Below are positions 1 through 64,000 of a stretch of 64,000 bases of DNA, piece by piece. The DNA is from Oligoflexales bacterium (GTDB taxonomy: Bacteria; Bdellovibrionota_B; Oligoflexia; Oligoflexales; RGVZ01), in the NCBI GenBank assembly GCA_947445775.1, contig CANFEB010000005.1, positions 36,465 through 100,464 of the forward strand. The letters run 5' to 3'. Each line of letters starts with the position of its first letter. Within the stretch, counting starts at the first letter, position 1. The translations under genes were made by a program, and so were the position numbers. The notes beneath the pieces are model-generated. The model searched no databases. It was not told where the DNA came from and worked only from the letters and a program-made list of their open reading frames with translations.

Positions 1-62
1 GGAATTCATCCATGGGCTGGAATAGGGGGGATACTTCGTGATATGACAAGCGAAATCGAGGA

Positions 63-1196
63 TTGATGGTGAAAGTTGCATTTGTACATGACTGGCTGGT
101 GACTTGCCGCGGCGGCGAAAAGGTGCTTGAGGCCCTGTTGCCGCTGTTTCCCGAGGCGCCGGTGTTCACGCTGTTCTATGACGCCGAAAAAATGCCGGAG
201 TCTATTCAACGCCGCAAAATTTTTTTTCCTGCCGGACTGAATCGCTTGCGACCGATTCGCAAAGCATTGTTGCCATTTTTGCCCGCTGCCATTGAAGCTC
301 TGCCACTGTTTGATTTTGATTTGTTGATCAGCACATCTTCCTGTGTCGCGAAGGGGGCTCTGCCGGGGCCGCTGGCAAGCCACCTCTGCTATATCCATTC
401 CCCCATGCGTTATGTCTGGGATCAACGCAACGAATACCTCGACCGCTTGCCACGGATTCCGCTGTTGCGAACATTGATCAATCGTCTGTCGGCAGATCTG
501 CGTCAGTGGGATGTCGTGTCGGCTAAGCGTGTGGATCAGTTCGTGGCGAATTCCAGGTTCGTTCAACAACGCGTCCGCCGTTTTTATGGGCGTGATGCAG
601 TGGTTGTTTATCCGCCGGTGGATACCGACCGATTTTTGAACGTGGCGAAGGCCAGGCAGACGGCGACAAATCTTAGCCCGTGCCGGACCGGAGATTATTA
701 TCTCGTTGCGGGTGCTGCGGTTTCCTACAAACGTTTTGATCTAGCAGTTGATGCCTGCAAGAAACTTGGTAGAAAACTGGTGATTGCCGGAGATGGCCCC
801 GAGTGGTCGGCGCTGAAGCGTCGCGGCGGGTCTGCCGTGGAGTTGGTTCACCGACCCAATGACGCGACCTGGGAGGCCCTCATGGGCGGTGCCCGGGCTC
901 TCTTGTTTCCTGGCGTCGAGGATTTCGGTATCACAGGTGTTGAAGCCATGGCGGCCGGTGCACCAGTGATTGCGCAGCGGGCAGGTGGTGCCCTTGATTT
1001 TGTCGAGGAGGGCCGCAGCGGTTTATTTTTCGACCGCCCGGAAGTCGACGACCTTGTGAATGCGATCAAAAGCTTTGAAGAAAATTTTGCGTTGGATCCC
1101 CAGGCTTTGGAAACTCAGGCCCGCAGGTTTTCGACCGCCGCTTTCCAAAATGCGATGAAGCAGGAAATTGACCGCCTGCTGCGAAACCAGCCATGA
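63..1196 (+). CDS. Glycosyltransferase family 4 (WbaZ/mannosyltransferase-like)
   Basis: ORF; N-term VHDWLVTCRGGEKVLEAL, C-term PGVEDFGITGVEAMAAGAPVIA typical of GT4/group 1. Confidence 0.9.
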   Translation: MMVKVAFVHDWLVTCRGGEKVLEALLPLFPEAPVFTLFYDAEKMPESIQRRKIFFPAGLNRLRPIRKALLPFLPAAIEALPLFDFDLLISTSSCVAKGALPGPLASHLCYIHSPMRYVWDQRNEYLDRLPRIPLLRTLINRLSADLRQWDVVSAKRVDQFVANSRFVQQRVRRFYGRDAVVVYPPVDTDRFLNVAKARQTATNLSPCRTGDYYLVAGAAVSYKRFDLAVDACKKLGRKLVIAGDGPEWSALKRRGGSAVELVHRPNDATWEALMGGARALLFPGVEDFGITGVEAMAAGAPVIAQRAGGALDFVEEGRSGLFFDRPEVDDLVNAIKSFEENFALDPQALETQARRFSTAAFQNAMKQEIDRLLRNQP

Positions 1197-2572
1197 ACCA
1201 AAAACAAAAACAACTAGTCCGCATTGTCAGGCTCAGTATCGACATGGCTGCTGTCGTCATGGCTTGGCTGGCTGCGTATCAGGCCCGGTTTGCAATTTTC
1301 GAGACACCTAAAGGCATTCCGCCATTCGGGTTGTACCTGAAACTTGTTCCCTTCATCGTGGTGATCTGGGCGGTGGTCTTTTTTGCTAGTGGCTTTTACC
1401 GCCGCTCCCAAGGCCGGCGCTCGGCATTTGTTGAGGCCTTGGACATCATTCCTTCTTGCGGATTGGCCACGCTTGCCTTGGTGGCGTTCACATATTTTTA
1501 CGAAGAGTATCGTTACTCCCGGATTGTTATGATGGTGTTTGCGGGTCTTCAGCCGCTGTTGCTCATTGCCGGGCGTTCGTTTACCCGGAAGTTGTTTCGG
1601 TGGTACCGCCGCAAAAGCCCAACTCGCAACGTTTTGGTTGTTGCAACCAAGGCTCTTGCCAGCCAAGTGCTGGCGGCAACCGGAGAAATGGATTTGCTCC
1701 AGTCGCGGTGTGTGGGAACTGTGATCTTGGAAGACTCCAGCGCCGGTGTGGTCGTCGGTGCTCCCGACGATTGGCTGGAGCTGGTTGCAAGGCTTGAGGT
1801 CCATGCCATGGTGGTGGCTCTGCCCTATCGCATGCTTGGGGTCATCGAAGATCAATTGGCCGGGATAGCCGACCAGGTTCCCGACATCCGGATCATTCCT
1901 GATATGAGCCGCTTCACCCGGTTTGCATCTGGCATTGCCCTAGTCGACGGACAGCCCGTGATCAGCATCAACGAATCGCCACTGGCAGGGATGGGTCGCT
2001 TGATCAAGCGCGGCGTGGATATTTGCGGCGCTGTTGTGGGACTGGTTCTGTTTGGGCCGGTTATGGGGTTGATCGCGGTTTTAGTGCGATTGAGCTCACC
2101 GGGGCCAGTTCTTTACCGTCAAGAACGCATGGGCCTTGATGGCAACAGCTTCTGGATCCTGAAGTTTCGTTCCATGCCCGTGGATGCCGAAAAAAAATCT
2201 GGTGCGGTCTGGGCCAAGCCCGCTGACAACCGGGCCACCTGGCTGGGGAGTTTGCTCCGTAGCAGTAGTTTGGATGAGCTTCCGCAGTTTTTGAACGTCC
2301 TGCGTGGGGAGATGAGTCTGGTGGGTCCTCGCCCAGAACGTCCTGTATTTGTTGGTGAATTTAGAATGAAGATTCCCGGCTATATGCTGCGTCACAAGGT
2401 CAAGGCGGGGATCACCGGTTGGGCGCAAGTCAATGGTTGGCGGGGCGACACCAGTTTGGAAAAGCGCATCGAATGTGACCTTTTCTATATCCAGCATTGG
2501 TCGGTCTGGTTGGACCTTAGAATCATTTTTCTCACTGTTTTCAGGGGGTTCCTTAACAAGAACGCCTACTGA
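1193..2572 (+). CDS. Undecaprenyl-phosphate sugar phosphotransferase (polyprenyl glycosylphosphotransferase, WcaJ-like)
   Basis: N-terminal TM helices, C-terminal bacterial sugar transferase domain ([52 protein letters not shown]). Confidence 0.93.
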
Positions 2573-2611
2573 CCTCTCTCTCTCTCTCTCTTTCTCTCTT
2601 TCTCTCTGCGC
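2573..2611. repeat. CT dinucleotide-rich tract
   Basis: cctctctctctctctctctttctctctttctctctg directly after the sugar transferase stop. Confidence 0.9.
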
Positions 2612-2646
2612 TATTTTATCGATTATATAGATTCTATTAAAAACCA

Positions 2647-2673
2647 TTGACACCATTAAAATGATATTATAAT
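2647..2673 (+). promoter_or_regulatory. Putative sigma70 promoter TTGACA-N15-TATAAT
   Basis: Perfect -35 (2647-2652) and -10 (2668-2673) hexamers; spacer is short (15 bp). Confidence 0.55.
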
Positions 2674-2788
2674 GTATGCCTATCGTTGGGGACCGGCCTA
2701 TCCACTAGGCCCCCCATGATAGTGGGCGTGATTCGGGCTAGTCGATGTTGTTGCTGTGTTTTCTGTTGCCGTTGTTGTGGGGTTGCCT

Positions 2789-3358
2789 GTGAATAGTTCC
2801 CGTTCCATTTTTCGGACTGCGTGTTTGGCATTTTTCGTTACTGCGTGCGGGATGCCAGTCCAAGACAAAAGCGTGAAAAATTTTATTCTGACTTGCGTGG
2901 ATGCGGACAGCGCCATGCACGATAGTTTTCGCGCATTGGTCCACCAATATAATACCGAAGCAGGCATTGAAGCCCTTCATTATTCTTCGATCGAAGGCGA
3001 TGCCAACAGTCCGATCTACCTGAGCAAAGGGTTAAACCTGCGCGATGGCAAAGTCGGTTGGGGGCAGTGGCTTTCCGAAACAGAAGAACGTCGCCGGTAT
3101 GTGCCTCAGCCAGAAGCCATCAGAACAACAAGCTATTCCATGAGGCTTGAGCTGGACGAAGAGTTCGTCAAATTGAAAATAAATTCAATCAAGGACGCAG
3201 ACAAGAACGACATCCGAAAGCTTTTCTATCACGAAGCCGGCCATGGCATGCAGATGCTGCACCATCCAGACCAGAGCAACGTGATGTATTACGACATCAC
3301 GGGTGAGAAGAATTTTACGGCTTATTTTGCCGACGTTCGCACTTTTTTCGCAAATTGA
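2789..3358 (+). CDS. Metzincin/matrixin-like zinc metalloprotease, putative lipoprotein
   Basis: HEAGHGMQMLH zinc motif followed by SNVMYY Met-turn; likely GTG start at 2789 giving a short lipoprotein signal (AFFVTAC); ORF track opens at 2756. Confidence 0.7.
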   Translation: MNSSRSIFRTACLAFFVTACGMPVQDKSVKNFILTCVDADSAMHDSFRALVHQYNTEAGIEALHYSSIEGDANSPIYLSKGLNLRDGKVGWGQWLSETEERRRYVPQPEAIRTTSYSMRLELDEEFVKLKINSIKDADKNDIRKLFYHEAGHGMQMLHHPDQSNVMYYDITGEKNFTAYFADVRTFFAN

Positions 3359-3370
3359 GGTTGAACTTTT

Positions 3371-4831
3371 ATGTTGATCCGAACGAATAAAAAGCAGAGT
3401 GCGGCAAGCGCCACCATCATCGCCACCATCGCCACCATCGGCATCGCCGGGACTTTGGCTGCCTGTGGCAAGACCGCTGCCAACTCCCCAGTGGAAACAG
3501 GGCCCGATGCTGAATCGCTGCTACCGTTTTTGCCAAATCAAGTCATGCGCACCATCACCACATCTCGTGGCATGGCCATGCAAATTCTCAATGATCGTAG
3601 AGATGCCATCAATCCAAAAGTTGTGCTGACCTTTCAGGGCAAAGGCACGGCTGTGACCTGGGATATTGGCGTGGTCAAGGCAGCCTACGAACGCATGCCG
3701 ATTCTGCGCGGCGAAGCTAATGCCCAGGGCATGGCGGCCGGCGATGTTGTGGTGACCGGAAACAGCAGCGGGGCATTGCTTGCCGCCTGGTTCAGCTGCC
3801 GGGGGATCACGGCCGAGTCCATCCAAGGCGCTCAGGGCATCAACAGTGGATTTCCCGAATCACTTGTAAAGGAAAATGTTGGCGAAAAGTTTAGGGAGAT
3901 TCTTGGGGCCATCAGCGATGGCAAGGAATTTGGCCAGCCGATGGACTTGATCATGCCCCTGGTGGATCAGATTGCCTTAGATGGCGCGTGTGTTCCGAAG
4001 CTACCAACCGTGATTTTGGCATCAAACCAAGATATTAACGATAACCGTCGCTGGCTTTTCACCGATGGGAGAAGTTCGCGTTCTTTTGACATCACCGATT
4101 TTTCCTACTCGCAGCGAAAAAGTTCCCTGACTTTCGATTCACAAAAAGTCGGTAAGATTTGCACCTACTTTGCTGATCCCGTCATGTTCCGTTACTTGAC
4201 GGAAAATATGACCCAGGAAGAACGCCTTTGCGACGTCCGCTTGATCGAAAATGGCGACGATATGAAGATGGCTATTTTGGCCAGCATTGCCGAGCCGACG
4301 TACTTTATTCCAGTCCAAGATCCTGTGGACGCCAAGCTCGTTCGTTTTGATGCCCCGGGCGTTGCGAAGACCCGTCGTGTTTATAACGGTGGATTTTCCA
4401 TGCCGGGCGTAGTCCAGGACGTAAAGCGTTTGTTTCCAGAAGCGCGTGCTATTGGCACCGGCCGCTGGGAATATAGCAATGCCGAGGTTGCGGTCATGTA
4501 CAGCTGGTACGATATCAACCTGAACAATCTTCAGGAGCGGTCGCGCTGGTGGAATGACCTCGAGACTTTTCCAACGGATGCGCAGAAGTCGAGGCTTCTC
4601 GAGCGGCCGGCTGGCCTGTCAGGTGCGGGACTGTCGCGTCGTTACCAGGAAGAAATCAATATGGGTTACCAGCGCGGGATCGCTTGTTTGCAGCCAGGGA
4701 ATGCCTGTTTGCCCGTGCGCAGCACAACATTTGGGCGCGATTCAAATAAGCCTGCTTTCACGAAGCCGGCCGGCCAACCGGGTGGGCTTGAGATCAAAAC
4801 TCGTCAGGGGCTCGATCCGTTTTTACAATAG
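3371..4831 (+). CDS. Patatin-like phospholipase domain lipoprotein
   Basis: Lipobox TLAACG; FQGKGTAVTWDIGVVKAA oxyanion-type loop, GNSSG (GxSxG) nucleophile elbow, YNGGFSMPG in place of the DGG motif. Confidence 0.7.
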   Translation: MLIRTNKKQSAASATIIATIATIGIAGTLAACGKTAANSPVETGPDAESLLPFLPNQVMRTITTSRGMAMQILNDRRDAINPKVVLTFQGKGTAVTWDIGVVKAAYERMPILRGEANAQGMAAGDVVVTGNSSGALLAAWFSCRGITAESIQGAQGINSGFPESLVKENVGEKFREILGAISDGKEFGQPMDLIMPLVDQIALDGACVPKLPTVILASNQDINDNRRWLFTDGRSSRSFDITDFSYSQRKSSLTFDSQKVGKICTYFADPVMFRYLTENMTQEERLCDVRLIENGDDMKMAILASIAEPTYFIPVQDPVDAKLVRFDAPGVAKTRRVYNGGFSMPGVVQDVKRLFPEARAIGTGRWEYSNAEVAVMYSWYDINLNNLQERSRWWNDLETFPTDAQKSRLLERPAGLSGAGLSRRYQEEINMGYQRGIACLQPGNACLPVRSTTFGRDSNKPAFTKPAGQPGGLEIKTRQGLDPFLQ

Positions 4832-6130
4832 CGGGCAATAGCGGTTTTCGAACCTCTGCTCCAGATCCAGGCATGGACTGGCGCGAAGCTGGGGCGGGCC
4901 GAAAGGCGAAGTCGCTTCGTAGGTGAAGCACCAGCCCGCTGAACGCTGAACCATGAAAACGCTGTGATCGGCGGCAGTCAGAATGCAGCCCGAGCGGACA
5001 GCTCCATTTGGTTCTGACTTCAAACCGTGGGCTTCCAGCATTTTTCCCCAGCAAGCCACGCACATTCCGTCAATAAAAACTCCAGAATCAAATGGTCGGT
5101 TCGCGTTCGGATCTTCTGGCGTGCAGGTGTCAATCCAGAGTTTGACCTTGCCGCACTCGGTGGCCGTGCAGTCCTCATGCTTCATATTGATGATGATTCC
5201 GCCCGGCTGAAGATCGACTTTGGCCAAGGGTTTTTCCCGATTGGCGGCCAGAAATTCTGCGGCCTCCTTGCCGCAGCGCGGCTCATCGGCAAGGCGTGCA
5301 AACGTGACGGATTCCAGTTTCAAATCAGAAAGAAGTTCGCCGGCGGCCGCCTGGGCTGTGCCATGGCAATTCGGCATCCCAAAGGTAGTCCTAGCCGCAG
5401 ACTGGCTGCGCGTTAGATCAATGACGAACGGGTCATTCCACGCCAAGTTAATATTTTTTGGATCCTTGACCTTATGAATGCGTTGGACGCCTTCATGACA
5501 AACGGGTGTCGCGACGCGCTTTTTGGCCTGATAACCGCTGCCACCTGGTGGGCAAGTCTCGCGAATGAAACAACCAGACTCGGTCATTCGAACTAAATCA
5601 GTGCAGTCGGGCGCCATCATTTCTGAGACGGCATCTGCAATCTTTTTTCTCACCCCAGAGGCATCGTCTGATGAGGAACACCAGTGGGTCATTCGTTCAC
5701 TGTAATGGACAACCAAGGCGTTGGTCAGGCTTTCGAGGCACAAAACGTTTTTGGCACCGCCGGCGGCGAAATCATCGGGCCAGTTTTGAACAATCCGGTT
5801 TTCAACGAGTTGATGCCAGCGGGTCGAGGTGACAGGATCCGCGATGCATTTCGATAAAATCGCGTTGGCGTCGGTAACTTCTTCGCGGCTTGCACCGTAG
5901 GTGTTGTTGTTGCAGGCCCGCTGAAGTGCTTCAGAGGTTTCCATGGTCCAGAGTTGCGCGGCATTGTTGCGGGGTGCAGTTGTTTGGCAGCCCTGTAAAA
6001 GGGCTGCCCCAAGCGCAACCAAAAGGGCTGCCCCAAGTGCAACTATAAAGTCTGCGCTTGGGGCATTTGGGCCGGTCAAAAAAAATCGTGGGTCAGTACG
6101 TTGCATGGGGAATATTGAGGGCATCGGCAA
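4823..6130 (-). CDS. Hypothetical Cys-rich lipoprotein
   Basis: Long ORF, lipobox ALLQGC; true start probably internal to the 6130 ORF start because the ORF overlaps ald. Confidence 0.65.
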
Positions 6131-7193
6131 CGGCCTTGTGGGTCAACTTGCCATTAAAGCTGTTGAGCCCCTTACGCAATGCCTCTGATTCATCAAGGGC
6201 ACGGGCCAATCCTTTGTTGACGAGCTCCAGGGCGTACTTGATGGTGACGTTGGTCAGTGCGTAGGTCGAAGTCTTTGGCACATCACCGGGAATGTTGGTG
6301 ACGCCGTAGTGAAGAATGCCTTCTTCAATGAAGACAGGGTCATCGTGCGTGGTGGCACGGATGGTCTCGACGCAACCGCCTTGGTCGATGGCAACATCCA
6401 CGACGACAGAATCCGGCTCCATGGTGCGGACTATTTCGCGGCTGACCAGGCACGGAGCCTTGGCGCCGGTGATAAGCACCGCCCCGACCAATAGGTCTGC
6501 CTCACGGACTGCTTTGGAAATGTTTTCCGGATTCGACATCAATGTCTGGATGTTGTTTCCAAAAATATCGTCCAAGTAAGCCAACCGCGCTGGATTTACA
6601 TCCAAGATGGTGACTTGCGCGCCAAGGCCAATGGCCATCTTGGCCGAGTTAATGCCGACAACCCCGCCGCCAATGATGGCCACGCGACCGCGGGCTACAC
6701 CCGGAACCCCACCAAGTAAAACGCCTTTGCCGCCATTATGTTTTTGCAAACACTGGGCGCCGACTTGCACGGCCATGCGTCCGGCAACTTCACTCATGGG
6801 TGTGAGCAGTGGTAGGGATCCATTGGCGAGTTCGATGGTTTCATAGGCAATCGCAGTAACTTTACGGTCGAGCAATGCTTTGGCAAGTTCAGGAACTGCG
6901 GCAAGATGTAGGTAGGTGTACAAAATTTGGCCGGCACGCATCCGGGAATATTCTTCCGGGATCGGCTCCTTCACCTTCATGATCATCTCGGCATCATCCC
7001 AAACCTGCTTCGCCGAGTTTATGATGGTGGCTCCCGCAGCAACGTAGCGCGAGTCAGGAATGCCTGCGCCAATTCCTGCACCTTTTTCGATGATGACTTT
7101 GTGACCGCTAGCAACAAGGGCTTCAACACCACCTGGAACAACAGCAACACGATTTTCGCGGTTCTTAATTTCCTTGGGAATACCGATCAGCAT
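6093..7193 (-). CDS. ald: Alanine dehydrogenase
   Basis: [34 protein letters not shown]-binding [26 protein letters not shown]. Confidence 0.97.
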
Positions 7194-7226
7194 TTTTAGT
7201 CCTTTATGACTGGTCCGATTGGCGAA

Positions 7227-8027
7227 CTATAGCACCAGAGGGCATACGACGCTAAGGCCATCAAATGCCAGCTGGATATTTGTGGGTAATGACTCGCTTA
7301 TTGCGTGATAATCAATTTCATGGCCAAGATGCGTTATAACCCCCTGTTTTGCTTTAATTTTTTCGATAATGGCCACAGTCTCTGGGATGCTGCTATGGGT
7401 CGGGTGGGATTCCATCTTCAGACCGCTGGCGACGATTGTATGGACTTGGCCCTTCCACCTTTCCAGCAATTCTTCTGGCAGGCTTTTGAAATCCGTTGCG
7501 TAAACAAATGGCCCGACCTTGAAAACGCTGGTGGTCGCGTCGCCATGGTGAGCAGACGCCATCTCAACGTCAACTCCGAAAATGTTAAAAGCCAATCCGG
7601 GTATGATTTCGTGAAGGATCACCTTTGGTTTGGTTCCGTGATAGGCCGTGTTCTGGAAAGCATAGGAAAAGCGGGTTTGCAAATCGTCCAGATGTTGGCG
7701 GGCGGCGTGAATGAAAATGGGAACGTCGCTTTGGAAGAAAAAGGCCCGCAAGTCATCAAATCCGTGGCAATGATCGGAGTGCGTGTGGGTGTAGATGACG
7801 TGTTCGATGTTGCGCACGCCCTCGCGGATCATCTGCAGGCGAAATTCTGTCGCCGTGTCGAAAATAACATGCTGGCCCTCAGGAAAAGTGAGCATGATTG
7901 AAGATCGAGTCCGCTGATTTTTTGGGTCATTCGAAGTGCAAACGGCACAGGAGCAAGCAATCACCGGACATCCCGGCGAACTTCCGCAGCCAAGGATCGT
8001 AATCTTAATGTTTTGCTGACGGTGCAT
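7227..8027 (-). CDS. MBL-fold metallohydrolase (PhnP/PqqB-like)
   Basis: ITILGCGSSPGCPV, THTHSDHCHGFDDLR, HLGHEIDYH; internal Met at about 8027 preferred over 8135, overlapping the recQ 3' end. Confidence 0.85.
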   Translation of the reverse strand: MHRQQNIKITILGCGSSPGCPVIACSCAVCTSNDPKNQRTRSSIMLTFPEGQHVIFDTATEFRLQMIREGVRNIEHVIYTHTHSDHCHGFDDLRAFFFQSDVPIFIHAARQHLDDLQTRFSYAFQNTAYHGTKPKVILHEIIPGLAFNIFGVDVEMASAHHGDATTSVFKVGPFVYATDFKSLPEELLERWKGQVHTIVASGLKMESHPTHSSIPETVAIIEKIKAKQGVITHLGHEIDYHAISESLPTNIQLAFDGLSVVCPLVL

Positions 8028-9609
8028 GGCCGGAGGCTTTCTTCCGAGGTTTGGCGTTATCCGCGAGAGTTTCCTTGAAATATGAATCGAGAATGCGCTT
8101 TCCCGCAGACTTGGATCGCGCAGCGCTCTGGGCATAAAGGCGCATTTTTTCTAGTTTGAAAAATGATTCGTTGCGCCGGAATTCGTACCTCCTCCAAAAG
8201 GAATCCAAGTCCACCGGAACAGCGCCGGTGAAGAGCGTATTGTTCATTCCAAAAGCGTCGTCATGCCGATTGGAGGACGAACTTGTCATGCTTTTAAAAA
8301 GGTTTTCACGGCAGCCATATTCGATTGCAAACTCCACGTCGCGTTGTTTGGCCTTAGGATGTCCGCGAAGAAAAGCAGCAATCATCGCATCCCGGTCACG
8401 GCCAGAGGCAGCTGCCTGATCGCATTCCCGGATGCAGGTTTCCACAACAGCCCTGGCTAACACTGTTTCCGGGAATTGCATTTCAACCATGAAGCGCAGG
8501 GTATGGTAGTCCCGTGGGTGATAAACCAAGGTCGCAACCGCCGGACGTCCATCGCGGCCCGCTCGCCCTGTTTCCTGCAAATACTGCTCAAGATTTTGCG
8601 GCAGGCCCGCATGAATCACCGTCCGGATGTCGTGCTTGTCAATGCCCATGCCAAAGGCGCTGGTGGCCACCATGCACGGAATTTTTCCACTGAGAAAATC
8701 ATCCTGCTCCCGGGACCGTAGCGCACTGTCGAGGCCACCGTGGTACAGCGCCGCACGAATTTTTTTTCGGGAGATATCTGCGTGAATGGTTTCGGCCGAC
8801 TTTCGTGTGGCCGCATAGATGATCGTGGCTCCGGATTTTTCCAAAATTGAATCCACTGCGAGTTCGATCACAATTTTTGATTGATCTTTGAATGTGCCGG
8901 GCTGGATCACATTGAGCGAGATATTTTCGCGGGCAAAATCGGCGATGAACATCTGCGGATTGCGTAGCCCCAAATTAGTGATCATGTCGGACCTGATTCC
9001 TGGCGAAGCCGTCGCGGTCAGGGCCATGCGTATGGCAGCAGGGAAGGACTGTAGAAATAATCCAATGTTGCGGTACTCGGGCCGGAAGTTGAAGCCCCAC
9101 TGGCTGGAGCAGTGGGCTTCGTCCACTGCCACCAGGAAAACATCACGGCTCGCGGCCAGACGGTCCCGGAAATTGGCGTTGGCAAGCCGCTCGGGGGATA
9201 TGAACAGCAGGGCAGCCTTGCCGGAGTCGATATTTTGCCATTGCGCGGTCCGGTCTTCCTGGGACTGGGTGCGGTCAAACAGCGCGCATTCCAGGCCCCG
9301 GCTCTGCAGGCGCGTTGCCTGGTCACGCATCAATGCAATCAAGGGCGATACCACCAGCACGAGGCGGCGGGCAGAGGGAGGTAGCAGCATTTCAGAGGCT
9401 GCCGGCAAGGCAAAACAAAGGGTTTTGCCACTCCCCGTGGGGGAGACCGCCAGGCAGTCTTGGCTGGAATCTATGGCATCAAGCACCTGGAGCTGAAAGT
9501 CACGGAGTTTTTCCAAGCCAAAAACAGAACGCGCAGTTTGCGAGCGGGTGATGGCTTTTGTTGTGTCTAAAGGTCTTGCCGTCAGTGTTTGGATCGGATT
9601 TTGAATCAT
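8005..9609 (-). CDS. recQ: RecQ-family ATP-dependent DNA helicase
   Basis: SPTGSGKTLCFALPA, VDEAHCSSQWGFNFRPEY, QETGRAGRDG. Confidence 0.93.
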   Translation of the reverse strand: MIQNPIQTLTARPLDTTKAITRSQTARSVFGLEKLRDFQLQVLDAIDSSQDCLAVSPTGSGKTLCFALPAASEMLLPPSARRLVLVVSPLIALMRDQATRLQSRGLECALFDRTQSQEDRTAQWQNIDSGKAALLFISPERLANANFRDRLAASRDVFLVAVDEAHCSSQWGFNFRPEYRNIGLFLQSFPAAIRMALTATASPGIRSDMITNLGLRNPQMFIADFARENISLNVIQPGTFKDQSKIVIELAVDSILEKSGATIIYAATRKSAETIHADISRKKIRAALYHGGLDSALRSREQDDFLSGKIPCMVATSAFGMGIDKHDIRTVIHAGLPQNLEQYLQETGRAGRDGRPAVATLVYHPRDYHTLRFMVEMQFPETVLARAVVETCIRECDQAAASGRDRDAMIAAFLRGHPKAKQRDVEFAIEYGCRENLFKSMTSSSSNRHDDAFGMNNTLFTGAVPVDLDSFWRRYEFRRNESFFKLEKMRLYAQSAARSKSAGKRILDSYFKETLADNAKPRKKASGHAPSAKH

Positions 9610-9683
9610 CCATCCGTTTTACGTGAATTGACGGTCGCCGGGGAAGGGATATCTTGGCTATAATTGAGGATATGATATTGCCT

Positions 9684-10928
9684 ATGGAATTCGTTGTGCA
9701 AAAATATGGCGGCACCTCGGTCGGGTCTTTGGACCGGATTAAGCTTGTTGCCGATCATGTCGCTGCGACGCGCGCTCAGGGCGTGAATGTCGTCGTTGTG
9801 GTCAGTGCCATGGGCGAGAAGACGGACGAGTTGATCGCCATGGCCCGGACCCTGAGCGCGGATCCCCCGCGCCGTGAGGTTGATATGCTGCTCACGTCAG
9901 GCGAGCGCGTGAGCATGGCATTGCTCAGCATCGCGCTGTATGAGCGAGGCTTGAAATCCGTTTCTCTGACCGGATCTCAAAGCGGTATCCTTACCGACGA
10001 AAATCATGGCAATGCCCGCATTGAAAAAATTCTCGGTGACCGGATTCGCCGTGGCTTGGCGGACGATTCCATTGTGATCGTTGCCGGCTTTCAGGGAGTC
10101 AGCCCCAAGACCAAGGAAGTGACCACCCTTGGACGCGGTGGATCCGATTTGAGTGCCGTGGCGCTAGCGTCCGTCCTCGGAGCTGTGCGCTGCGAACTGT
10201 ACAAGGATGTGGAGGGGGTTTTCACGGCAGACCCCAGGATTGTGCCGGGCGCACGCAAAATTGATTCCTTGCCCTGGTATGCCATGACGGAAATGGCCTG
10301 GGCCGGCGCTGAAGTCTTGCACGCCCGCGCCGCGCATGTTGCTTCCCGGTTCGGACTTAGCGTCGAGATTCGTTCTAGTTTCAAAACCGATTTGCGCGGA
10401 ACCATCGTCAAACCTACAACGGAAACGGATATCGCCATGTCGATCGATAAAAATGGAATTGAGCAGGCGATGGTCCATACAATCACTTGCAAACACCACA
10501 TGTGCATGTTCGAAGTCGAAGTTGCTGGTGATGGCGCAGAAGATCGGGCCAGTAAAATTCACGCGGGTATTCTGGAGTTCCTTTGGCACCAGGGTGAGGC
10601 CCCCGGGATCAATCAACGGATCGGAGAGATGCTGCGTTTTATGATTTCAGAAAATTCTGCGACGGCACTGAGGGCCGCTTTCGCTGATGGCCGCATGGGT
10701 GCGCAGCCGAAGTCGGTCCACGTGAACTTGGCGGGGACATCCGCGGTTGCGGTGATCGGCAATGGTTTTTTACAGGGTCCGGAAAAGGTCAATCAGGCGC
10801 TGGCGGCTGCCCAGTCGGTCGGCCGTGTTTTATTCTGGGATATCCGTAACCAGGTTTTGACGATCGGGGTTAGTGATGGCGAAGCAACGGCTGTGGTCAA
10901 TGCCCTGCATGAGGCATTGGTTTGCTGA
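9684..10928 (+). CDS. lysC: Aspartate kinase
   Basis: [38 protein letters not shown]-type motif [13 protein letters not shown]; start at internal ATG 9684. Confidence 0.95.
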
Positions 10929-11170
10929 CATGCTATGTGACTGAGCTTCATATTGCCAAAAATATACTCAGTGATTACAACTGGTTATGAATGTGGCTTA
11001 TGTGACTAAGCCCAGAAGGGGACGTAACTCGCCATTTTTTCGTGACATTTATCAGCGACTTCGTCCCCTTAACTAATCAGCAATATCGTCCCATTTGAGG
11101 ATTCGACCAAACGCTGGAATTCTTTAGGTGATATTTCTCGGCTCCCTTGGTCAGCACTTTTTTTGTGCCA

Positions 11171-11542
11171 TCACCACCTGTTTAAATGGCCAGGCTGGCC
11201 GCCCCAGCTGCACGCTTGCGCGCCTGCGCCATGAAACCGGTGCCAAGTTCTTGTTTGGCAGCGGCTGCCGCCGGGATGCTTCCACGTGCATTGACCGCGG
11301 TCACGCAGCCATACTGCATGACGGGTCGCCGCCGGAATTGCTGGACGAGATGGGGATTTTTTTGTTGGACTTTGATCCCCATTCCCCGGGGAAGCGAGGC
11401 CGGAGACTGCTTCTGCCTCGGTCTCTACTTCGCCAGAGGCTTCCTTCTCTGAGGAAGGAGAATTTTCGGCGCGATTAAGGCCAAGTGAGATACCTGCGTC
11501 TCGCCAGATTCCAGCATCTTTTGCGCCGTTCAAGTTCCCCAA
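11171..11542 (-). pseudogene. HNH endonuclease C-terminal relic
   Basis: SRPAIPAATRHAVWLRDRGQCTWKHPGGSRCQTRT resembles the entry to an HNH domain; then frame is lost before the HNH residues. Confidence 0.6.
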
Positions 11543-11617
11543 TGAGCGACAGGGACTCCAAGGTTATACTTCGCTCGCGGGTGTGCAGTTGTTTTGTTTC
11601 TTAGGAAAAACATAGCA

Positions 11618-12027
11618 TCAGTTTTTATACGAGTAATTTTTCGTGTTGGTCATGCCGTCAAAAAGATCTCCGCCATGGCAGTCAATATTGGCAGTGACAG
11701 TTAGCAACGATGTTTCATCTCGCGCCTCGACGTGATCCCGTTCAATTCGCCCCTTTGACTCAGCCGAGTCGGTGGTGATAACGCGAATTCTTAGAGCTTC
11801 ATGGCTCTTCGCAGGCACGCACGAATTGAGAAAAATTCCGGCGTTCTTCGCCGCCGCCGGCCCAGCCGCTGTCATCCGTATAAATCATGGCCATGCCCCA
11901 GATTGAAGTCTCGATAGACCTCGCGAGCCAGTTTCAGCATTTGATTACGTTTGCCGTCGTCGATGCGATTGGCGGCCGGCCTCTGATAATTCCTGGGGTT
12001 GATTCCCGCGCCCATTAAGGCCCCCCT
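11618..12027 (-). pseudogene. DDE transposase relic (ISNCY/IS1202-like)
   Basis: Minus-strand fragments MGAGINPRNYQRPAANRIDDGKRNQMLKLAREVYRDFN and LRIRVITTDSAESKGRIERDHVEARDETSLL, the latter resembling the (Q)AKGRVERxxGTxQDRL motif; intervening sequence deleted. Confidence 0.55.
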
Positions 12028-12315
12028 TCGATCCCTAACCAATTGATTTGGGTAGGAAGAGCTTAGGGGGTACGGGACGAAGTCGCTGATTAATTCAGAC
12101 GGGACGATATCGCCGATGAATTACACTCTTTCGCAAAATAGGGACGCAACTGCGAACAAATATCTTGTTATTCTAAATGGTTAACGGTTTCCACAGGACT
12201 GTGATGATTTATCTTCAGGATTATGAGGATATCGTGACAATTGTAGCAAAAAACTGAGGGGGCGTTAAGCGCAATGGATAAGTGTTACCGAAAGGGCGCA
12301 TGGGTTCAGGCTGAA

Positions 12316-13248
12316 TCAATCGAGTGATTTTGAAACGCTGAGTCCAAATGTTGCCGCAGAGGCTTCTTGGATATTGGTCTGGCCAAGGCTCACGCCCACA
12401 TGCCAATTCGCCAGATTCACCATGGCCGTCGCTGTGCCGCGCGTCACAAGTCCAAATCCGTTGGTTATTTTCGTTGGGAACCCAGAAGATTCGCTCATAT
12501 CACTCTCGCCAACAACACCGGCAACATAAGCCAGTCCCGCATCGATCTCGCCACGAAATGAAACCCGGTGGGCGCTATACAGTGTGTAACCTAGGCCGGC
12601 GAGGCCGCTGTAAATGTTAGCATCGAAGGATTGGACATCAACGCCTCGGGTTTCGTGTCCCAGGTAATCACGTTCAACATAGGCCACGGATACTTCACCC
12701 GCGACTGTGGTAAACATGGCGCGCCCTGTCAGTTCAAGATCCTGCCAACTCCGAGTTATCCAAGCCCCTGTGGCTTCAATGCCCGCAGCCCCTGGTCCGA
12801 TAGAGAAACTCGCGGACGCCACGGTTGCGTCGATCAGGCGACGGCCTTGATTGCGTTGAATGGTATAAAGTTCTTCAATCGACGTTGGGTCGGTGACGTT
12901 GCTAAGCAATGCCACCCGTTCGCCGCCACTAACGCTCGAGTAGGCCTTGTCGATGCCAACGATGCGGCGTTTGCCCGCCATCTTTTGGACGCGCCCGTAG
13001 GCAACCAGACGATCATCACTGGAAAAAAATCCAACGCGGTCGCCCGTGATTAATTCTGGCGAAGAAACAATGCACTGCTTGCCAGAGGCATTGCAGCTTT
13101 CAACCTGGGCAACCTTAGCTGCCTTGGCAACGTTGCTACCGAGCGCCAGTAGCAGCAACACCAACATTTTAAGGAGAGCAGCAAAATCTGGTTTTGATTT
13201 TGACTTTTGGAAGCTGTTTTTACGGGACATGTTCGGAAACCCCATCAC
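12316..13248 (-). CDS. Hypothetical secreted/outer-membrane-like protein
   Basis: Long ORF with N-terminal signal-like segment (LLKMLVLLLLALGSNVAKA) and beta-rich C-terminal half. Confidence 0.65.
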   Translation of the reverse strand: MMGFPNMSRKNSFQKSKSKPDFAALLKMLVLLLLALGSNVAKAAKVAQVESCNASGKQCIVSSPELITGDRVGFFSSDDRLVAYGRVQKMAGKRRIVGIDKAYSSVSGGERVALLSNVTDPTSIEELYTIQRNQGRRLIDATVASASFSIGPGAAGIEATGAWITRSWQDLELTGRAMFTTVAGEVSVAYVERDYLGHETRGVDVQSFDANIYSGLAGLGYTLYSAHRVSFRGEIDAGLAYVAGVVGESDMSESSGFPTKITNGFGLVTRGTATAMVNLANWHVGVSLGQTNIQEASAATFGLSVSKSLD

Positions 13249-13293
13249 GTTCGCTGCTATTGATGCAAGGATGAGGCCGCGAAGTGCATTGAT

Positions 13294-13322
13294 ATTATTG
13301 ATTGATTACAGGGTGTTGACTG
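13294..13322 (+). promoter_or_regulatory. Putative sigma70 promoter TTGATT-N17-TATACT
   Basis: ttgattacagggtgttgactggttatact upstream of the 13399 ATG; coordinates approximate. Confidence 0.4.
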
Positions 13323-13398
13323 GTTATACTTGAGTCTGACTGTCAACAGTTTGGTCAAGGGTTCTGGTTGTGTTACCGTTTTGGGCTCGGAGGAAGCG

Positions 13399-13830
13399 AT
13401 GGAACCATCATCGGATTTGTCAGTTGAATTGCCCGACGACCAGAAACAGAAGTCGCGGTTGGTCTGGATTGCCGCAGCTTTGGTAGCCGGATTGGCGACG
13501 TTGTATGTGGGGCGCTATCTCTTGGTGCAATTCACTCAGGGACGAACCCAGCAGGGTGAGTCAGGTGACGAGTTTTTGATCGACGGTTTTGAAAAGGGAG
13601 TGTTTCGCCAAATTCAATTGGGCGATTACCCGCAAATTCTAGTCGAAGACAGCGAAGGTAAATTAAACGCCTACGCTTGTTCGGACGGCTGCCCACCACT
13701 TGATCAAAATCCAGATTTGTACCTGAACCAGCAAGTTCGGGTTTTCTTGCGCAGTCAGTCGACTCCAGGGAGCGACGATCCTGTAGACAACGATATCAAG
13801 GTTGTTGTTCGCGTTGAGCTAGTGCCTTGA
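13399..13830 (+). CDS. Hypothetical single-TM protein
   Basis: MEPSSDLSVELPDDQKQKSRLVWIAAALVAGLATLYVGRYLL. Confidence 0.65.
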   Translation: MEPSSDLSVELPDDQKQKSRLVWIAAALVAGLATLYVGRYLLVQFTQGRTQQGESGDEFLIDGFEKGVFRQIQLGDYPQILVEDSEGKLNAYACSDGCPPLDQNPDLYLNQQVRVFLRSQSTPGSDDPVDNDIKVVVRVELVP

Positions 13831-14296
13831 GGGCTTCTAGCGCTTCAACCGCTTCAACCGCTTTTATATTTTGAACCAAGATTCCTTGATAAATCTGCCA
13901 AGCACGCAGCCAAGATAGTCGCTGGCGTTCCTGAGGCAAGCGGCCAAGCCATTCCGGCAGGGTGGCCAGACGCAAGGGCCGGCTTGGGTCGGCAGGAATG
14001 ATGCCGGTGGGTTTAAGGTTTTCGGATTGAACAACGTAAAGAGTCGCCGGAATTTTCGATTCCAGCATCACAATATCCTCAAAATCTGGACAGACTTGAT
14101 AGCCCGCCGGCTCCAAGGCGAATCCGAGGCGACTCCTGATCATATCCGCAATTTGTGGCAGGATCGGCATGAGCGGCTGCACCTGCAAATGCAGGCCGGC
14201 CCATGGCCCAGGATCAGATGGAAACATCCACAGTCCGTTGCCGCCATCCAATGGCACCAGGATCAGCGCACGATCCGTTTTGCAGTTCACTAACAT
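13796..14296 (-). CDS. Hypothetical protein encoded downstream of MglA-like GTPase
   Basis: ORF immediately after and co-oriented with 14314-14895; no confident family. Confidence 0.6.
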   Translation of the reverse strand: MLVNCKTDRALILVPLDGGNGLWMFPSDPGPWAGLHLQVQPLMPILPQIADMIRSRLGFALEPAGYQVCPDFEDIVMLESKIPATLYVVQSENLKPTGIIPADPSRPLRLATLPEWLGRLPQERQRLSWLRAWQIYQGILVQNIKAVEAVEALEALKALAQREQQP

Positions 14297-14313
14297 TCGC
14301 GATCCTCCTGGTT

Positions 14314-14895
14314 TCAGATGGACAAGGTTTTGATGATCTGTCGGGCGACCGACTGTAACGTCTCAAGGGTGCCGACGGAGCGGGTCGCAATGGCCTCGTG
14401 ATCCGGGAAGCCACCTGAATTTAGTTCTTCGCGGAGGACATCAACGGGCATGATGTCGTCCATGTCGCGTTTGTTATATTGAATGACTCGTGGGGTTTCG
14501 CTGATGCTGTAGCCGTGATCAGCGAGAAGGCGGCGCACATGAGTCATGGATTCAATGTTGTCTGCCATGGCTTCAATCCGCGAATCGGCGACGAAGACAA
14601 AGGCATCAAGCCCTTTCATCAAGGTATGCTGAAGGGTTTCGTAAAGGGTGTGCACCGGCATCGTATAAAGGTGCAGCTTCACATGGAAGTCTTTGACCTT
14701 GCCCAGGCTTACCGGCAGAAAATCAAAAAACGGAGTCGGCCCGGCATTGCCGGACATATCGACCATTCCGGCCTTCATTTCACCTGCTGTGCTGGTATAG
14801 ACCGACTTTAGATTTAAGGTTTTTCCGGCCGACTGGGGTCCGAAATAGATCACCTTGCAGTGGATTTCGCGGGTTTCAAAGTTGGTAAAGGCCAT
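14314..14895 (-). CDS. MglA-like small GTPase (catalytic residues altered)
   Basis: Gap-free colinearity with recalled M. xanthus MglA: REIHCKVIYFGPQSAGKT, FFDFLPVSLG, VFVADS, IQYNKRD. Confidence 0.9.
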   Translation of the reverse strand: MAFTNFETREIHCKVIYFGPQSAGKTLNLKSVYTSTAGEMKAGMVDMSGNAGPTPFFDFLPVSLGKVKDFHVKLHLYTMPVHTLYETLQHTLMKGLDAFVFVADSRIEAMADNIESMTHVRRLLADHGYSISETPRVIQYNKRDMDDIMPVDVLREELNSGGFPDHEAIATRSVGTLETLQSVARQIIKTLSI

Positions 14896-14918
14896 ACACC
14901 CGCCCCACGTCTGGAAAG

Positions 14919-16607
14919 TCAGTCAATGTTCTTGATACGAACATTTTCCACTTTTCCGCCGAAAACTTCCAGAACATCACGGGTTGTCTGATGGTTTACG
15001 GCAGCCTGACGCAAGGCGTCGTGGCGTTGTAGCGTTTCACGTTCGCTTTTTTGGGCCAGGGACTCCGGTGGGGATGCCGCAGCGGTGGTATCGGCAATGG
15101 CTGTGAAATTTGTCTGGGGCTGGGCTTTTTCAATGACGATTCGACCCTGAAAGCCAAAAAGGTCTGAGAATGACTGCTTCAGTCTGGCTTGCTCGTCCGG
15201 GTTTAGCAGGCAGCGGGCAAAAGACGATTCCAGCACGGTCAGAGAAATCAATTCTGGACTGTAAACATGAGGATGAGCATCTTCAAGTTTGCCGGCTTGG
15301 AGGGGACGGTGATGGCGCCAGATAGCGACTAGATCATGCCATGTCGCCGGAAAGACTTTGATTTTTTTGGCTGTCTCCGATGCAACCGGCGCTGAAGCAA
15401 CGAGCACTTGAGCGGCGGGTGATTGAGCAACGGGTGCGGCCATTGGCTGTGCAGGGACTTGGGTGGTTTGGACGAGTTGGGCCGTTTGGCGGAGTTGTTG
15501 GAGATCCGGCAGCCCCGGGTCCAGGCACCACTCAAAAGCGTAGTTTTCAAGAATGCAACGGTCCAGCGGGCTGCCGTCAAGATCTTGCCGGCAGCGAACG
15601 AGAGTCCTGAAAATTCGGTTTAAATCAAAATTGGCGGCAGACTTGCCGATCTTTTCCAGTTCCTGAAGTTCGCCCGCATCCAGATCAAGCTGCGCGAGGT
15701 CCAAGGCGTCGCATCCCAAGTCACGGATGACAAAAGTGTGGCGCGTGAGTTGGGCTAAATCTTCAACGACGCTCATTAAATCAGTGCCGGTTTGCTCAAT
15801 CTGGTCGATGGTTGCCACCAAAAGTTTGGAGTCTTTGGCGACCAATGCGCGAAGCAGGGTTGTGATCAGTTCCCTGGGTGCCTGGGCCGTGATGCCTTCG
15901 CACAATGCAGCGGTCAGCTTGCCATTGCTGATGGCGATGGCCTGGTCAAGGAGGGTTAGCGCATCCCGCATGGACCCGCGGGCTTCACGTGCAATTGGCC
16001 GCAAAGATCCAGGCTCGTGAGGAATCCCCTCAAGGCGCAGGATTTCTTCAAGGCGAGACACCACGGTTGCTGAGGTCATTTTCTGCAGCAAGAAAACCTG
16101 GCAGCGCGACAAAATCGTCTGGGGGATTTTCTGCAATTCCGTCGTGGCGAACAAGAAAACCACGTGCGCCGGAGGTTCTTCCAGCGTCTTGAGGAGCGCA
16201 TTGAAGGCGCTCTGCGACAGCATGTGAACTTCGTCGATTAGATAAATTTTATATTTCGAGCGTTGTGGGACATAACCGATGGAATCGCGCAACAACCGGA
16301 CGTCATCAACGCTCGTGTTCGATGCTCCGTCAATTTCCAGGACATCTTCATGATTGCCGGCGGAGATGGCATGGCAGCTTTCGCATTCTCCACATGGTGA
16401 AGGCGTCGGACCTGACTCGCAGTTTAGAGCCTTGGCGTAGAGGCGAGCTGTGGTGGTCTTACCCACCCCGCGGACCCCGGAAAATATGACCGCTTGCGGA
16501 GTCCTACCCATACGGATGGCGTTGGCCAGTGCCTGGGCTGTCGTGTCTTGTCCGACCAATTGATTAAAAGTTTGGGGGCGATATTTTCGGGCAAGTGGCT
16601 GAGTCAC
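14919..16607 (-). CDS. dnaX: DNA polymerase III subunit gamma/tau
   Basis: LARKYRPQTFNQLVGQ, FSGVRGVGKTTTARLYAKALNC, LIDEVHMLSQSAFNALLKTLEEPP. Confidence 0.97.
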   Translation of the reverse strand: MTQPLARKYRPQTFNQLVGQDTTAQALANAIRMGRTPQAVIFSGVRGVGKTTTARLYAKALNCESGPTPSPCGECESCHAISAGNHEDVLEIDGASNTSVDDVRLLRDSIGYVPQRSKYKIYLIDEVHMLSQSAFNALLKTLEEPPAHVVFLFATTELQKIPQTILSRCQVFLLQKMTSATVVSRLEEILRLEGIPHEPGSLRPIAREARGSMRDALTLLDQAIAISNGKLTAALCEGITAQAPRELITTLLRALVAKDSKLLVATIDQIEQTGTDLMSVVEDLAQLTRHTFVIRDLGCDALDLAQLDLDAGELQELEKIGKSAANFDLNRIFRTLVRCRQDLDGSPLDRCILENYAFEWCLDPGLPDLQQLRQTAQLVQTTQVPAQPMAAPVAQSPAAQVLVASAPVASETAKKIKVFPATWHDLVAIWRHHRPLQAGKLEDAHPHVYSPELISLTVLESSFARCLLNPDEQARLKQSFSDLFGFQGRIVIEKAQPQTNFTAIADTTAAASPPESLAQKSERETLQRHDALRQAAVNHQTTRDVLEVFGGKVENVRIKNID

Positions 16608-16625
16608 GAAAAAACCTCAAAAAAA

Positions 16626-16753
<128 letters not shown>

Positions 16754-16764
16754 TAACTCAGCTA

Positions 16765-19500
16765 CTACAAAACGGCCTTGGCGGGCAAGTCTTTAGACTT
16801 CTTCCAGCCCTCAAACCAAACCACGCACATGGTCGCCAGAAACGTCGAAGACCAGGTTGCGGCGACAACCCCAACCGCCATCGCTACGGCGAAGTTCCAG
16901 ATGCTGCCCGTTGCAAAGAATATAATTCCCAACAAAGACAGCAGCGTACAAACCGACGTGTTGATGGACCGCCCCAACGTCTCATTGACGGCATTATTCA
17001 CGTTTTCGCGCAGGGGCCGCCGGGGATGCAACTCAAGGTTTTCACGAATCCGGTCGTAAATGACGACCGTGTCGTTAACGGTATAGCCGGCAACGGTCAA
17101 CAGCGCCGCAATCGACGTCAAGTCGAATGAGCGCTGAGCTAAGACGTAGAAGCCGAGAACCAGCAGGATGTCGACCACCATCTTGACCACGGTTCCAGGG
17201 GCGAAGCGGATATCAAAACGCAGCATAATGTAGAGAACGATCCCGATCAGGGCGTACAAGAGCGATGCGGCGCCCTGGGTGCGGAGCTCCTTGCCCACCT
17301 GTGGGCCGACGTAGTCGACACGCAGGATTTCCGGGTTGGCACTGCTCAAATCAGCCATCAAATTGGCCCTGAATCTATCAGTGCGGGAATCGATGTTGAT
17401 GGTTTGTTCGGATGACATGGCGCTGGCTTGGGCACCCGTGGACTTTTTCTCGTCGCGATCAAAACGCAGCAAGTATTGCTGCTTTCCGCCGCTAAGTGCC
17501 TGGACCGTGACGTCGTCGATCCCGGCTTTGCGGGCTGCGTCTACTAACTGAGCGGAGGTGACGGTCTGAGCGAATTTGACCTCGACTTCTGTTCCCCCGG
17601 CAAAATCAACGGCCCAGTTCATTCCTTTGGTGGAAAGGGTGCCAAGGGATGCCACGACCAAAACAAGCGGCAGGGCAATGGCCATGGGAGCCTTACCAAG
17701 AAAATTGAAATTGAGGGGCTTGTGCACTTTCTGCTCGCTGGACCCGCCAAGCCAAGAGCGGATCTCCCGTTCTGACTTGCAGCGTGAAACGACCCAATCA
17801 AACATCAGACGCGAACAATAAAGCGAAGTGAAAAGAGAGACCAGCAGACCGAGGAGCAGGGTGATCGCAAATCCCCGAATCGGGCCGGATGAATTGGTTT
17901 GGAGCAGTACTGTTGCGGCAATCAAGGACGTGGCATTGGAGTCGACAATCGTCCAGAAGACACGCTGAAAGCCAAGTTCAAGGGCCTTGCGTCCGGTTTT
18001 GCCTTCGCGGAGTTCCTGGCGAATGCGTTCATTGATAAGGACGTTGGCATCAACGGCCATGCCCAGAGTTAGAATGAAGCCTGCGATTCCCGGCAGTGAC
18101 AGGGAAAAGTTGAACATGGCCATCAATGCGAGCAGGAAGACGCCGTTGAGCGTTAGGGCGAGGGTCGCGATAAACCCCGGGCGGCGGTAGTAAAGAAGGA
18201 TGAAAGCAAAAACAAACAACAGGCCAACTGCTGTTGAACGAATGCCCTGATTTGCCAGCTCCGGGCCGAGGCTCGCACCGACTTGGCGTTCTTCGAGGAC
18301 TTTAATGGTCGCCGGCAAGGCGCCCGACTTCAAAATCAGGGACAGCTGATTGGCTTCCTCGATGATCTTGTCATAGCCCGTTCCGGAACCGAGCGTGATT
18401 TGAGCGCTGCCGCCGGAGATTTTCTGCTGGATGACCGGAGCGGATTGCACGACGTCATCCAAGACAATGGCCATGCGGCGCTTGACGTTGGCGCCAGTAA
18501 TACTTTCGAAACGTTTTCCGCCGATGCCGGTGAATTGCATGGAAACAACCGGGCGCTGGTCGAGCTGGGAGTTGTCAACGGTAACGAAGGCATCGAGCAC
18601 ATCTTCGCCAGTCAATTCCGTTGCGGCTTTTACCACATAGGAACGGTAGCGAGTCTTGCCGCCGACGAGAGTTTCTTCGGTGAACAAAAGCTCCCGATCA
18701 ACGGGGATCAGCGGTTTGGCCAAAGCGAGGATGGCGTTGCGATCCTCGGAAACGAGGGCGAACCCAGTCATGTCGCGCTCGGCTTGGATGTTCTCGGGGA
18801 GTTTTGCAGCGATTTCATTGAATCCGGTGAAATCGTCATCCACGATTTTGAATTTCAGTTGGGCTGTGCGCCCCAAAAATTCTTTGGCTTTTGCAGGGTC
18901 TTTGAAGCCAGGAAGCTGCACAAGAACGGAATTATCGGCGCGGCGGCTGATGATCGGTTCAGCCACGCCCCATTTATCGACGCGCGAGCGCACCACGCGC
19001 TCGGCCTGGTCAATGGCCGCCGCCTTGATGTCTTTGATCCGGTCTTCAATAAATGCAAATTCAATCGTGTTGCCGGAGATGCTGCCTTCTTGCTTTAGGC
19101 CCCGAAAGGCCTCCGTGAAGGCTTTTTTGAACTTCTCCATGTCGGTGCCACTGGCCATTTCGACGTGGAGTTTGGCCTGACCTTTGACCACATAGCTGGT
19201 CTGGATGGTCATGCTCTTTTCTTTGACCCAATCGGGAAGCTCCGTGCCGATCCGCCCAAGCTTGTTTTCGACCGCCTCAGTGGTGTCGACGCCAAGCACC
19301 AGTTGGACTCCGCCCTGCAGGTCGAGTCCCAGGTTGACGTAGGCTGCGGGGAGCCATTTAGGCAGTTTTGCCTTCACGGCCGCAGGGTCGTTACGCACCT
19401 CAGGCGGCAACGAGAAATAAACGATGGATGGAATGCCCGCCAATAGGCCAAGCACCGTCAAGACACTCACAAAGATCAATCGGAAACGCATCTGATTCAT
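16765..19500 (-). CDS. secDF: Fused SecD-SecF protein translocase subunit
   Basis: SecD part (GLDLQGGVQLVLGV, ILTLGMAVDANVLINERIREELR-type) continuous with SecF part (WAVDFAGGTEVEVKF, NDTVVIYDRIRENL). Confidence 0.95.
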   Translation of the reverse strand: MNQMRFRLIFVSVLTVLGLLAGIPSIVYFSLPPEVRNDPAAVKAKLPKWLPAAYVNLGLDLQGGVQLVLGVDTTEAVENKLGRIGTELPDWVKEKSMTIQTSYVVKGQAKLHVEMASGTDMEKFKKAFTEAFRGLKQEGSISGNTIEFAFIEDRIKDIKAAAIDQAERVVRSRVDKWGVAEPIISRRADNSVLVQLPGFKDPAKAKEFLGRTAQLKFKIVDDDFTGFNEIAAKLPENIQAERDMTGFALVSEDRNAILALAKPLIPVDRELLFTEETLVGGKTRYRSYVVKAATELTGEDVLDAFVTVDNSQLDQRPVVSMQFTGIGGKRFESITGANVKRRMAIVLDDVVQSAPVIQQKISGGSAQITLGSGTGYDKIIEEANQLSLILKSGALPATIKVLEERQVGASLGPELANQGIRSTAVGLLFVFAFILLYYRRPGFIATLALTLNGVFLLALMAMFNFSLSLPGIAGFILTLGMAVDANVLINERIRQELREGKTGRKALELGFQRVFWTIVDSNATSLIAATVLLQTNSSGPIRGFAITLLLGLLVSLFTSLYCSRLMFDWVVSRCKSEREIRSWLGGSSEQKVHKPLNFNFLGKAPMAIALPLVLVVASLGTLSTKGMNWAVDFAGGTEVEVKFAQTVTSAQLVDAARKAGIDDVTVQALSGGKQQYLLRFDRDEKKSTGAQASAMSSEQTINIDSRTDRFRANLMADLSSANPEILRVDYVGPQVGKELRTQGAASLLYALIGIVLYIMLRFDIRFAPGTVVKMVVDILLVLGFYVLAQRSFDLTSIAALLTVAGYTVNDTVVIYDRIRENLELHPRRPLRENVNNAVNETLGRSINTSVCTLLSLLGIIFFATGSIWNFAVAMAVGVVAATWSSTFLATMCVVWFEGWKKSKDLPAKAVL

Positions 19501-19634
19501 TGGGGACAGCTCCTCGATTCGGCTTAGAGTAACGACCAGCAACTGTGAACAAGGGCCTTAACGACCGATCAGGCTCAAGAGAATAGCAGAGAAATATCGA
19601 CGTGCGCTACGAATCATAGATATAGGCGGCCCAA

Positions 19635-19672
19635 AAAAAAATCGCCCTGGCTTGTGGCCAAGGCGATTTTAC
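19635..19672 (-). terminator. Rho-independent terminator
   Basis: AAAATCGCC...GGCGATTTT hairpin followed on the minus strand by a T-run. Confidence 0.75.
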
Positions 19673-19692
19673 CGGTGTTACCGGAAGTCGAC

Positions 19693-19959
19693 TTACTTGT
19701 GGGCGGCACCGTGAGCAGCGCCTTCAGCCGGCGCAGCTGCTGGAGCAGCGTCGTAAGCAGCTGCCGGAGCAGCAGCTTCTTTTTTAGCTGCTTTTTTTGC
19801 TTTTTTAGCAGCTTTTTTTGCTTTCTTTACTTCTGTGTGATCAGCGGCCGGAGCAGCAGCTTCGACAGCAGCCGGAGCAGCAGCCGGAGCAGCAGCATCG
19901 TTTGCGAATGCCGGAGCAGACAGACCGATCAGAGCAGCAGCGAGAATTACATTTTTCAT
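19693..19959 (-). CDS. Secreted Lys/Ala/Pro-rich low-complexity small protein
   Basis: Signal peptide MKNVILAAALIGLSAPAFA then (KKA/KKAAKK) and (AAPAA) repeats; RBS-like gagag upstream of 19959 ATG. Confidence 0.75.
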   Translation of the reverse strand: MKNVILAAALIGLSAPAFANDAAAPAAAPAAVEAAAPAADHTEVKKAKKAAKKAKKAAKKEAAAPAAAYDAAPAAAPAEGAAHGAAHK

Positions 19960-20138
19960 TAGATCTCTCCTTGATACATTTATGAACCACTCGACAGAAC
20001 GCACCCGAACACCGGGTTTGTGACAAAAGTGGCAAATCGTTGTTATAAATAAACCAGTATCCTTGAATCCCGTCAAGAGGCGTCAATTGCCGTTGCCTGT
20101 TCTCGTGGTTTTGATATGGTTCGGGCCCTGTGATCTTT

Positions 20139-20228
20139 GGAGAGATGGCCGAGTGGTTGAAGGCGCACGCCTGGAAAGCGTGTAGGGTGTAACAGCTCTC
20201 GTGGGTTCGAATCCCACTCTCTCCGCCA
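20139..20228 (+). tRNA. tRNA-Ser (anticodon GGA), CCA encoded
   Basis: GGAGAGA...TCTCTCC acceptor, anticodon loop CTGGAAA, long variable arm, GTTCGAATC T-loop, GCCA 3' end. Confidence 0.95.
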
Positions 20229-20277
20229 CTTCCGGCGTTTTCCCTCTCATGTTTAATTCAACGATTTATGGCTGTTT

Positions 20278-21054
20278 TTATTGCAGGGTTTTCAGTTCTA
20301 GGGACTGGATCCTTTGGCTGTTTTTTTTGCTTATTTCCCCGTGAGGCGTTTGTTTGTGGCTCAATTTAAAGCCAGGAAGATTTTTTGCGGCAGCCCTGTG
20401 TGCCAACTCTTTGGCGGCCAGCAAGCCAGCCCGCAGTGAGGCGGGGCGATTGTCCGGCATCGACACCGATTTACGCAGGTAGTTTCCCCAAGTAAATTCC
20501 TGAAAGGGTAGGCTGATTTCGTCGAAGCAGTCCTCTTCCCGGAGCAGCCAGGCAAGGCTGCGCAGTCGATCATCCGTCATTTTTTTAAGGGTTTTTGGCA
20601 GATCAGACGGCTGTATGTTGCGACCATCACTGTCCCGCAGATAAACCCACTGGCGCGCCTCCATGCTGCGCCAGAATTCGCCCTCCGGTAAGGCCGAAAA
20701 ATCGGCAAGCATCACCGCGGGAGCCTTGGCCTCCATGATGTTGCGGGATTCCAAATCCAAAAGTGCGAAGCTGAGATGGTGACCGTCAACCAGGTGAAGC
20801 CTGCCACCGGGACCTGTCACCACAGATATTTCGTGGTCTTCAAGGTACTCGCGACGATCGACCTCCGCCATGGCCTCAAGTGCCTTGGCGCGGATCTTGG
20901 TCTCGGCAAATCCGACTGAAGTCTGCCCCGGCAGGAGGAGGCTAATGCCGATCCATTTTGCTGGCGAAAGACCAGCAGAGGCGATTGGGATTAGCGTAAA
21001 AAAATCCGTGAATGCCAGATAAATCACAATCATCAAAGTTTTTTTCGGCCCCAA
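20278..21054 (-). CDS. Secreted ParB-like nuclease-domain protein (ParBc_2-like)
   Basis: Hydrophobic N-terminus; LEDHEISVVTGPGGRLHLVDGHHLSFALLD, WVYLRDSDGRNI. Confidence 0.65.
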   Translation of the reverse strand: MGPKKTLMIVIYLAFTDFFTLIPIASAGLSPAKWIGISLLLPGQTSVGFAETKIRAKALEAMAEVDRREYLEDHEISVVTGPGGRLHLVDGHHLSFALLDLESRNIMEAKAPAVMLADFSALPEGEFWRSMEARQWVYLRDSDGRNIQPSDLPKTLKKMTDDRLRSLAWLLREEDCFDEISLPFQEFTWGNYLRKSVSMPDNRPASLRAGLLAAKELAHRAAAKNLPGFKLSHKQTPHGEISKKNSQRIQSLELKTLQ

Positions 21055-21173
21055 AAATCACCTCACAGTTCATCGCATTTCAAGTTCGGGTTACTTTATC
21101 GGAATTCCGGAGAATTCAGAAACTGGGCTACAATCATAACACCCCAAGCACAAACAAAAGGATTATCTAGAAA

Positions 21174-23066
21174 ATGCCTAGAAAATTGCTTGCCAGCACC
21201 CTGCTCATAATTTCTGGCGTCTGCGCGCTGCCCGCCTGCAAAACTAGATCTCAAGTTGCCAGTGAAAAGGCAATTCGGATCCATCCGGTCTTGGCCTCGT
21301 TGAGAACCAGCTGCGCTGGCGCGAGTTGCCATGGTTCGGTGTCGAAAACAATCATTTCCCGGTGGCAAAGGGACAGCCGGGTGGTCAACGACTGCTTGGT
21401 CAAAAACGGTCTGAAATCTGGACCTCTGATGCCGCCTGATCAGGCCAACGCCGAAAAACTCGCGGAGTGTTTTGAGGCCTATCCGCAAGGCGCTGGACTT
21501 CACAGGGCATTTTATAAAACCCGTGATTTTGAGTCGCTGTTGCGCGCCGCGAAGCGCTCAGATGACGACATCAGTTATTTGAAAACCCTCGTAATGCCTA
21601 ATCCAGAAAGCGCAACCAGGGAGCAAATGAATTTTTCCAAAGACGAGGCCAAGCTCTGGGCCGATATCGAATGGTTTGTGTCGGGCGAGGCTGAGGCCGC
21701 TATCGACAAATTATTCGATGCAGACATGACGGCAAAATATTGCAAATCGGATCGCATTTCGAGAACTCTGATTTCTCACATGACAGAAAAATCGGCGAAT
21801 CCGTTCGCCAACTGGTGGTCACGTAAAAATCTGGAGAACCAGCTGCCGATGTTTGCATGCCCTGATCCCCGCAACGGGGCGCATAATTCGGCGAGCGATT
21901 GCTTCAAGTCGTTCGGGAAGCCGGTTGATATTGGCGCGCCTCAGACGGTGGCCGACGGCGAGGTTCCGTTTCGGATTGTAAGCCTGCGCGATGTGCCGGC
22001 GCATACTTATTATTGGACGCGTGTTTCTGCAGATGGCCGTTTTGTTGGCAACGGCAGCTCCGAGGATCTTGACCCAAAGGGCGAAGGCTACGAGGCTTTT
22101 GTTGATGATCTCGCGGTTGCCAACCGACGAATCCTTGTGCGTGCCAAGTACGACCCTGCATTCACTCCTGACAACGAATGGTTTCTGTTTCAGGGCGCCA
22201 ATGGCGATCACGCCCAAGCAGCATTTTGTCGCATGAGTGCTTTGCTGAATTTGAATAAAATCATTCCGCTGCCACCGGTCTGCCTTGGGCCCACCGAAAA
22301 AGACGGCAGTCATATCCACCTGTATCAGAGCATCGGGGCTGACCCTGAGGGTGGACCTTATTTGGTCGCGCAAGGAGGCTGGGAAAATGACAATGGCGGC
22401 AATTCCGCGGCTGGTGGGCGTCTCGTATTCAACGCGGATCCACTGGTTAAACAGGGCAAAAATAACCTGAATCTATTTGTCTTTGACGGCGCGGCTTCTG
22501 GGTTGGCCGACACCATGACCTTCACGAACGAGGGGGATTGGGTGGTTTCTCCCTCAACCCGCCTGGTCGTGGGTCGCTACGGTCAGGGATCCTCAGAGCA
22601 GCACGGCTACCGCATTCATTCGCTTAACGTCCAATCCGACAATTCCAAAAAGGCCGGATACACCGTCAGCCAGAAAGTGGTCGGCGAAATTTGCAATATC
22701 GATCCAGCCTCACGGTTGCCGGCCTTTCGCGGCGGGAAAGTCCAAATTTCCTTGGATGATCGTATTCTGGCCACCCACCGCTACACTGGCGCTGAGGGCG
22801 CAGACCTTACCGGGGGATCTTCCGACGTGCTTCTCTACGACATGCTGACTGGCAACTCCATGCAGGTGACCAATATGCCGGCGGGGATGTATGCGCTCTA
22901 TCCTTCGTGGCGTTCAGATGGCTGGGTCTATTTCTTGGTGCGTGATCGCAGAGCAAATGCAGGCAAGGATTTCGTGGCGGCAACGAACGCGGCTCATTGG
23001 TTGACTCAACAGACAGGATCCAATGCGCACATCGTTGACGGCAATGACTTTGAAGCTGGGGAATGA
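21174..23066 (+). CDS. Secreted protein with CAGASCH heme-like motif and beta-propeller-like C-terminal region
   Basis: Lipobox-like ALPAC; RTSCAGASCHGS; TolB/WD40-like repeats (e.g. QISLDDRILATHRY). Confidence 0.6.
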   Translation: MPRKLLASTLLIISGVCALPACKTRSQVASEKAIRIHPVLASLRTSCAGASCHGSVSKTIISRWQRDSRVVNDCLVKNGLKSGPLMPPDQANAEKLAECFEAYPQGAGLHRAFYKTRDFESLLRAAKRSDDDISYLKTLVMPNPESATREQMNFSKDEAKLWADIEWFVSGEAEAAIDKLFDADMTAKYCKSDRISRTLISHMTEKSANPFANWWSRKNLENQLPMFACPDPRNGAHNSASDCFKSFGKPVDIGAPQTVADGEVPFRIVSLRDVPAHTYYWTRVSADGRFVGNGSSEDLDPKGEGYEAFVDDLAVANRRILVRAKYDPAFTPDNEWFLFQGANGDHAQAAFCRMSALLNLNKIIPLPPVCLGPTEKDGSHIHLYQSIGADPEGGPYLVAQGGWENDNGGNSAAGGRLVFNADPLVKQGKNNLNLFVFDGAASGLADTMTFTNEGDWVVSPSTRLVVGRYGQGSSEQHGYRIHSLNVQSDNSKKAGYTVSQKVVGEICNIDPASRLPAFRGGKVQISLDDRILATHRYTGAEGADLTGGSSDVLLYDMLTGNSMQVTNMPAGMYALYPSWRSDGWVYFLVRDRRANAGKDFVAATNAAHWLTQQTGSNAHIVDGNDFEAGE

Positions 23067-24574
23067 AGGTGTTTAACTTAAGTCACTCTGTGAGATTCAT
23101 AAAATTTATGGTCCTGCTGATTTTTGCAGGCCCAGCCCTGTCAGGCTGCAAAACTCGTTTTCGTGTAGAGAACAACTTACGTGTGGCAGCCTCTCCGCGT
23201 CCGGATGCGGTGACCATGACGGCATTTGCTCGCTATTGTTCGGGATGCCACGCTGCTTATGGCTCAAAGGATGGGCAGGTTGATGGCGACGCGGCATGGA
23301 AAAACATCCACCGTGATGCCAAAGAAATTGCTTCACGCCTGGATTGGAACACTGCGGCGCAGGACCACATGATGCCGCCTCCTGGTTCAAGTGAGCAGGC
23401 AGATCTCAGCAATGCCCCGAATGATCGCCAAAAGATGCTGGCGGCAGTAACGGCGGTGTCCAGAGGTGACCTTGCCCCTGACCTGCCCCTGGACCGGATT
23501 AAACTTCAACCGGGATTCAAAATCAGTGTTTGGGCCAAGGTTCCCGGAGCACGCTCCATGACACTTGGTGATGACGGCACTGTTTATGTCGGCAGCGGCG
23601 GCCTCGGGGGGCGCCATAAAAAGGTCTATGCGGTTCAAGATCTTGACGGCAACGGATCCGGTGAATCCGTCACAGTTATTCGTGATTTTGAGGTTTCAGA
23701 TCCCCAAGACAGCTTGGCCGTTCCAAACGGGGTGGCGTTTCGCGACGGCAAACTTTATGTCGGGCTCATTGACCGGATCGTCCGCTTTGAGGGCATAGCT
23801 TCAAATTTTTCTCAGAACCCGAAACCAGCTGTTGAAGTGGTGCGATTTCCCGAAGAGATGCATCACGGTTGGAAGTTCATTGGCTTCGGTCCCGACGGGC
23901 GCCTTTACGTTCCTGTTGGGGCAGATGGCAACATGACCACCGATCCGGACCAGTTTGGGCTGATTTACCGCCTTAGTAACGACATGGCCCGCAAGGAAAT
24001 ATTTGCCAAGGGTGTCCGCAACAGTGTGGGATTTGACTGGCACCCGCAAACGGGTGATCTGTGGTTCACAGATAATGGACGCGACAACCTCGTGATCAAC
24101 ACTCAGGGGTCGGATGATATTCCTCCCGACGAATTAAACCGTGCACCCCAGTCAGGGTTGAATTTCGGCCATCCCTTTTGTCACGCCGGCACCATAGCAG
24201 ACCCCGATCCTGAATACGCCAGGCTTGGTGCCTGCGCCGACGCAGTCCCACCCGTTCAGAATCTGCTGCCCCATGCCGCGGCGTTGGGCATGCGCTTTTA
24301 CACGGGCAAGAGTTATCCTCAAGAATTCCGCAACCAGATTTTGATTGCAGAGCATGGATCATGGAACCGTTCAACGCGGATCGGATACCGGGTCAGCTTG
24401 GTGCGCTTGGAGGGAAACCGGGCGACTTCCTACGAGGATTTTGCCTCGGGCTGGTTGACCCCAGAGGGCGACCGTTGGGGCCGCCCCGTGGATATTCAGG
24501 TGGCTCCGGATGGTGCGGTGCTGGTATCAGATGACATGGCTGGAGTGATTTACCGGATCGCCTACCAGCCCTGA
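23063..24574 (+). CDS. PQQ-dependent sugar dehydrogenase/sorbosone dehydrogenase-like with N-terminal cytochrome c motif
   Basis: ARYCSGCHAAYG; GFDWHPQTGDLWFTDNGRDNL, NFGHPFCHAG, AEHGSWNRSTRIGYRV. Confidence 0.85.
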   Translation: MKVFNLSHSVRFIKFMVLLIFAGPALSGCKTRFRVENNLRVAASPRPDAVTMTAFARYCSGCHAAYGSKDGQVDGDAAWKNIHRDAKEIASRLDWNTAAQDHMMPPPGSSEQADLSNAPNDRQKMLAAVTAVSRGDLAPDLPLDRIKLQPGFKISVWAKVPGARSMTLGDDGTVYVGSGGLGGRHKKVYAVQDLDGNGSGESVTVIRDFEVSDPQDSLAVPNGVAFRDGKLYVGLIDRIVRFEGIASNFSQNPKPAVEVVRFPEEMHHGWKFIGFGPDGRLYVPVGADGNMTTDPDQFGLIYRLSNDMARKEIFAKGVRNSVGFDWHPQTGDLWFTDNGRDNLVINTQGSDDIPPDELNRAPQSGLNFGHPFCHAGTIADPDPEYARLGACADAVPPVQNLLPHAAALGMRFYTGKSYPQEFRNQILIAEHGSWNRSTRIGYRVSLVRLEGNRATSYEDFASGWLTPEGDRWGRPVDIQVAPDGAVLVSDDMAGVIYRIAYQP

Positions 24575-24629
24575 TGTTTGTCCCGTGCACAATCATTTGC
24601 CGGCCGGCACCGCTTGAAGGGATCCGTTT

Positions 24630-25853
24630 ATGGATTTTAAGCCTGAAGTTTTTACCCCGTCCTATTGGATGGAAGTCCCGGCCATAGAAGGCCAATTGAC
24701 GCGCCCGCGTGACGGCGGCGGAGTCCTTGTCATCGGTTCCGGGTTGGCGGGTGTGAGTTCCGCATATTGGTTGCGCGAGGCTGGATTCGACGATCTGTCC
24801 ATGATTGATTTTGCCCTGCCCCACGCCGCCACATTTCGCAATTGCGGCCATATTCTCTACGGCACCGTTGAATCGATGCAGGCCATGGTGGCGTTGCACG
24901 GTCGTGAGGCTGCGCGAGAAATCTGGGAGTTTTCGATCGGGATCTGTCACGAGGTCCGCGACACGATCAAGCGGCTGAATCTTGACGCCGACTACAAGCA
25001 GTCTGGATATTTGGTGATGGCCATTGATGAGACTGAGGACAAGGAAATCAAGGAGTCGATCGAGCTTCTTGGCAGTATGGGTTTTGAAAACCATTATGTG
25101 GACGCGGCGAAATTGCGCCAGCTTGGTTTCAAAAATGTTCACGGCGCAAGATTCGAAGCTGGATCTGCCCAAGCGCATCCGATGAAGTTTCGTAACGGAG
25201 TTTTGCAAAATTGTCTGGATAACGGCCTTGCCTATCACAGCAATGTCAAAGTCACTGCGGTCGAGGAAGAGGGCGACCATGTCGTGGTGGTGACCGAGCC
25301 TTGGGGCAGACTGCGCTATGACGCTGTTGTGGTTGCCGCCAACGCCTACAATCCGTTGCTGTCTCGATATTTTGCCGAGCGTCGCCTGGTGGAGCCGTTC
25401 CGGGGGCAGATCATCACTTCAAAACCATTGCGGCACGATTTCAAGGTCAGGCATCCCCACAGCTTTGATCATGGTTATGAATATGCCCTTGTGACCGATG
25501 ACAACCGCCTTATGATCGGTGGCTGGCGCAACAACACCCCTGGCGGTGAAGTGGGGACGTATGACATCGATCCGAACGAGAATGTGGTGCAGGGGCTGAA
25601 GGACTTCGTTCACCAGCACTACGCCATCAATGAGGCGATCGAGTGGGAATATTCATGGGCCGGCATAATGGCAGCTTCGAAAACGGGCTTTCCATTCATT
25701 GGCCCGACGACGAGTCCTCGAATATTCACCTGCGCAGGATTTACTGGTCACGGTTTCTCGTGGGCCCACGGCAGCGCAAAATTGTTGGCAGATATTATGG
25801 CGGGTAATCCGATCCCGGCCGTCTCAAAATACTTCAATCCCAAGATGGCTTGA
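24630..25853 (+). CDS. FAD-dependent oxidoreductase (DAO family, gamma-glutamylputrescine oxidase-like)
   Basis: VLVIGSGLAGVSSAYWLREAG; C-term PFIGPTTSPRIFTCAGFTGHGFSWAHGSAK. Confidence 0.85.
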   Translation: MDFKPEVFTPSYWMEVPAIEGQLTRPRDGGGVLVIGSGLAGVSSAYWLREAGFDDLSMIDFALPHAATFRNCGHILYGTVESMQAMVALHGREAAREIWEFSIGICHEVRDTIKRLNLDADYKQSGYLVMAIDETEDKEIKESIELLGSMGFENHYVDAAKLRQLGFKNVHGARFEAGSAQAHPMKFRNGVLQNCLDNGLAYHSNVKVTAVEEEGDHVVVVTEPWGRLRYDAVVVAANAYNPLLSRYFAERRLVEPFRGQIITSKPLRHDFKVRHPHSFDHGYEYALVTDDNRLMIGGWRNNTPGGEVGTYDIDPNENVVQGLKDFVHQHYAINEAIEWEYSWAGIMAASKTGFPFIGPTTSPRIFTCAGFTGHGFSWAHGSAKLLADIMAGNPIPAVSKYFNPKMA

Positions 25854-25902
25854 TATTTGGCGTTTTGGTCCTGGTATTTTGCCGATTAATATACTTGCTT
25901 GA

Positions 25903-26820
25903 GCCTCTGGAGGGTCAGCCCAATTCGAACCCCCTTGGTGTTAAGGGGGGCGCGGCAGGTTGGCAAAACTCACAGCATTCGTGAGTTCGGTCGAGATCAC
26001 TTTGCCAATTTGGTGGAAGTTAATCTTGAAACTAACCCAGAGTTTCTTGGCTGTTTTAGTAGTCCGGATGCGAAGACGATTTGCGCGCAGCTTGAAGCGG
26101 TCGCAAATTTGCAACCTTTGTCGTTCAAAGAGTTTTTAGGGGCATCAGGCGAATTTAAGCTCGTGCAAATGGTCACTGCAGCAACAGTGGAAACACCATG
26201 TGCCGGGAGTGTTCAAAACAGGCTCGCAATAGGATTTGTTGCCGATTTTTCTAAATATGGCCGTCGTTATGATCACCACAAGCTGCAACAACTGATGAAC
26301 GCAGTGCCAAGACTCGTCGGGAAAAAATTTAAGTATTCCCATGTGGATCCGGAAACAACGGCCCGAGATTTTAAGTTGCCTCTATTGGATTTGGAACGCG
26401 CAGGGCTGGTCCCGCTCATTCGAGCGAGCGGAGCAAATGGAATACCGTTAGGGGCTGAGGACCGAGAAGGCGTCTTTAAGGCTCAGTATTTGGATATTGG
26501 GCTCATGATGAGTGCCTTGGGCTTGGACCTTTTTTCGCAAGATATTTAAAAATCTCTGTTTATTAATGAGGGCTCACTGGCCGAGCAATTTGTCGGGCAG
26601 GAACTGCTTGCTTCCTTGGATCCTGAACGCACACCCCAGCTTTTTTATTGGATGGGCGAGGCTCGCGGATCTGAGGCTGCGGTCCCTGCGGCAATTCATG
26701 CTGGATAAGAAATCGCGGATCGGAGTTCGTATCTCGCAACGCCCGCTGTCGTTCATCGATGGCGTCTTGTCCGTTCCGTTTTATATGGTCTCAGAACTAG
26801 AGCGGATACTGAGGGCGTAG
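25903..26820 (+). pseudogene. AAA ATPase (AAA_14/DUF4143 family) relic
   Basis: PLVLRGARQVGKTHSIREFG (Walker A), PLSFKEFL, AQYLDIGLMMSALGL, then frame-broken NEGSLAEQFVGQELL...FYWMGEARG; Walker B segment absent. Confidence 0.8.
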
Positions 26821-26838
26821 CAAATGTTCTTAAGCGGT

Positions 26839-27642
26839 TTAAGGGAAAAAAACAAAAAAACCGATCACGCCGGCCAACACCGCCCGGTAGACCATGAACC
26901 AGAAGAATCCGTAGTTTCTGACCAGTTTCATGAGCACTTGGATTGCCAGGAAACCGGAAGCAAAGGACATCAGAGTCCCAGCGTAGAATGCCGGGTTTGT
27001 TAGGTGTTGCAGGATTTCGCGCGATTCTAGTAGGGCAGCCCCAAACATGGCCGGGGTTCCGAGCAGAAACGAAAACCTCGCGGCGTCGGGACGGGTAAAG
27101 CCGAGAAAGCGCGCGGCAATAATGGTCGAACCGCTGCGCGAGACGCCGGGGATCAATGCCATGGCTTGCGCCGTGCCGATGAGGATGCCGTCTTTGATGG
27201 TCAATTGCTCAAGGTTGCGAGTTGATGGGCGGGTCTTGTCCGACCACCAGAGGAGCACCCCAACAAGGGCCAGTGGAATGATGACGATTTGGGGGTGGTG
27301 CAGTTTTTCCTCGATGATCCGATGAAACTTCAGGCCGATGATTCCGGCCGGTATGGAGCCCAATATCAGTGCCGGCAGCAGCACGTCCGACCCGAAAGAC
27401 TTCGTGCCTGAAAAAGCCCGGCGCACCAGAGAGCGCCCCATGGCCAGCCAATCCTGGAAAAAATAGACCAAAACGGCCATGACCGTGCCAATGTGCAGGG
27501 CAACATTCAGGGCTAAGGGCAGAGGTTTTCCTGACATAAGCTCAGAAACGACGATAAGATGGGCCGAGCTTGATACGGGCAGCAACTCGGTGAGGCCTTG
27601 GACCAGCCCGAGAACCAGACCTGTCAATAAATCTTGATTCAT
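26839..27642 (-). CDS. uppP: Undecaprenyl-diphosphatase
   Basis: GLVQGLTELLPVSSSAHLIV; PGVSRSGSTIIAARFLG. Confidence 0.97.
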   Translation of the reverse strand: MNQDLLTGLVLGLVQGLTELLPVSSSAHLIVVSELMSGKPLPLALNVALHIGTVMAVLVYFFQDWLAMGRSLVRRAFSGTKSFGSDVLLPALILGSIPAGIIGLKFHRIIEEKLHHPQIVIIPLALVGVLLWWSDKTRPSTRNLEQLTIKDGILIGTAQAMALIPGVSRSGSTIIAARFLGFTRPDAARFSFLLGTPAMFGAALLESREILQHLTNPAFYAGTLMSFASGFLAIQVLMKLVRNYGFFWFMVYRAVLAGVIGFFVFFP

Positions 27643-28018
27643 GTTCGTTCGCTTCTTGACTGAATGTTTCAGAGGAATCTTAATATGGACTTGGGTTCAA
27701 GTCGAGGTCATCCGAGGAGGTTTCGTGTCCATAGTAATTGTTACCGACGATGTGTTGCGCAGCAAACGCAAAGAGTCAAAAATCCAGGAAGATAAGATCG
27801 ACCGGGAGTCGGCCTTTGCTCCGTGGCGTCGCAATGACATCACCGGCCGCGATCCTGTGGCCATAATGATTGGCCTGCTGGCGTTGCCGGTGGCGGCTTT
27901 TTGGTCTTTCATTGCAGGGTGCATCACGCTGTCTTTTTCTGTGATGCTGAGCGTGTTTAAAGTTTTGGGGAAGTTTTTTGGGAAGTTGTTTGGCGGGAAA
28001 AATCAGGTTTCCCGCTGA
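27641..28018 (+). CDS. Small hypothetical membrane protein
   Basis: TM segment in C-terminal half; start may be the GTG near 27725. Confidence 0.5.
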   Translation: MFVRFLTECFRGILIWTWVQVEVIRGGFVSIVIVTDDVLRSKRKESKIQEDKIDRESAFAPWRRNDITGRDPVAIMIGLLALPVAAFWSFIAGCITLSFSVMLSVFKVLGKFFGKLFGGKNQVSR

Positions 28019-28030
28019 AAAACAGAAGGG

Positions 28031-28053
28031 CGGCCTCCTTGGCCGCCCTCTGA
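28031..28053. terminator. Bidirectional hairpin between convergent genes
   Basis: AGGGCGGCC tcctt GGCCGCCCT; T-rich tail on the minus strand. Confidence 0.7.
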
Positions 28054-28061
28054 TTACTCGT

Positions 28062-28655
28062 TTATCTCGCCGCTTTTTTCGCCGCAATCACAAAATTCTT
28101 TCGAATCAATTCAACGATGGCCGTAAGATCCTGGGGGGAAGGTTTTCCCGTTTTTATATAGATGAGCTCGCCTTTTTGATTAAGAATGATCAAATTGTAG
28201 GCATTGTCCTTCAAGCCCCATTCCCGAACCAGATGTTTGGTGAAGTCCTTGGCGTAAGTTGTGGTGGGGAACTTTTTTTGCTTTGCCGCAAGGGTGATCC
28301 CGATCATGAAATTTGGCAAAGCAGTGGCCTTCATATTTACGAGCGCCGACGAAGTCACTTGGTCAGCCGGGAAGTGTTCGGCGTCTAAAGCCTCCTCCAG
28401 CGCTTCGCCGTCGGCCCGTTCATCGGGATCAACATAAAAAATCAGGTGTATTTTACCGAGTCCGTCCTGGAAGTCCCAGGGATTACCGTCAAGTTTGCCG
28501 CCGTTGTCGCCGTCCAATCGGGCTACAGGTGGCACGAAACCTTCTTTAATTTCAGCTGCCAAGACCATCCCGCTGTTCAAAAATTCGCCCCCGGCTATGA
28601 CTGCGCAGATCCACAAAAGAAGCAGACGGCCCATGGCGGAACCCCTTAAAGGCAA
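28062..28655 (-). CDS. YtfJ-like thioredoxin-fold periplasmic protein
   Basis: Signal peptide; WDFQDGLGKIHLIFYVDPDERAD, NMKATALPNFMIG, YNLIILNQKGELIYIKTGK. Confidence 0.65.
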   Translation of the reverse strand: MPLRGSAMGRLLLLWICAVIAGGEFLNSGMVLAAEIKEGFVPPVARLDGDNGGKLDGNPWDFQDGLGKIHLIFYVDPDERADGEALEEALDAEHFPADQVTSSALVNMKATALPNFMIGITLAAKQKKFPTTTYAKDFTKHLVREWGLKDNAYNLIILNQKGELIYIKTGKPSPQDLTAIVELIRKNFVIAAKKAAR

Positions 28656-28866
28656 AATCAGGAATTTATTAACAAACGCTACCCAAGATTGTCCCAGAGC
28701 ATGGCTTAGGAATCCAGACGGATAATTTGTTGAAAATCAAATCAACCTGCTTTTTGACTGTCAAACTCGGGTGTTCAAAAAGTCAGCTCGGGCCTAGGAG
28801 GGGATTCACGCGGCCCCCAATTTAAGAAGTTGATGGATTACTGCCGATTCCCTATGAAGAACCTTA

Positions 28867-30105
28867 GTGGTTCATTTTGCGGATCAGGGAGCGCATCCAT
28901 TGAAGAACAAGCAAGGCGATAAATTCATGGCTAAGGCAACGGTCAAGGCGGCCTCATTGCAATCGCGCCACGAAGGTGCAGTACCTGAAGCTGTTCTCGC
29001 TCCTGCAGGGCGCGGAGCGTCTGTGCGCGTCGAATCCGCGACGGCTTCAGCGGATCTGGAGCATTTGCTTGAATCTGTTTCCGGCTCGAAACTTTTGATT
29101 TGCATCCGGGGCTATCCGGACCCGGACAACATCGGGTCATCGCTTGCTTTGCAATGGTTGGCCCGGCATCACGGTATCGAATCGCGGATCATTCATTTTG
29201 AGGAGATCTCTCACCATGAAAACCGCGCTCTGGTAAAGAAACTCGATATTGAACTTGACGAATGGCATGAAGGATTCGACTGCTCAAAGTTCGATTATTA
29301 CGCAATCACGGATTCCCAAACAGCGGAACTACCAATCAAACTTCCGCCATCCTGCCAGTTGCTGGTATTTGTGGATCACCATAAACCCCTCGGTAATATT
29401 CAGGGGAAATTTGTCGATATTCGCGAGAATTCAGGTTCGACTTCTGCGATCTTCGGGGAATACCTGTTGGAAAGCCCCCATAGCTTTGCTGGCCCATCGC
29501 CAGAAGTGACCAAGATCGCGACCGCCTTGATGCACGGGATCCGCTCCGATACCGACAATTTCGTTAATGCAACGATGATTGATTACCGGGCGAGTGAGTT
29601 CCTGGCAAAATTCGTCGATAAGGATTTGTTGGCCCTGATCTCGCGTCAGTCGATCCCGGCAAAAACCATGGATTTAACCCAGATTGCCCTGCAGCGAAAA
29701 GACATCCGTGCAACATTTATGTTTTCCGGTGTCGGTTTTGTCAGGGATGAGGACCGTGACGGGATCGGTCAATGCGCCGACTATCTGCTCCACCGAGAAG
29801 GCATTGAGACGGTCATTGTCTATGGGGTCGTTGGCAACGAATACATCGACGGATCGCTGCGAACCAAGTCACACACCTTGGATCCGGATAAATGGTTGAA
29901 AGACGTTTTTGGGCAGGATCAAGACGGCAGCTATTACGGTGGTGGTCGCAAGGACAAAGGCGGATTTCAGATTCCGCTCGGTTTTTTCGCCAGTTGTTCG
30001 GACAAGGAACTGCTCTGGATTTTGATCAAAAAGACGATCGACGAGCTTTTCTATGACAAGATCGGCGTTGAGGGCAAACCCTCCATGGATGGCGACGGAA
30101 ATTGA
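28867..30105 (+). CDS. DHH-family phosphoesterase
   Basis: GYPDPDNIGSSLAL, FVDHHKP, GIRSDTDNF; start probably the downstream ATG near 28927. Confidence 0.88.
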   Translation: MVHFADQGAHPLKNKQGDKFMAKATVKAASLQSRHEGAVPEAVLAPAGRGASVRVESATASADLEHLLESVSGSKLLICIRGYPDPDNIGSSLALQWLARHHGIESRIIHFEEISHHENRALVKKLDIELDEWHEGFDCSKFDYYAITDSQTAELPIKLPPSCQLLVFVDHHKPLGNIQGKFVDIRENSGSTSAIFGEYLLESPHSFAGPSPEVTKIATALMHGIRSDTDNFVNATMIDYRASEFLAKFVDKDLLALISRQSIPAKTMDLTQIALQRKDIRATFMFSGVGFVRDEDRDGIGQCADYLLHREGIETVIVYGVVGNEYIDGSLRTKSHTLDPDKWLKDVFGQDQDGSYYGGGRKDKGGFQIPLGFFASCSDKELLWILIKKTIDELFYDKIGVEGKPSMDGDGN

Positions 30106-30113
30106 TGCGCGAA

Positions 30114-30443
30114 TCAACCCCGGCGGTCCTTTACTTCGCTTTCAATCCATTCGAGAAATTTTTGGCTTCCTCCACTGACGGGCAAAGCCAAAACACATGG
30201 ATTATCGCTGGGATGACGGGCCGCGACAAAAGCGGTTAAGTCCGAAATCATTTCCTCGGTGGTCTTGAACACGAGAACAACCTCATTTTCCTCCCGGAGA
30301 GCACCCTGCCACTCGTAGACCGAAGTCATTCCGGGAATCACGTTAGCGCACGCGGCCAAGCCGGCTCTGACCACGCTGTGGGCCAGCTTGAGCGCCGTGT
30401 CCCTGTCGGGCACTGTGATGTAGACCAAACTTTTCGTTTTCAT
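30114..30443 (-). CDS. cutA: Divalent-cation tolerance protein CutA
   Basis: VYITVPDRDTALKLAHSVVRAGLAACANVIPGMTSVYEWQGALREENEVVLVFKT. Confidence 0.95.
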   Translation of the reverse strand: MKTKSLVYITVPDRDTALKLAHSVVRAGLAACANVIPGMTSVYEWQGALREENEVVLVFKTTEEMISDLTAFVAARHPSDNPCVLALPVSGGSQKFLEWIESEVKDRRG

Positions 30444-30508
30444 AAGACTTTGTTCTTCTTGGTTTTTTTAATTTGAAATACCCTGAATCGAGACGATTTT
30501 TGCAAAAA

Positions 30509-30569
30509 CCCCTCAAAGTTTCGCCAGTAGTACCGATGCCAAACAGTATAACAAGTCGAAGCTGAGGGG
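30509..30569 (+). promoter_or_regulatory. Putative folE leader with SD-sequestering stem
   Basis: CCCCTCA (30509-30515) is perfectly complementary to TGAGGGG (30563-30569), which contains the Shine-Dalgarno GAGGGG 8 nt from the 30578 ATG. Confidence 0.45.
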
Positions 30570-30577
30570 AATTTTGT

Positions 30578-31153
30578 ATGAGTGCATCTAAGAAAGATGA
30601 GTTTTTAAGCGGAATTAAATCACTGTTGCTTACCCTCGGTGAGGATCCGGAGCGGGAGGGGCTGCAGAAGACTCCCGAGCGATGGTTGCGCAGCATGGAA
30701 TTTCTGACTTCAGGATACCAGAAAGATGTTCGTGGTCTCATAAACAATGCGATCTTTCACGAATCGTACAGCGACATGGTGATTGTGCGGGATATTGAAT
30801 TGTACAGTTTATGCGAACATCACATCCTGCCTTTTTTTGGGCGGTGTCACGTCGGCTATATCCCCAACGGCAAGGTGATTGGGTTGTCGAAAATTCCCAG
30901 GATCGTGGATGCTTTCGCCAGGCGTCTGCAGGTTCAAGAAAGGCTGACTAGCCAGATTTCCTATGCCCTACAGGAGCATCTGGCGCCGGCCGGAGTAGGG
31001 GTTGTCATTGAGGCATATCATTTCTGCATGATGATGCGTGGCGTCGAAAAACAGAATTCGTATACAATGACGAGTTCCATGTTGGGGGCGTTCCAGAACA
31101 TGTCGACGCGTTCGGAGTTTTTGACCCTTCTTCAGAGTCAGCGCAGCCGTTAG
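30578..31153 (+). CDS. folE: GTP cyclohydrolase I
   Basis: [68 protein letters not shown]. Confidence 0.97.
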
Positions 31154-31175
31154 GTCAAGGGGGGAAATTATCGTC

Positions 31176-31838
31176 ATGGCGGCACGGCACGTTTATACAT
31201 TTATTGCCCCACTCCGCGAACGTGACATCGAGGAAGCCTGTCGAATTCTTTCTTCGGACGGAGTTCTTGCCCTGCCAACAGAAACTAGCTGGAGCTTTGT
31301 CTGTGATGCCGATAGCCCCAAGGCGTTGGAGCGAATCCGGAAACTGAAGCCGGGGCATCCCAGGGACAGACCGTTTAGCCTCATGTGCAGCTCGATCTCT
31401 GCAGCGGCTGAAGTCGTCAATATCGACAATCATGTTTATCCCTATTTGAAAAAAACAATGCCGGGCCCATATACAGTAATTTTGGAACGAAACCGCAGCC
31501 TGCCACGATTGATCCACGATAACCGCAAAGAGGTCGGCATCCGCATTCCGGCGGCAGAACTTATCCGCGGCTTGATGGTCCACTACGGCCGCGTGCTAGC
31601 AGCGGCAACGGTGCCAGGGATTCTGGTTCCGCTGAATAGCCACGAGCAGATCCATTTGCCCCGATTTGGCTACGAGGTCATGGAGGCCTTCGGGCATGGC
31701 CTTGATTTAATCCTGGATCTAGGGGAAGAGGTACCGGGCGTTGAAACCACGATTATTGATTGCACGGAAAGTGTCCCGATTGTGGTTCGGGCAGGAGCGG
31801 GGGACCCAGCTCCATTCATCGGAGCTTGGCAGAAGTGA
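31176..31838 (+). CDS. L-threonylcarbamoyladenylate synthase/YrdC-Sua5 family
   Basis: SSDGVLALPTETSWSFVCDADSPKALERIRKLK, PGPYTVILERN, VGIRIPA. Confidence 0.88.
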   Translation: MAARHVYTFIAPLRERDIEEACRILSSDGVLALPTETSWSFVCDADSPKALERIRKLKPGHPRDRPFSLMCSSISAAAEVVNIDNHVYPYLKKTMPGPYTVILERNRSLPRLIHDNRKEVGIRIPAAELIRGLMVHYGRVLAAATVPGILVPLNSHEQIHLPRFGYEVMEAFGHGLDLILDLGEEVPGVETTIIDCTESVPIVVRAGAGDPAPFIGAWQK

Positions 31839-32509
31839 AATCGGCCAGATCAGTCAGCGTTATCGATGCGGGCATCATGGAATATGGAGTTGCATGGGAA
31901 TTGCAACAACGCCTCCACGCCAGATGTGTTGCTGGCGACGCGGAAGGGTTTCTGATGCTGGTCGAGCATCCGCCGGTGATCACCCTCGGAAAAAATGCCA
32001 GTGAAAAGTTTTTGTTGGCTGGAGAAACTTGGCTCTCCGAAATGGGCGTCGCCATCGTTCGTTCAGATCGCGGCGGCGAAGCCACTGCGCACAACCCCGG
32101 ACAGCTCGTTGTTTATCCAGTAATTCCCTTGCCGGTCTTCGGGCTGGGCGCACGCGCCTATGTTCATAAACTCGAATCCGTCGTGATGGAAACGTTGTCA
32201 TTCTTTGGGGTGGCTTCCGGCCGCGACCCCGTTCACCCAGGGGTCTGGGTTGGCAACTCTAAAATATGCGCCGTTGGAACTCGCATCAAGTTGCGGGCAA
32301 CTATGCACGGAATTGCCCTGAACGTGAACAATGACCTTGCTATATTTGGATTGATCGTTCCCTGCGGCATTGCTGGCCGGGACACAACTAGTCTTGCCCA
32401 AATATTGGGCACAGCACCGGATATCCACAGGGTGAAACAGGAATTCATCAAGTGCTTCGCTAGCTTGTTCGATTGCCGCGTTAAGCAATCCGCTGTGGAT
32501 GAATTTTGA
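31835..32509 (+). CDS. lipB: Octanoyltransferase LipB
   Basis: VEHPPVITLGKN, RSDRGGEATAHNPGQLVVYPVI, HPGVWVGNSKICAVGTRI, HGIALNVNNDL; GTG start at 31835. Confidence 0.93.
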   Translation: MKSARSVSVIDAGIMEYGVAWELQQRLHARCVAGDAEGFLMLVEHPPVITLGKNASEKFLLAGETWLSEMGVAIVRSDRGGEATAHNPGQLVVYPVIPLPVFGLGARAYVHKLESVVMETLSFFGVASGRDPVHPGVWVGNSKICAVGTRIKLRATMHGIALNVNNDLAIFGLIVPCGIAGRDTTSLAQILGTAPDIHRVKQEFIKCFASLFDCRVKQSAVDEF

Positions 32510-32580
32510 ATCTAGAATTTAGAGTTTGGAATTTGGATCGTCTGCTTGCAGCGAGGGACGCTGGCAACTATGATTCACAG

Positions 32581-32844
32581 ATGACTTCGGCTACAAAATT
32601 CACCACAACAACTCCGTATTGCGACGTGGCATTTGGACCCGTCTTGAATTCTTGCTGCGTTCAGTCAACCACGTTGCACGCTCGCCACAATCAAATGGTT
32701 GCGTGTGGCGATTGCAAGCAGGTGTTGAAGTTTTTTAAAGAAGCTAGACCGATGCAAAACTATCTTAAGTTTTGCGCATCAAATAATCGCAGCGTGATCA
32801 CCGGAATGGTTGGCGATTACTTCGTCGTCGCTTTTTCATTCTGA
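32581..32844 (+). CDS. Small Cys-containing hypothetical protein
   Basis: ORF between lipB and ctp; convergent overlap with the ctp 3' end; no family recognised. Confidence 0.35.
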   Translation: MTSATKFTTTTPYCDVAFGPVLNSCCVQSTTLHARHNQMVACGDCKQVLKFFKEARPMQNYLKFCASNNRSVITGMVGDYFVVAFSF

Positions 32845-34175
32845 GTATTTTTTTTCGGATCTTCTTTTTTATTATCCGTATTCAATTTGGCGTAGCTGTG
32901 CAGGTAACTGAAAGCTGTCGCCAACTGGTAGTCCGATCTCAGTGGCTCTGGCCACTGGTCGATCCACTGCGTCAGACTCTGGGTTTTTGCGAGATCGCTT
33001 AAATCGTGACTTTCAATGTGCCGTTCGAGGTCTGATTCTTTGCGCGCCGAATCTGGTCGCTCGTTCTTGCCCTTGACCGGAACTTCTTCCCCGGCTTTTG
33101 CTGCCACGACAATATCCGGAGTGATTCCCTTGGCTTGGATGGAGCGGTCTTTTGGCGTGTAATAGCGGGCGATCGTGAGTTTTATTGCTGAACCGTCCGG
33201 CAACGGCAATATCGTCTGAACCGAGCCTTTGCCAAAGGTTGTCGTGCCCATGATCAGGGCCCGCTCGTGATCTTGCAGGGCACCGGCAACGATTTCCGAG
33301 GCACTCGCTGATCCACCGTTTACCAGAACGACCACAGGAAAGTTTGAGAAGGTGTTGCGCTTGCGGGCGAACTCGCGCTCGACACGGTCCTTGTCCCGTC
33401 CAAGTGTGGACACGATCAATCCCGATTCAATGAATAAGTCAGTCACTTGCACGGCCTGGTCTAAAAGGCCGCCTGGATTATCGCGTAAATCCAAAATCAG
33501 ACCAGAGATTCCGCCACGCGTAGAGGCGGCTTTCAGTATGGCGGCAAGTTCGTCGCTAGTGCCTTCTTGAAAACTGGCGATCCGCACGTACTCAAATTTC
33601 GGAGCTAGATTTTGTCCGCGGACTGATTTTACCTGGATGATTTCCCGGATCAGTTCGAGGATGAGTGGTTCCGTGACATTCTGGCGGCGGACCTTCAGTT
33701 TTAGTTTTGATCCAGGCTCTCCGCGCATGCGGTCGACGGCATCATCATTTTTAAGGTTGGTCACCACATGGCCATCGATTTCAATGATTTCGTCGCCGGA
33801 TTTGATGCCGCCACGCGCTGCGGGAGTATCCTCGATCGGTGACACAACGATCAATTTTCCTTTTTCCTGAGAAACGATGACACCGACGCCGCCGAATTTT
33901 CCCTGAGTGTCGATAGTGAGTTGCTCGTAAGCCTTTGGTAGCATCAGCGTGGTGTGCGGATCCAGTTGATCCACCATGCCTTTGAGGGCATTGCGCACGA
34001 GCGCTGGTTCCTTCACTTTGCTTTCATCGACATACATCGTTTCAAGATAGTGAAGGCCGCGCGCCAGGGATTCAAGGGACTTGTACTTGGCGTCGGAGGC
34101 GATTTCCGGGGCGGACGGTGCGGCAATCACCTGCTGGGCTAATAGCAGGGACACGATCATCAGGGTTTTCTTCAT
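32817..34175 (-). CDS. S41-family C-terminal processing protease
   Basis: PDZ domain, SGLILDLRDNPGGLLDQAVQV, VVLVNGGSASASEIVAGALQDH, GTTTFGKGSVQTI. Confidence 0.95.
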   Translation of the reverse strand: MKKTLMIVSLLLAQQVIAAPSAPEIASDAKYKSLESLARGLHYLETMYVDESKVKEPALVRNALKGMVDQLDPHTTLMLPKAYEQLTIDTQGKFGGVGVIVSQEKGKLIVVSPIEDTPAARGGIKSGDEIIEIDGHVVTNLKNDDAVDRMRGEPGSKLKLKVRRQNVTEPLILELIREIIQVKSVRGQNLAPKFEYVRIASFQEGTSDELAAILKAASTRGGISGLILDLRDNPGGLLDQAVQVTDLFIESGLIVSTLGRDKDRVEREFARKRNTFSNFPVVVLVNGGSASASEIVAGALQDHERALIMGTTTFGKGSVQTILPLPDGSAIKLTIARYYTPKDRSIQAKGITPDIVVAAKAGEEVPVKGKNERPDSARKESDLERHIESHDLSDLAKTQSLTQWIDQWPEPLRSDYQLATAFSYLHSYAKLNTDNKKEDPKKNTQNEKATTK

Positions 34176-34183
34176 CTAGGGCC

Positions 34184-35122
34184 TTAGCTCCTCACCGGTC
34201 CAGGGGATTTGGCGATCATTCGTTTCATTTCGACGATACGCCGGGTGTCATCCAATGTCAGCGATTCGTTCTTTTCAAATGATTCTACTGCCGCCTTCGC
34301 TGCTTTGGTTTTTTGCTGTTTCACGAGGATGCGGACCATGGATTCGACCGGCTCAGGGCACTTCGGACACACCGCCGTTGCCGTTTCCAGCTTATCGATG
34401 GCCAGAAGGTTGCGGTGGGTTGTTTCGTAAATGCGCGCCATTTTCAGCAGGGTCATGAAGTTGGTCGGGTTTTCTTCCAGAGCCTTCGCGTACCAGCGCT
34501 CTGATCGAATTGAATCATTCGACAATTCCGCGATAAGGCCGAGGTTGTGAAATATCCGTTCCCGGTAGCGGTAGGTCTTGGCCGGCTCGGAAGCCGCAGC
34601 CTCCTTGAGAAGAGTTGTGGCCTTGGCATACTGGCGCCCCTGAATGTAGGCAGAGCTGAGGTTAAGGGTAAAAGTCAAATTGTCGGGCCGCATGTGGCGC
34701 GCCGTTTCCAGGGCTTCCCTAGCCTTGGTGGTGTTGCGCAGTGACAGTTGGACCAACCCATGAAGGTTGATGACATCTGGATCTGCGGGATATTCCCTCA
34801 GAAGGGTTTTAACCTCTCTAAGGGCCTGGGTGGATTGGCCGCTGTCCAAGGAGTTGGTTACGATCTGTTTTTTGGTTTCGAGAAGGTTGACGCCCTCGTT
34901 GGGGTCGCGGTCACGGTTCAACGACTGGCATGCGGACAGGCCGCAGAATGCTATTAAAGTTAATATATACAGATACTTATTTTGTTTATCGGCGTTTGTT
35001 TTCGGCACCTGAAGGTTTCCTTCCATATCCGGATCCTCCGGAGCTGAGATATTGCCTTGCCGATGGTCCTGTGGGGTGGCATTCATTATAAATAGCCACA
35101 CACGAACAGGGGCCTTGGTCAC
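34184..35122 (-). CDS. TPR-repeat lipoprotein
   Basis: LTLIAFCGLSACQS lipobox inside the ORF (probable internal start), TPR repeats. Confidence 0.75.
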   Translation of the reverse strand: MTKAPVRVWLFIMNATPQDHRQGNISAPEDPDMEGNLQVPKTNADKQNKYLYILTLIAFCGLSACQSLNRDRDPNEGVNLLETKKQIVTNSLDSGQSTQALREVKTLLREYPADPDVINLHGLVQLSLRNTTKAREALETARHMRPDNLTFTLNLSSAYIQGRQYAKATTLLKEAAASEPAKTYRYRERIFHNLGLIAELSNDSIRSERWYAKALEENPTNFMTLLKMARIYETTHRNLLAIDKLETATAVCPKCPEPVESMVRILVKQQKTKAAKAAVESFEKNESLTLDDTRRIVEMKRMIAKSPGPVRS

Positions 35123-35166
35123 GGGCGATCAAAGATCTTGGGCGTGATCATAACACGGAACAGGCG

Positions 35167-36189
35167 ATGAGCGACCAGACGATTTCCGCCAAGGCTTCGG
35201 CGACCCAGCCGGATATTAAAGCTGTTCGGCTACAACTAGGCAATCTACTCAAACAGGCCCGTGAAAAATCCGGCATGAGCCATGACGCTGTGGCTCAGAT
35301 CACCAAGATTGGCCGGGGTTTTGTGATAGCCCTTGAAGCCGGTGAGTTCGAAAAGCTTCCTGGGGCCGTGTTCGGTCGGGGATTCGTTTGCAGCATCGCC
35401 CGGGTTCTGGATCTGGACAGCCAGGAAATGTCGAAGCTCTATGCCAAATGCTGGGCGACGACAGAATCGGAATACACTTTTAAAGGCGGCGCTGCGAAAG
35501 GTGTGATTGCGCAACGCATGCCGGCCCGACGCAAAATGGCTTTTGACATCGGAAACTTAATTAGAAATAGTCCTGTAGGAAATTTAAAGATCAGTGGCGG
35601 CAAGTCCGCTGTTTTACTGCTCTCCGTTCCGGTTTTGGTTCTCGTCGTGGCGATAGTCATTGCGGGGGTCAAGGGGGGACAGAAACAGGTCGCAGGGCAG
35701 GCGCCGAAAACTCAGCAGACCCAAGAAGTTTTGGCGGCTGTTGCCGTGCCTGCTGCTGCCGTGCCTGCTGCTGCCGTGCCCGCTGCTGCCGTGCCTGCCA
35801 TGCAGCCAGTAGCCAAGCCATCGAACGCCCCGAATGTCGCGAACGCCCCGAAGCCGGCCATTGAAGAACCAACGATGGAGTTGCGCAGCGAAAAGGCCAA
35901 CTTTGAGCATGTCTTGGAATTGGTGGTGATCGAGCCGGTGAAAATCAAGTTGATCGCTGATGGCAAGCAGCCATCCATCCGGCAGTTAAAACCAGATGCC
36001 TACCGATTTGCCTTTGCCGACCGCGCCGACTTGACGGTATACGATGCGGCTGCCGTGGACCTTGCGTTTAATGGCAGAAGCCTTGGTTCCCTGGGAGCCA
36101 AGGGACGGATTCGTAGATTGATTTTCCAGTCCGGAACTCCTGAATCTGCGGCAAATAACGCGGTTGGAGAAACTGCAAAAAAACTCTGA
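35167..36189 (+). CDS. RodZ-like helix-turn-helix membrane protein
   Basis: N-terminal HTH_25-like domain (LGNLLKQAREKSGMSHDAVAQITKI), TM segment, C-terminal DUF4115-like domain. Confidence 0.85.
   Translation: MSDQTISAKASATQPDIKAVRLQLGNLLKQAREKSGMSHDAVAQITKIGRGFVIALEAGEFEKLPGAVFGRGFVCSIARVLDLDSQEMSKLYAKCWATTESEYTFKGGAAKGVIAQRMPARRKMAFDIGNLIRNSPVGNLKISGGKSAVLLLSVPVLVLVVAIVIAGVKGGQKQVAGQAPKTQQTQEVLAAVAVPAAAVPAAAVPAAAVPAMQPVAKPSNAPNVANAPKPAIEEPTMELRSEKANFEHVLELVVIEPVKIKLIADGKQPSIRQLKPDAYRFAFADRADLTVYDAAAVDLAFNGRSLGSLGAKGRIRRLIFQSGTPESAANNAVGETAKKL
35745..35805 (+). repeat. 15-bp tandem repeat encoding AAAVP
   Basis: gctgctgccgtgcct x about 4 within the linker of the RodZ-like gene. Confidence 0.85.
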
Positions 36190-36455
36190 TTGTTCCCGAG
36201 TTTCGTGCGCAGGGATAGTCTGCCCCGGAACAATCGTGCGATGCTCCTAAAGCTTCAAAGAATTTTGCCGAATCAAATGGAGCAAGTCTTTGGTGGCTTG
36301 CATGTGATGCGAAGCTGGAACAGGTCGGATTGACCTGCACGGAGATGGACAAGGGGTTCGCCCCTGGATGAGCGCCGGCCAATGATTGGCCCGATTGCCA
36401 AGAGGGCAATTGACAGGGTCTCCATACCACAAGCATCTCAAACGTTTTTTGAAAG
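36187..36455 (+). other. Hairpin-dense intergenic/leader region
   Basis: GATTGTTCC/GGAACAATC, TGCTCC/GGAGCA, GCTTGCAT/ATGCGAAGC, CAGGTC/GACCTG, AGGGG/CCCCT, GGCCAAT/ATTGGCC, ATTGCC/GGCAAT, GGAGA/TCTCC. Confidence 0.5.
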
Positions 36456-36469
36456 TGATTGCTCCCGCC

Positions 36470-37330
36470 ATGATTTTACAGACGTTCGTTGAGATCCCGG
36501 CCCTTGATGCCTTCCGGTTGTCGCTTTTCTCTGCTGGCAAAAAGCTGGCGTTTGTCCCGACCATGGGCGCCCTTCATGAAGGCCACATTTCCCTCGTTAA
36601 ACAGGCCCGCCAAAACGCGGACGCTGTCATTGCCAGTATCTTTGTAAACCCCTCCCAATTTGGACCCGGCGAAGACTTTAATCGCTACCCACGGACGTTG
36701 ACCGAAGATGCCGCCAGACTTGCAGAAGCTGGCTGCGACGCGGTGTTCCTGCCAAATCTCGTTACGATTTATCCTGATAATTTTCAGACCTGGGTGCGCA
36801 ACGAGGTTCTGGAAAATGACTTGTGCGGCGCGAGCCGGCCGGGCCATTTTCGTGGGGTGCTCACCGTGGTCCTCAAATTGCTGAATCTTGTCCGCCCCGA
36901 CGTCGCATTGTTCGGTAAAAAGGATTATCAACAGTGGCGCCTTATTGAAAAAATGGTCGACGACCTGAATGTTCCCGTTAAAATTCTGGGCGGTGAAACG
37001 GTCCGCGAGCCGGATGGTCTGGCCATGAGCAGCCGGAACCGGTACTTGCAGGACGGGGAGCGCCCCGCAGCGGTGGCGATTTCCAGGGGGCTCAAGGCCG
37101 CGCTGGAAAAATTCCGCTCTGGCGAACTGAAGGTACAAGTGCTGTTGGATCTAGCGTCCAAGGAATTTGCCGCGCAACCAACGATCAAGGTTGAATACCT
37201 GGCGATTTGTGAACAGGCTTCCCTTGCCCCGGTCAAAGAGTCCATTTCGGGGGCTGCTGTGATTCTTGTTGCGGCACGGTTGGGGGAACTTCGATTGATT
37301 GATAACATGGAACTGAACCCGGTCGGTTGA
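36470..37330 (+). CDS. panC: Pantothenate synthetase
   Basis: FVPTMGALHEGHISLVKQAR, ASIFVNPSQFGPGEDFNRYPR, LFGKKDYQQW, GLAMSSRNRYL; start at internal ATG 36470. Confidence 0.97.
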   Translation: MILQTFVEIPALDAFRLSLFSAGKKLAFVPTMGALHEGHISLVKQARQNADAVIASIFVNPSQFGPGEDFNRYPRTLTEDAARLAEAGCDAVFLPNLVTIYPDNFQTWVRNEVLENDLCGASRPGHFRGVLTVVLKLLNLVRPDVALFGKKDYQQWRLIEKMVDDLNVPVKILGGETVREPDGLAMSSRNRYLQDGERPAAVAISRGLKAALEKFRSGELKVQVLLDLASKEFAAQPTIKVEYLAICEQASLAPVKESISGAAVILVAARLGELRLIDNMELNPVG

Positions 37331-37351
37331 ACAACTCGGTGGATCCATCTC

Positions 37352-39925
37352 GTGCCCCTGTTGATTGCAATACAATTAATGCGCATTTTCTGGTGGCTTC
37401 GCTTGCCGATTGACTGGTGGGTGAAGGCTAAAACTTTGCCCAAGGATCCGATCGTTGATGCCGGAATTGATCCCTCCAAACCCGTATGTTTTGTCACGCC
37501 AACTGGATCACTGTCTGACCTCATGGTGATTGACGGGCGGTGCCGGCAGCTTGGCCTGCCGCGCCCAAGATTTCCTGCAGCGACATTACGGAATTACGTC
37601 CCGGCGCGAGGTGGGGCAGCCCACATGTTCCTGAGCAGTCTGAACCTGTTCCAGGCCGACCGCGAGAGCCGCAGGGAGATCCTCCGTCCCCTGACAAGGA
37701 TGGTGGAACATGCCCGTACCAATCCTGAATTCAATGTGCAGTTGGTTCCGGTTTCGGTGTTTTGGGGAAGGAACCCGGGCAAGAGCGAACAAAGTTTGCT
37801 GCAATTGCTCTTTTTCGACGACGAGCATGCCGGGGTTATTCAGAAACTGTTTATTGTAATCGTTCAGGGCCGCAATGTTCTGGTGCAGTTTGGGCGTCCG
37901 ATCGATTTGCAAACTCAGGTCCGTAATAGTGAATCCGCCGACCAGGTCGCGCGCAAGCTTTCACGGGTTATGCGCGTTTACTTCAAAACCCAGAGGTTTC
38001 TATCGGTCGGTCCGAGCCTTGCCAACAAGCCCCGGGTTATTGAAACTCTTGTCCGGACCAAGGCGGTTCGCAGTCTGATCGAAGATGAAGCGCGAAAATC
38101 TGGAAAAAAACTGCACAAGGTCGAACAAGAAGCACGCGAATTTGCCTTTGAGATCGCGGCAAGTCCGTCCTACCCGTTCGTCAGAGCGACTGAAATCACG
38201 CTCAAATATTTGTGGCAAAAAATGTTCACGGGACTCGTCATTCGCGGGATCGACCGGGTTCACCGGATCGGTGCCAACCATGAAATCATCTACATGCCGA
38301 GTCACCGCAGTCACATCGATTACCTTTTACTGGGGCAATCTCTCTATTCTGAAGGATACGTCGTCCCGCACACGGCGGCCGGGATCAACCTGAATTTTTG
38401 GCCCGTCGGGGGTGTGTTGCGTAAGATCGGCGCCTTTTACATTCGCCGGACCTTTAGTGGTAATAAATTGTATGCCGCAGTGTTCAGTGAATATGTCTAT
38501 TACCTTGTGACCAGCGGCTTTCCGATAAAATTTTTTCCCGAAGGGGGGCGCAGCCGCACGGGCAAATTGCTGCCGCCGAAAACGGGTTTTCTTTCCATGG
38601 CCGTTCAAAGCTACTTACGAAATTCAGACCGGCCGATCGCATTGATTCCAATTTTTCTGGGATACGACCGTGTTTGGGAAGCCAACACCTACATCAAGGA
38701 ATCCCGTGGCGCCAAGAAACGAAGCGAATCCATTGGCCAGTTGCTGGGATCCGTGGGGGATCTGCGCAAGACATTTGGCTCGGCGTATGTTTCCTGCGGG
38801 CAGCCCTTGGAGTTGGGGGAATACCTGACCCAAAAGAGGCCCGGATGGAAGGCTGAAGTGGCCCAATCCGATTCGCGTCCTTCCTGGACTAATCCCATGA
38901 CCCAAGAAATAGCTCAGGAAATCATGTGCCGCATCAACGCGGCTGCTGTGCTGGGGCCTGTTTCTCTGGTAGCGACCGCTTTGCTATCGGTGCCGAATCG
39001 GGCGCTTGCAGAGGATCAGTTGTGTGAGCTTCTAGATGGGTTGTTGCAGCTTCAACGCCTTGCCCCCTATAGCCCGGATGTTTTTGTCCCTGAATTGAAC
39101 GGCGCACCAGCCATTGGTAAGTCTGCTATCGCTGCCGCAGAGCGGGTTGAGGCCTGCCGCAGGCTGCCCTTGCCGGGCGGCGACGTGATTTATACGGACG
39201 AAGAAGGGTGCAAGGCTCTGACGTATTACAGCAATATGACCTGCCATCTGTTTTTGATTCCAGCGGTAATCGCGCGCCTTTTTCAGCATTGCGATCAATT
39301 GACCGTCAGTGAAGTTATTGCCGCGGTGTGCGACGCGGTGCCATTTTTACGCAATGAATACTTTCTCGCGATGGAGGATGCGGTCATCCCGGAGCAGGCT
39401 GCCCGAGTTCTTCAGGCGATGATTCTGGCGGGATTTATCGAGGTCCCGGGACAACGGAACAAGAGCCATTTGGATGGTGATGAAATTGTGTGTCGTCCGG
39501 GTTTGTCATCAAACCGTTTTATGTGGCTGCAATCCCTCGCCAGGGTTTGCGCGGGATCTCTCGACCGCGTCGGTATCGGTTTTGCGATGCTTGGGGCTGG
39601 TGGACCACTGCGTGCGGTCAAACGTCGGGAATTTGAATCAGCATTTGCCGCAACGGGCCACCGGTTGGATGCCATGCGCGGCTCTGATGCTTCTGGTGCT
39701 TTTGATTCACCGCAATTGCGGTCCTTTGTGGACACGCTGGTCAGGCGCGGCCTGGTTGAAATCCAGGACGCACAAGATGAAATTTTTAGCCCCGAAAACG
39801 GAGCAGCTTCGACTGAAGTTGTTCAGCAAATTGTAGCCTTGTCCGGAGTGAAGCAGATGGCTCAATTGCCGCGTCTGTTGCTTGGTACAGACATGTCACA
39901 CAGCATCGGGCGCAGTCCGGTCTGA
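37352..39925 (+). CDS. plsB: Glycerol-3-phosphate 1-O-acyltransferase
   Basis: MPSHRSHIDYLLLGQSLY, GGVLRKIGAFYIRRTFSGN, FPEGGRSRTGKLL. Confidence 0.95.
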   Translation: MPLLIAIQLMRIFWWLRLPIDWWVKAKTLPKDPIVDAGIDPSKPVCFVTPTGSLSDLMVIDGRCRQLGLPRPRFPAATLRNYVPARGGAAHMFLSSLNLFQADRESRREILRPLTRMVEHARTNPEFNVQLVPVSVFWGRNPGKSEQSLLQLLFFDDEHAGVIQKLFIVIVQGRNVLVQFGRPIDLQTQVRNSESADQVARKLSRVMRVYFKTQRFLSVGPSLANKPRVIETLVRTKAVRSLIEDEARKSGKKLHKVEQEAREFAFEIAASPSYPFVRATEITLKYLWQKMFTGLVIRGIDRVHRIGANHEIIYMPSHRSHIDYLLLGQSLYSEGYVVPHTAAGINLNFWPVGGVLRKIGAFYIRRTFSGNKLYAAVFSEYVYYLVTSGFPIKFFPEGGRSRTGKLLPPKTGFLSMAVQSYLRNSDRPIALIPIFLGYDRVWEANTYIKESRGAKKRSESIGQLLGSVGDLRKTFGSAYVSCGQPLELGEYLTQKRPGWKAEVAQSDSRPSWTNPMTQEIAQEIMCRINAAAVLGPVSLVATALLSVPNRALAEDQLCELLDGLLQLQRLAPYSPDVFVPELNGAPAIGKSAIAAAERVEACRRLPLPGGDVIYTDEEGCKALTYYSNMTCHLFLIPAVIARLFQHCDQLTVSEVIAAVCDAVPFLRNEYFLAMEDAVIPEQAARVLQAMILAGFIEVPGQRNKSHLDGDEIVCRPGLSSNRFMWLQSLARVCAGSLDRVGIGFAMLGAGGPLRAVKRREFESAFAATGHRLDAMRGSDASGAFDSPQLRSFVDTLVRRGLVEIQDAQDEIFSPENGAASTEVVQQIVALSGVKQMAQLPRLLLGTDMSHSIGRSPV

Positions 39926-39938
39926 GGAGGTTTCATCC

Positions 39939-41126
39939 ATGTCCAAGCCGCCGCATCGATTTTGGGACGAGGATGACAAATCTGATTCTTTCGAAAAGTA
40001 TTCAAAAATTCGCAAGCGCGAAAAGGGCAAGTCGCGGGCTAGCGACCTAACCACGAAGTTCGAGGTGCCGGAGAGTCAGTGGGAAATCAACGACAGCGGC
40101 GGTTACTTTGCAGCCCGTGTGGTCGAAGTTCACAAGAGATACGCATTTGTCTCGCTGGAGGCCGATTTAGGCACGATCAAAACCAATGATGTCTGGCTGG
40201 CAACCATCGCGCGAAAACATTTGACGGCTCGCCGGGAGCAAAGAAATTTTGTTTGCGTGGGTGACCGGGTCTTGTGTCGCCCAGCCCTCGAGGATGAACT
40301 TGCGTCGACTTCGGAATTGCCCCAGTGCATGGTCGAGGCTCTGGCCCCGCGTCGAACCCGCCTGGCCCGGCGCGACCCCATGACCCCAGAGCGCGAGCAT
40401 GTCTTGTGCAGCAACGTGGACCAATTGGCCATTGTGGCGAGTTTCCTCATGCCCCAGGTCAAGTGGGGGCTCATCGATCGTTACTTAGTCCTCGCCGAAA
40501 GTGAGGAGATCAGGCCCATCATCGTTTTGAACAAGCGTGATCTTCTCGAAGAAGACAGCGGGTTTCGGGCCAAATGCGCCGAAAGGATTGGAGTCTACCA
40601 GTCGCTGGGATACGAAGTTTATTGTATGCAGGCTAATGCAAAGGGCGCCACGCGAGACTCCGTTACTAAAGAGTTGGCGGCCGTTTTGAAGGGAAAAATC
40701 ACAGCCTTTTCAGGGCATTCCGGTGTCGGCAAGTCCTCCATCATCAATCTTTTCAAGCCCGAATTGGTACAGGCCGTGGAGCCCGATGAGGAGATTCTCT
40801 ATAAGGGCCGTCATACGACCTCCTACGCCAGTTTTCTGAAGTTGGGGGGGGGCGGCTACGTCATTGACACCCCTGGGATACGGAGTTTTTTGATCCGGGA
40901 GGATTCCCCGATCAATCTGACCCATTGTTTTGTGGAAATGCGCCCGTTTCTGGGTAAGTGCGCATTTCGTGAGTGCCGGCACGTGGATGAGCCGAACTGT
41001 ATGGTCATGGCGGCAGTTGAGTCTGGAAAAATCTCCGGGTGGCGGTATAAGTCATATCTGGGCCTCCTATTGGGAACGACCGGCAGGCAGGGGCGAACGA
41101 GGGACCTCGCTGTAGAGGAACCATGA
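39939..41126 (+). CDS. rsgA: Small ribosomal subunit biogenesis GTPase RsgA
   Basis: Circularly permuted GTPase: VLNKRDLL, FSGHSGVGKSSIINLF, VIDTPGIRSF, C-terminal CAFRECRHVDEPNC zinc motif. Confidence 0.95.
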   Translation: MSKPPHRFWDEDDKSDSFEKYSKIRKREKGKSRASDLTTKFEVPESQWEINDSGGYFAARVVEVHKRYAFVSLEADLGTIKTNDVWLATIARKHLTARREQRNFVCVGDRVLCRPALEDELASTSELPQCMVEALAPRRTRLARRDPMTPEREHVLCSNVDQLAIVASFLMPQVKWGLIDRYLVLAESEEIRPIIVLNKRDLLEEDSGFRAKCAERIGVYQSLGYEVYCMQANAKGATRDSVTKELAAVLKGKITAFSGHSGVGKSSIINLFKPELVQAVEPDEEILYKGRHTTSYASFLKLGGGGYVIDTPGIRSFLIREDSPINLTHCFVEMRPFLGKCAFRECRHVDEPNCMVMAAVESGKISGWRYKSYLGLLLGTTGRQGRTRDLAVEEP

Positions 41127-41161
41127 ATCAGTAACCATAAATTCAAAATCAGGTATGCACG

Positions 41162-42322
41162 ATGTCCTACTCATTCGAAGAATCCGAAGAACTAGTCCTC
41201 CTTCGTCAGACAGTCCGCAAATTCGCCGAAACTGAAATCGCGCCGCTGGCTCGCGAACTGGACGAGACTGAGTCATTTTCAACCGACCTCACCCGAAAGA
41301 TGGGCGCGCTCGGACTTTTTGGCACAGTTGTCTCGCAACAGTACGCCGGCCAAGGAATGGACTATCTTTCTTACATCATCGCTGTTGAAGAACTGGCCCG
41401 CGTTGACGGATCCCAGGCGGCGACCATTGCTGCACACAATAGCCTTGGCGCGGGACCGATTTATTACTTCGGCACCGAAGAACAAAAACGTAAGTACCTG
41501 CCGTCCTTGTGCGATGGTTCCTCGCTTTGGGGTTTTGGGCTTACCGAGCCCGAAGCCGGCAGCGATGCACAGAATAGTAAGACCACTGCAGTTTTCGATG
41601 AAAAGTCTAAGGAATGGGTCATCAACGGCAGCAAAATCTGGATCACAAATAGTGCTTCAGAAATGACCGTTGGCCTGACCGTGCAAGCTGTGACTGGACG
41701 CCGACCAGACGGGCGTGCTGAACTTAGTTGCTTTATCGTGCCCGCCGACGCCACTGGGCTTACGCGCCGGGCGATGAAGGGTAAAATGATGTGGCGAGCG
41801 TCGAATACGGGAGAACTTTATTTCGACAATGTGCGCGCCCCTCAGGATGCTTTGCTAGGCAAGCAGGGTGAGGGTTTCAAAATCATGATGGAAACTCTTG
41901 ATGGGGGCCGACTTTCCATCGGAGCCATGGGGCTTGGTTTGGCAAAGGGCGCCTTGGCCATGACGATCAAGTATGCAAATGAACGCAAGACTTTTGGGCA
42001 GGCGATCGCCAAACATCAAGCCATTGCCTTCAAGTTGGCGGAGATGGCGACCCGGATCGAGGCTGCAGAGGGTCTTCTCTACAAGGCCTGTTGGTTGCGC
42101 CAGAACAACAAGCCATTTGCGAAGATTGCGGCCATGGCAAAACTCTACTGCTCTGAGGTGGCTGAATTTGCAGCCCGCGAAGGCCAGCAAATCTTCGGTG
42201 GCTACGGTCTGATGAAGGAATATCCAATCGAACGCTTTTACCGGGACGCGGCACTGTTGCGTATTGGTGAGGGCACAAGCGAGATTCAGCGTCTGGTCAT
42301 ATCGAGGTACATCGGTTGCTGA
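41162..42322 (+). CDS. Acyl-CoA dehydrogenase
   Basis: WGFGLTEPEAGSDAQNSKTTA, ITNS, YGLMKEYPIERFYRDAALLRIGEGTSEIQRLVI. Confidence 0.97.
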   Translation: MSYSFEESEELVLLRQTVRKFAETEIAPLARELDETESFSTDLTRKMGALGLFGTVVSQQYAGQGMDYLSYIIAVEELARVDGSQAATIAAHNSLGAGPIYYFGTEEQKRKYLPSLCDGSSLWGFGLTEPEAGSDAQNSKTTAVFDEKSKEWVINGSKIWITNSASEMTVGLTVQAVTGRRPDGRAELSCFIVPADATGLTRRAMKGKMMWRASNTGELYFDNVRAPQDALLGKQGEGFKIMMETLDGGRLSIGAMGLGLAKGALAMTIKYANERKTFGQAIAKHQAIAFKLAEMATRIEAAEGLLYKACWLRQNNKPFAKIAAMAKLYCSEVAEFAAREGQQIFGGYGLMKEYPIERFYRDAALLRIGEGTSEIQRLVISRYIGC

Positions 42323-43332
42323 ATCGTGTCCGGCGCAGACAGGGGCGGATTGCCATTATTTTAGTGGCGGTAGCCTTGTTTGTTGGGGGCGGTACTGGTG
42401 CTTGTGTGTCCCGGCTGCTAACCGCCGGCTATGATGACCGGACGTTGGCCGTGCACACCTATAGTCTGTTCAATCAAAAAACTCCCGCCGTCGGGCTGAA
42501 TTCTTCTTGGAACGGCGACTGGGTTTTCCGGCGGGATCGCCTCGAATTGATTGACCAGTACTTTCGGGCCCACCGCGCAGACGTGGTTTTATTTCAGCAG
42601 GCGATGCAAAAAGCCCACGGCGAAATCGAATGGGATCAGGCTATCCTTGCTGCTGGATCTTTCGCTGAGTTTAACTGGCGCAGCGAGCCCGTCGCGGAAT
42701 ATGAGGACACCAGCGAAACCGAATCCATGGTTGTTGCGGCTTCATCCGTGGCGGGAATGAAACAGCGTCAAGCTGGGGAATCGCCTTCTCTTTGGCACGT
42801 TGGACCGGATGGTTTTTTGCAGGCTTCTGCCGTGGAACTTGGCGGTCAAATGGCTGCCGTGTTCAACCTTCAAATGCCGCAAAAAATTGAGCGCGATCCA
42901 ATTTGGTTTTCGTTTATTGGTGAACGCGTTCGAGACTGGCTCAAAATCCAAGGCATTTGTCCGAAGCGAGTGATCATTGGCGGATACATCCCGGCAGATG
43001 TTGAGGCCCGAAGTTTTGCAGAATTTATGGAAAATCTTGGGTTGAAAGATTCGTCAGAAGGCCTGTGTGACGTGGCCATGAAATGTCAGACGGCCAATCC
43101 GGTCAATGAAATTTTCCGCCTGTCGTCAGATGGCGTATTGGCCTCGCAGGCGGATCGAATACTCGTTCCGAAATCAGCCATTGTCTATTCGGCAGGGCGC
43201 GCACACGACACATCGGTGCAGGCGCCCCCCTACGAGAAAGCCATGGGATTCACTCAGCTGTGGCCATCAATTCGCAGTGGTTGGGAGGCATCGATTCGCC
43301 TTGCCAGTTGCACCTCTGGATTTAGCCTTTAG
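42316..43332 (+). CDS. Endonuclease/exonuclease/phosphatase-fold-like hypothetical protein
   Basis: N-terminal TM; VHTYSLFN...WVFRRDRLELIDQYFRAHRADVVLFQQ resembles EEP N-terminal region; TTG start overlapping upstream stop. Confidence 0.5.
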   Translation: MLNRVRRRQGRIAIILVAVALFVGGGTGACVSRLLTAGYDDRTLAVHTYSLFNQKTPAVGLNSSWNGDWVFRRDRLELIDQYFRAHRADVVLFQQAMQKAHGEIEWDQAILAAGSFAEFNWRSEPVAEYEDTSETESMVVAASSVAGMKQRQAGESPSLWHVGPDGFLQASAVELGGQMAAVFNLQMPQKIERDPIWFSFIGERVRDWLKIQGICPKRVIIGGYIPADVEARSFAEFMENLGLKDSSEGLCDVAMKCQTANPVNEIFRLSSDGVLASQADRILVPKSAIVYSAGRAHDTSVQAPPYEKAMGFTQLWPSIRSGWEASIRLASCTSGFSL

Positions 43333-43989
43333 AGGCTGACCAGTAATCCGATGGCCGTTTCATAGCCTTGGAGTTGTGTGGTGGTAAGTCCGCGCCAACG
43401 GTCGATGCGCGCAGTCATGAGCCATGGCCCTGCAGGCTTGAACGCAAGCATTACAGAAACAGCGCAGCCAAATTCGCTGCGAAATTCATCGTTGCGGTGA
43501 ATTGGTAAAGCGGCCTTGGCTGCTGGCAGTAGATACTGGAATTTTCCGCCGGCAAAAAAATAGAGTGGGTGGTAGAGCCGCCAACCCTTTAGTGATTCAT
43601 AACCAAAAGCAAGCACGGCCAAATCCTTGGAATTAACTTTGGAGTCCCCTGAATCATTTGATTCTGCACTCGCCCTTTTAAATCCCTTGAAGCCGCCGTT
43701 GACTCCAAGCATCCAGCCTGTGGACAGGCGGTAGCGATAGGCAATCATGGGCTGTATGTAGCCGCTGCCGCCGCTTTCCAAACGTTCGGTGGTTTTTCCG
43801 ACGGGAGTATTGGATGTAAGTTCAACGCCCCAATATGCTTGCTCAAATGGATTTTCCATGTTGGTTTGACCAACTTCCCCCGTCACCGGGGCAGCCATGG
43901 CCGGGGCGGAGCAGGCAATAAAAAGTAGAAAGCTCAAGTTGGATGCAACCTGTCCGAAAGATACGGGAAAATTCAATTTTTTTATCATC
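43329..43989 (-). CDS. Hypothetical outer-membrane beta-barrel-like protein
   Basis: MIKKLNFP..FIACSAPAMAAP signal, alternating aromatic barrel-like pattern; start approximate. Confidence 0.55.
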
Positions 43990-44071
43990 CCATGACGTTG
44001 CCACAAAAGCGCGACAGTTTCAAAGCCCATGCGGGTTACGCTAAATTGGAAGTAGACCAATACGACCGGCG

Positions 44072-44857
44072 GTGACGATGGCCTCCCCGGAGAACATTTC
44101 TAGAATCTCTGATCCCGAGCGCATTGAGCGTTTGTTGGGAAAAGGCTGCATTGCAAAGATAGGCGCCATGCTGCGCCTGAATGAAACTGACACGATCGCC
44201 GTCAGGGGGACTCTCTCAGAGATGGTTTCCCTTGGATCCGCTAGGGCCATCGAAATTACTGGCCTGTCGTCCAAGGGAATGTTGCATATGACGCTGGCAT
44301 CGCAATGCATTGTTGAGCTCGTGATGATGAATGCAAAGGTGGTGTTTTCTGGATTCGTTGTAAAGTTTTTTGGAGATTCAATATTTTTGACACTTCCAAC
44401 TGAAATGGTGAGCATCGAACGGCGAAAGAATGCACGACATTTTGTCCCGCCAAATCAAGCTGCCTTCATTTCATTTTCTGGTTGGCAACCGAAGCCCACA
44501 GACCCAGTTGCGCCACCATGTATTTTTGGATTTGAGTCGATGTCTGGATGGATCCGCATTGGTGACTTGAGCATGAGTGGTATCAGCGCGCAGATGCTTG
44601 TGCCTGGGCCAGTCGGGCAACTTGAGCGGGGATATGCTGATCCGGAGGCCAGGCTGCATTTGCCATCCCAATCCCCGATTAAGGTCCACTGTGTGATTCG
44701 CTGGACGAAACGTATTTCCGATTGGACCCACAGCAATCCGGGCAACAAGTACACGCGCGTTTTCAAGATTGGCTGCGAATTCGTCGCGCCCGATCAGGTG
44801 GTTACAACAATTCTGCACCAGGCAGTCCGCGATTTTTCAACGGCTGGTGCGGTTTAG
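44072..44857 (+). CDS. PilZ-domain protein (putative c-di-GMP receptor)
   Basis: IERRKNARHFV (RxxxR-type) followed by IGDLSMSGISA (D/NxSxxG). Confidence 0.75.
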   Translation: MTMASPENISRISDPERIERLLGKGCIAKIGAMLRLNETDTIAVRGTLSEMVSLGSARAIEITGLSSKGMLHMTLASQCIVELVMMNAKVVFSGFVVKFFGDSIFLTLPTEMVSIERRKNARHFVPPNQAAFISFSGWQPKPTDPVAPPCIFGFESMSGWIRIGDLSMSGISAQMLVPGPVGQLERGYADPEARLHLPSQSPIKVHCVIRWTKRISDWTHSNPGNKYTRVFKIGCEFVAPDQVVTTILHQAVRDFSTAGAV

Positions 44858-44866
44858 GGGGATTAT

Positions 44867-45832
44867 TTGATGATGACCTCAATAACAATGACGGCAAGAG
44901 TCTGGCGCGGCGCATGGATTATGGCTCTGTGCGGAAGCATGGCTGGGTGTGCCACAATCAGATCTCTGATGGGTAATGATGAAAATGACCATGAAAAAAA
45001 AGGCGAAAATGAGCTTGTCGTTCCGGCTGTCAAGGCGTCCACGGCGCGTATCCCGGCTGCGGTAGCCCCGTTGCGTACGCCTCCTGTGGCCGCCGTTGAT
45101 CCCGACGAATTGGCAGATCTGCAATTGAAAGTGACGCGGCTCCTTGCCAGGGCAGAGGAACTGGAGGAAAAGTTTTCCCGTCAGCAAGAGCGCCTTCAGA
45201 TTATTGAACGCGGATTGACCTTGGGCATTGTCCCGGATGAGTTGCAGACGCATGGCGCAAAGGGGTCCAAGGCTGGCGCGCACGGTGCTCCCTCAAAAGC
45301 AAGCAGCAAAGCCCCAGTCAAGAAGCCGGAAGTCCAGGCAGCCGCCAATGTTCAGAATCATGATGAGGCCGACGAAGAAGCTGACGGCGCAGCGGATCAA
45401 CCGGCAGCAAAGGATTCCAAAGAACCCAGCATTGCGGTCGCCGATCGCGATGAATTCAACAAGGCCTTTGCCGCTGCCCATGAAGATTTTAGGGCGGGGC
45501 GTTTTGGCAAGGCGATTGTCGGTTTTTCTGAAGTTGGCAAAAAGTTTGATCCCGCGCTGACTTCGGGTGTTCACCAATTTTGGATTGCCAGAAGCTGGAC
45601 TGGGTTGAAGGAAATGCAGACTTCCAGACAACTTTTCACGGAATTTATTGCCGCTAATCCGCAAAGTCCTTGGGCGCCGCGCGCTAAGCTGGAACTCGCT
45701 CGGGTTGAATCAGCGTTGGGACTCAAGGAAACCGCCGTCAAGCGTTTGCGCGGAGTTATATCCGAACACCCCTTGGAAGATGTTGCCGAAATGGCAAAGG
45801 CAGAGATTGAAAGGATGTCGAAGACGCTATGA
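44867..45832 (+). CDS. YbgF/CpoB-like TPR protein
   Basis: Lipobox GSMAGC, coiled coil, C-terminal TPRs (FNKAFAAAHEDFRAGRFGKAIVGFSE...). Confidence 0.75.
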   Translation: MMMTSITMTARVWRGAWIMALCGSMAGCATIRSLMGNDENDHEKKGENELVVPAVKASTARIPAAVAPLRTPPVAAVDPDELADLQLKVTRLLARAEELEEKFSRQQERLQIIERGLTLGIVPDELQTHGAKGSKAGAHGAPSKASSKAPVKKPEVQAAANVQNHDEADEEADGAADQPAAKDSKEPSIAVADRDEFNKAFAAAHEDFRAGRFGKAIVGFSEVGKKFDPALTSGVHQFWIARSWTGLKEMQTSRQLFTEFIAANPQSPWAPRAKLELARVESALGLKETAVKRLRGVISEHPLEDVAEMAKAEIERMSKTL

Positions 45833-47076
45833 TTTTTTTCCGTTTCCGTTTCCGTGGCTTGCTGGCTTGTTGCTCGCTGGTTAGTTGCTGGCTGGTTTGT
45901 GGCTTTCAGGTCGTCACCAGCGGCCCGGTAGCGGCAAGCACGCTTGTAACCAATCGGTTCGCTGGTGCGCCTCCAGTTGCCGGGACGCGCCGAGTGATGG
46001 CGGCGGGTGAGGCTCCTGAAGATTATGTGGTTCAACGTGGCGATACGCTTTTTGATATTTGCGATCAATTGATTGGTGAAGCGGGCTATTGGCCAAAACT
46101 ATGGGCGTTAAATCCTGAAATAAAAAATCCACATTTCGTTTTCCCGGGTATGAAGATCCGGTTTTATCCGGGCGATCCAGAAATTCCGCCGTATTTGCTT
46201 GTCTCAACTGAGGACGAAGAACTTCCGGTGGACCGGGGCCCGGTTGCGCCAGAGGATCTTGTTTTGGATTCACCGATGCAGCAAAAAATTGCCGAGGTGG
46301 ATACCTTTGATCTGGTTGATGCCAAGGACATTCCGATTCCTGATGACATTGCCCGCGAAGTCCTCGTCAGCGGCAAGATTTACCGGCGCAGTGATGTTGT
46401 ACTTGATTTACCTGCTTTTATTGTTGAAAACGAGGCAGACCCAGACGGATATGTGTTCTCGGGCGGTGATGGGCAAATGCTGGTCGACGATTCTGGTGAG
46501 ATTTTGCTCGAAGAGACAGGGGCATTCACTCCGGGAAATATTTATACGATAATCAGGCCATCGGGCGAGGTTTCCGATACCACGGACGATGGCGGTGGCA
46601 AATTCCTTGGTCATCGTTATGATTTTGTTGGCCACGTGCGGGTCGTACGAGCAACGGAGTCGGGGCTATACCGCGGTGTGTTGATGGACTCCGTCCTGCC
46701 GCCGGAACGAGACGATATGGTCGTTCCTTTTGTTGCAACTCGAAAGCAATTTATCCCAGGTATCAGCGCCCCGTCCAAAGAAGTTCCGAGCAAGGTCATC
46801 GGGTTTGACCGCAGCATCCAAGTTTTTGGCAGCGAAGGCAATTTTGTCTTTTTGAAGCTTGCGGTCCGGGGATCTGTGCAGGAGGGCGATTTTCTCGACG
46901 TCTATAATCAACCAGAATTTGTAAATGCCCGATCGGGGACTTTATTTAAGCCAGAAAAAATCCACCGCGGGACGATCCGGATTCTTGATATTCGCGGGTC
47001 CATCGCAACCGCCTATGTTGTGTCTGCACGTGGGGTCGTTAGCCTATGGGACTCGACGATACGCAAGTCCCTTTGA
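45829..47076 (+). CDS. LysM-domain protein
   Basis: DYVVQRGDTLFDICDQLIGEAGYWPKLWALNPEIKNPHFVFPGMKIRFY. Confidence 0.9.
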   Translation: MIFFRFRFRGLLACCSLVSCWLVCGFQVVTSGPVAASTLVTNRFAGAPPVAGTRRVMAAGEAPEDYVVQRGDTLFDICDQLIGEAGYWPKLWALNPEIKNPHFVFPGMKIRFYPGDPEIPPYLLVSTEDEELPVDRGPVAPEDLVLDSPMQQKIAEVDTFDLVDAKDIPIPDDIAREVLVSGKIYRRSDVVLDLPAFIVENEADPDGYVFSGGDGQMLVDDSGEILLEETGAFTPGNIYTIIRPSGEVSDTTDDGGGKFLGHRYDFVGHVRVVRATESGLYRGVLMDSVLPPERDDMVVPFVATRKQFIPGISAPSKEVPSKVIGFDRSIQVFGSEGNFVFLKLAVRGSVQEGDFLDVYNQPEFVNARSGTLFKPEKIHRGTIRILDIRGSIATAYVVSARGVVSLWDSTIRKSL

Positions 47077-47098
47077 TGACATGGCCTGGAATCAACTA

Positions 47099-47130
47099 AA
47101 ACCCCCGTGAACCATCACGGAGGTTTCCCA
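47099..47130. terminator. Putative terminator hairpin
   Basis: CCCCGTGAaccaTCACGGAGG followed by short T-tract. Confidence 0.45.
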
Positions 47131-48126
47131 GTGAGCATCCAGATTCTGAATTTCACAACCGCCATACTTCATGTCGCCTCCCAGCACTTGAATCGTTGGA
47201 TCCGGCCGCCAGATCCAACAGTATTTGCAGCATCTTTGAGCCCTGACATTTTTGGCCTTTGGGGCGGGGAACACTTAGATTTAGATCTGCAATCAGGGCA
47301 ATTGTCCGAGCCATTGTCAGCCAGTCAAAATTTCTGGAGGGAGGTGGTCAGTACTTTGGTGCCTGCCATGCCAGAAATTTTTCCGCCAAAAATCAGGTCG
47401 GACCTCGATGGGCTTGCCCGCCTTTGTTACGAATTTTTTTGTGAGGTCCGCCAAGCCTCGGCGACCTATTTGGCGATCTGGGACGAAGGCTATCCTGCGT
47501 TGCTGCGTCAGATTGTCGATCCTCCCCTCGGTCTGACCGTGACGGGTGATGCGACCTTGCTTTGCCGCCCATCGGTGGCTGTCGTCGGATCAAGGTTTGC
47601 TGCGAATTGGGCAATCGACTGGGCTTCTGAATTCGGCCGGCTGGCAACGGCCGCTGATATCCCGGTGGTCAGCGGTGGGGCTTATGGGTGCGATGCAGCC
47701 GTGCACACCGGAATGCTGACGACGCAATTTGACCGAGTGCCTGCCTTGGCGGTTTTCGCCGGCGGACTCGGTATGCCTTATCCCCGTCACAACATCCGCC
47801 TCTTTGAGGACATTGTTGCCAGTGGTGGGTGTCTTGTGTCAGAGCGGTTCATCGGCGCTGGATGCCGTCCCCATGATTTTTTGGCCCGTAATCGGATTAT
47901 ATCTGGATTGTCCCTTGGGACGATCATCGTCCAAGCCGCAGAAAGGTCTGGAGCCATGGTGACAGCCCGATTTGCGGGCGACCAGGGTCGGGAGGTCTGG
48001 GTTGTCCGGCCGCCCTATTCCGATGTCAGGGCGGCTGGCAATGAGGCTCTGGTCACTGATGGGGCACTGGTTTTGGGGCGCCCAGTGGATGCTGCGCTTG
48101 AATTGGCAGCGGCCTTGATGAGTTGA
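47107..48126 (+). CDS. dprA: DNA processing protein DprA (Smf)
   Basis: VAVVGSRFAANWAIDWASEFGRLA, VVSGGAYGCDAAVHTG, FLARNRIISGLSLGTIIVQAAERSGAMVTARFA; start may be the GTG near 47131. Confidence 0.93.
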   Translation: MNHHGGFPVSIQILNFTTAILHVASQHLNRWIRPPDPTVFAASLSPDIFGLWGGEHLDLDLQSGQLSEPLSASQNFWREVVSTLVPAMPEIFPPKIRSDLDGLARLCYEFFCEVRQASATYLAIWDEGYPALLRQIVDPPLGLTVTGDATLLCRPSVAVVGSRFAANWAIDWASEFGRLATAADIPVVSGGAYGCDAAVHTGMLTTQFDRVPALAVFAGGLGMPYPRHNIRLFEDIVASGGCLVSERFIGAGCRPHDFLARNRIISGLSLGTIIVQAAERSGAMVTARFAGDQGREVWVVRPPYSDVRAAGNEALVTDGALVLGRPVDAALELAAALMS

Positions 48127-48194
48127 TGATTTTGAAGTGCTTTGTTTTCAAATTCGCTGTGATAGACTTTCTCCAGACCTGATTAAATCACTTT

Positions 48195-48686
48195 TTGGGG
48201 GTGTCCATGCCGAAGTCCTGGTGGGATGCAGTGCGTGAAATAGCCTCTTTAGTCGTTCGTGATGGCCTCCATCAAGCCGACGAGGGTGTGATGCGCCGGG
48301 CTTTGCTGTCTTCTGGCTTTGAGGAAGAAGCCATCATTAAGGCGTTTGACTGGATTGATCATGCTGAGCGGTCCGGTAATGTTCTCGAAGCTCTGGTGAT
48401 GTTGGCTCCGCGACCGGAGGGCATTCGTGTGGCCCATCCGATGGAGCGTATGTTTGTTTCCGATCGCCTTTGGAATGAAATTGGTCGTGCCCGTCAGCGC
48501 GAAGTGATGAATACCGATCTTGCCGAAAGGGTGCTTGAGGGAATTCGCGCCCTCGATACGCGTGATTGGGAAGACAATGAAGTTCGTTCTTTCATTGCAG
48601 ACTTGATGGCCGATGCGACTGTTTCTGGTGACGCAAGCCGCGCCGAGCAAATCCTGAAGGATCAACTTCCGGAATTTTATTCGTAG
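48195..48686 (+). CDS. smg: Smg/DUF494-like protein
   Basis: Small acidic helical protein located between dprA and topA, conserved synteny of smg. Confidence 0.6.
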   Translation: MGVSMPKSWWDAVREIASLVVRDGLHQADEGVMRRALLSSGFEEEAIIKAFDWIDHAERSGNVLEALVMLAPRPEGIRVAHPMERMFVSDRLWNEIGRARQREVMNTDLAERVLEGIRALDTRDWEDNEVRSFIADLMADATVSGDASRAEQILKDQLPEFYS

Positions 48687-48854
48687 ATTTATTGACTGTA
48701 AGTACTTGTTTTTATTTAAAAAATTTCATTGTAGCTTGCTGCTTCTGGTAGCAAGCTGTTACTGATCCGAAGGTGCGTTCATTTATAATAAATGGGCGAT
48801 TTCGCTTTTTTTCACAAAAAATCAAAGCCAATCGCCATTTTCTGGGATCTCCTT

Positions 48855-51170
48855 GTGGCAAAATTTCTGGTTGTTGTTGAGTCTCCCACCAAGGTCAAAG
48901 CACTTAAAAAATACCTCGGCAAGGATTACGAAGTTCTGGCTTCCAAGGGGCACGTCAAGGATTTGCCCGCGAGTTCTCTGGGCGTTGACGTGGACAAGGG
49001 GTTTGAGCCCCAGTACGTAACGATTCCCGGCAAAGAAAAGATTCTCAAAGACATCACCTCTGCAGCGCAACTTGCTGACACCGTATACCTCGCGCCTGAC
49101 CCGGACCGCGAAGGGGAAGCCATTGCCTGGCACATCGCCAGTGAATTGAAGAAGCCAAAGGACAAAATCCGGCGGGTATTAATCCACGAGATCACGAAAA
49201 AGGGGGTGCAAGACGCCCTTTCCAGTCCTCTTGATCTTGATTTGAAGAAATTTGAATCGCAGCAAGCACGCCGCATCCTCGACCGTTTAGTCGGTTACCA
49301 GATTAGTCCTATTCTCTGGAAAAAAGTGAAGCGCGGATTGTCGGCCGGACGCGTGCAGAGTGTCGCTGTGCGCTTGATTTGTGAGCGTGAGCAGGAAGTT
49401 CGCAAATTTAATCCGGAAGAATACTGGAGCATCGAGTCCAAACTTGACGCTGATTCGCCGCCGCAGATTGTAGCGCGCCTTGCTGCTGTGGATGGCCGTA
49501 AGATCGGCAAAGATTTTGAGATTCGCAATGGCGAAGATGCTGAGGTTATTAAAAAGCGCCTCAAGTCTGCCCCGGTCGTGGTCAAGTCGGTGCAACGCAA
49601 GGAGCGTAAACGCAATCCAGTCCCGCCGTTCACCACATCTAAATTGCAGCAGGAAGCATTCCGTAAGGTTGGTTTTAATGTGAAACGGACGATGTCTGTG
49701 GCGCAAAGCCTATATGAGGGTGTCGAGATCGGTGGTGATGGCCCCGTTGGTTTGATCACCTACATGCGTACCGATTCAACCCGGGTTTCCGATGAAGCGC
49801 TGACGAACGTCCGCGAGCACATCAGCAAGCGATATGGCCCGGAGTTTTTGCCCGATAGTCCAATCATCTACAAAACCAAGAAGTCGGCCCAAGATGCCCA
49901 TGAGGCCATCCGTCCGACCATGCTGGAATATCCGCCGGAAACCCTAGTCAGTCACCTGTCTAAGGAACAATTGGGACTATATCGCTTAATCTGGAACCGC
50001 TTCGTGGCCAGCCAGATGAAACCCGCAATATTTGATCAAATGAGTGTCGAGTTTTCTGCCGATGCGGAAAAGTTGTTGCTGCGCGCGAGCGGCAGCCGGA
50101 TCCTCTTTAAGGGGTTTCTTGAGGTCTACGAAGAAGGCCGCGATGAAACCGCTAAACGTAAGGATGCCGTTGACTCTGGCGAGGATGAAGAAGAAATGGC
50201 CCAGGGCGGTATTTTGCCACCTCTCCAAGAAGGCAAGCCCATAAAACTGCTGGACGTGGTCACTGAGCAGCACTTCACTCAGCCGCCGCCACGTTTTAAT
50301 GAATCATCCATGGTCAAGGAACTCGACGAACAGGCAATTGGTCGGCCTTCGACCTATGCAACCATTTTGTCGACCATTGTGGACCGTGGATATGTCCGCA
50401 AAATTGATAACCGGACCTACGAGCCGACGATACTTGGCGAAAAGGTCAACGAGCTGCTTGTCGAGGCATTTCCCGACATCGTCAGCGTTCAGTTTACGGC
50501 CAGCATGGAAGACGGGCTCGACAAGGTCGAAGAGGGCGGAGTCGAGTGGCGGCGTTTGCTTGCCGATTTTTACGAGAAATTTTCTGCCAAGTTGAAAACG
50601 GCCGAAACGGGGATGCGCAACGTTAAGGGACAATCTGAGCCAACGGATATCAAATGCAATCGCTGTGAAACCGGGATCATGCACATCAAGTGGTCGTCCC
50701 GCGGCGAATTCCTAGGCTGCTCCGGTTATCCCAAGTGTCGGGGCACCAGTGAGTTCACTCGCCTCAGTGACGGAAAAATTCAGCTGATCCAGCCAAAAGT
50801 CACTGGCGATAAGTGCTCAAAGTGCGGCAAAGATATGATCGCTAAGACGGGCCGTTTCGGTGATTACATCGCCTGCATCGATTACCCGACGTGCCCAACG
50901 GTGAAGAGTCCGCCCCCGGAAGTGGATTGCCCTCAGGAAAGTTGCAGCGGTGGCCTTGTTGGCCGTAAGACCCGCATTGGCAAGATGTTCTGGGGATGCA
51001 TCAACTATCCGTCTTGCAGCTACGCGGTTTGGGACAAGCCGGTGGCAGTCAAGTGTGAAGGTTGCTCCTTTCCGATCATGACGCTGAAATCCACCAAGCG
51101 CGATGGCAACCGTTACGTTTGCCCTTCGTGTAAGAACGCGGTGGAAGCTCCAGAATCTCCAGAAGCCTGA
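48855..51170 (+). CDS. topA: DNA topoisomerase I
   Basis: KFLVVVESPTKVKALKKYLG, DPDREGEAIAWHIA, LITYMRTDSTRVS, C-terminal zinc ribbons; GTG start at 48855. Confidence 0.97.
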   Translation: MAKFLVVVESPTKVKALKKYLGKDYEVLASKGHVKDLPASSLGVDVDKGFEPQYVTIPGKEKILKDITSAAQLADTVYLAPDPDREGEAIAWHIASELKKPKDKIRRVLIHEITKKGVQDALSSPLDLDLKKFESQQARRILDRLVGYQISPILWKKVKRGLSAGRVQSVAVRLICEREQEVRKFNPEEYWSIESKLDADSPPQIVARLAAVDGRKIGKDFEIRNGEDAEVIKKRLKSAPVVVKSVQRKERKRNPVPPFTTSKLQQEAFRKVGFNVKRTMSVAQSLYEGVEIGGDGPVGLITYMRTDSTRVSDEALTNVREHISKRYGPEFLPDSPIIYKTKKSAQDAHEAIRPTMLEYPPETLVSHLSKEQLGLYRLIWNRFVASQMKPAIFDQMSVEFSADAEKLLLRASGSRILFKGFLEVYEEGRDETAKRKDAVDSGEDEEEMAQGGILPPLQEGKPIKLLDVVTEQHFTQPPPRFNESSMVKELDEQAIGRPSTYATILSTIVDRGYVRKIDNRTYEPTILGEKVNELLVEAFPDIVSVQFTASMEDGLDKVEEGGVEWRRLLADFYEKFSAKLKTAETGMRNVKGQSEPTDIKCNRCETGIMHIKWSSRGEFLGCSGYPKCRGTSEFTRLSDGKIQLIQPKVTGDKCSKCGKDMIAKTGRFGDYIACIDYPTCPTVKSPPPEVDCPQESCSGGLVGRKTRIGKMFWGCINYPSCSYAVWDKPVAVKCEGCSFPIMTLKSTKRDGNRYVCPSCKNAVEAPESPEA

Positions 51171-51192
51171 TGCGGGCGGGGGAGAACCCGTT

Positions 51193-52122
51193 GTGCATGC
51201 TGGTGACCGATTGTTCGCAACCATCTTTGACGTTTTCGATGCAAGTCCCGCCCTTGACGAAGTTTTCTTTAATGGTGCGGACGTTGCCGCTTCCGGATCA
51301 TTTCGGGGCGAGCCCACCCTTCGGCAAAACCTGATTCCGTGCCTTGATTCATTTTTTGGATCTAGCCTGGCGGTTCTGGATTGGCTGCAGGATTTAGCCA
51401 CGGCCTGCAATTCAAGGCTCGATCCGATGTTTCCTTCTGCCGGCGGTAATGTTCCGGAGCGTGCCGCGCGTTGGCATGCCCTGTTTCCACCGCTGGTTCG
51501 CAATGGGCCGGTGTTTACGGTTAGAAGAAATAGATTTGCAAGTTTGACCCTCGATGACTTCGCCATCCCAGATGTTCTGCGAGTAGCCCTGCTGGAGCAC
51601 CTGCAACGGGGAGGATCTCTGCTGGTTTCTGGTCCGACTGGATCAGGAAAATCTTCGTTTGTTGCAGCGATACTCCGGCAATTTTTTTCATCGCGGCGCA
51701 TGGTTATTATTGAAACTGTCGAAGAACTTGGAAGTCTATCTACCAATTTTCTGAATATGGTTGTGCGGCCACCTAATTTGGCGGGCGCGGGGGCCGTCAC
51801 CGCCAACTGGCTATTTGAAGAGGCCTTGAGGCTTCGGCCTGATGGGATTGTGATCGGCGAGATCAGGGGGCTTGAGGCGAGTGCATTTTGCAGCGCCGTT
51901 ACCAGCGGGCACCCATCTTGTTTTTCTACCATCCATGCTGGCGATGTGGATCAGGCCCGGTGGCGCTTAGGCTGGTTGGCCGGCCTGACGGGAATAACTG
52001 AGATGGCAGCCAGGACAGAGATGGCGGGGCTTACGGGGATGGTTATTCAACTTGCAAGGGCGGAAACCCAGGCTTCTGTTCCCGCTGTAGTTGGCTTTGG
52101 GCCACTGTCGAGGTTACAATAG
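51193..52122 (+). CDS. CpaF/VirB11-type secretion ATPase (orphan)
   Basis: LLVSGPTGSGKSSFVAAIL, ALRLRPDGIVIGEIRGLEA, TSGHPSCFSTIHAG; probable GTG start at 51193. Confidence 0.8.
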   Translation: MHAGDRLFATIFDVFDASPALDEVFFNGADVAASGSFRGEPTLRQNLIPCLDSFFGSSLAVLDWLQDLATACNSRLDPMFPSAGGNVPERAARWHALFPPLVRNGPVFTVRRNRFASLTLDDFAIPDVLRVALLEHLQRGGSLLVSGPTGSGKSSFVAAILRQFFSSRRMVIIETVEELGSLSTNFLNMVVRPPNLAGAGAVTANWLFEEALRLRPDGIVIGEIRGLEASAFCSAVTSGHPSCFSTIHAGDVDQARWRLGWLAGLTGITEMAARTEMAGLTGMVIQLARAETQASVPAVVGFGPLSRLQ

Positions 52123-52160
52123 TCGTACAGCAATTAACCAGCATCCGGAGGTTCTCGCAC

Positions 52161-53048
52161 ATGAGCCGCATGATGAAATCACCAAAAATCATATTTTTGG
52201 CATTGATGCTGGGGACTTCTGCCTGCAGCAAATCTCCTCAGAAGAAAAAAGACGATGCCGTGAACAATTTTGGCAACGGGGCCGTGGGCGACATGGTGCA
52301 ATGTGTGAGGGCCAAGTGCGATCCGGGGCGTCCCCAGTTGTATGTGAACGGCGTGTCGACTCCGCGCCTGACGGCCGAGATCAATCAGGCGGTGAACTGG
52401 CAGATTAGCGGCCGCTCGACGATGTATCCTGGCCGTTCCTATGCAGCCCTGCGAATGGATTTCAATCCACAAATGCCGCGGCTGACCGTACGTCAGAGTA
52501 CAGGGATGCTCAGTGGGTCTGATTCAATTGCCGTTAGCGGCCAATTGACAGCTGCTGAATTGCAGGCGGGTTCAACAGCGACGGTCGTGGTCCGCGACAT
52601 GACAGCCTGCCAGGTGCTTTCGACCGGGTCAGGGAATGCCACGGGCAATTCCGTCTGCAACAATTCCTCGCAGCCGACTCAATACGACACCACGCTGACG
52701 GCGACGGTTTCAGTTTCGAACAATGCCTACAATCCAAATGGTCCGTATGCGCAGATTCCTGGTACGCCCAATAACATGACGCCCAATAACTCCATGGACA
52801 ACCTTGGGATGAGAATTGGCATTGCCGCTGTGTTGGGCGGACTCCAGGCTCTTTTCGGACAAAATAATAATGCGGCGGGAGTTCTGGGCGGTTCTGTTAA
52901 TGGGGCCATCCAAGGCTTGAATCAATCCCCGTACGCTGGCGGCACTAGCAACATGTACAACGGCAATGCCTATTATAACCAGAATGCCTATCAGCCGAAC
53001 AACAATTCTGGATACAATAACGGACCCAACAACATCCGGGGCTACTAA
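52161..53048 (+). CDS. Hypothetical lipoprotein with Asn/Gly/Tyr-rich C-terminus
   Basis: Lipobox LGTSAC; C-term NGNAYYNQNAYQPNNNSGYNNGPNN. Confidence 0.75.
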   Translation: MSRMMKSPKIIFLALMLGTSACSKSPQKKKDDAVNNFGNGAVGDMVQCVRAKCDPGRPQLYVNGVSTPRLTAEINQAVNWQISGRSTMYPGRSYAALRMDFNPQMPRLTVRQSTGMLSGSDSIAVSGQLTAAELQAGSTATVVVRDMTACQVLSTGSGNATGNSVCNNSSQPTQYDTTLTATVSVSNNAYNPNGPYAQIPGTPNNMTPNNSMDNLGMRIGIAAVLGGLQALFGQNNNAAGVLGGSVNGAIQGLNQSPYAGGTSNMYNGNAYYNQNAYQPNNNSGYNNGPNNIRGY

Positions 53049-53050
53049 AC

Positions 53051-53938
53051 ATGAAGCATACATCTGTCATTCTGGTTGCTAGTTTGTTGGGCGCAGCAAG
53101 TCTCGTCGGTTGCAAAATGACAAGCACCGATCAATCAAACAAAAAATCGATAGACGCGGTGGCCACTGGCGATCAGTCTCTGCGTTCTAACGTCGCCTGT
53201 GGGCCTGGCAGCATGGCAAACAGCAATGTGTCAGAAGCGGTTGTCCGTTCCTATGTTGCCCTGCCGCCGTTTCTTCAGATGCAGTATCCGGATCTGAATC
53301 AATCATTTCGAATCAGCGAACAACCAGCCAAAGATTGCTTGATTTCCTTTAAGGGAATGCCGGCAGCGGGGATGTCTACGGCGGAGCAGGGGTTTATGAA
53401 GGGCGATCGCCTGGACGCGCTGAAGGCATGTTGGGTGGCTCCAGTTCCAGCGCCTGGCGAGACGCAAGAGCCACGCATTTTGATGGGAGCAACACTTCAG
53501 GACGTCCACAATTCAATGATCGTCACCTCGTTTTATGCCTTTGCGGAATGGTATATGGACCGGGTATTTGGACCGGCAATCGCTGCGGCAGGATCAACTC
53601 AGGGCAAGGATCTTGGCACCAAGGGTGAAGACCTGATCGCTTTCGTCGCAGAATTTTCCAGCGCTCGCAAGGCCATTGCAGCTGCGGTCATTGCGGACCT
53701 TGAGAAAGCCGGCAAAGCGGATGTCATTGCCAAATATGAACAGGATTTCAGTGCTCCTGCCGCATCGCTTTCTGCGAACGTAGGCTTTCAAAATTTTGTC
53801 TCTGCCGAATTCACTGATACTTGGTATTGCAGTGTTGAAACTCACGAGTCCCTCGTTAATTCGACGGTCTTCCCCAAGACACGCGAGGCCTACGCTGGCA
53901 TGGCCAAGCTGCTTGGCAAGGCATGGTTCGAAAACTGA
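53051..53938 (+). CDS. Hypothetical lipoprotein
   Basis: Lipobox ASLVGC; ORF directly following 52161-53048. Confidence 0.75.
   Translation: MKHTSVILVASLLGAASLVGCKMTSTDQSNKKSIDAVATGDQSLRSNVACGPGSMANSNVSEAVVRSYVALPPFLQMQYPDLNQSFRISEQPAKDCLISFKGMPAAGMSTAEQGFMKGDRLDALKACWVAPVPAPGETQEPRILMGATLQDVHNSMIVTSFYAFAEWYMDRVFGPAIAAAGSTQGKDLGTKGEDLIAFVAEFSSARKAIAAAVIADLEKAGKADVIAKYEQDFSAPAASLSANVGFQNFVSAEFTDTWYCSVETHESLVNSTVFPKTREAYAGMAKLLGKAWFEN
53851..53938 (+). repeat. 88-bp direct repeat, copy 1 (3' end of hypothetical lipoprotein gene)
   Basis: cctcgttaattcgacggtcttccccaagacacgcgaggcc...ggttcgaaaactga. Confidence 0.95.
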
Positions 53939-54515
53939 CATTAATCAGCGACTTCGTCTCTTCAACTGATCAGCAATATCGTCCTCTTTGTGGTTTCGAC
54001 CAAACGCTGGAATTCTTTAGGGGAAGTTTCTCGGCCCCCTTGGTCAGCACTTTTTTTGTGCCATCACCACCTGTTTAAATGGGCAGGCTGGCCGCCCCAG
54101 CTGCGCGCTTGCGCGCCTGTGCCATGAAACCTGTGCCGAGTTCCTGTTCGGCAGCGGCTTGATTGTGGCGACGACACCGCAAGGTCAAATTATCTTCGGT
54201 ATGATCGCCGCTGGAATTGCTGGACGAGATGGGGATTTTTTTGTTGGACTTTGATCGCCATTCCCCGGGGAAGCTAGGGCGGAGACTGCTTCTGCGGCGC
54301 CTGAAGAGCGGCTGACGAGCCCAAGGCGATAATCTTGCAGACGCCTGAGACCCACCGATTCCGGTTCTTACACCTAGGGTTCATAAAGATACCTCCCGCT
54401 GTCATTAAGGCCTCCCTTCGATCCCTAACCCAATGATTTGGATAGGAAGAGCTTAGGGGGTACGGGACGAAGTCGCTGATTAATTCAGACGGGACGATAT
54501 CGCTGATGAATTACA
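53936..54515. mobile_element. Degenerate IS-derived element, copy 2
   Basis: Ends TGACATTAATCAGCGACTTCGTC and (RC) TGTAATTCATCAGCGATATCGTCCC; shares left and right segments with 11043-12125. Confidence 0.8.
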
Positions 54516-55656
54516 GGCTCTGGGCTGCACCGCGCGCCGGGATTTGTGCCGGCAGATTCGGCGTGCCGCCGCTCCACAGGTCGCGCATGAGGAGCTGGAC
54601 ACGATCTGCATAAGTCTTGCCTTCTTTTGCATAGGAAATATCAGCCGACGTCGAGGCGACTTCCTCGGCTCGCAGTTCGGGATCAGGTTCGAGAATATCG
54701 TAGCTCGCCGCTTCAAGCTGCCGCGCCAAGACCTCGACCATCCCCGGTATATGATAGGACCGTCGATCCGCTATGGGTGCCCGCATTGCCGGCTTATGAA
54801 AGTGTTCTTGATATTCGTCATGGGCGAAATGACGATCCAGAGGCATGGTGAACATGAAATCCTGAACGGCAGCCTCGTCGTTGAGACGCCGGTCGCGGAC
54901 CTCTTGACTCTCTCCAGGGAAGCCGCGTTGTAAAAACTCCTTCGCCTTGATCGTCGTGATCAACGTCAAATGACAATCGGCGCAGCCTATCGGTGTATCG
55001 CCAACTTCATCGCGGTAGGTCCCTCCATTCCAGCGGCGCACCAAGCGAGCGACGTCTCCACCGGGCCTGTATACCGGATAAAAGCGGTCAAAAATGTGCA
55101 GAACGAAGCTGTCGCGAACATGACGCGCACCGACAAACGCATTGTAGTGCGTGCGAATCTCAGCCGGCATCATGATAGAGCCGTCATCGGCGACGGGGTG
55201 AACTTCGATGACGTATGTGTCGCGGTAGTTATCGGCACCCAGTTGAGTGCGGAGGCGCTTAATCACCCGCAGAGACGGACCGATGCTGCCATCGGGGCCC
55301 TGGGCACCTTTAGCGGCGAAGCCTTCGACATGAATCTCGGTGCGATCTTCAGCGTCGGCCCGATAGAACTCCAATAGGTTCGCGGTTGTTTGACGCCAAG
55401 TTGCATTCAGATAGAGGCGTTGCGCTTCCCGAGAGTTGGCGTTCCCTGGCATCGATGGGCCATTGTCCCCCCCCCATCCAGGCATGAAAGCCCGCAGGTA
55501 TTCGCGGTCAGCGAGCGGCGCCAGTAAAGTCCATGCCGCGTCGCTGCTATCTGGTACGGGGGCGTAAGCGCGTAGCCCAGAGGACGTCGTGCGCTTGCGA
55601 CAAGCACTGAGGCACAAGACACACACGACCAATGCAATCATTTTGTTCCAACGCAC
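54511..55656 (-). CDS. Hypothetical lipoprotein with CADCH c-type heme motif
   Basis: Lipobox LCLSAC; DTPIGCADCHLTLI; stop codon TAA lies inside the element terminus. Confidence 0.75.
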   Translation of the reverse strand: MRWNKMIALVVCVLCLSACRKRTTSSGLRAYAPVPDSSDAAWTLLAPLADREYLRAFMPGWGGDNGPSMPGNANSREAQRLYLNATWRQTTANLLEFYRADAEDRTEIHVEGFAAKGAQGPDGSIGPSLRVIKRLRTQLGADNYRDTYVIEVHPVADDGSIMMPAEIRTHYNAFVGARHVRDSFVLHIFDRFYPVYRPGGDVARLVRRWNGGTYRDEVGDTPIGCADCHLTLITTIKAKEFLQRGFPGESQEVRDRRLNDEAAVQDFMFTMPLDRHFAHDEYQEHFHKPAMRAPIADRRSYHIPGMVEVLARQLEAASYDILEPDPELRAEEVASTSADISYAKEGKTYADRVQLLMRDLWSGGTPNLPAQIPARGAAQSL

Positions 55657-55693
55657 GATTCACCCCACCTACAAGTAAGACTATGACTGCAAA

Positions 55694-55781
55694 CCTCGTT
55701 CATTCGACGGTCTTCCCCAAGACACGCGAGGCCTATGCTGGCACGGCCAAGCTGCTTGGCAAGGCATGGTTCGAAAACTGA
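55694..55781 (+). repeat. 88-bp direct repeat, copy 2
   Basis: Matches 53851-53938 with 3 mismatches; encodes VHSTVFPKTREAYAGTAKLLGKAWFEN*. Confidence 0.95.
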
Positions 55782-55832
55782 TTCATGACGCCGGCGCGGC
55801 CCCTTCGTTAACGGTCTATATGAGCGTGAAAC

Positions 55833-58346
55833 CTACTTTTTCTTAAAGAATCCCTTCAATTTATCCTTCGCTTGGGCTTCCAATTTTTTGGCGCCTTCCT
55901 GCGCCTTTGTGGTGATCTCGTCGGCTTTCTTTTCATCGATGCCCAGGGATGGCAACGCTGATTTGATCGCTTGACGCGTGGAATCTTCCAGCGCCTTTTT
56001 GGCCTCCATCTCAAGTCTGGCGGCAGCATTGTCCTCGAAGTTGCGCGTCAACCCAGATGTATCCATTGCCAGCCGGGGCTTAAGCACATTGCCCCCCAAC
56101 TTGAAGGAAAGCGGCAGGGCCTTGTTTTTGTCGAGCAGCATAGCCGCATATTCGCTCTGTTTGAGTAATCCGTTTTTTTCTGTTTCTGAAAGTGCGACAT
56201 CCAGATTTCCCGAGAGGTCGCCCTCTAGTGTGGTGATCGCATCAAGCTTGAATTGACCAAGGTCACTCGCTGTATCCGAAGTGATCCTGATTTTTCCGTC
56301 GTTCACTTCAAACTGCCCCTTGCTGGAAGCGACCTTTTTTTCTCCGGCGTACTTGGTTGGGATCTTGACGAGTTTAACGCCGTCAATTCTTTTTTTGAGG
56401 TCATCAATCTTGGGGCGCTTGTCCTCAGGAATGCGTTTGCCGAGGGGTGAGTTGAAAAATTTGTCGATGTTTTTAATGGCTTTTTCTGCGGCCTTGCCCG
56501 ACGTCAAACCCGACATGAATCCTGCGAAAGCATCGGCCACCAGTGGGCGCAATTCGCCTCCGCGCACCCGCAAATCGCTAATGTTGTAGGAACCCTTGCC
56601 ACTAAGTGTTTTGGAGATGGTTTGGCGCGTTGTGCCGCGTGCGCTCGCCGTCATTGCCAAACTCAATTTTCCAGTCAGGGCTTCCCTTTGCGCAGGAGCA
56701 ATGACATCGAGCGCATCGCCGGCCGACACACTGTCAAGGTTGAACGTTCCTTGAAATTCCAGCGGTGCGGCAGAGAGGTTTAATTTGCCGTCAGCATTGA
56801 CGCTGCCGCCAAGAGCCTGGAGCGAAAATTTTTGCAGGGCCAACTGAAGTTCCTTCAGTGATGCCTTCATTGCAAGGTTGCTGATCGTGAGCTTCTCCCA
56901 AACGATTGCATTCATGGCGACGTCCACAGAAACTTCGTGGGGCTTCAAGGTTTCCTTTAACTCTGAAGATAACGCGAAATCCTTTTCGGTACCGGAAGCT
57001 CCTCCGGGAGCGGCTGGGGATCCCGGCGTGGCAGATTCGGCGGCCCCAGCAGTGGCGGCGCCTGTGGTGGAGCCGCCAGCTTGCGCGGGTGGCAAAAACG
57101 GCTTTAATAGAGCTGACAAATCTATTTGTTTGCTGGTGAACTTGATCTGGGCCCTTGCCGGCATAACGGATGTCGCATTCACCGCCAGATTAAAATCGGA
57201 ACCGGCCAACTTGCTCTCGACAATCAGGTCAGCATGAAGCGCTGCCAGGTCGGCCACGGGGCCATCAACTTTTGCATGAACCGAAAGCGAAGCTTTTTGC
57301 AGCATCTTTTCATGCTGCGGCAGCATTGCCCCTAGACTCGAAATATCAGGACTTTCGATGTCCATGGAGAACATTGTCTTTAGGGTCCTGAAATCGCTGA
57401 CAGCCAATTTGCCGCTGCCGGCGATGTTGAGGATGTCAAAGCCCAGCTCATCAACTTGGAGGCTCGTTGGCGATGCCGCGCCGCGAATCCGCAACGCGAT
57501 ATTCTGGCCTGGTTTTTTTACCAGCGCATTTTGAAAATTCAGGGCGAGTTCCTTAAGGTCGAGATTGCCATTGAATGCAAGGCGCTTGAAAAGTGATTCT
57601 GGTCCCGTTTCAATCCGGGCCATCAGTTTTGCCGTGATGGCCCCGCCAACGACAGCGCCGCCTTCTTTCGCCTTCAAGCGAGTGGTCAAGGCAATGTCGA
57701 TGTCGCGATCCAAGCCGATATTGCGAATGGCAAAGTCCAGATCAGAGACCCGAGCAAGAGGCTTGCCATTGGCCGTGATGCTGACCGCGGCACCCGTTAG
57801 GAGGACCGACTTGATTAGGACCCGCTCGCGGATGTGGGCGATGCCTGTGCTGTCGAGGGCCAAGGGCTGCGAAGTCTGCGTTCCCTGGGCTTCCGGACCG
57901 GCCGGGGGCGTCGCCGTCGCCGGGGGAATGCCTGGTGCCGGGGCTTTGGCCAGGCTGGCCAGGTTGTTGGACCCATTGAGGAGCCGGATTTCTACGGCCG
58001 GATTGACGATCCGGAGTTCGCCAACCAACTTTCCCTGCAACAGGGGCCAGAATTCAGTAGCGAGAAACACCTCGTCTGTCTTAAAGAGTGTGGTCCCACT
58101 GAAAGTAGAATCGGTGTTGCGGATTTCAGCATTTTTGATGGTGACCCCAAGTTTGGGAATCCCATGAAGGCGGATGGACTTGAAGTCGAGGTCCGCATTC
58201 ACTGTGCTGCTAACGGCAGCTTGAATCTGGGGTTTGAACTTTTCCAGGTCGATAAGAAAGGGCAGCGCAATTGCGCTGGCAAGCGCAAGGCCTAGGACAA
58301 CGACGGAACTTACGACCCATTTAGTTTTTGACGCGATCAACAGCAT
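55833..58346 (-). CDS. AsmA-family protein
   Basis: Signal anchor then LEKFKPQIQAAVSSTVNADLDFKSIRL; AsmA_2-like C-terminal repeats (GKGSYNISDLRVRGGEL). Confidence 0.85.
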   Translation of the reverse strand: MLLIASKTKWVVSSVVVLGLALASAIALPFLIDLEKFKPQIQAAVSSTVNADLDFKSIRLHGIPKLGVTIKNAEIRNTDSTFSGTTLFKTDEVFLATEFWPLLQGKLVGELRIVNPAVEIRLLNGSNNLASLAKAPAPGIPPATATPPAGPEAQGTQTSQPLALDSTGIAHIRERVLIKSVLLTGAAVSITANGKPLARVSDLDFAIRNIGLDRDIDIALTTRLKAKEGGAVVGGAITAKLMARIETGPESLFKRLAFNGNLDLKELALNFQNALVKKPGQNIALRIRGAASPTSLQVDELGFDILNIAGSGKLAVSDFRTLKTMFSMDIESPDISSLGAMLPQHEKMLQKASLSVHAKVDGPVADLAALHADLIVESKLAGSDFNLAVNATSVMPARAQIKFTSKQIDLSALLKPFLPPAQAGGSTTGAATAGAAESATPGSPAAPGGASGTEKDFALSSELKETLKPHEVSVDVAMNAIVWEKLTISNLAMKASLKELQLALQKFSLQALGGSVNADGKLNLSAAPLEFQGTFNLDSVSAGDALDVIAPAQREALTGKLSLAMTASARGTTRQTISKTLSGKGSYNISDLRVRGGELRPLVADAFAGFMSGLTSGKAAEKAIKNIDKFFNSPLGKRIPEDKRPKIDDLKKRIDGVKLVKIPTKYAGEKKVASSKGQFEVNDGKIRITSDTASDLGQFKLDAITTLEGDLSGNLDVALSETEKNGLLKQSEYAAMLLDKNKALPLSFKLGGNVLKPRLAMDTSGLTRNFEDNAAARLEMEAKKALEDSTRQAIKSALPSLGIDEKKADEITTKAQEGAKKLEAQAKDKLKGFFKKK

Positions 58347-58375
58347 TTTTATTCTCCAAGTCAGGCAGATACTCT

Positions 58376-59041
58376 ATGAAACCACAAACTGGCGAATTCG
58401 TTGAGGGTCTTCGTAACCGGAAGACGCAAAAGTTGTTTATTTGCCTGGAAGCGTCCTCGTCCCCGGGGAAAGTCCGGGTGATCAACCCAGGTGGGGATGT
58501 TTTGATTGTGATGGAAGAGCTTTTCGATTTGGAGCCGGTTGAAGTTGCGATTGGTGAGGTTTCTCGCTTTTTTACCGATGAACAGGTCTCCAGTTGGCAT
58601 GCCCATCTGGCTGATGAGGTGGAGCAGCGCCGTCTAGAAGTCGACCGCAACGCCCGAATCGACGCTCAAAAAAATGAATTTGGAAGCCATGGCAGGTCAA
58701 TGGCCTCGGCCTCGGCCCCGGCCCGGACAAAGGTAGATTCAACCCGCAGCCCGCCGCGGACGTCGCGCAAGTCGACGTCGATTCCAGTCAAAGTGATTCC
58801 TGGGCGTGTTGTCGCCAACTGGGCCTCGGAACGCCTGGTCTTTTATCGTCATAGGATCGACCCGCTGCGCCCGTCAGAGCAATTTCAGGTTAAAATTCAG
58901 GATGTTGGGACTTTTCAAATCACGAAAGCCGATTTTCAACGCGTGTTTAACAACGTCATTATGTCCCAGCTGTATCGCTCCCAGGGAATGTTTTCCTACG
59001 AACAGGTCCCGGATGAAGCGCGCCCCTTTATCAAAGAATAG
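58376..59041 (+). CDS. Hypothetical protein
   Basis: MKPQTGEFVEGLRNRKTQKLFICLEAS; Ser/Pro/Arg-rich linker in the middle; no family recognised. Confidence 0.6.
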   Translation: MKPQTGEFVEGLRNRKTQKLFICLEASSSPGKVRVINPGGDVLIVMEELFDLEPVEVAIGEVSRFFTDEQVSSWHAHLADEVEQRRLEVDRNARIDAQKNEFGSHGRSMASASAPARTKVDSTRSPPRTSRKSTSIPVKVIPGRVVANWASERLVFYRHRIDPLRPSEQFQVKIQDVGTFQITKADFQRVFNNVIMSQLYRSQGMFSYEQVPDEARPFIKE

Positions 59042-59140
59042 ATCTTTCTTTATTAAAATTGTCTTTCATACTAATAGATCTTATGCGTTTGACTAGATTT
59101 TCTAACGCCGATTTTAAGGCCGGTTTTTATGGGGGGATTT

Positions 59141-60181
59141 ATGGTCTCGATCATGCGCGGTTTGACCTTTGACGATGTTCTTCTGGTTCCCGGATACAAC
59201 GGAATCAAATCACGGCAAGACGTAAGCATTTCAGTGACCCTCAAAGACCGCAATTTTGAAATTCCCGTTGCCAGCGCAAACATGGACACGGTCACCGGGC
59301 AAATCATGGCGGACGCAATCACCAGCCTTGGTGGGATGGCGATCCTCCACCGCTTTATGTCGATCGAAGAAAACGTGGCCCAATTCAAGGCCTGCACTAA
59401 TCCCAGAAATACCGGTTTTTCCATCGGAGTCGGCGATGACGGCCTGGGGCGTGCCGAAGCCCTGATCGCAGCTGGTGCTGGCATCGTATGTGTGGACGTC
59501 GCCCACGGCCATTCCAAGGAAGTGAACCGGACGATTCGCGCTCTACGTGATTCGTTCAAGGATAATATTTTGGTGATCGCCGGTAATGTCGCAACCTATG
59601 CCGGAGCCGATTACCTAGCAGCGGCAGGGGCCGACGTGATCAAAATCGGGATCGGGCCTGGATCGGTTTGCACGACGCGCATCAAGACCGGTTACGGAGT
59701 GCCGCAATTGACGGCAATCATGGAATGCCGCAAGGTCGATCGCGCCCTGATGGCTGACGGCGGTATCCGGACACCTGGCGATGCTGTGAAGGCGTTTGCA
59801 GCAGGGGCTGACTTCGTCATGCTCGGTGGCATGCTTGCCGGCACCGCGGAAACACCGGGCGAAACTCTGGAGCGCTCCCTGCCAAATGGACAGACGCAGA
59901 AGTTCAAACAGTTCCGGGGCATGGCATCCCGCGAGGCTCAAGATGATTTCATGGGTGGCATGAAAGGGTGGAAGACGGCCGAGGGCGTATCCATTGAGAT
60001 TCCTTGTCGTGGATCGGTCCGCGATGTGATTCAAGATGTTGTGGGCGGCTTGCGTTCCGGTTTGACCTATTGCGGTGCGGCCGACATCAAGAGTCTGCAA
60101 CGCAAGGCTCAATTCATCGAGATCAGCGCGGCTGGCTTTCGTGAGGGAACTCCCCATGGGATCGGACGTCTAACCATCTAA
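59141..60181 (+). CDS. GMP reductase-like / CBS-less IMP dehydrogenase-family protein
   Basis: LTFDDVLLVPGYN, IGIGPGSVCTTRIKTGYGVPQL, MADGGIRTPGDAVKAFAAGADFVMLGGMLAG; no CBS domains. Confidence 0.88.
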   Translation: MVSIMRGLTFDDVLLVPGYNGIKSRQDVSISVTLKDRNFEIPVASANMDTVTGQIMADAITSLGGMAILHRFMSIEENVAQFKACTNPRNTGFSIGVGDDGLGRAEALIAAGAGIVCVDVAHGHSKEVNRTIRALRDSFKDNILVIAGNVATYAGADYLAAAGADVIKIGIGPGSVCTTRIKTGYGVPQLTAIMECRKVDRALMADGGIRTPGDAVKAFAAGADFVMLGGMLAGTAETPGETLERSLPNGQTQKFKQFRGMASREAQDDFMGGMKGWKTAEGVSIEIPCRGSVRDVIQDVVGGLRSGLTYCGAADIKSLQRKAQFIEISAAGFREGTPHGIGRLTI

Positions 60182-60232
60182 GCGTGTCACGATCAGGAGG
60201 CTTGTCGCTGGGGGGAAATCTTGCTAACTCAA

Positions 60233-60264
60233 ACGGGCGGCCACATTTAGCCGTCTGTTTTTTT
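60233..60264 (+). terminator. Rho-independent terminator
   Basis: ACGGGCGGC cacattta GCCGTCTGT TTTTTT. Confidence 0.75.
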
Positions 60265-60967
60265 GCAGTGTTTTTGCAACCTTGGAAAATTGGGGTTTTT
60301 GATCATGCGCCAGATGCGATTGTCCGGTTTTTTTATTGCCGCAGGCCTCTCCGGTCTGCTAGCAGCTTCTGAGTTATTTGCTGATGCGTATCCAGAGCCT
60401 GCAAAATTCTTGGGACGCTCCATCCGCACGACCCAACTTGTCAATGTAGACGGCAAGCCCTTTACGCTGCGCCCCGATTCGGGCAAGCCGATTGTGCTGA
60501 TTCCAGTCTTCACCAGTTGTCCAGTCACCTGCCCAACGATCCTGAAGGAGTTTCAGGTGTCTTGGGCAGAGGCGCTGCCGTCCCTTGCAACCTCTGGCGC
60601 GCAAGTTGCCGTCGTGAGCTTTGATCCAGCGGATACTCGTGCGGGGTTCAAAAAGTTGGTGTCCCGCCAGAAATTGCCCAAGGATTGGATTTATGCCGTG
60701 CCGAAGCCAGGCAAGGATTTCAAAGAGTTTGAGGCCCTGCTGGCTGATCTGGATTTTCGCTACTTTAAATTGAAGGGTCAGGGTGGGGGCTATGCTCATC
60801 CGGCGGGAGCCTATATCTTTGATGGTGGGGGGAAAGCCGGAAGGTTTCTCGCCCAGGCGGAGTTCACCAAGGAAGATATAGTCAATGCTGTCAAAGGAAG
60901 TGCAGTTGCCGGATCTGCCGGAGGGAATACCTCCAGAGGCCCTACAAAACGTCTGGACAACCGCTGA
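60263..60967 (+). CDS. SCO1/SenC-family copper protein
   Basis: LIPVFTSCPVTCPTILKEFQ (CxxxC), AYIFDGGGKAGRFLAQAEFT; start likely the ATG near 60305. Confidence 0.88.
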   Translation: MQCFCNLGKLGFLIMRQMRLSGFFIAAGLSGLLAASELFADAYPEPAKFLGRSIRTTQLVNVDGKPFTLRPDSGKPIVLIPVFTSCPVTCPTILKEFQVSWAEALPSLATSGAQVAVVSFDPADTRAGFKKLVSRQKLPKDWIYAVPKPGKDFKEFEALLADLDFRYFKLKGQGGGYAHPAGAYIFDGGGKAGRFLAQAEFTKEDIVNAVKGSAVAGSAGGNTSRGPTKRLDNR

Positions 60968-62732
60968 GTCCTGGGATCATTTGACCTGGCTGTGGGATTG
61001 GGATCACATGATCTCGCCCGGGCGAGTTTTGCAAAAGTATTTATTTGACCATGGCACGGTTCCGTTCTGGAATCTGTATCTTTGCGGTGGCCAATTCGAA
61101 CTTCAGAACCCCCAGAGCTATGCGTTTACATGGCCTTCCTTGTTTTATTATTTGATGCCCCCTGCCGCGGCGATCATGGTCATATGGGCCCTGCTGACTG
61201 CGGTCGGGACTTGGTCCACGGCTAAGCTCCTTGAGATGGCGGGAGCAAGACCCTGGATTGCTTGGACCTGTGCGACGGCATTTACTTTTTCGGGATATTT
61301 CGGCGCACACTTCAATCAAGGGCATGCGACGTTTTGCTTTTTTCATCTGGTGCCGTTGCTGTGCTGGGTGATGACGAAAGAATGGCAGCAGCAAATGTCG
61401 ACTGGGCGCTCGCGCCTGGTGAATCCCTGGCTGGTAATAGTTGTGTTTCTGCTGTTTTCAGCTCCGGCGATTCAGACTCTGGTTTATGCTTTGCCGGCAG
61501 TCTTGATTTTGGCAGCAGTTTTGATTTGGCCGCAGTCGCGCGCGCCGGGCGCTGTCCGTGCGAGCGCGAGTTTTGCCGGCGGCCTTTTTGTTTCAGGTAT
61601 TTTGGGCGTACTCACTGCTTCCTACAAATTCATGCCCGTCTTGTTTCAGTCTCTTTCCCGCCAGCGGCAAGGCATGTTTGAAGAACGCTACAGGCCGGCC
61701 CTGATGCTCAAGACTTTGCTCACCTTTGTTTCTGAGCCCGGGCGGATGTGGCAAGATTACCGCTTTCCTGAACGAATATTTGGTTGGTGGGAATACGCTG
61801 CGTTCATCAGTCCAGTTCTTCTTGTGCTGGCACTCGCTGCACTTTACGTTGTTGTGAAGGGGCGAAGTCGCGGGCTGATTCAACGGCGCTTTATGATCAC
61901 TGGATTGGTGCTCATGACAACGGGATTTCTTTTAACCCTCGGTAATGGTTTTTGGTTGGATGTCATCCGTGCGATGAAGGTCGATGGTTTGTTTGAGCGT
62001 TTTCTGCACTCTTTTCGTATTTTCCCAAGATTTCAGGTGCTCTTTTTGTTTGGCGCGACCATCTGTTGTGCGTTGTTCATGGAAATTTTTGCGCCGCGTC
62101 GCGCCGCATTCCGGGCGGCTATGATCGTTCTGATCGCTGGTCCATCGCTGGCGCAGGCTGCGGTGATGGTCCACGGAATTTATGCCATTCCTGATCGCGC
62201 CATGATTGCCCGCCTTAAACTTGAAGCCTCATTTTCAGACATGGCCCGCCAGGAGAGTTTGTTTCTATCCAATAGGGTCTTGATCATGCCCGGGATCATA
62301 TCGGCACAGGACCTCATGATCCGCCGTGGGGCTATTATTGATGGGTGTTACGAACAGTTTTTTCCAGTGAGGCCTCAATTTCAAAGGCAGACTTCTGATA
62401 TCCTGCGCCCGGCGACCACTCCGCCCCTTGTCAGGCTAGAAAATGTCACGTCAACGTCATTTCAACTCAAAGTTCCTGCAGATTTGGACCGAAACCTTGT
62501 TTTGAACCTGCCGCTAGTCATCGAGGCAAAGTTTGAGCCGGAACCTAGTCTGGGCCAGACGGGTCTGGAGTTCGAACGCGCCTCTGTGGCCGGACGCGCG
62601 ATCCAAGTTCGGTTTCCAGTCGACGATGCGCAGTTTGGCGGAGTCGTATCGATCACAGCAATCATGACGGCCATCGGTCTTTATCTCAGTGAACGGCGTC
62701 ATGCCGCGCGGGTAAAAGGCGTGGGACCGTGA
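60885..62732 (+). CDS. Polytopic membrane protein (YfhO/GT-C-like)
   Basis: Multiple TM helices; luminal-like DHLTWLWDWDHMISPG...WNLYLCGGQFELQNPQS. Confidence 0.65.
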   Translation: MLSKEVQLPDLPEGIPPEALQNVWTTAESWDHLTWLWDWDHMISPGRVLQKYLFDHGTVPFWNLYLCGGQFELQNPQSYAFTWPSLFYYLMPPAAAIMVIWALLTAVGTWSTAKLLEMAGARPWIAWTCATAFTFSGYFGAHFNQGHATFCFFHLVPLLCWVMTKEWQQQMSTGRSRLVNPWLVIVVFLLFSAPAIQTLVYALPAVLILAAVLIWPQSRAPGAVRASASFAGGLFVSGILGVLTASYKFMPVLFQSLSRQRQGMFEERYRPALMLKTLLTFVSEPGRMWQDYRFPERIFGWWEYAAFISPVLLVLALAALYVVVKGRSRGLIQRRFMITGLVLMTTGFLLTLGNGFWLDVIRAMKVDGLFERFLHSFRIFPRFQVLFLFGATICCALFMEIFAPRRAAFRAAMIVLIAGPSLAQAAVMVHGIYAIPDRAMIARLKLEASFSDMARQESLFLSNRVLIMPGIISAQDLMIRRGAIIDGCYEQFFPVRPQFQRQTSDILRPATTPPLVRLENVTSTSFQLKVPADLDRNLVLNLPLVIEAKFEPEPSLGQTGLEFERASVAGRAIQVRFPVDDAQFGGVVSITAIMTAIGLYLSERRHAARVKGVGP

Positions 62733-63920
62733 ATATCCGGCCTCCGAAAATTTTTGGCAATAATCCTGACCGGTACTACTGGCTGATCCTTGTTGGACTG
62801 CTTGTGCTGATGATGGTGTTGTCCGGTGATTTCTGTGTCACCTTCGACGAGTGGGCGCAGTTCGAATATGGCCGGAGGGTTGTTGCCTACTTGATTTCTG
62901 GAGGGAGCGATCATTCTTCCGAATCCTACCGCAACTTGTTTATGTACGGCGGATTTTTGCTTGGATTTGCATTGCCTTTACAGCACAGATCAGCCGGGTA
63001 GCACTTGGGCCGGTTGCAGGCATTGTGACGGCGCTCGCGATGGCTCTGTGTTTTTTCCAGAATTATCATGTGCGTTTTCCCTACTACAGCTGGCAGTCCT
63101 TTTTTAAAATCTCGGCGGCCATTGGCCTGGCCTTAAGCGTTCGGGTTGGTGGCGTGATTCTATTGTTCGAATTTGGACTTCTGCTGATTTTTTTGTTTCT
63201 TCGCGACCAGAACAACGCGAAGACTCCGACTCGCAAGGCATTGACGATGTTTGTCATTTTGAGCGGTTGCAGCGTTCTGGCATTTTCAGTCGCCTTGATG
63301 TTTTGGCCGTGGGCTCTGCAGGATCCAGTGCCCAGGATTAAACAAGCACTGACTGTCTTTTCGAATTTCAACGTCACCATCATGGTTCAATTCGCCGGTA
63401 AATGGCTGCCAAGTGATGGTCTCCCGTGGTTTTACGTTCCCTGGCATTTTTTAATTCAAACGCCACCGATTCTAACAATTGGTTTTCTGGCGGCCTGCGC
63501 GGGCCTGGCTTTTTCGATGCGACGCGTGGGGGCCTCAGGGCAATTTCTGCAAAGGCTTGGCGGTGATTCGCCTAGGATTTTTTTGCGGCTTATACGTGCC
63601 TTGGTTTTATGGGTCTTCCAATGATCTATACAATGGTGGTCATTGCTTCTTCGGCGCTGTATCTCGTCATAAAAAGCTTTGCTGGGTACGGGCGTCAGCG
63701 CGTCGTTTTCAGTCTGGCTATTCTATCTGGTTTCATTCCCCCGCTGGCCTTCCAGATTCGCAACCATCCCAACCAATACGTCTACTACAATGGTTTGGTG
63801 GGGAGGCTGCATCCGAGAAGGGCTTGCCCGGGTGAACAAGATCTCCATAGACTCGTCTGGGGCTGATCTTTGGACTGGGGGCTCGGAGCCTGTCAAAATT
63901 CCGGACGGTGCAAACCTTCG
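62729..63920 (+). pseudogene. Frame-broken GT-C (dolichyl-P-mannose mannosyltransferase-like) membrane protein
   Basis: Homology-like content continues across three frames (62729-63001, about 62980-63624, 63609-63866): FDEWAQFEYGRRV..., PVAGIVTALAMALCFF..., NHPNQYVYYNGLVG. Confidence 0.6.
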
Positions 63921-64000
63921 TTTTTGATGAAGTTTAGTTTAGACTTTATGAATTAATAATTTCTATTTAATTTTGTTTGGAGTGTAACGGTGATTGCAAA

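Follow-up and report, generated by a model that had tools for sequence, protein, structure and literature searches.

The window, a stretch of 64,000 nucleotides (C5:36465-100464) from a 2.48-Mb genome in 60 contigs that is 90% complete, carries an mglA-like gene flanked by dnaX and by a gene that we call P0002 (Table 1). Nothing else lies between dnaX and mglA, and dnaX is also found near canonical mglA genes in other lineages. The arrangement of mglA and P0002 suggests that the two genes share one transcript.

Table 1. Positions of the genes, motifs and spacer at the mglA locus in the window
Feature	Position	Strand	Evidence
mglA-like gene, 193 aa; MglA GTPase of Ras-like fold, catalytic residues degenerate	14314..14895	-	phmmer, AlphaFold, PDB fold match
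P-loop GPQSAGKT, residues 19-26; G21 replaced by Q	14818..14841	-	alignment
Switch I and β2, PTPFFDFLP, residues 53-61; P in place of the intrinsic Arg finger R53, T54 retained	14713..14739	-	alignment
G3/switch II, TMPVH, residues 78-82 (canonical TVPGQ); G81V and Q82H	14650..14664	-	alignment
G4 guanine-specificity motif NKRD, residues 141-144, intact	14464..14475	-	alignment
P0002, 166 aa; Nudix-like fold predicted, Nudix box absent; candidate partner	13796..14296	-	iterative HMM, AlphaFold, Foldseek
mglA-P0002 gap, 17 bases, with Shine-Dalgarno-like AGGAGG	14297..14313	-	sequence
dnaX (DNA polymerase III γ/τ); synteny anchor	14919..16607	-	23 bases upstream of mglA

The protein and Myxococcus xanthus MglA (PDB 6hjh; phmmer, E=1.4e-53) align over residues 1-190 of each, with no gaps, and residues 2-189 of the protein align to Thermus MglA (3t12; E=6.3e-45). 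The top 14 Foldseek matches are all MglA. The motifs expected of the family are present: the G1 P-loop GxxxxGK[ST] as GPQSAGKT, the G3 start T78/P80 (TxP, versus DxxG in Ras) as TMP at residues 78-80, and the G4 motif NKxD as NKRD. The protein itself has no informative match in Pfam or NCBIfam, and 13 of 21 orthologues match Arf in Pfam (best E 2.7e-07).

The ungapped alignment bears out the initial annotation, in which the equivalents of G21, R53, G81 and Q82 read Q, P, V and H and in which G19/G24-K25-T26, T54, FFDFLP and NKRD are retained. The sequences around the replaced sites are GPTPFFDFLP (R53P) and LYTMPVH (G81V and Q82H). The combination of R53 with a TVPGQ motif containing Q82, which marks active Group 1 MglAs, is replaced by P53, V81 and H82. 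The retained T54 is the equivalent of Ras T35, the sensor of Mg and the γ-phosphate.

A search of the whole genome with an MglA query gives one match, the gene in the window. Two PF00025 matches (L001 and L002) fall within ORFs of 1013 and 442 aa that the MglA query misses, and they are likely to be other GTPases. The gene had been described as a paralogue of a canonical MglA, which is not borne out: no other MglA was found in the genome, and the gene occupies a dnaX-linked site common to other lineages. A second canonical MglA and an MglB were looked for in this genome as well, and neither was found (PF03259 over the cut-off for MglB). The nearest named protein (89% identical) belongs to a MAG record labelled Pseudobacteriovorax antillogorgiicola, a genus placed by the NCBI taxonomy in Oligoflexales, Oligoflexia, Bdellovibrionota. 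The window gene is best explained as a vertically inherited orthologue, the only MglA of an Oligoflexales bacterium (a Pseudobacteriovorax-like MAG). Class-level and phylum-level searches cover the same 58 genomes, 50 of which have an MglA match, at one place each. The 8 genomes with no match (G002, G003, G004, G008, G015, G018, G043 and G055) include some at least 90% complete, so that a few species may really have lost the gene.

The catalytic residues are lost throughout the order. Two genomes of the same genus have A21, P53, V81 and H82. Among 31 non-redundant Oligoflexales MglAs, neither G21 nor G81 occurs, Q82 occurs once and R53 is nowhere convincing; an arginine at position 53 of L028 in one alignment is gone on realignment. 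Neither chance nor an error in sequencing accounts for a loss that the congeners and the 31 sequences share. In 44 Oligoflexales rows, some of them redundant, position 21 is R, K, A, S, P, N, T or others, position 81 is T, A, V, L, E or others, and position 82 is mostly N or H; P-loop GK(T/S) and NKxD are almost invariant in the order. In the MglA encoded at L008:1468-2109 (G001:C120), part of switch II is duplicated in tandem and in frame (LYLFTLPLNSLYLFTLPLNSLFV).

R53, T54, G81 and Q82 are kept in 150 of 150 canonical rows, which come from sister Bdellovibrionota and from other phyla. These rows, some redundant, comprise the M. xanthus reference, 74 genome-contig rows (drawn from the best-scoring 80 and therefore biased to conserved sequences), five control loci and 70 rows from sister Bdellovibrionota, six low-scoring MglAs of that phylum (G065, G090, G092, G097, G139 and G243) having been left out. 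Position 21 is the only one of the four replaced sites that varies in the canonical set, being other than G in 11 of the 70 Bdellovibrionota rows (10 S, 1 A). Across a non-redundant set of 118 canonical sequences, 65 columns hardly vary, and among these columns G81, R53, Q82 and T54 are some of the most variable in the 31 Oligoflexales sequences. G19, G24, K25, N141, K142, D144, K14, P61, D97, D104, S105 and Q139 stay invariant or nearly so in the same 31, as does the F57/F59/P61 strand, which moves on GTP binding, whereas T54 is T in 13. As judged from the aligned sequences, the decay is selective rather than general. The degeneration takes a different pattern in the aligned Silvanigrellales, the sister group of the order (11 rows, L138-L148), in which R53 is kept in 9, T54, G81 and Q82 are lost in all 11, and NHxD replaces NKxD in all 11. 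In the distant Oligoflexales sequences L136 (G032:C162), L137 (G019:C78, a fragment at a contig end) and L133 (G035:C271), the P-loop is apparently changed or lost.

The mglA dN/dS between the window and the two congeners is 0.03-0.04, at a saturated dS of 1.6-1.8, and that between the two congeners is 0.01 at a dS of 0.44. Values of about 0.01-0.04 indicate that the gene is not a pseudogene, and together with the independent MAGs they rule out a sequencing error. In a quick tree, a branch of length 0.69 (SH-aLRT support 99%) has all canonical MglAs on the same side, and the Oligoflexales MglAs form no single resolved clade and have long branches.

No two-protein MglA/MglB module, with MglB adjacent or unlinked, was detected in the class, as none of the 58 genomes gives a Roadblock/MglB (PF03259) match over the cut-off. 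In a control with seven genomes, PF03259 matches Myxococcus and three others, while two Bacteriovoracaceae genomes, whose operon runs dnaX, ybaB-like, recR-like, a 180-aa ORF at the MglB position and mglA, fall below the cut-off. A very divergent MglB could therefore escape the search, since the profile misses even that of the Bacteriovoracaceae.

In most Oligoflexales loci, mglA adjoins a member of the P0002 family by iterative HMM search. The neighbor is not detected at Oligoflexales loci L025, L032, L035, L133 and L135, and no family member is found near mglA in the canonical and Silvanigrellales loci searched. An AlphaFold model of P0002 built from 8 sequences (pLDDT 79.8, pTM 0.74) has nearly all its best Foldseek matches in the PDB among Nudix proteins (E about 2e-4), with TM scores of 0.44-0.56 by query and up to 0.67 by target (1kt9). 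P0002 may have the fold of Nudix hydrolases, but inspection of 23 aligned members reveals no Nudix box (GX5EX7REUXEEXGU), no P0002 sequence matches a Nudix family in Pfam, and the search against PDB sequences, Nudix chains included, returns only a chance ribosomal protein (E=0.97). The P0002 of the window has no Pfam match; the lone Pfam hit in the family, to a toxin C2 domain in one of the 23 members (E=3e-4), was taken as chance. The idea of P0002 as a divergent MglB finds no support, since the top fold matches are Nudix, not Roadblock. The only invariant columns in the 23 sequences are R126, A132 and Q134. R126 and Q134 share a predicted helix, in which their role may be structural. The dN/dS of P0002 is 0.06-0.09. 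P0002 is a candidate for a dedicated partner of MglA, a role suggested by gene adjacency. At L132:2147-2694 (G012:C388), the P0002 homologue is split over two overlapping frames and contains an ambiguous base, perhaps because the assembly is wrong here or the gene is broken.

The AlphaFold model of the window MglA has a pLDDT of 84, with switch I low. Its closest PDB structure is 6izw_A, MglA-GTPγS with MglB (rmsd 1.7, TM 0.93), and the GDP forms of M. xanthus MglA deviate more (rmsd 2.4-2.6). This resemblance is a weak indication of a GTP-like state, as the input alignment held many canonical MglAs and the model stands without a canonical control.

Type IV pili are the probable context of this MglA. 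PilM is found over the cut-off in 57 of the 58 genomes, some having only weaker, partial matches in longer ORFs, and it also occurs in related genomes in which mglA was not found. The phylogenetic profile of mglA against PilM is uninformative, PilM being nearly everywhere. In M. xanthus, the GTP-locked MglA-Q82A still allows pili to form, shifted toward both poles (PMC7519303); several MglA changes including one at Q82 left no detectable protein in one study (PMC3000849), whereas Q82A is treated as GTP-locked and pilus-competent in the other. The TPR effector gene SgmX/Bd2492 lies next to tamB in other lineages (PMC3983030, PMC7519303). No gene of this type is recognizable by eye beside tamB in the window genome, where the upstream gene looks ATPase-like, not TPR, and a link of MglA to pili through an SgmX-type effector is hypothetical. 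At L236:9238-10614 and L237:10468-11505, the SgmX/Bd2492 position beside tamB is occupied by an ATPase-like gene, with a receiver-type-like ORF in addition at L237.

We consider it most probable, at roughly 0.6, that the Oligoflexales MglA is a nucleotide-binding, non-cycling protein serving as a constant platform, and that the switch function was lost in the lineage. The protein would still fold and bind a guanine nucleotide via the P-loop and NKRD. GTP hydrolysis by MglA's own mechanism would be gone, because R53, Q82 and the site-shaping G21 and G81 are lost and no MglB GAP is detectable. MglA would then be constantly set and nucleotide-loaded for its polar partners, probably in connection with type IV pili, and P0002, with its predicted Nudix-like fold, could take over regulation as a dedicated partner. 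The initial annotation had called the protein non-hydrolysing or constitutively GTP-bound. The first half, limited to MglA's own mechanism, is well supported by the lineage-wide loss, maintained under selection, with the binding motifs kept; the second is possible. A scaffold loaded with GDP or with either nucleotide fits as well, since T54, though kept here, is missing from more than half of the relatives, a loss that also speaks against strict GTP-locking in the order as a whole.

A less probable reading, though one to be taken seriously, overlaps with the constant platform as a sub-case of it: MglA would be a pseudo-GTPase in which bound GDP or GTP is purely structural, a static scaffold rather than a protein in the "on" state. 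The low frequency of T54 in Oligoflexales, its absence from the Silvanigrellales and the uniform NHxD of the latter are in line with such a role, as is the loss of the P-loop lysine or of the entire P-loop in the distant members L133 and L136. Against it, the window protein and the families closest to it retain T54, GKT and NKRD, and there is hardly any variation in the strand that shifts when GTP binds.

Hydrolysis might instead continue with catalytic residues supplied in trans, by R126 and Q134 of P0002 or by another GAP. TBC-type RabGAPs supply both Arg and Gln in this manner. The invariance of R126, A132 and Q134, the adjacency of the two genes in most loci, and the retention of R53 in most Silvanigrellales, where no P0002 was detected near mglA, would all fit. 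However, the five Oligoflexales loci at which no P0002 was detected lack R53 too, many lineages that do carry P0002 have lost T54 and G81, R126 and Q134 share a helix in which they may be structural, and the R126/Q134 pattern was noticed post hoc. We regard this alternative as improbable. A decaying gene or an assembly artefact is very improbable indeed: the missing matches in 8 genomes and the further degeneration of distant members are outweighed by the low dN/dS, open frames in 11 families and the independent MAGs.

Returning to the non-cycling platform, a bolder form of it is rather doubtful. The lone polarity GTPase would have become such a platform while a recruited, non-catalytic Nudix-fold protein, P0002, replaced the MglB GAP, so that a pseudo-GTPase/pseudo-Nudix pair would set polarity; in the strongest form, P0002 would give Arg and Gln in trans.

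The usual view is that small GTPases act by cycling. The Oligoflexales have as their sole MglA a protein without the catalytic residues, the rest of which is under strong selection, in genomes in which no MglB was found and pilM is present. This MglA makes it testable whether front-rear polarity needs a GTP cycle or merely a nucleotide-loaded MglA, and the undescribed conserved gene P0002 comes up as a candidate partner. Our literature search found no paper describing the MglA of Oligoflexales or Silvanigrellales.

Compared with the Group 1 MglAs of M. xanthus and Thermus, the window protein is alike in fold, ungapped alignment, GKT, T78/P80, FFDFLP, NKRD and the nearby dnaX, but it is without R53, G81, Q82 and G21, no MglB is detected, and the unrelated-looking P0002 follows. 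The arginine is conserved in all Group 1 MglAs of the set examined (Wuichet 2014, PMC4316618). SofG, an orphan MglA homologue of M. xanthus whose hydrolysis is not aided by MglB, keeps this arginine, which is important for its GTPase activity (PMC4316618), whereas it is lost here. Among eukaryotic proteins, Rnd1/Rnd3 (RhoE) and the pseudo-GTPase domains of p190RhoGAP have small-GTPase folds that do not hydrolyse GTP, and the Rnd proteins are constitutively GTP-bound and act via partners (PMC3690454, PMC10211241). Those proteins belong to the Rho family, whereas the present one is a bacterial MglA whose degenerate form is the only one in nearly an entire lineage. The MglA of Bdellovibrio bacteriovorus (Bd3734) is a milder published precedent: it has S21 and no MglB and has been suggested to be permanently GTP-bound (Milner 2014, PMC3983030). 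The window protein is likewise a lone MglA in which residue 21 is not glycine. However, the sampled Bdellovibrionota sequences with S21 keep R53, G81 and Q82, while the window protein has lost all four residues, extending the Bdellovibrio case from one substitution to the loss of the whole catalytic set.
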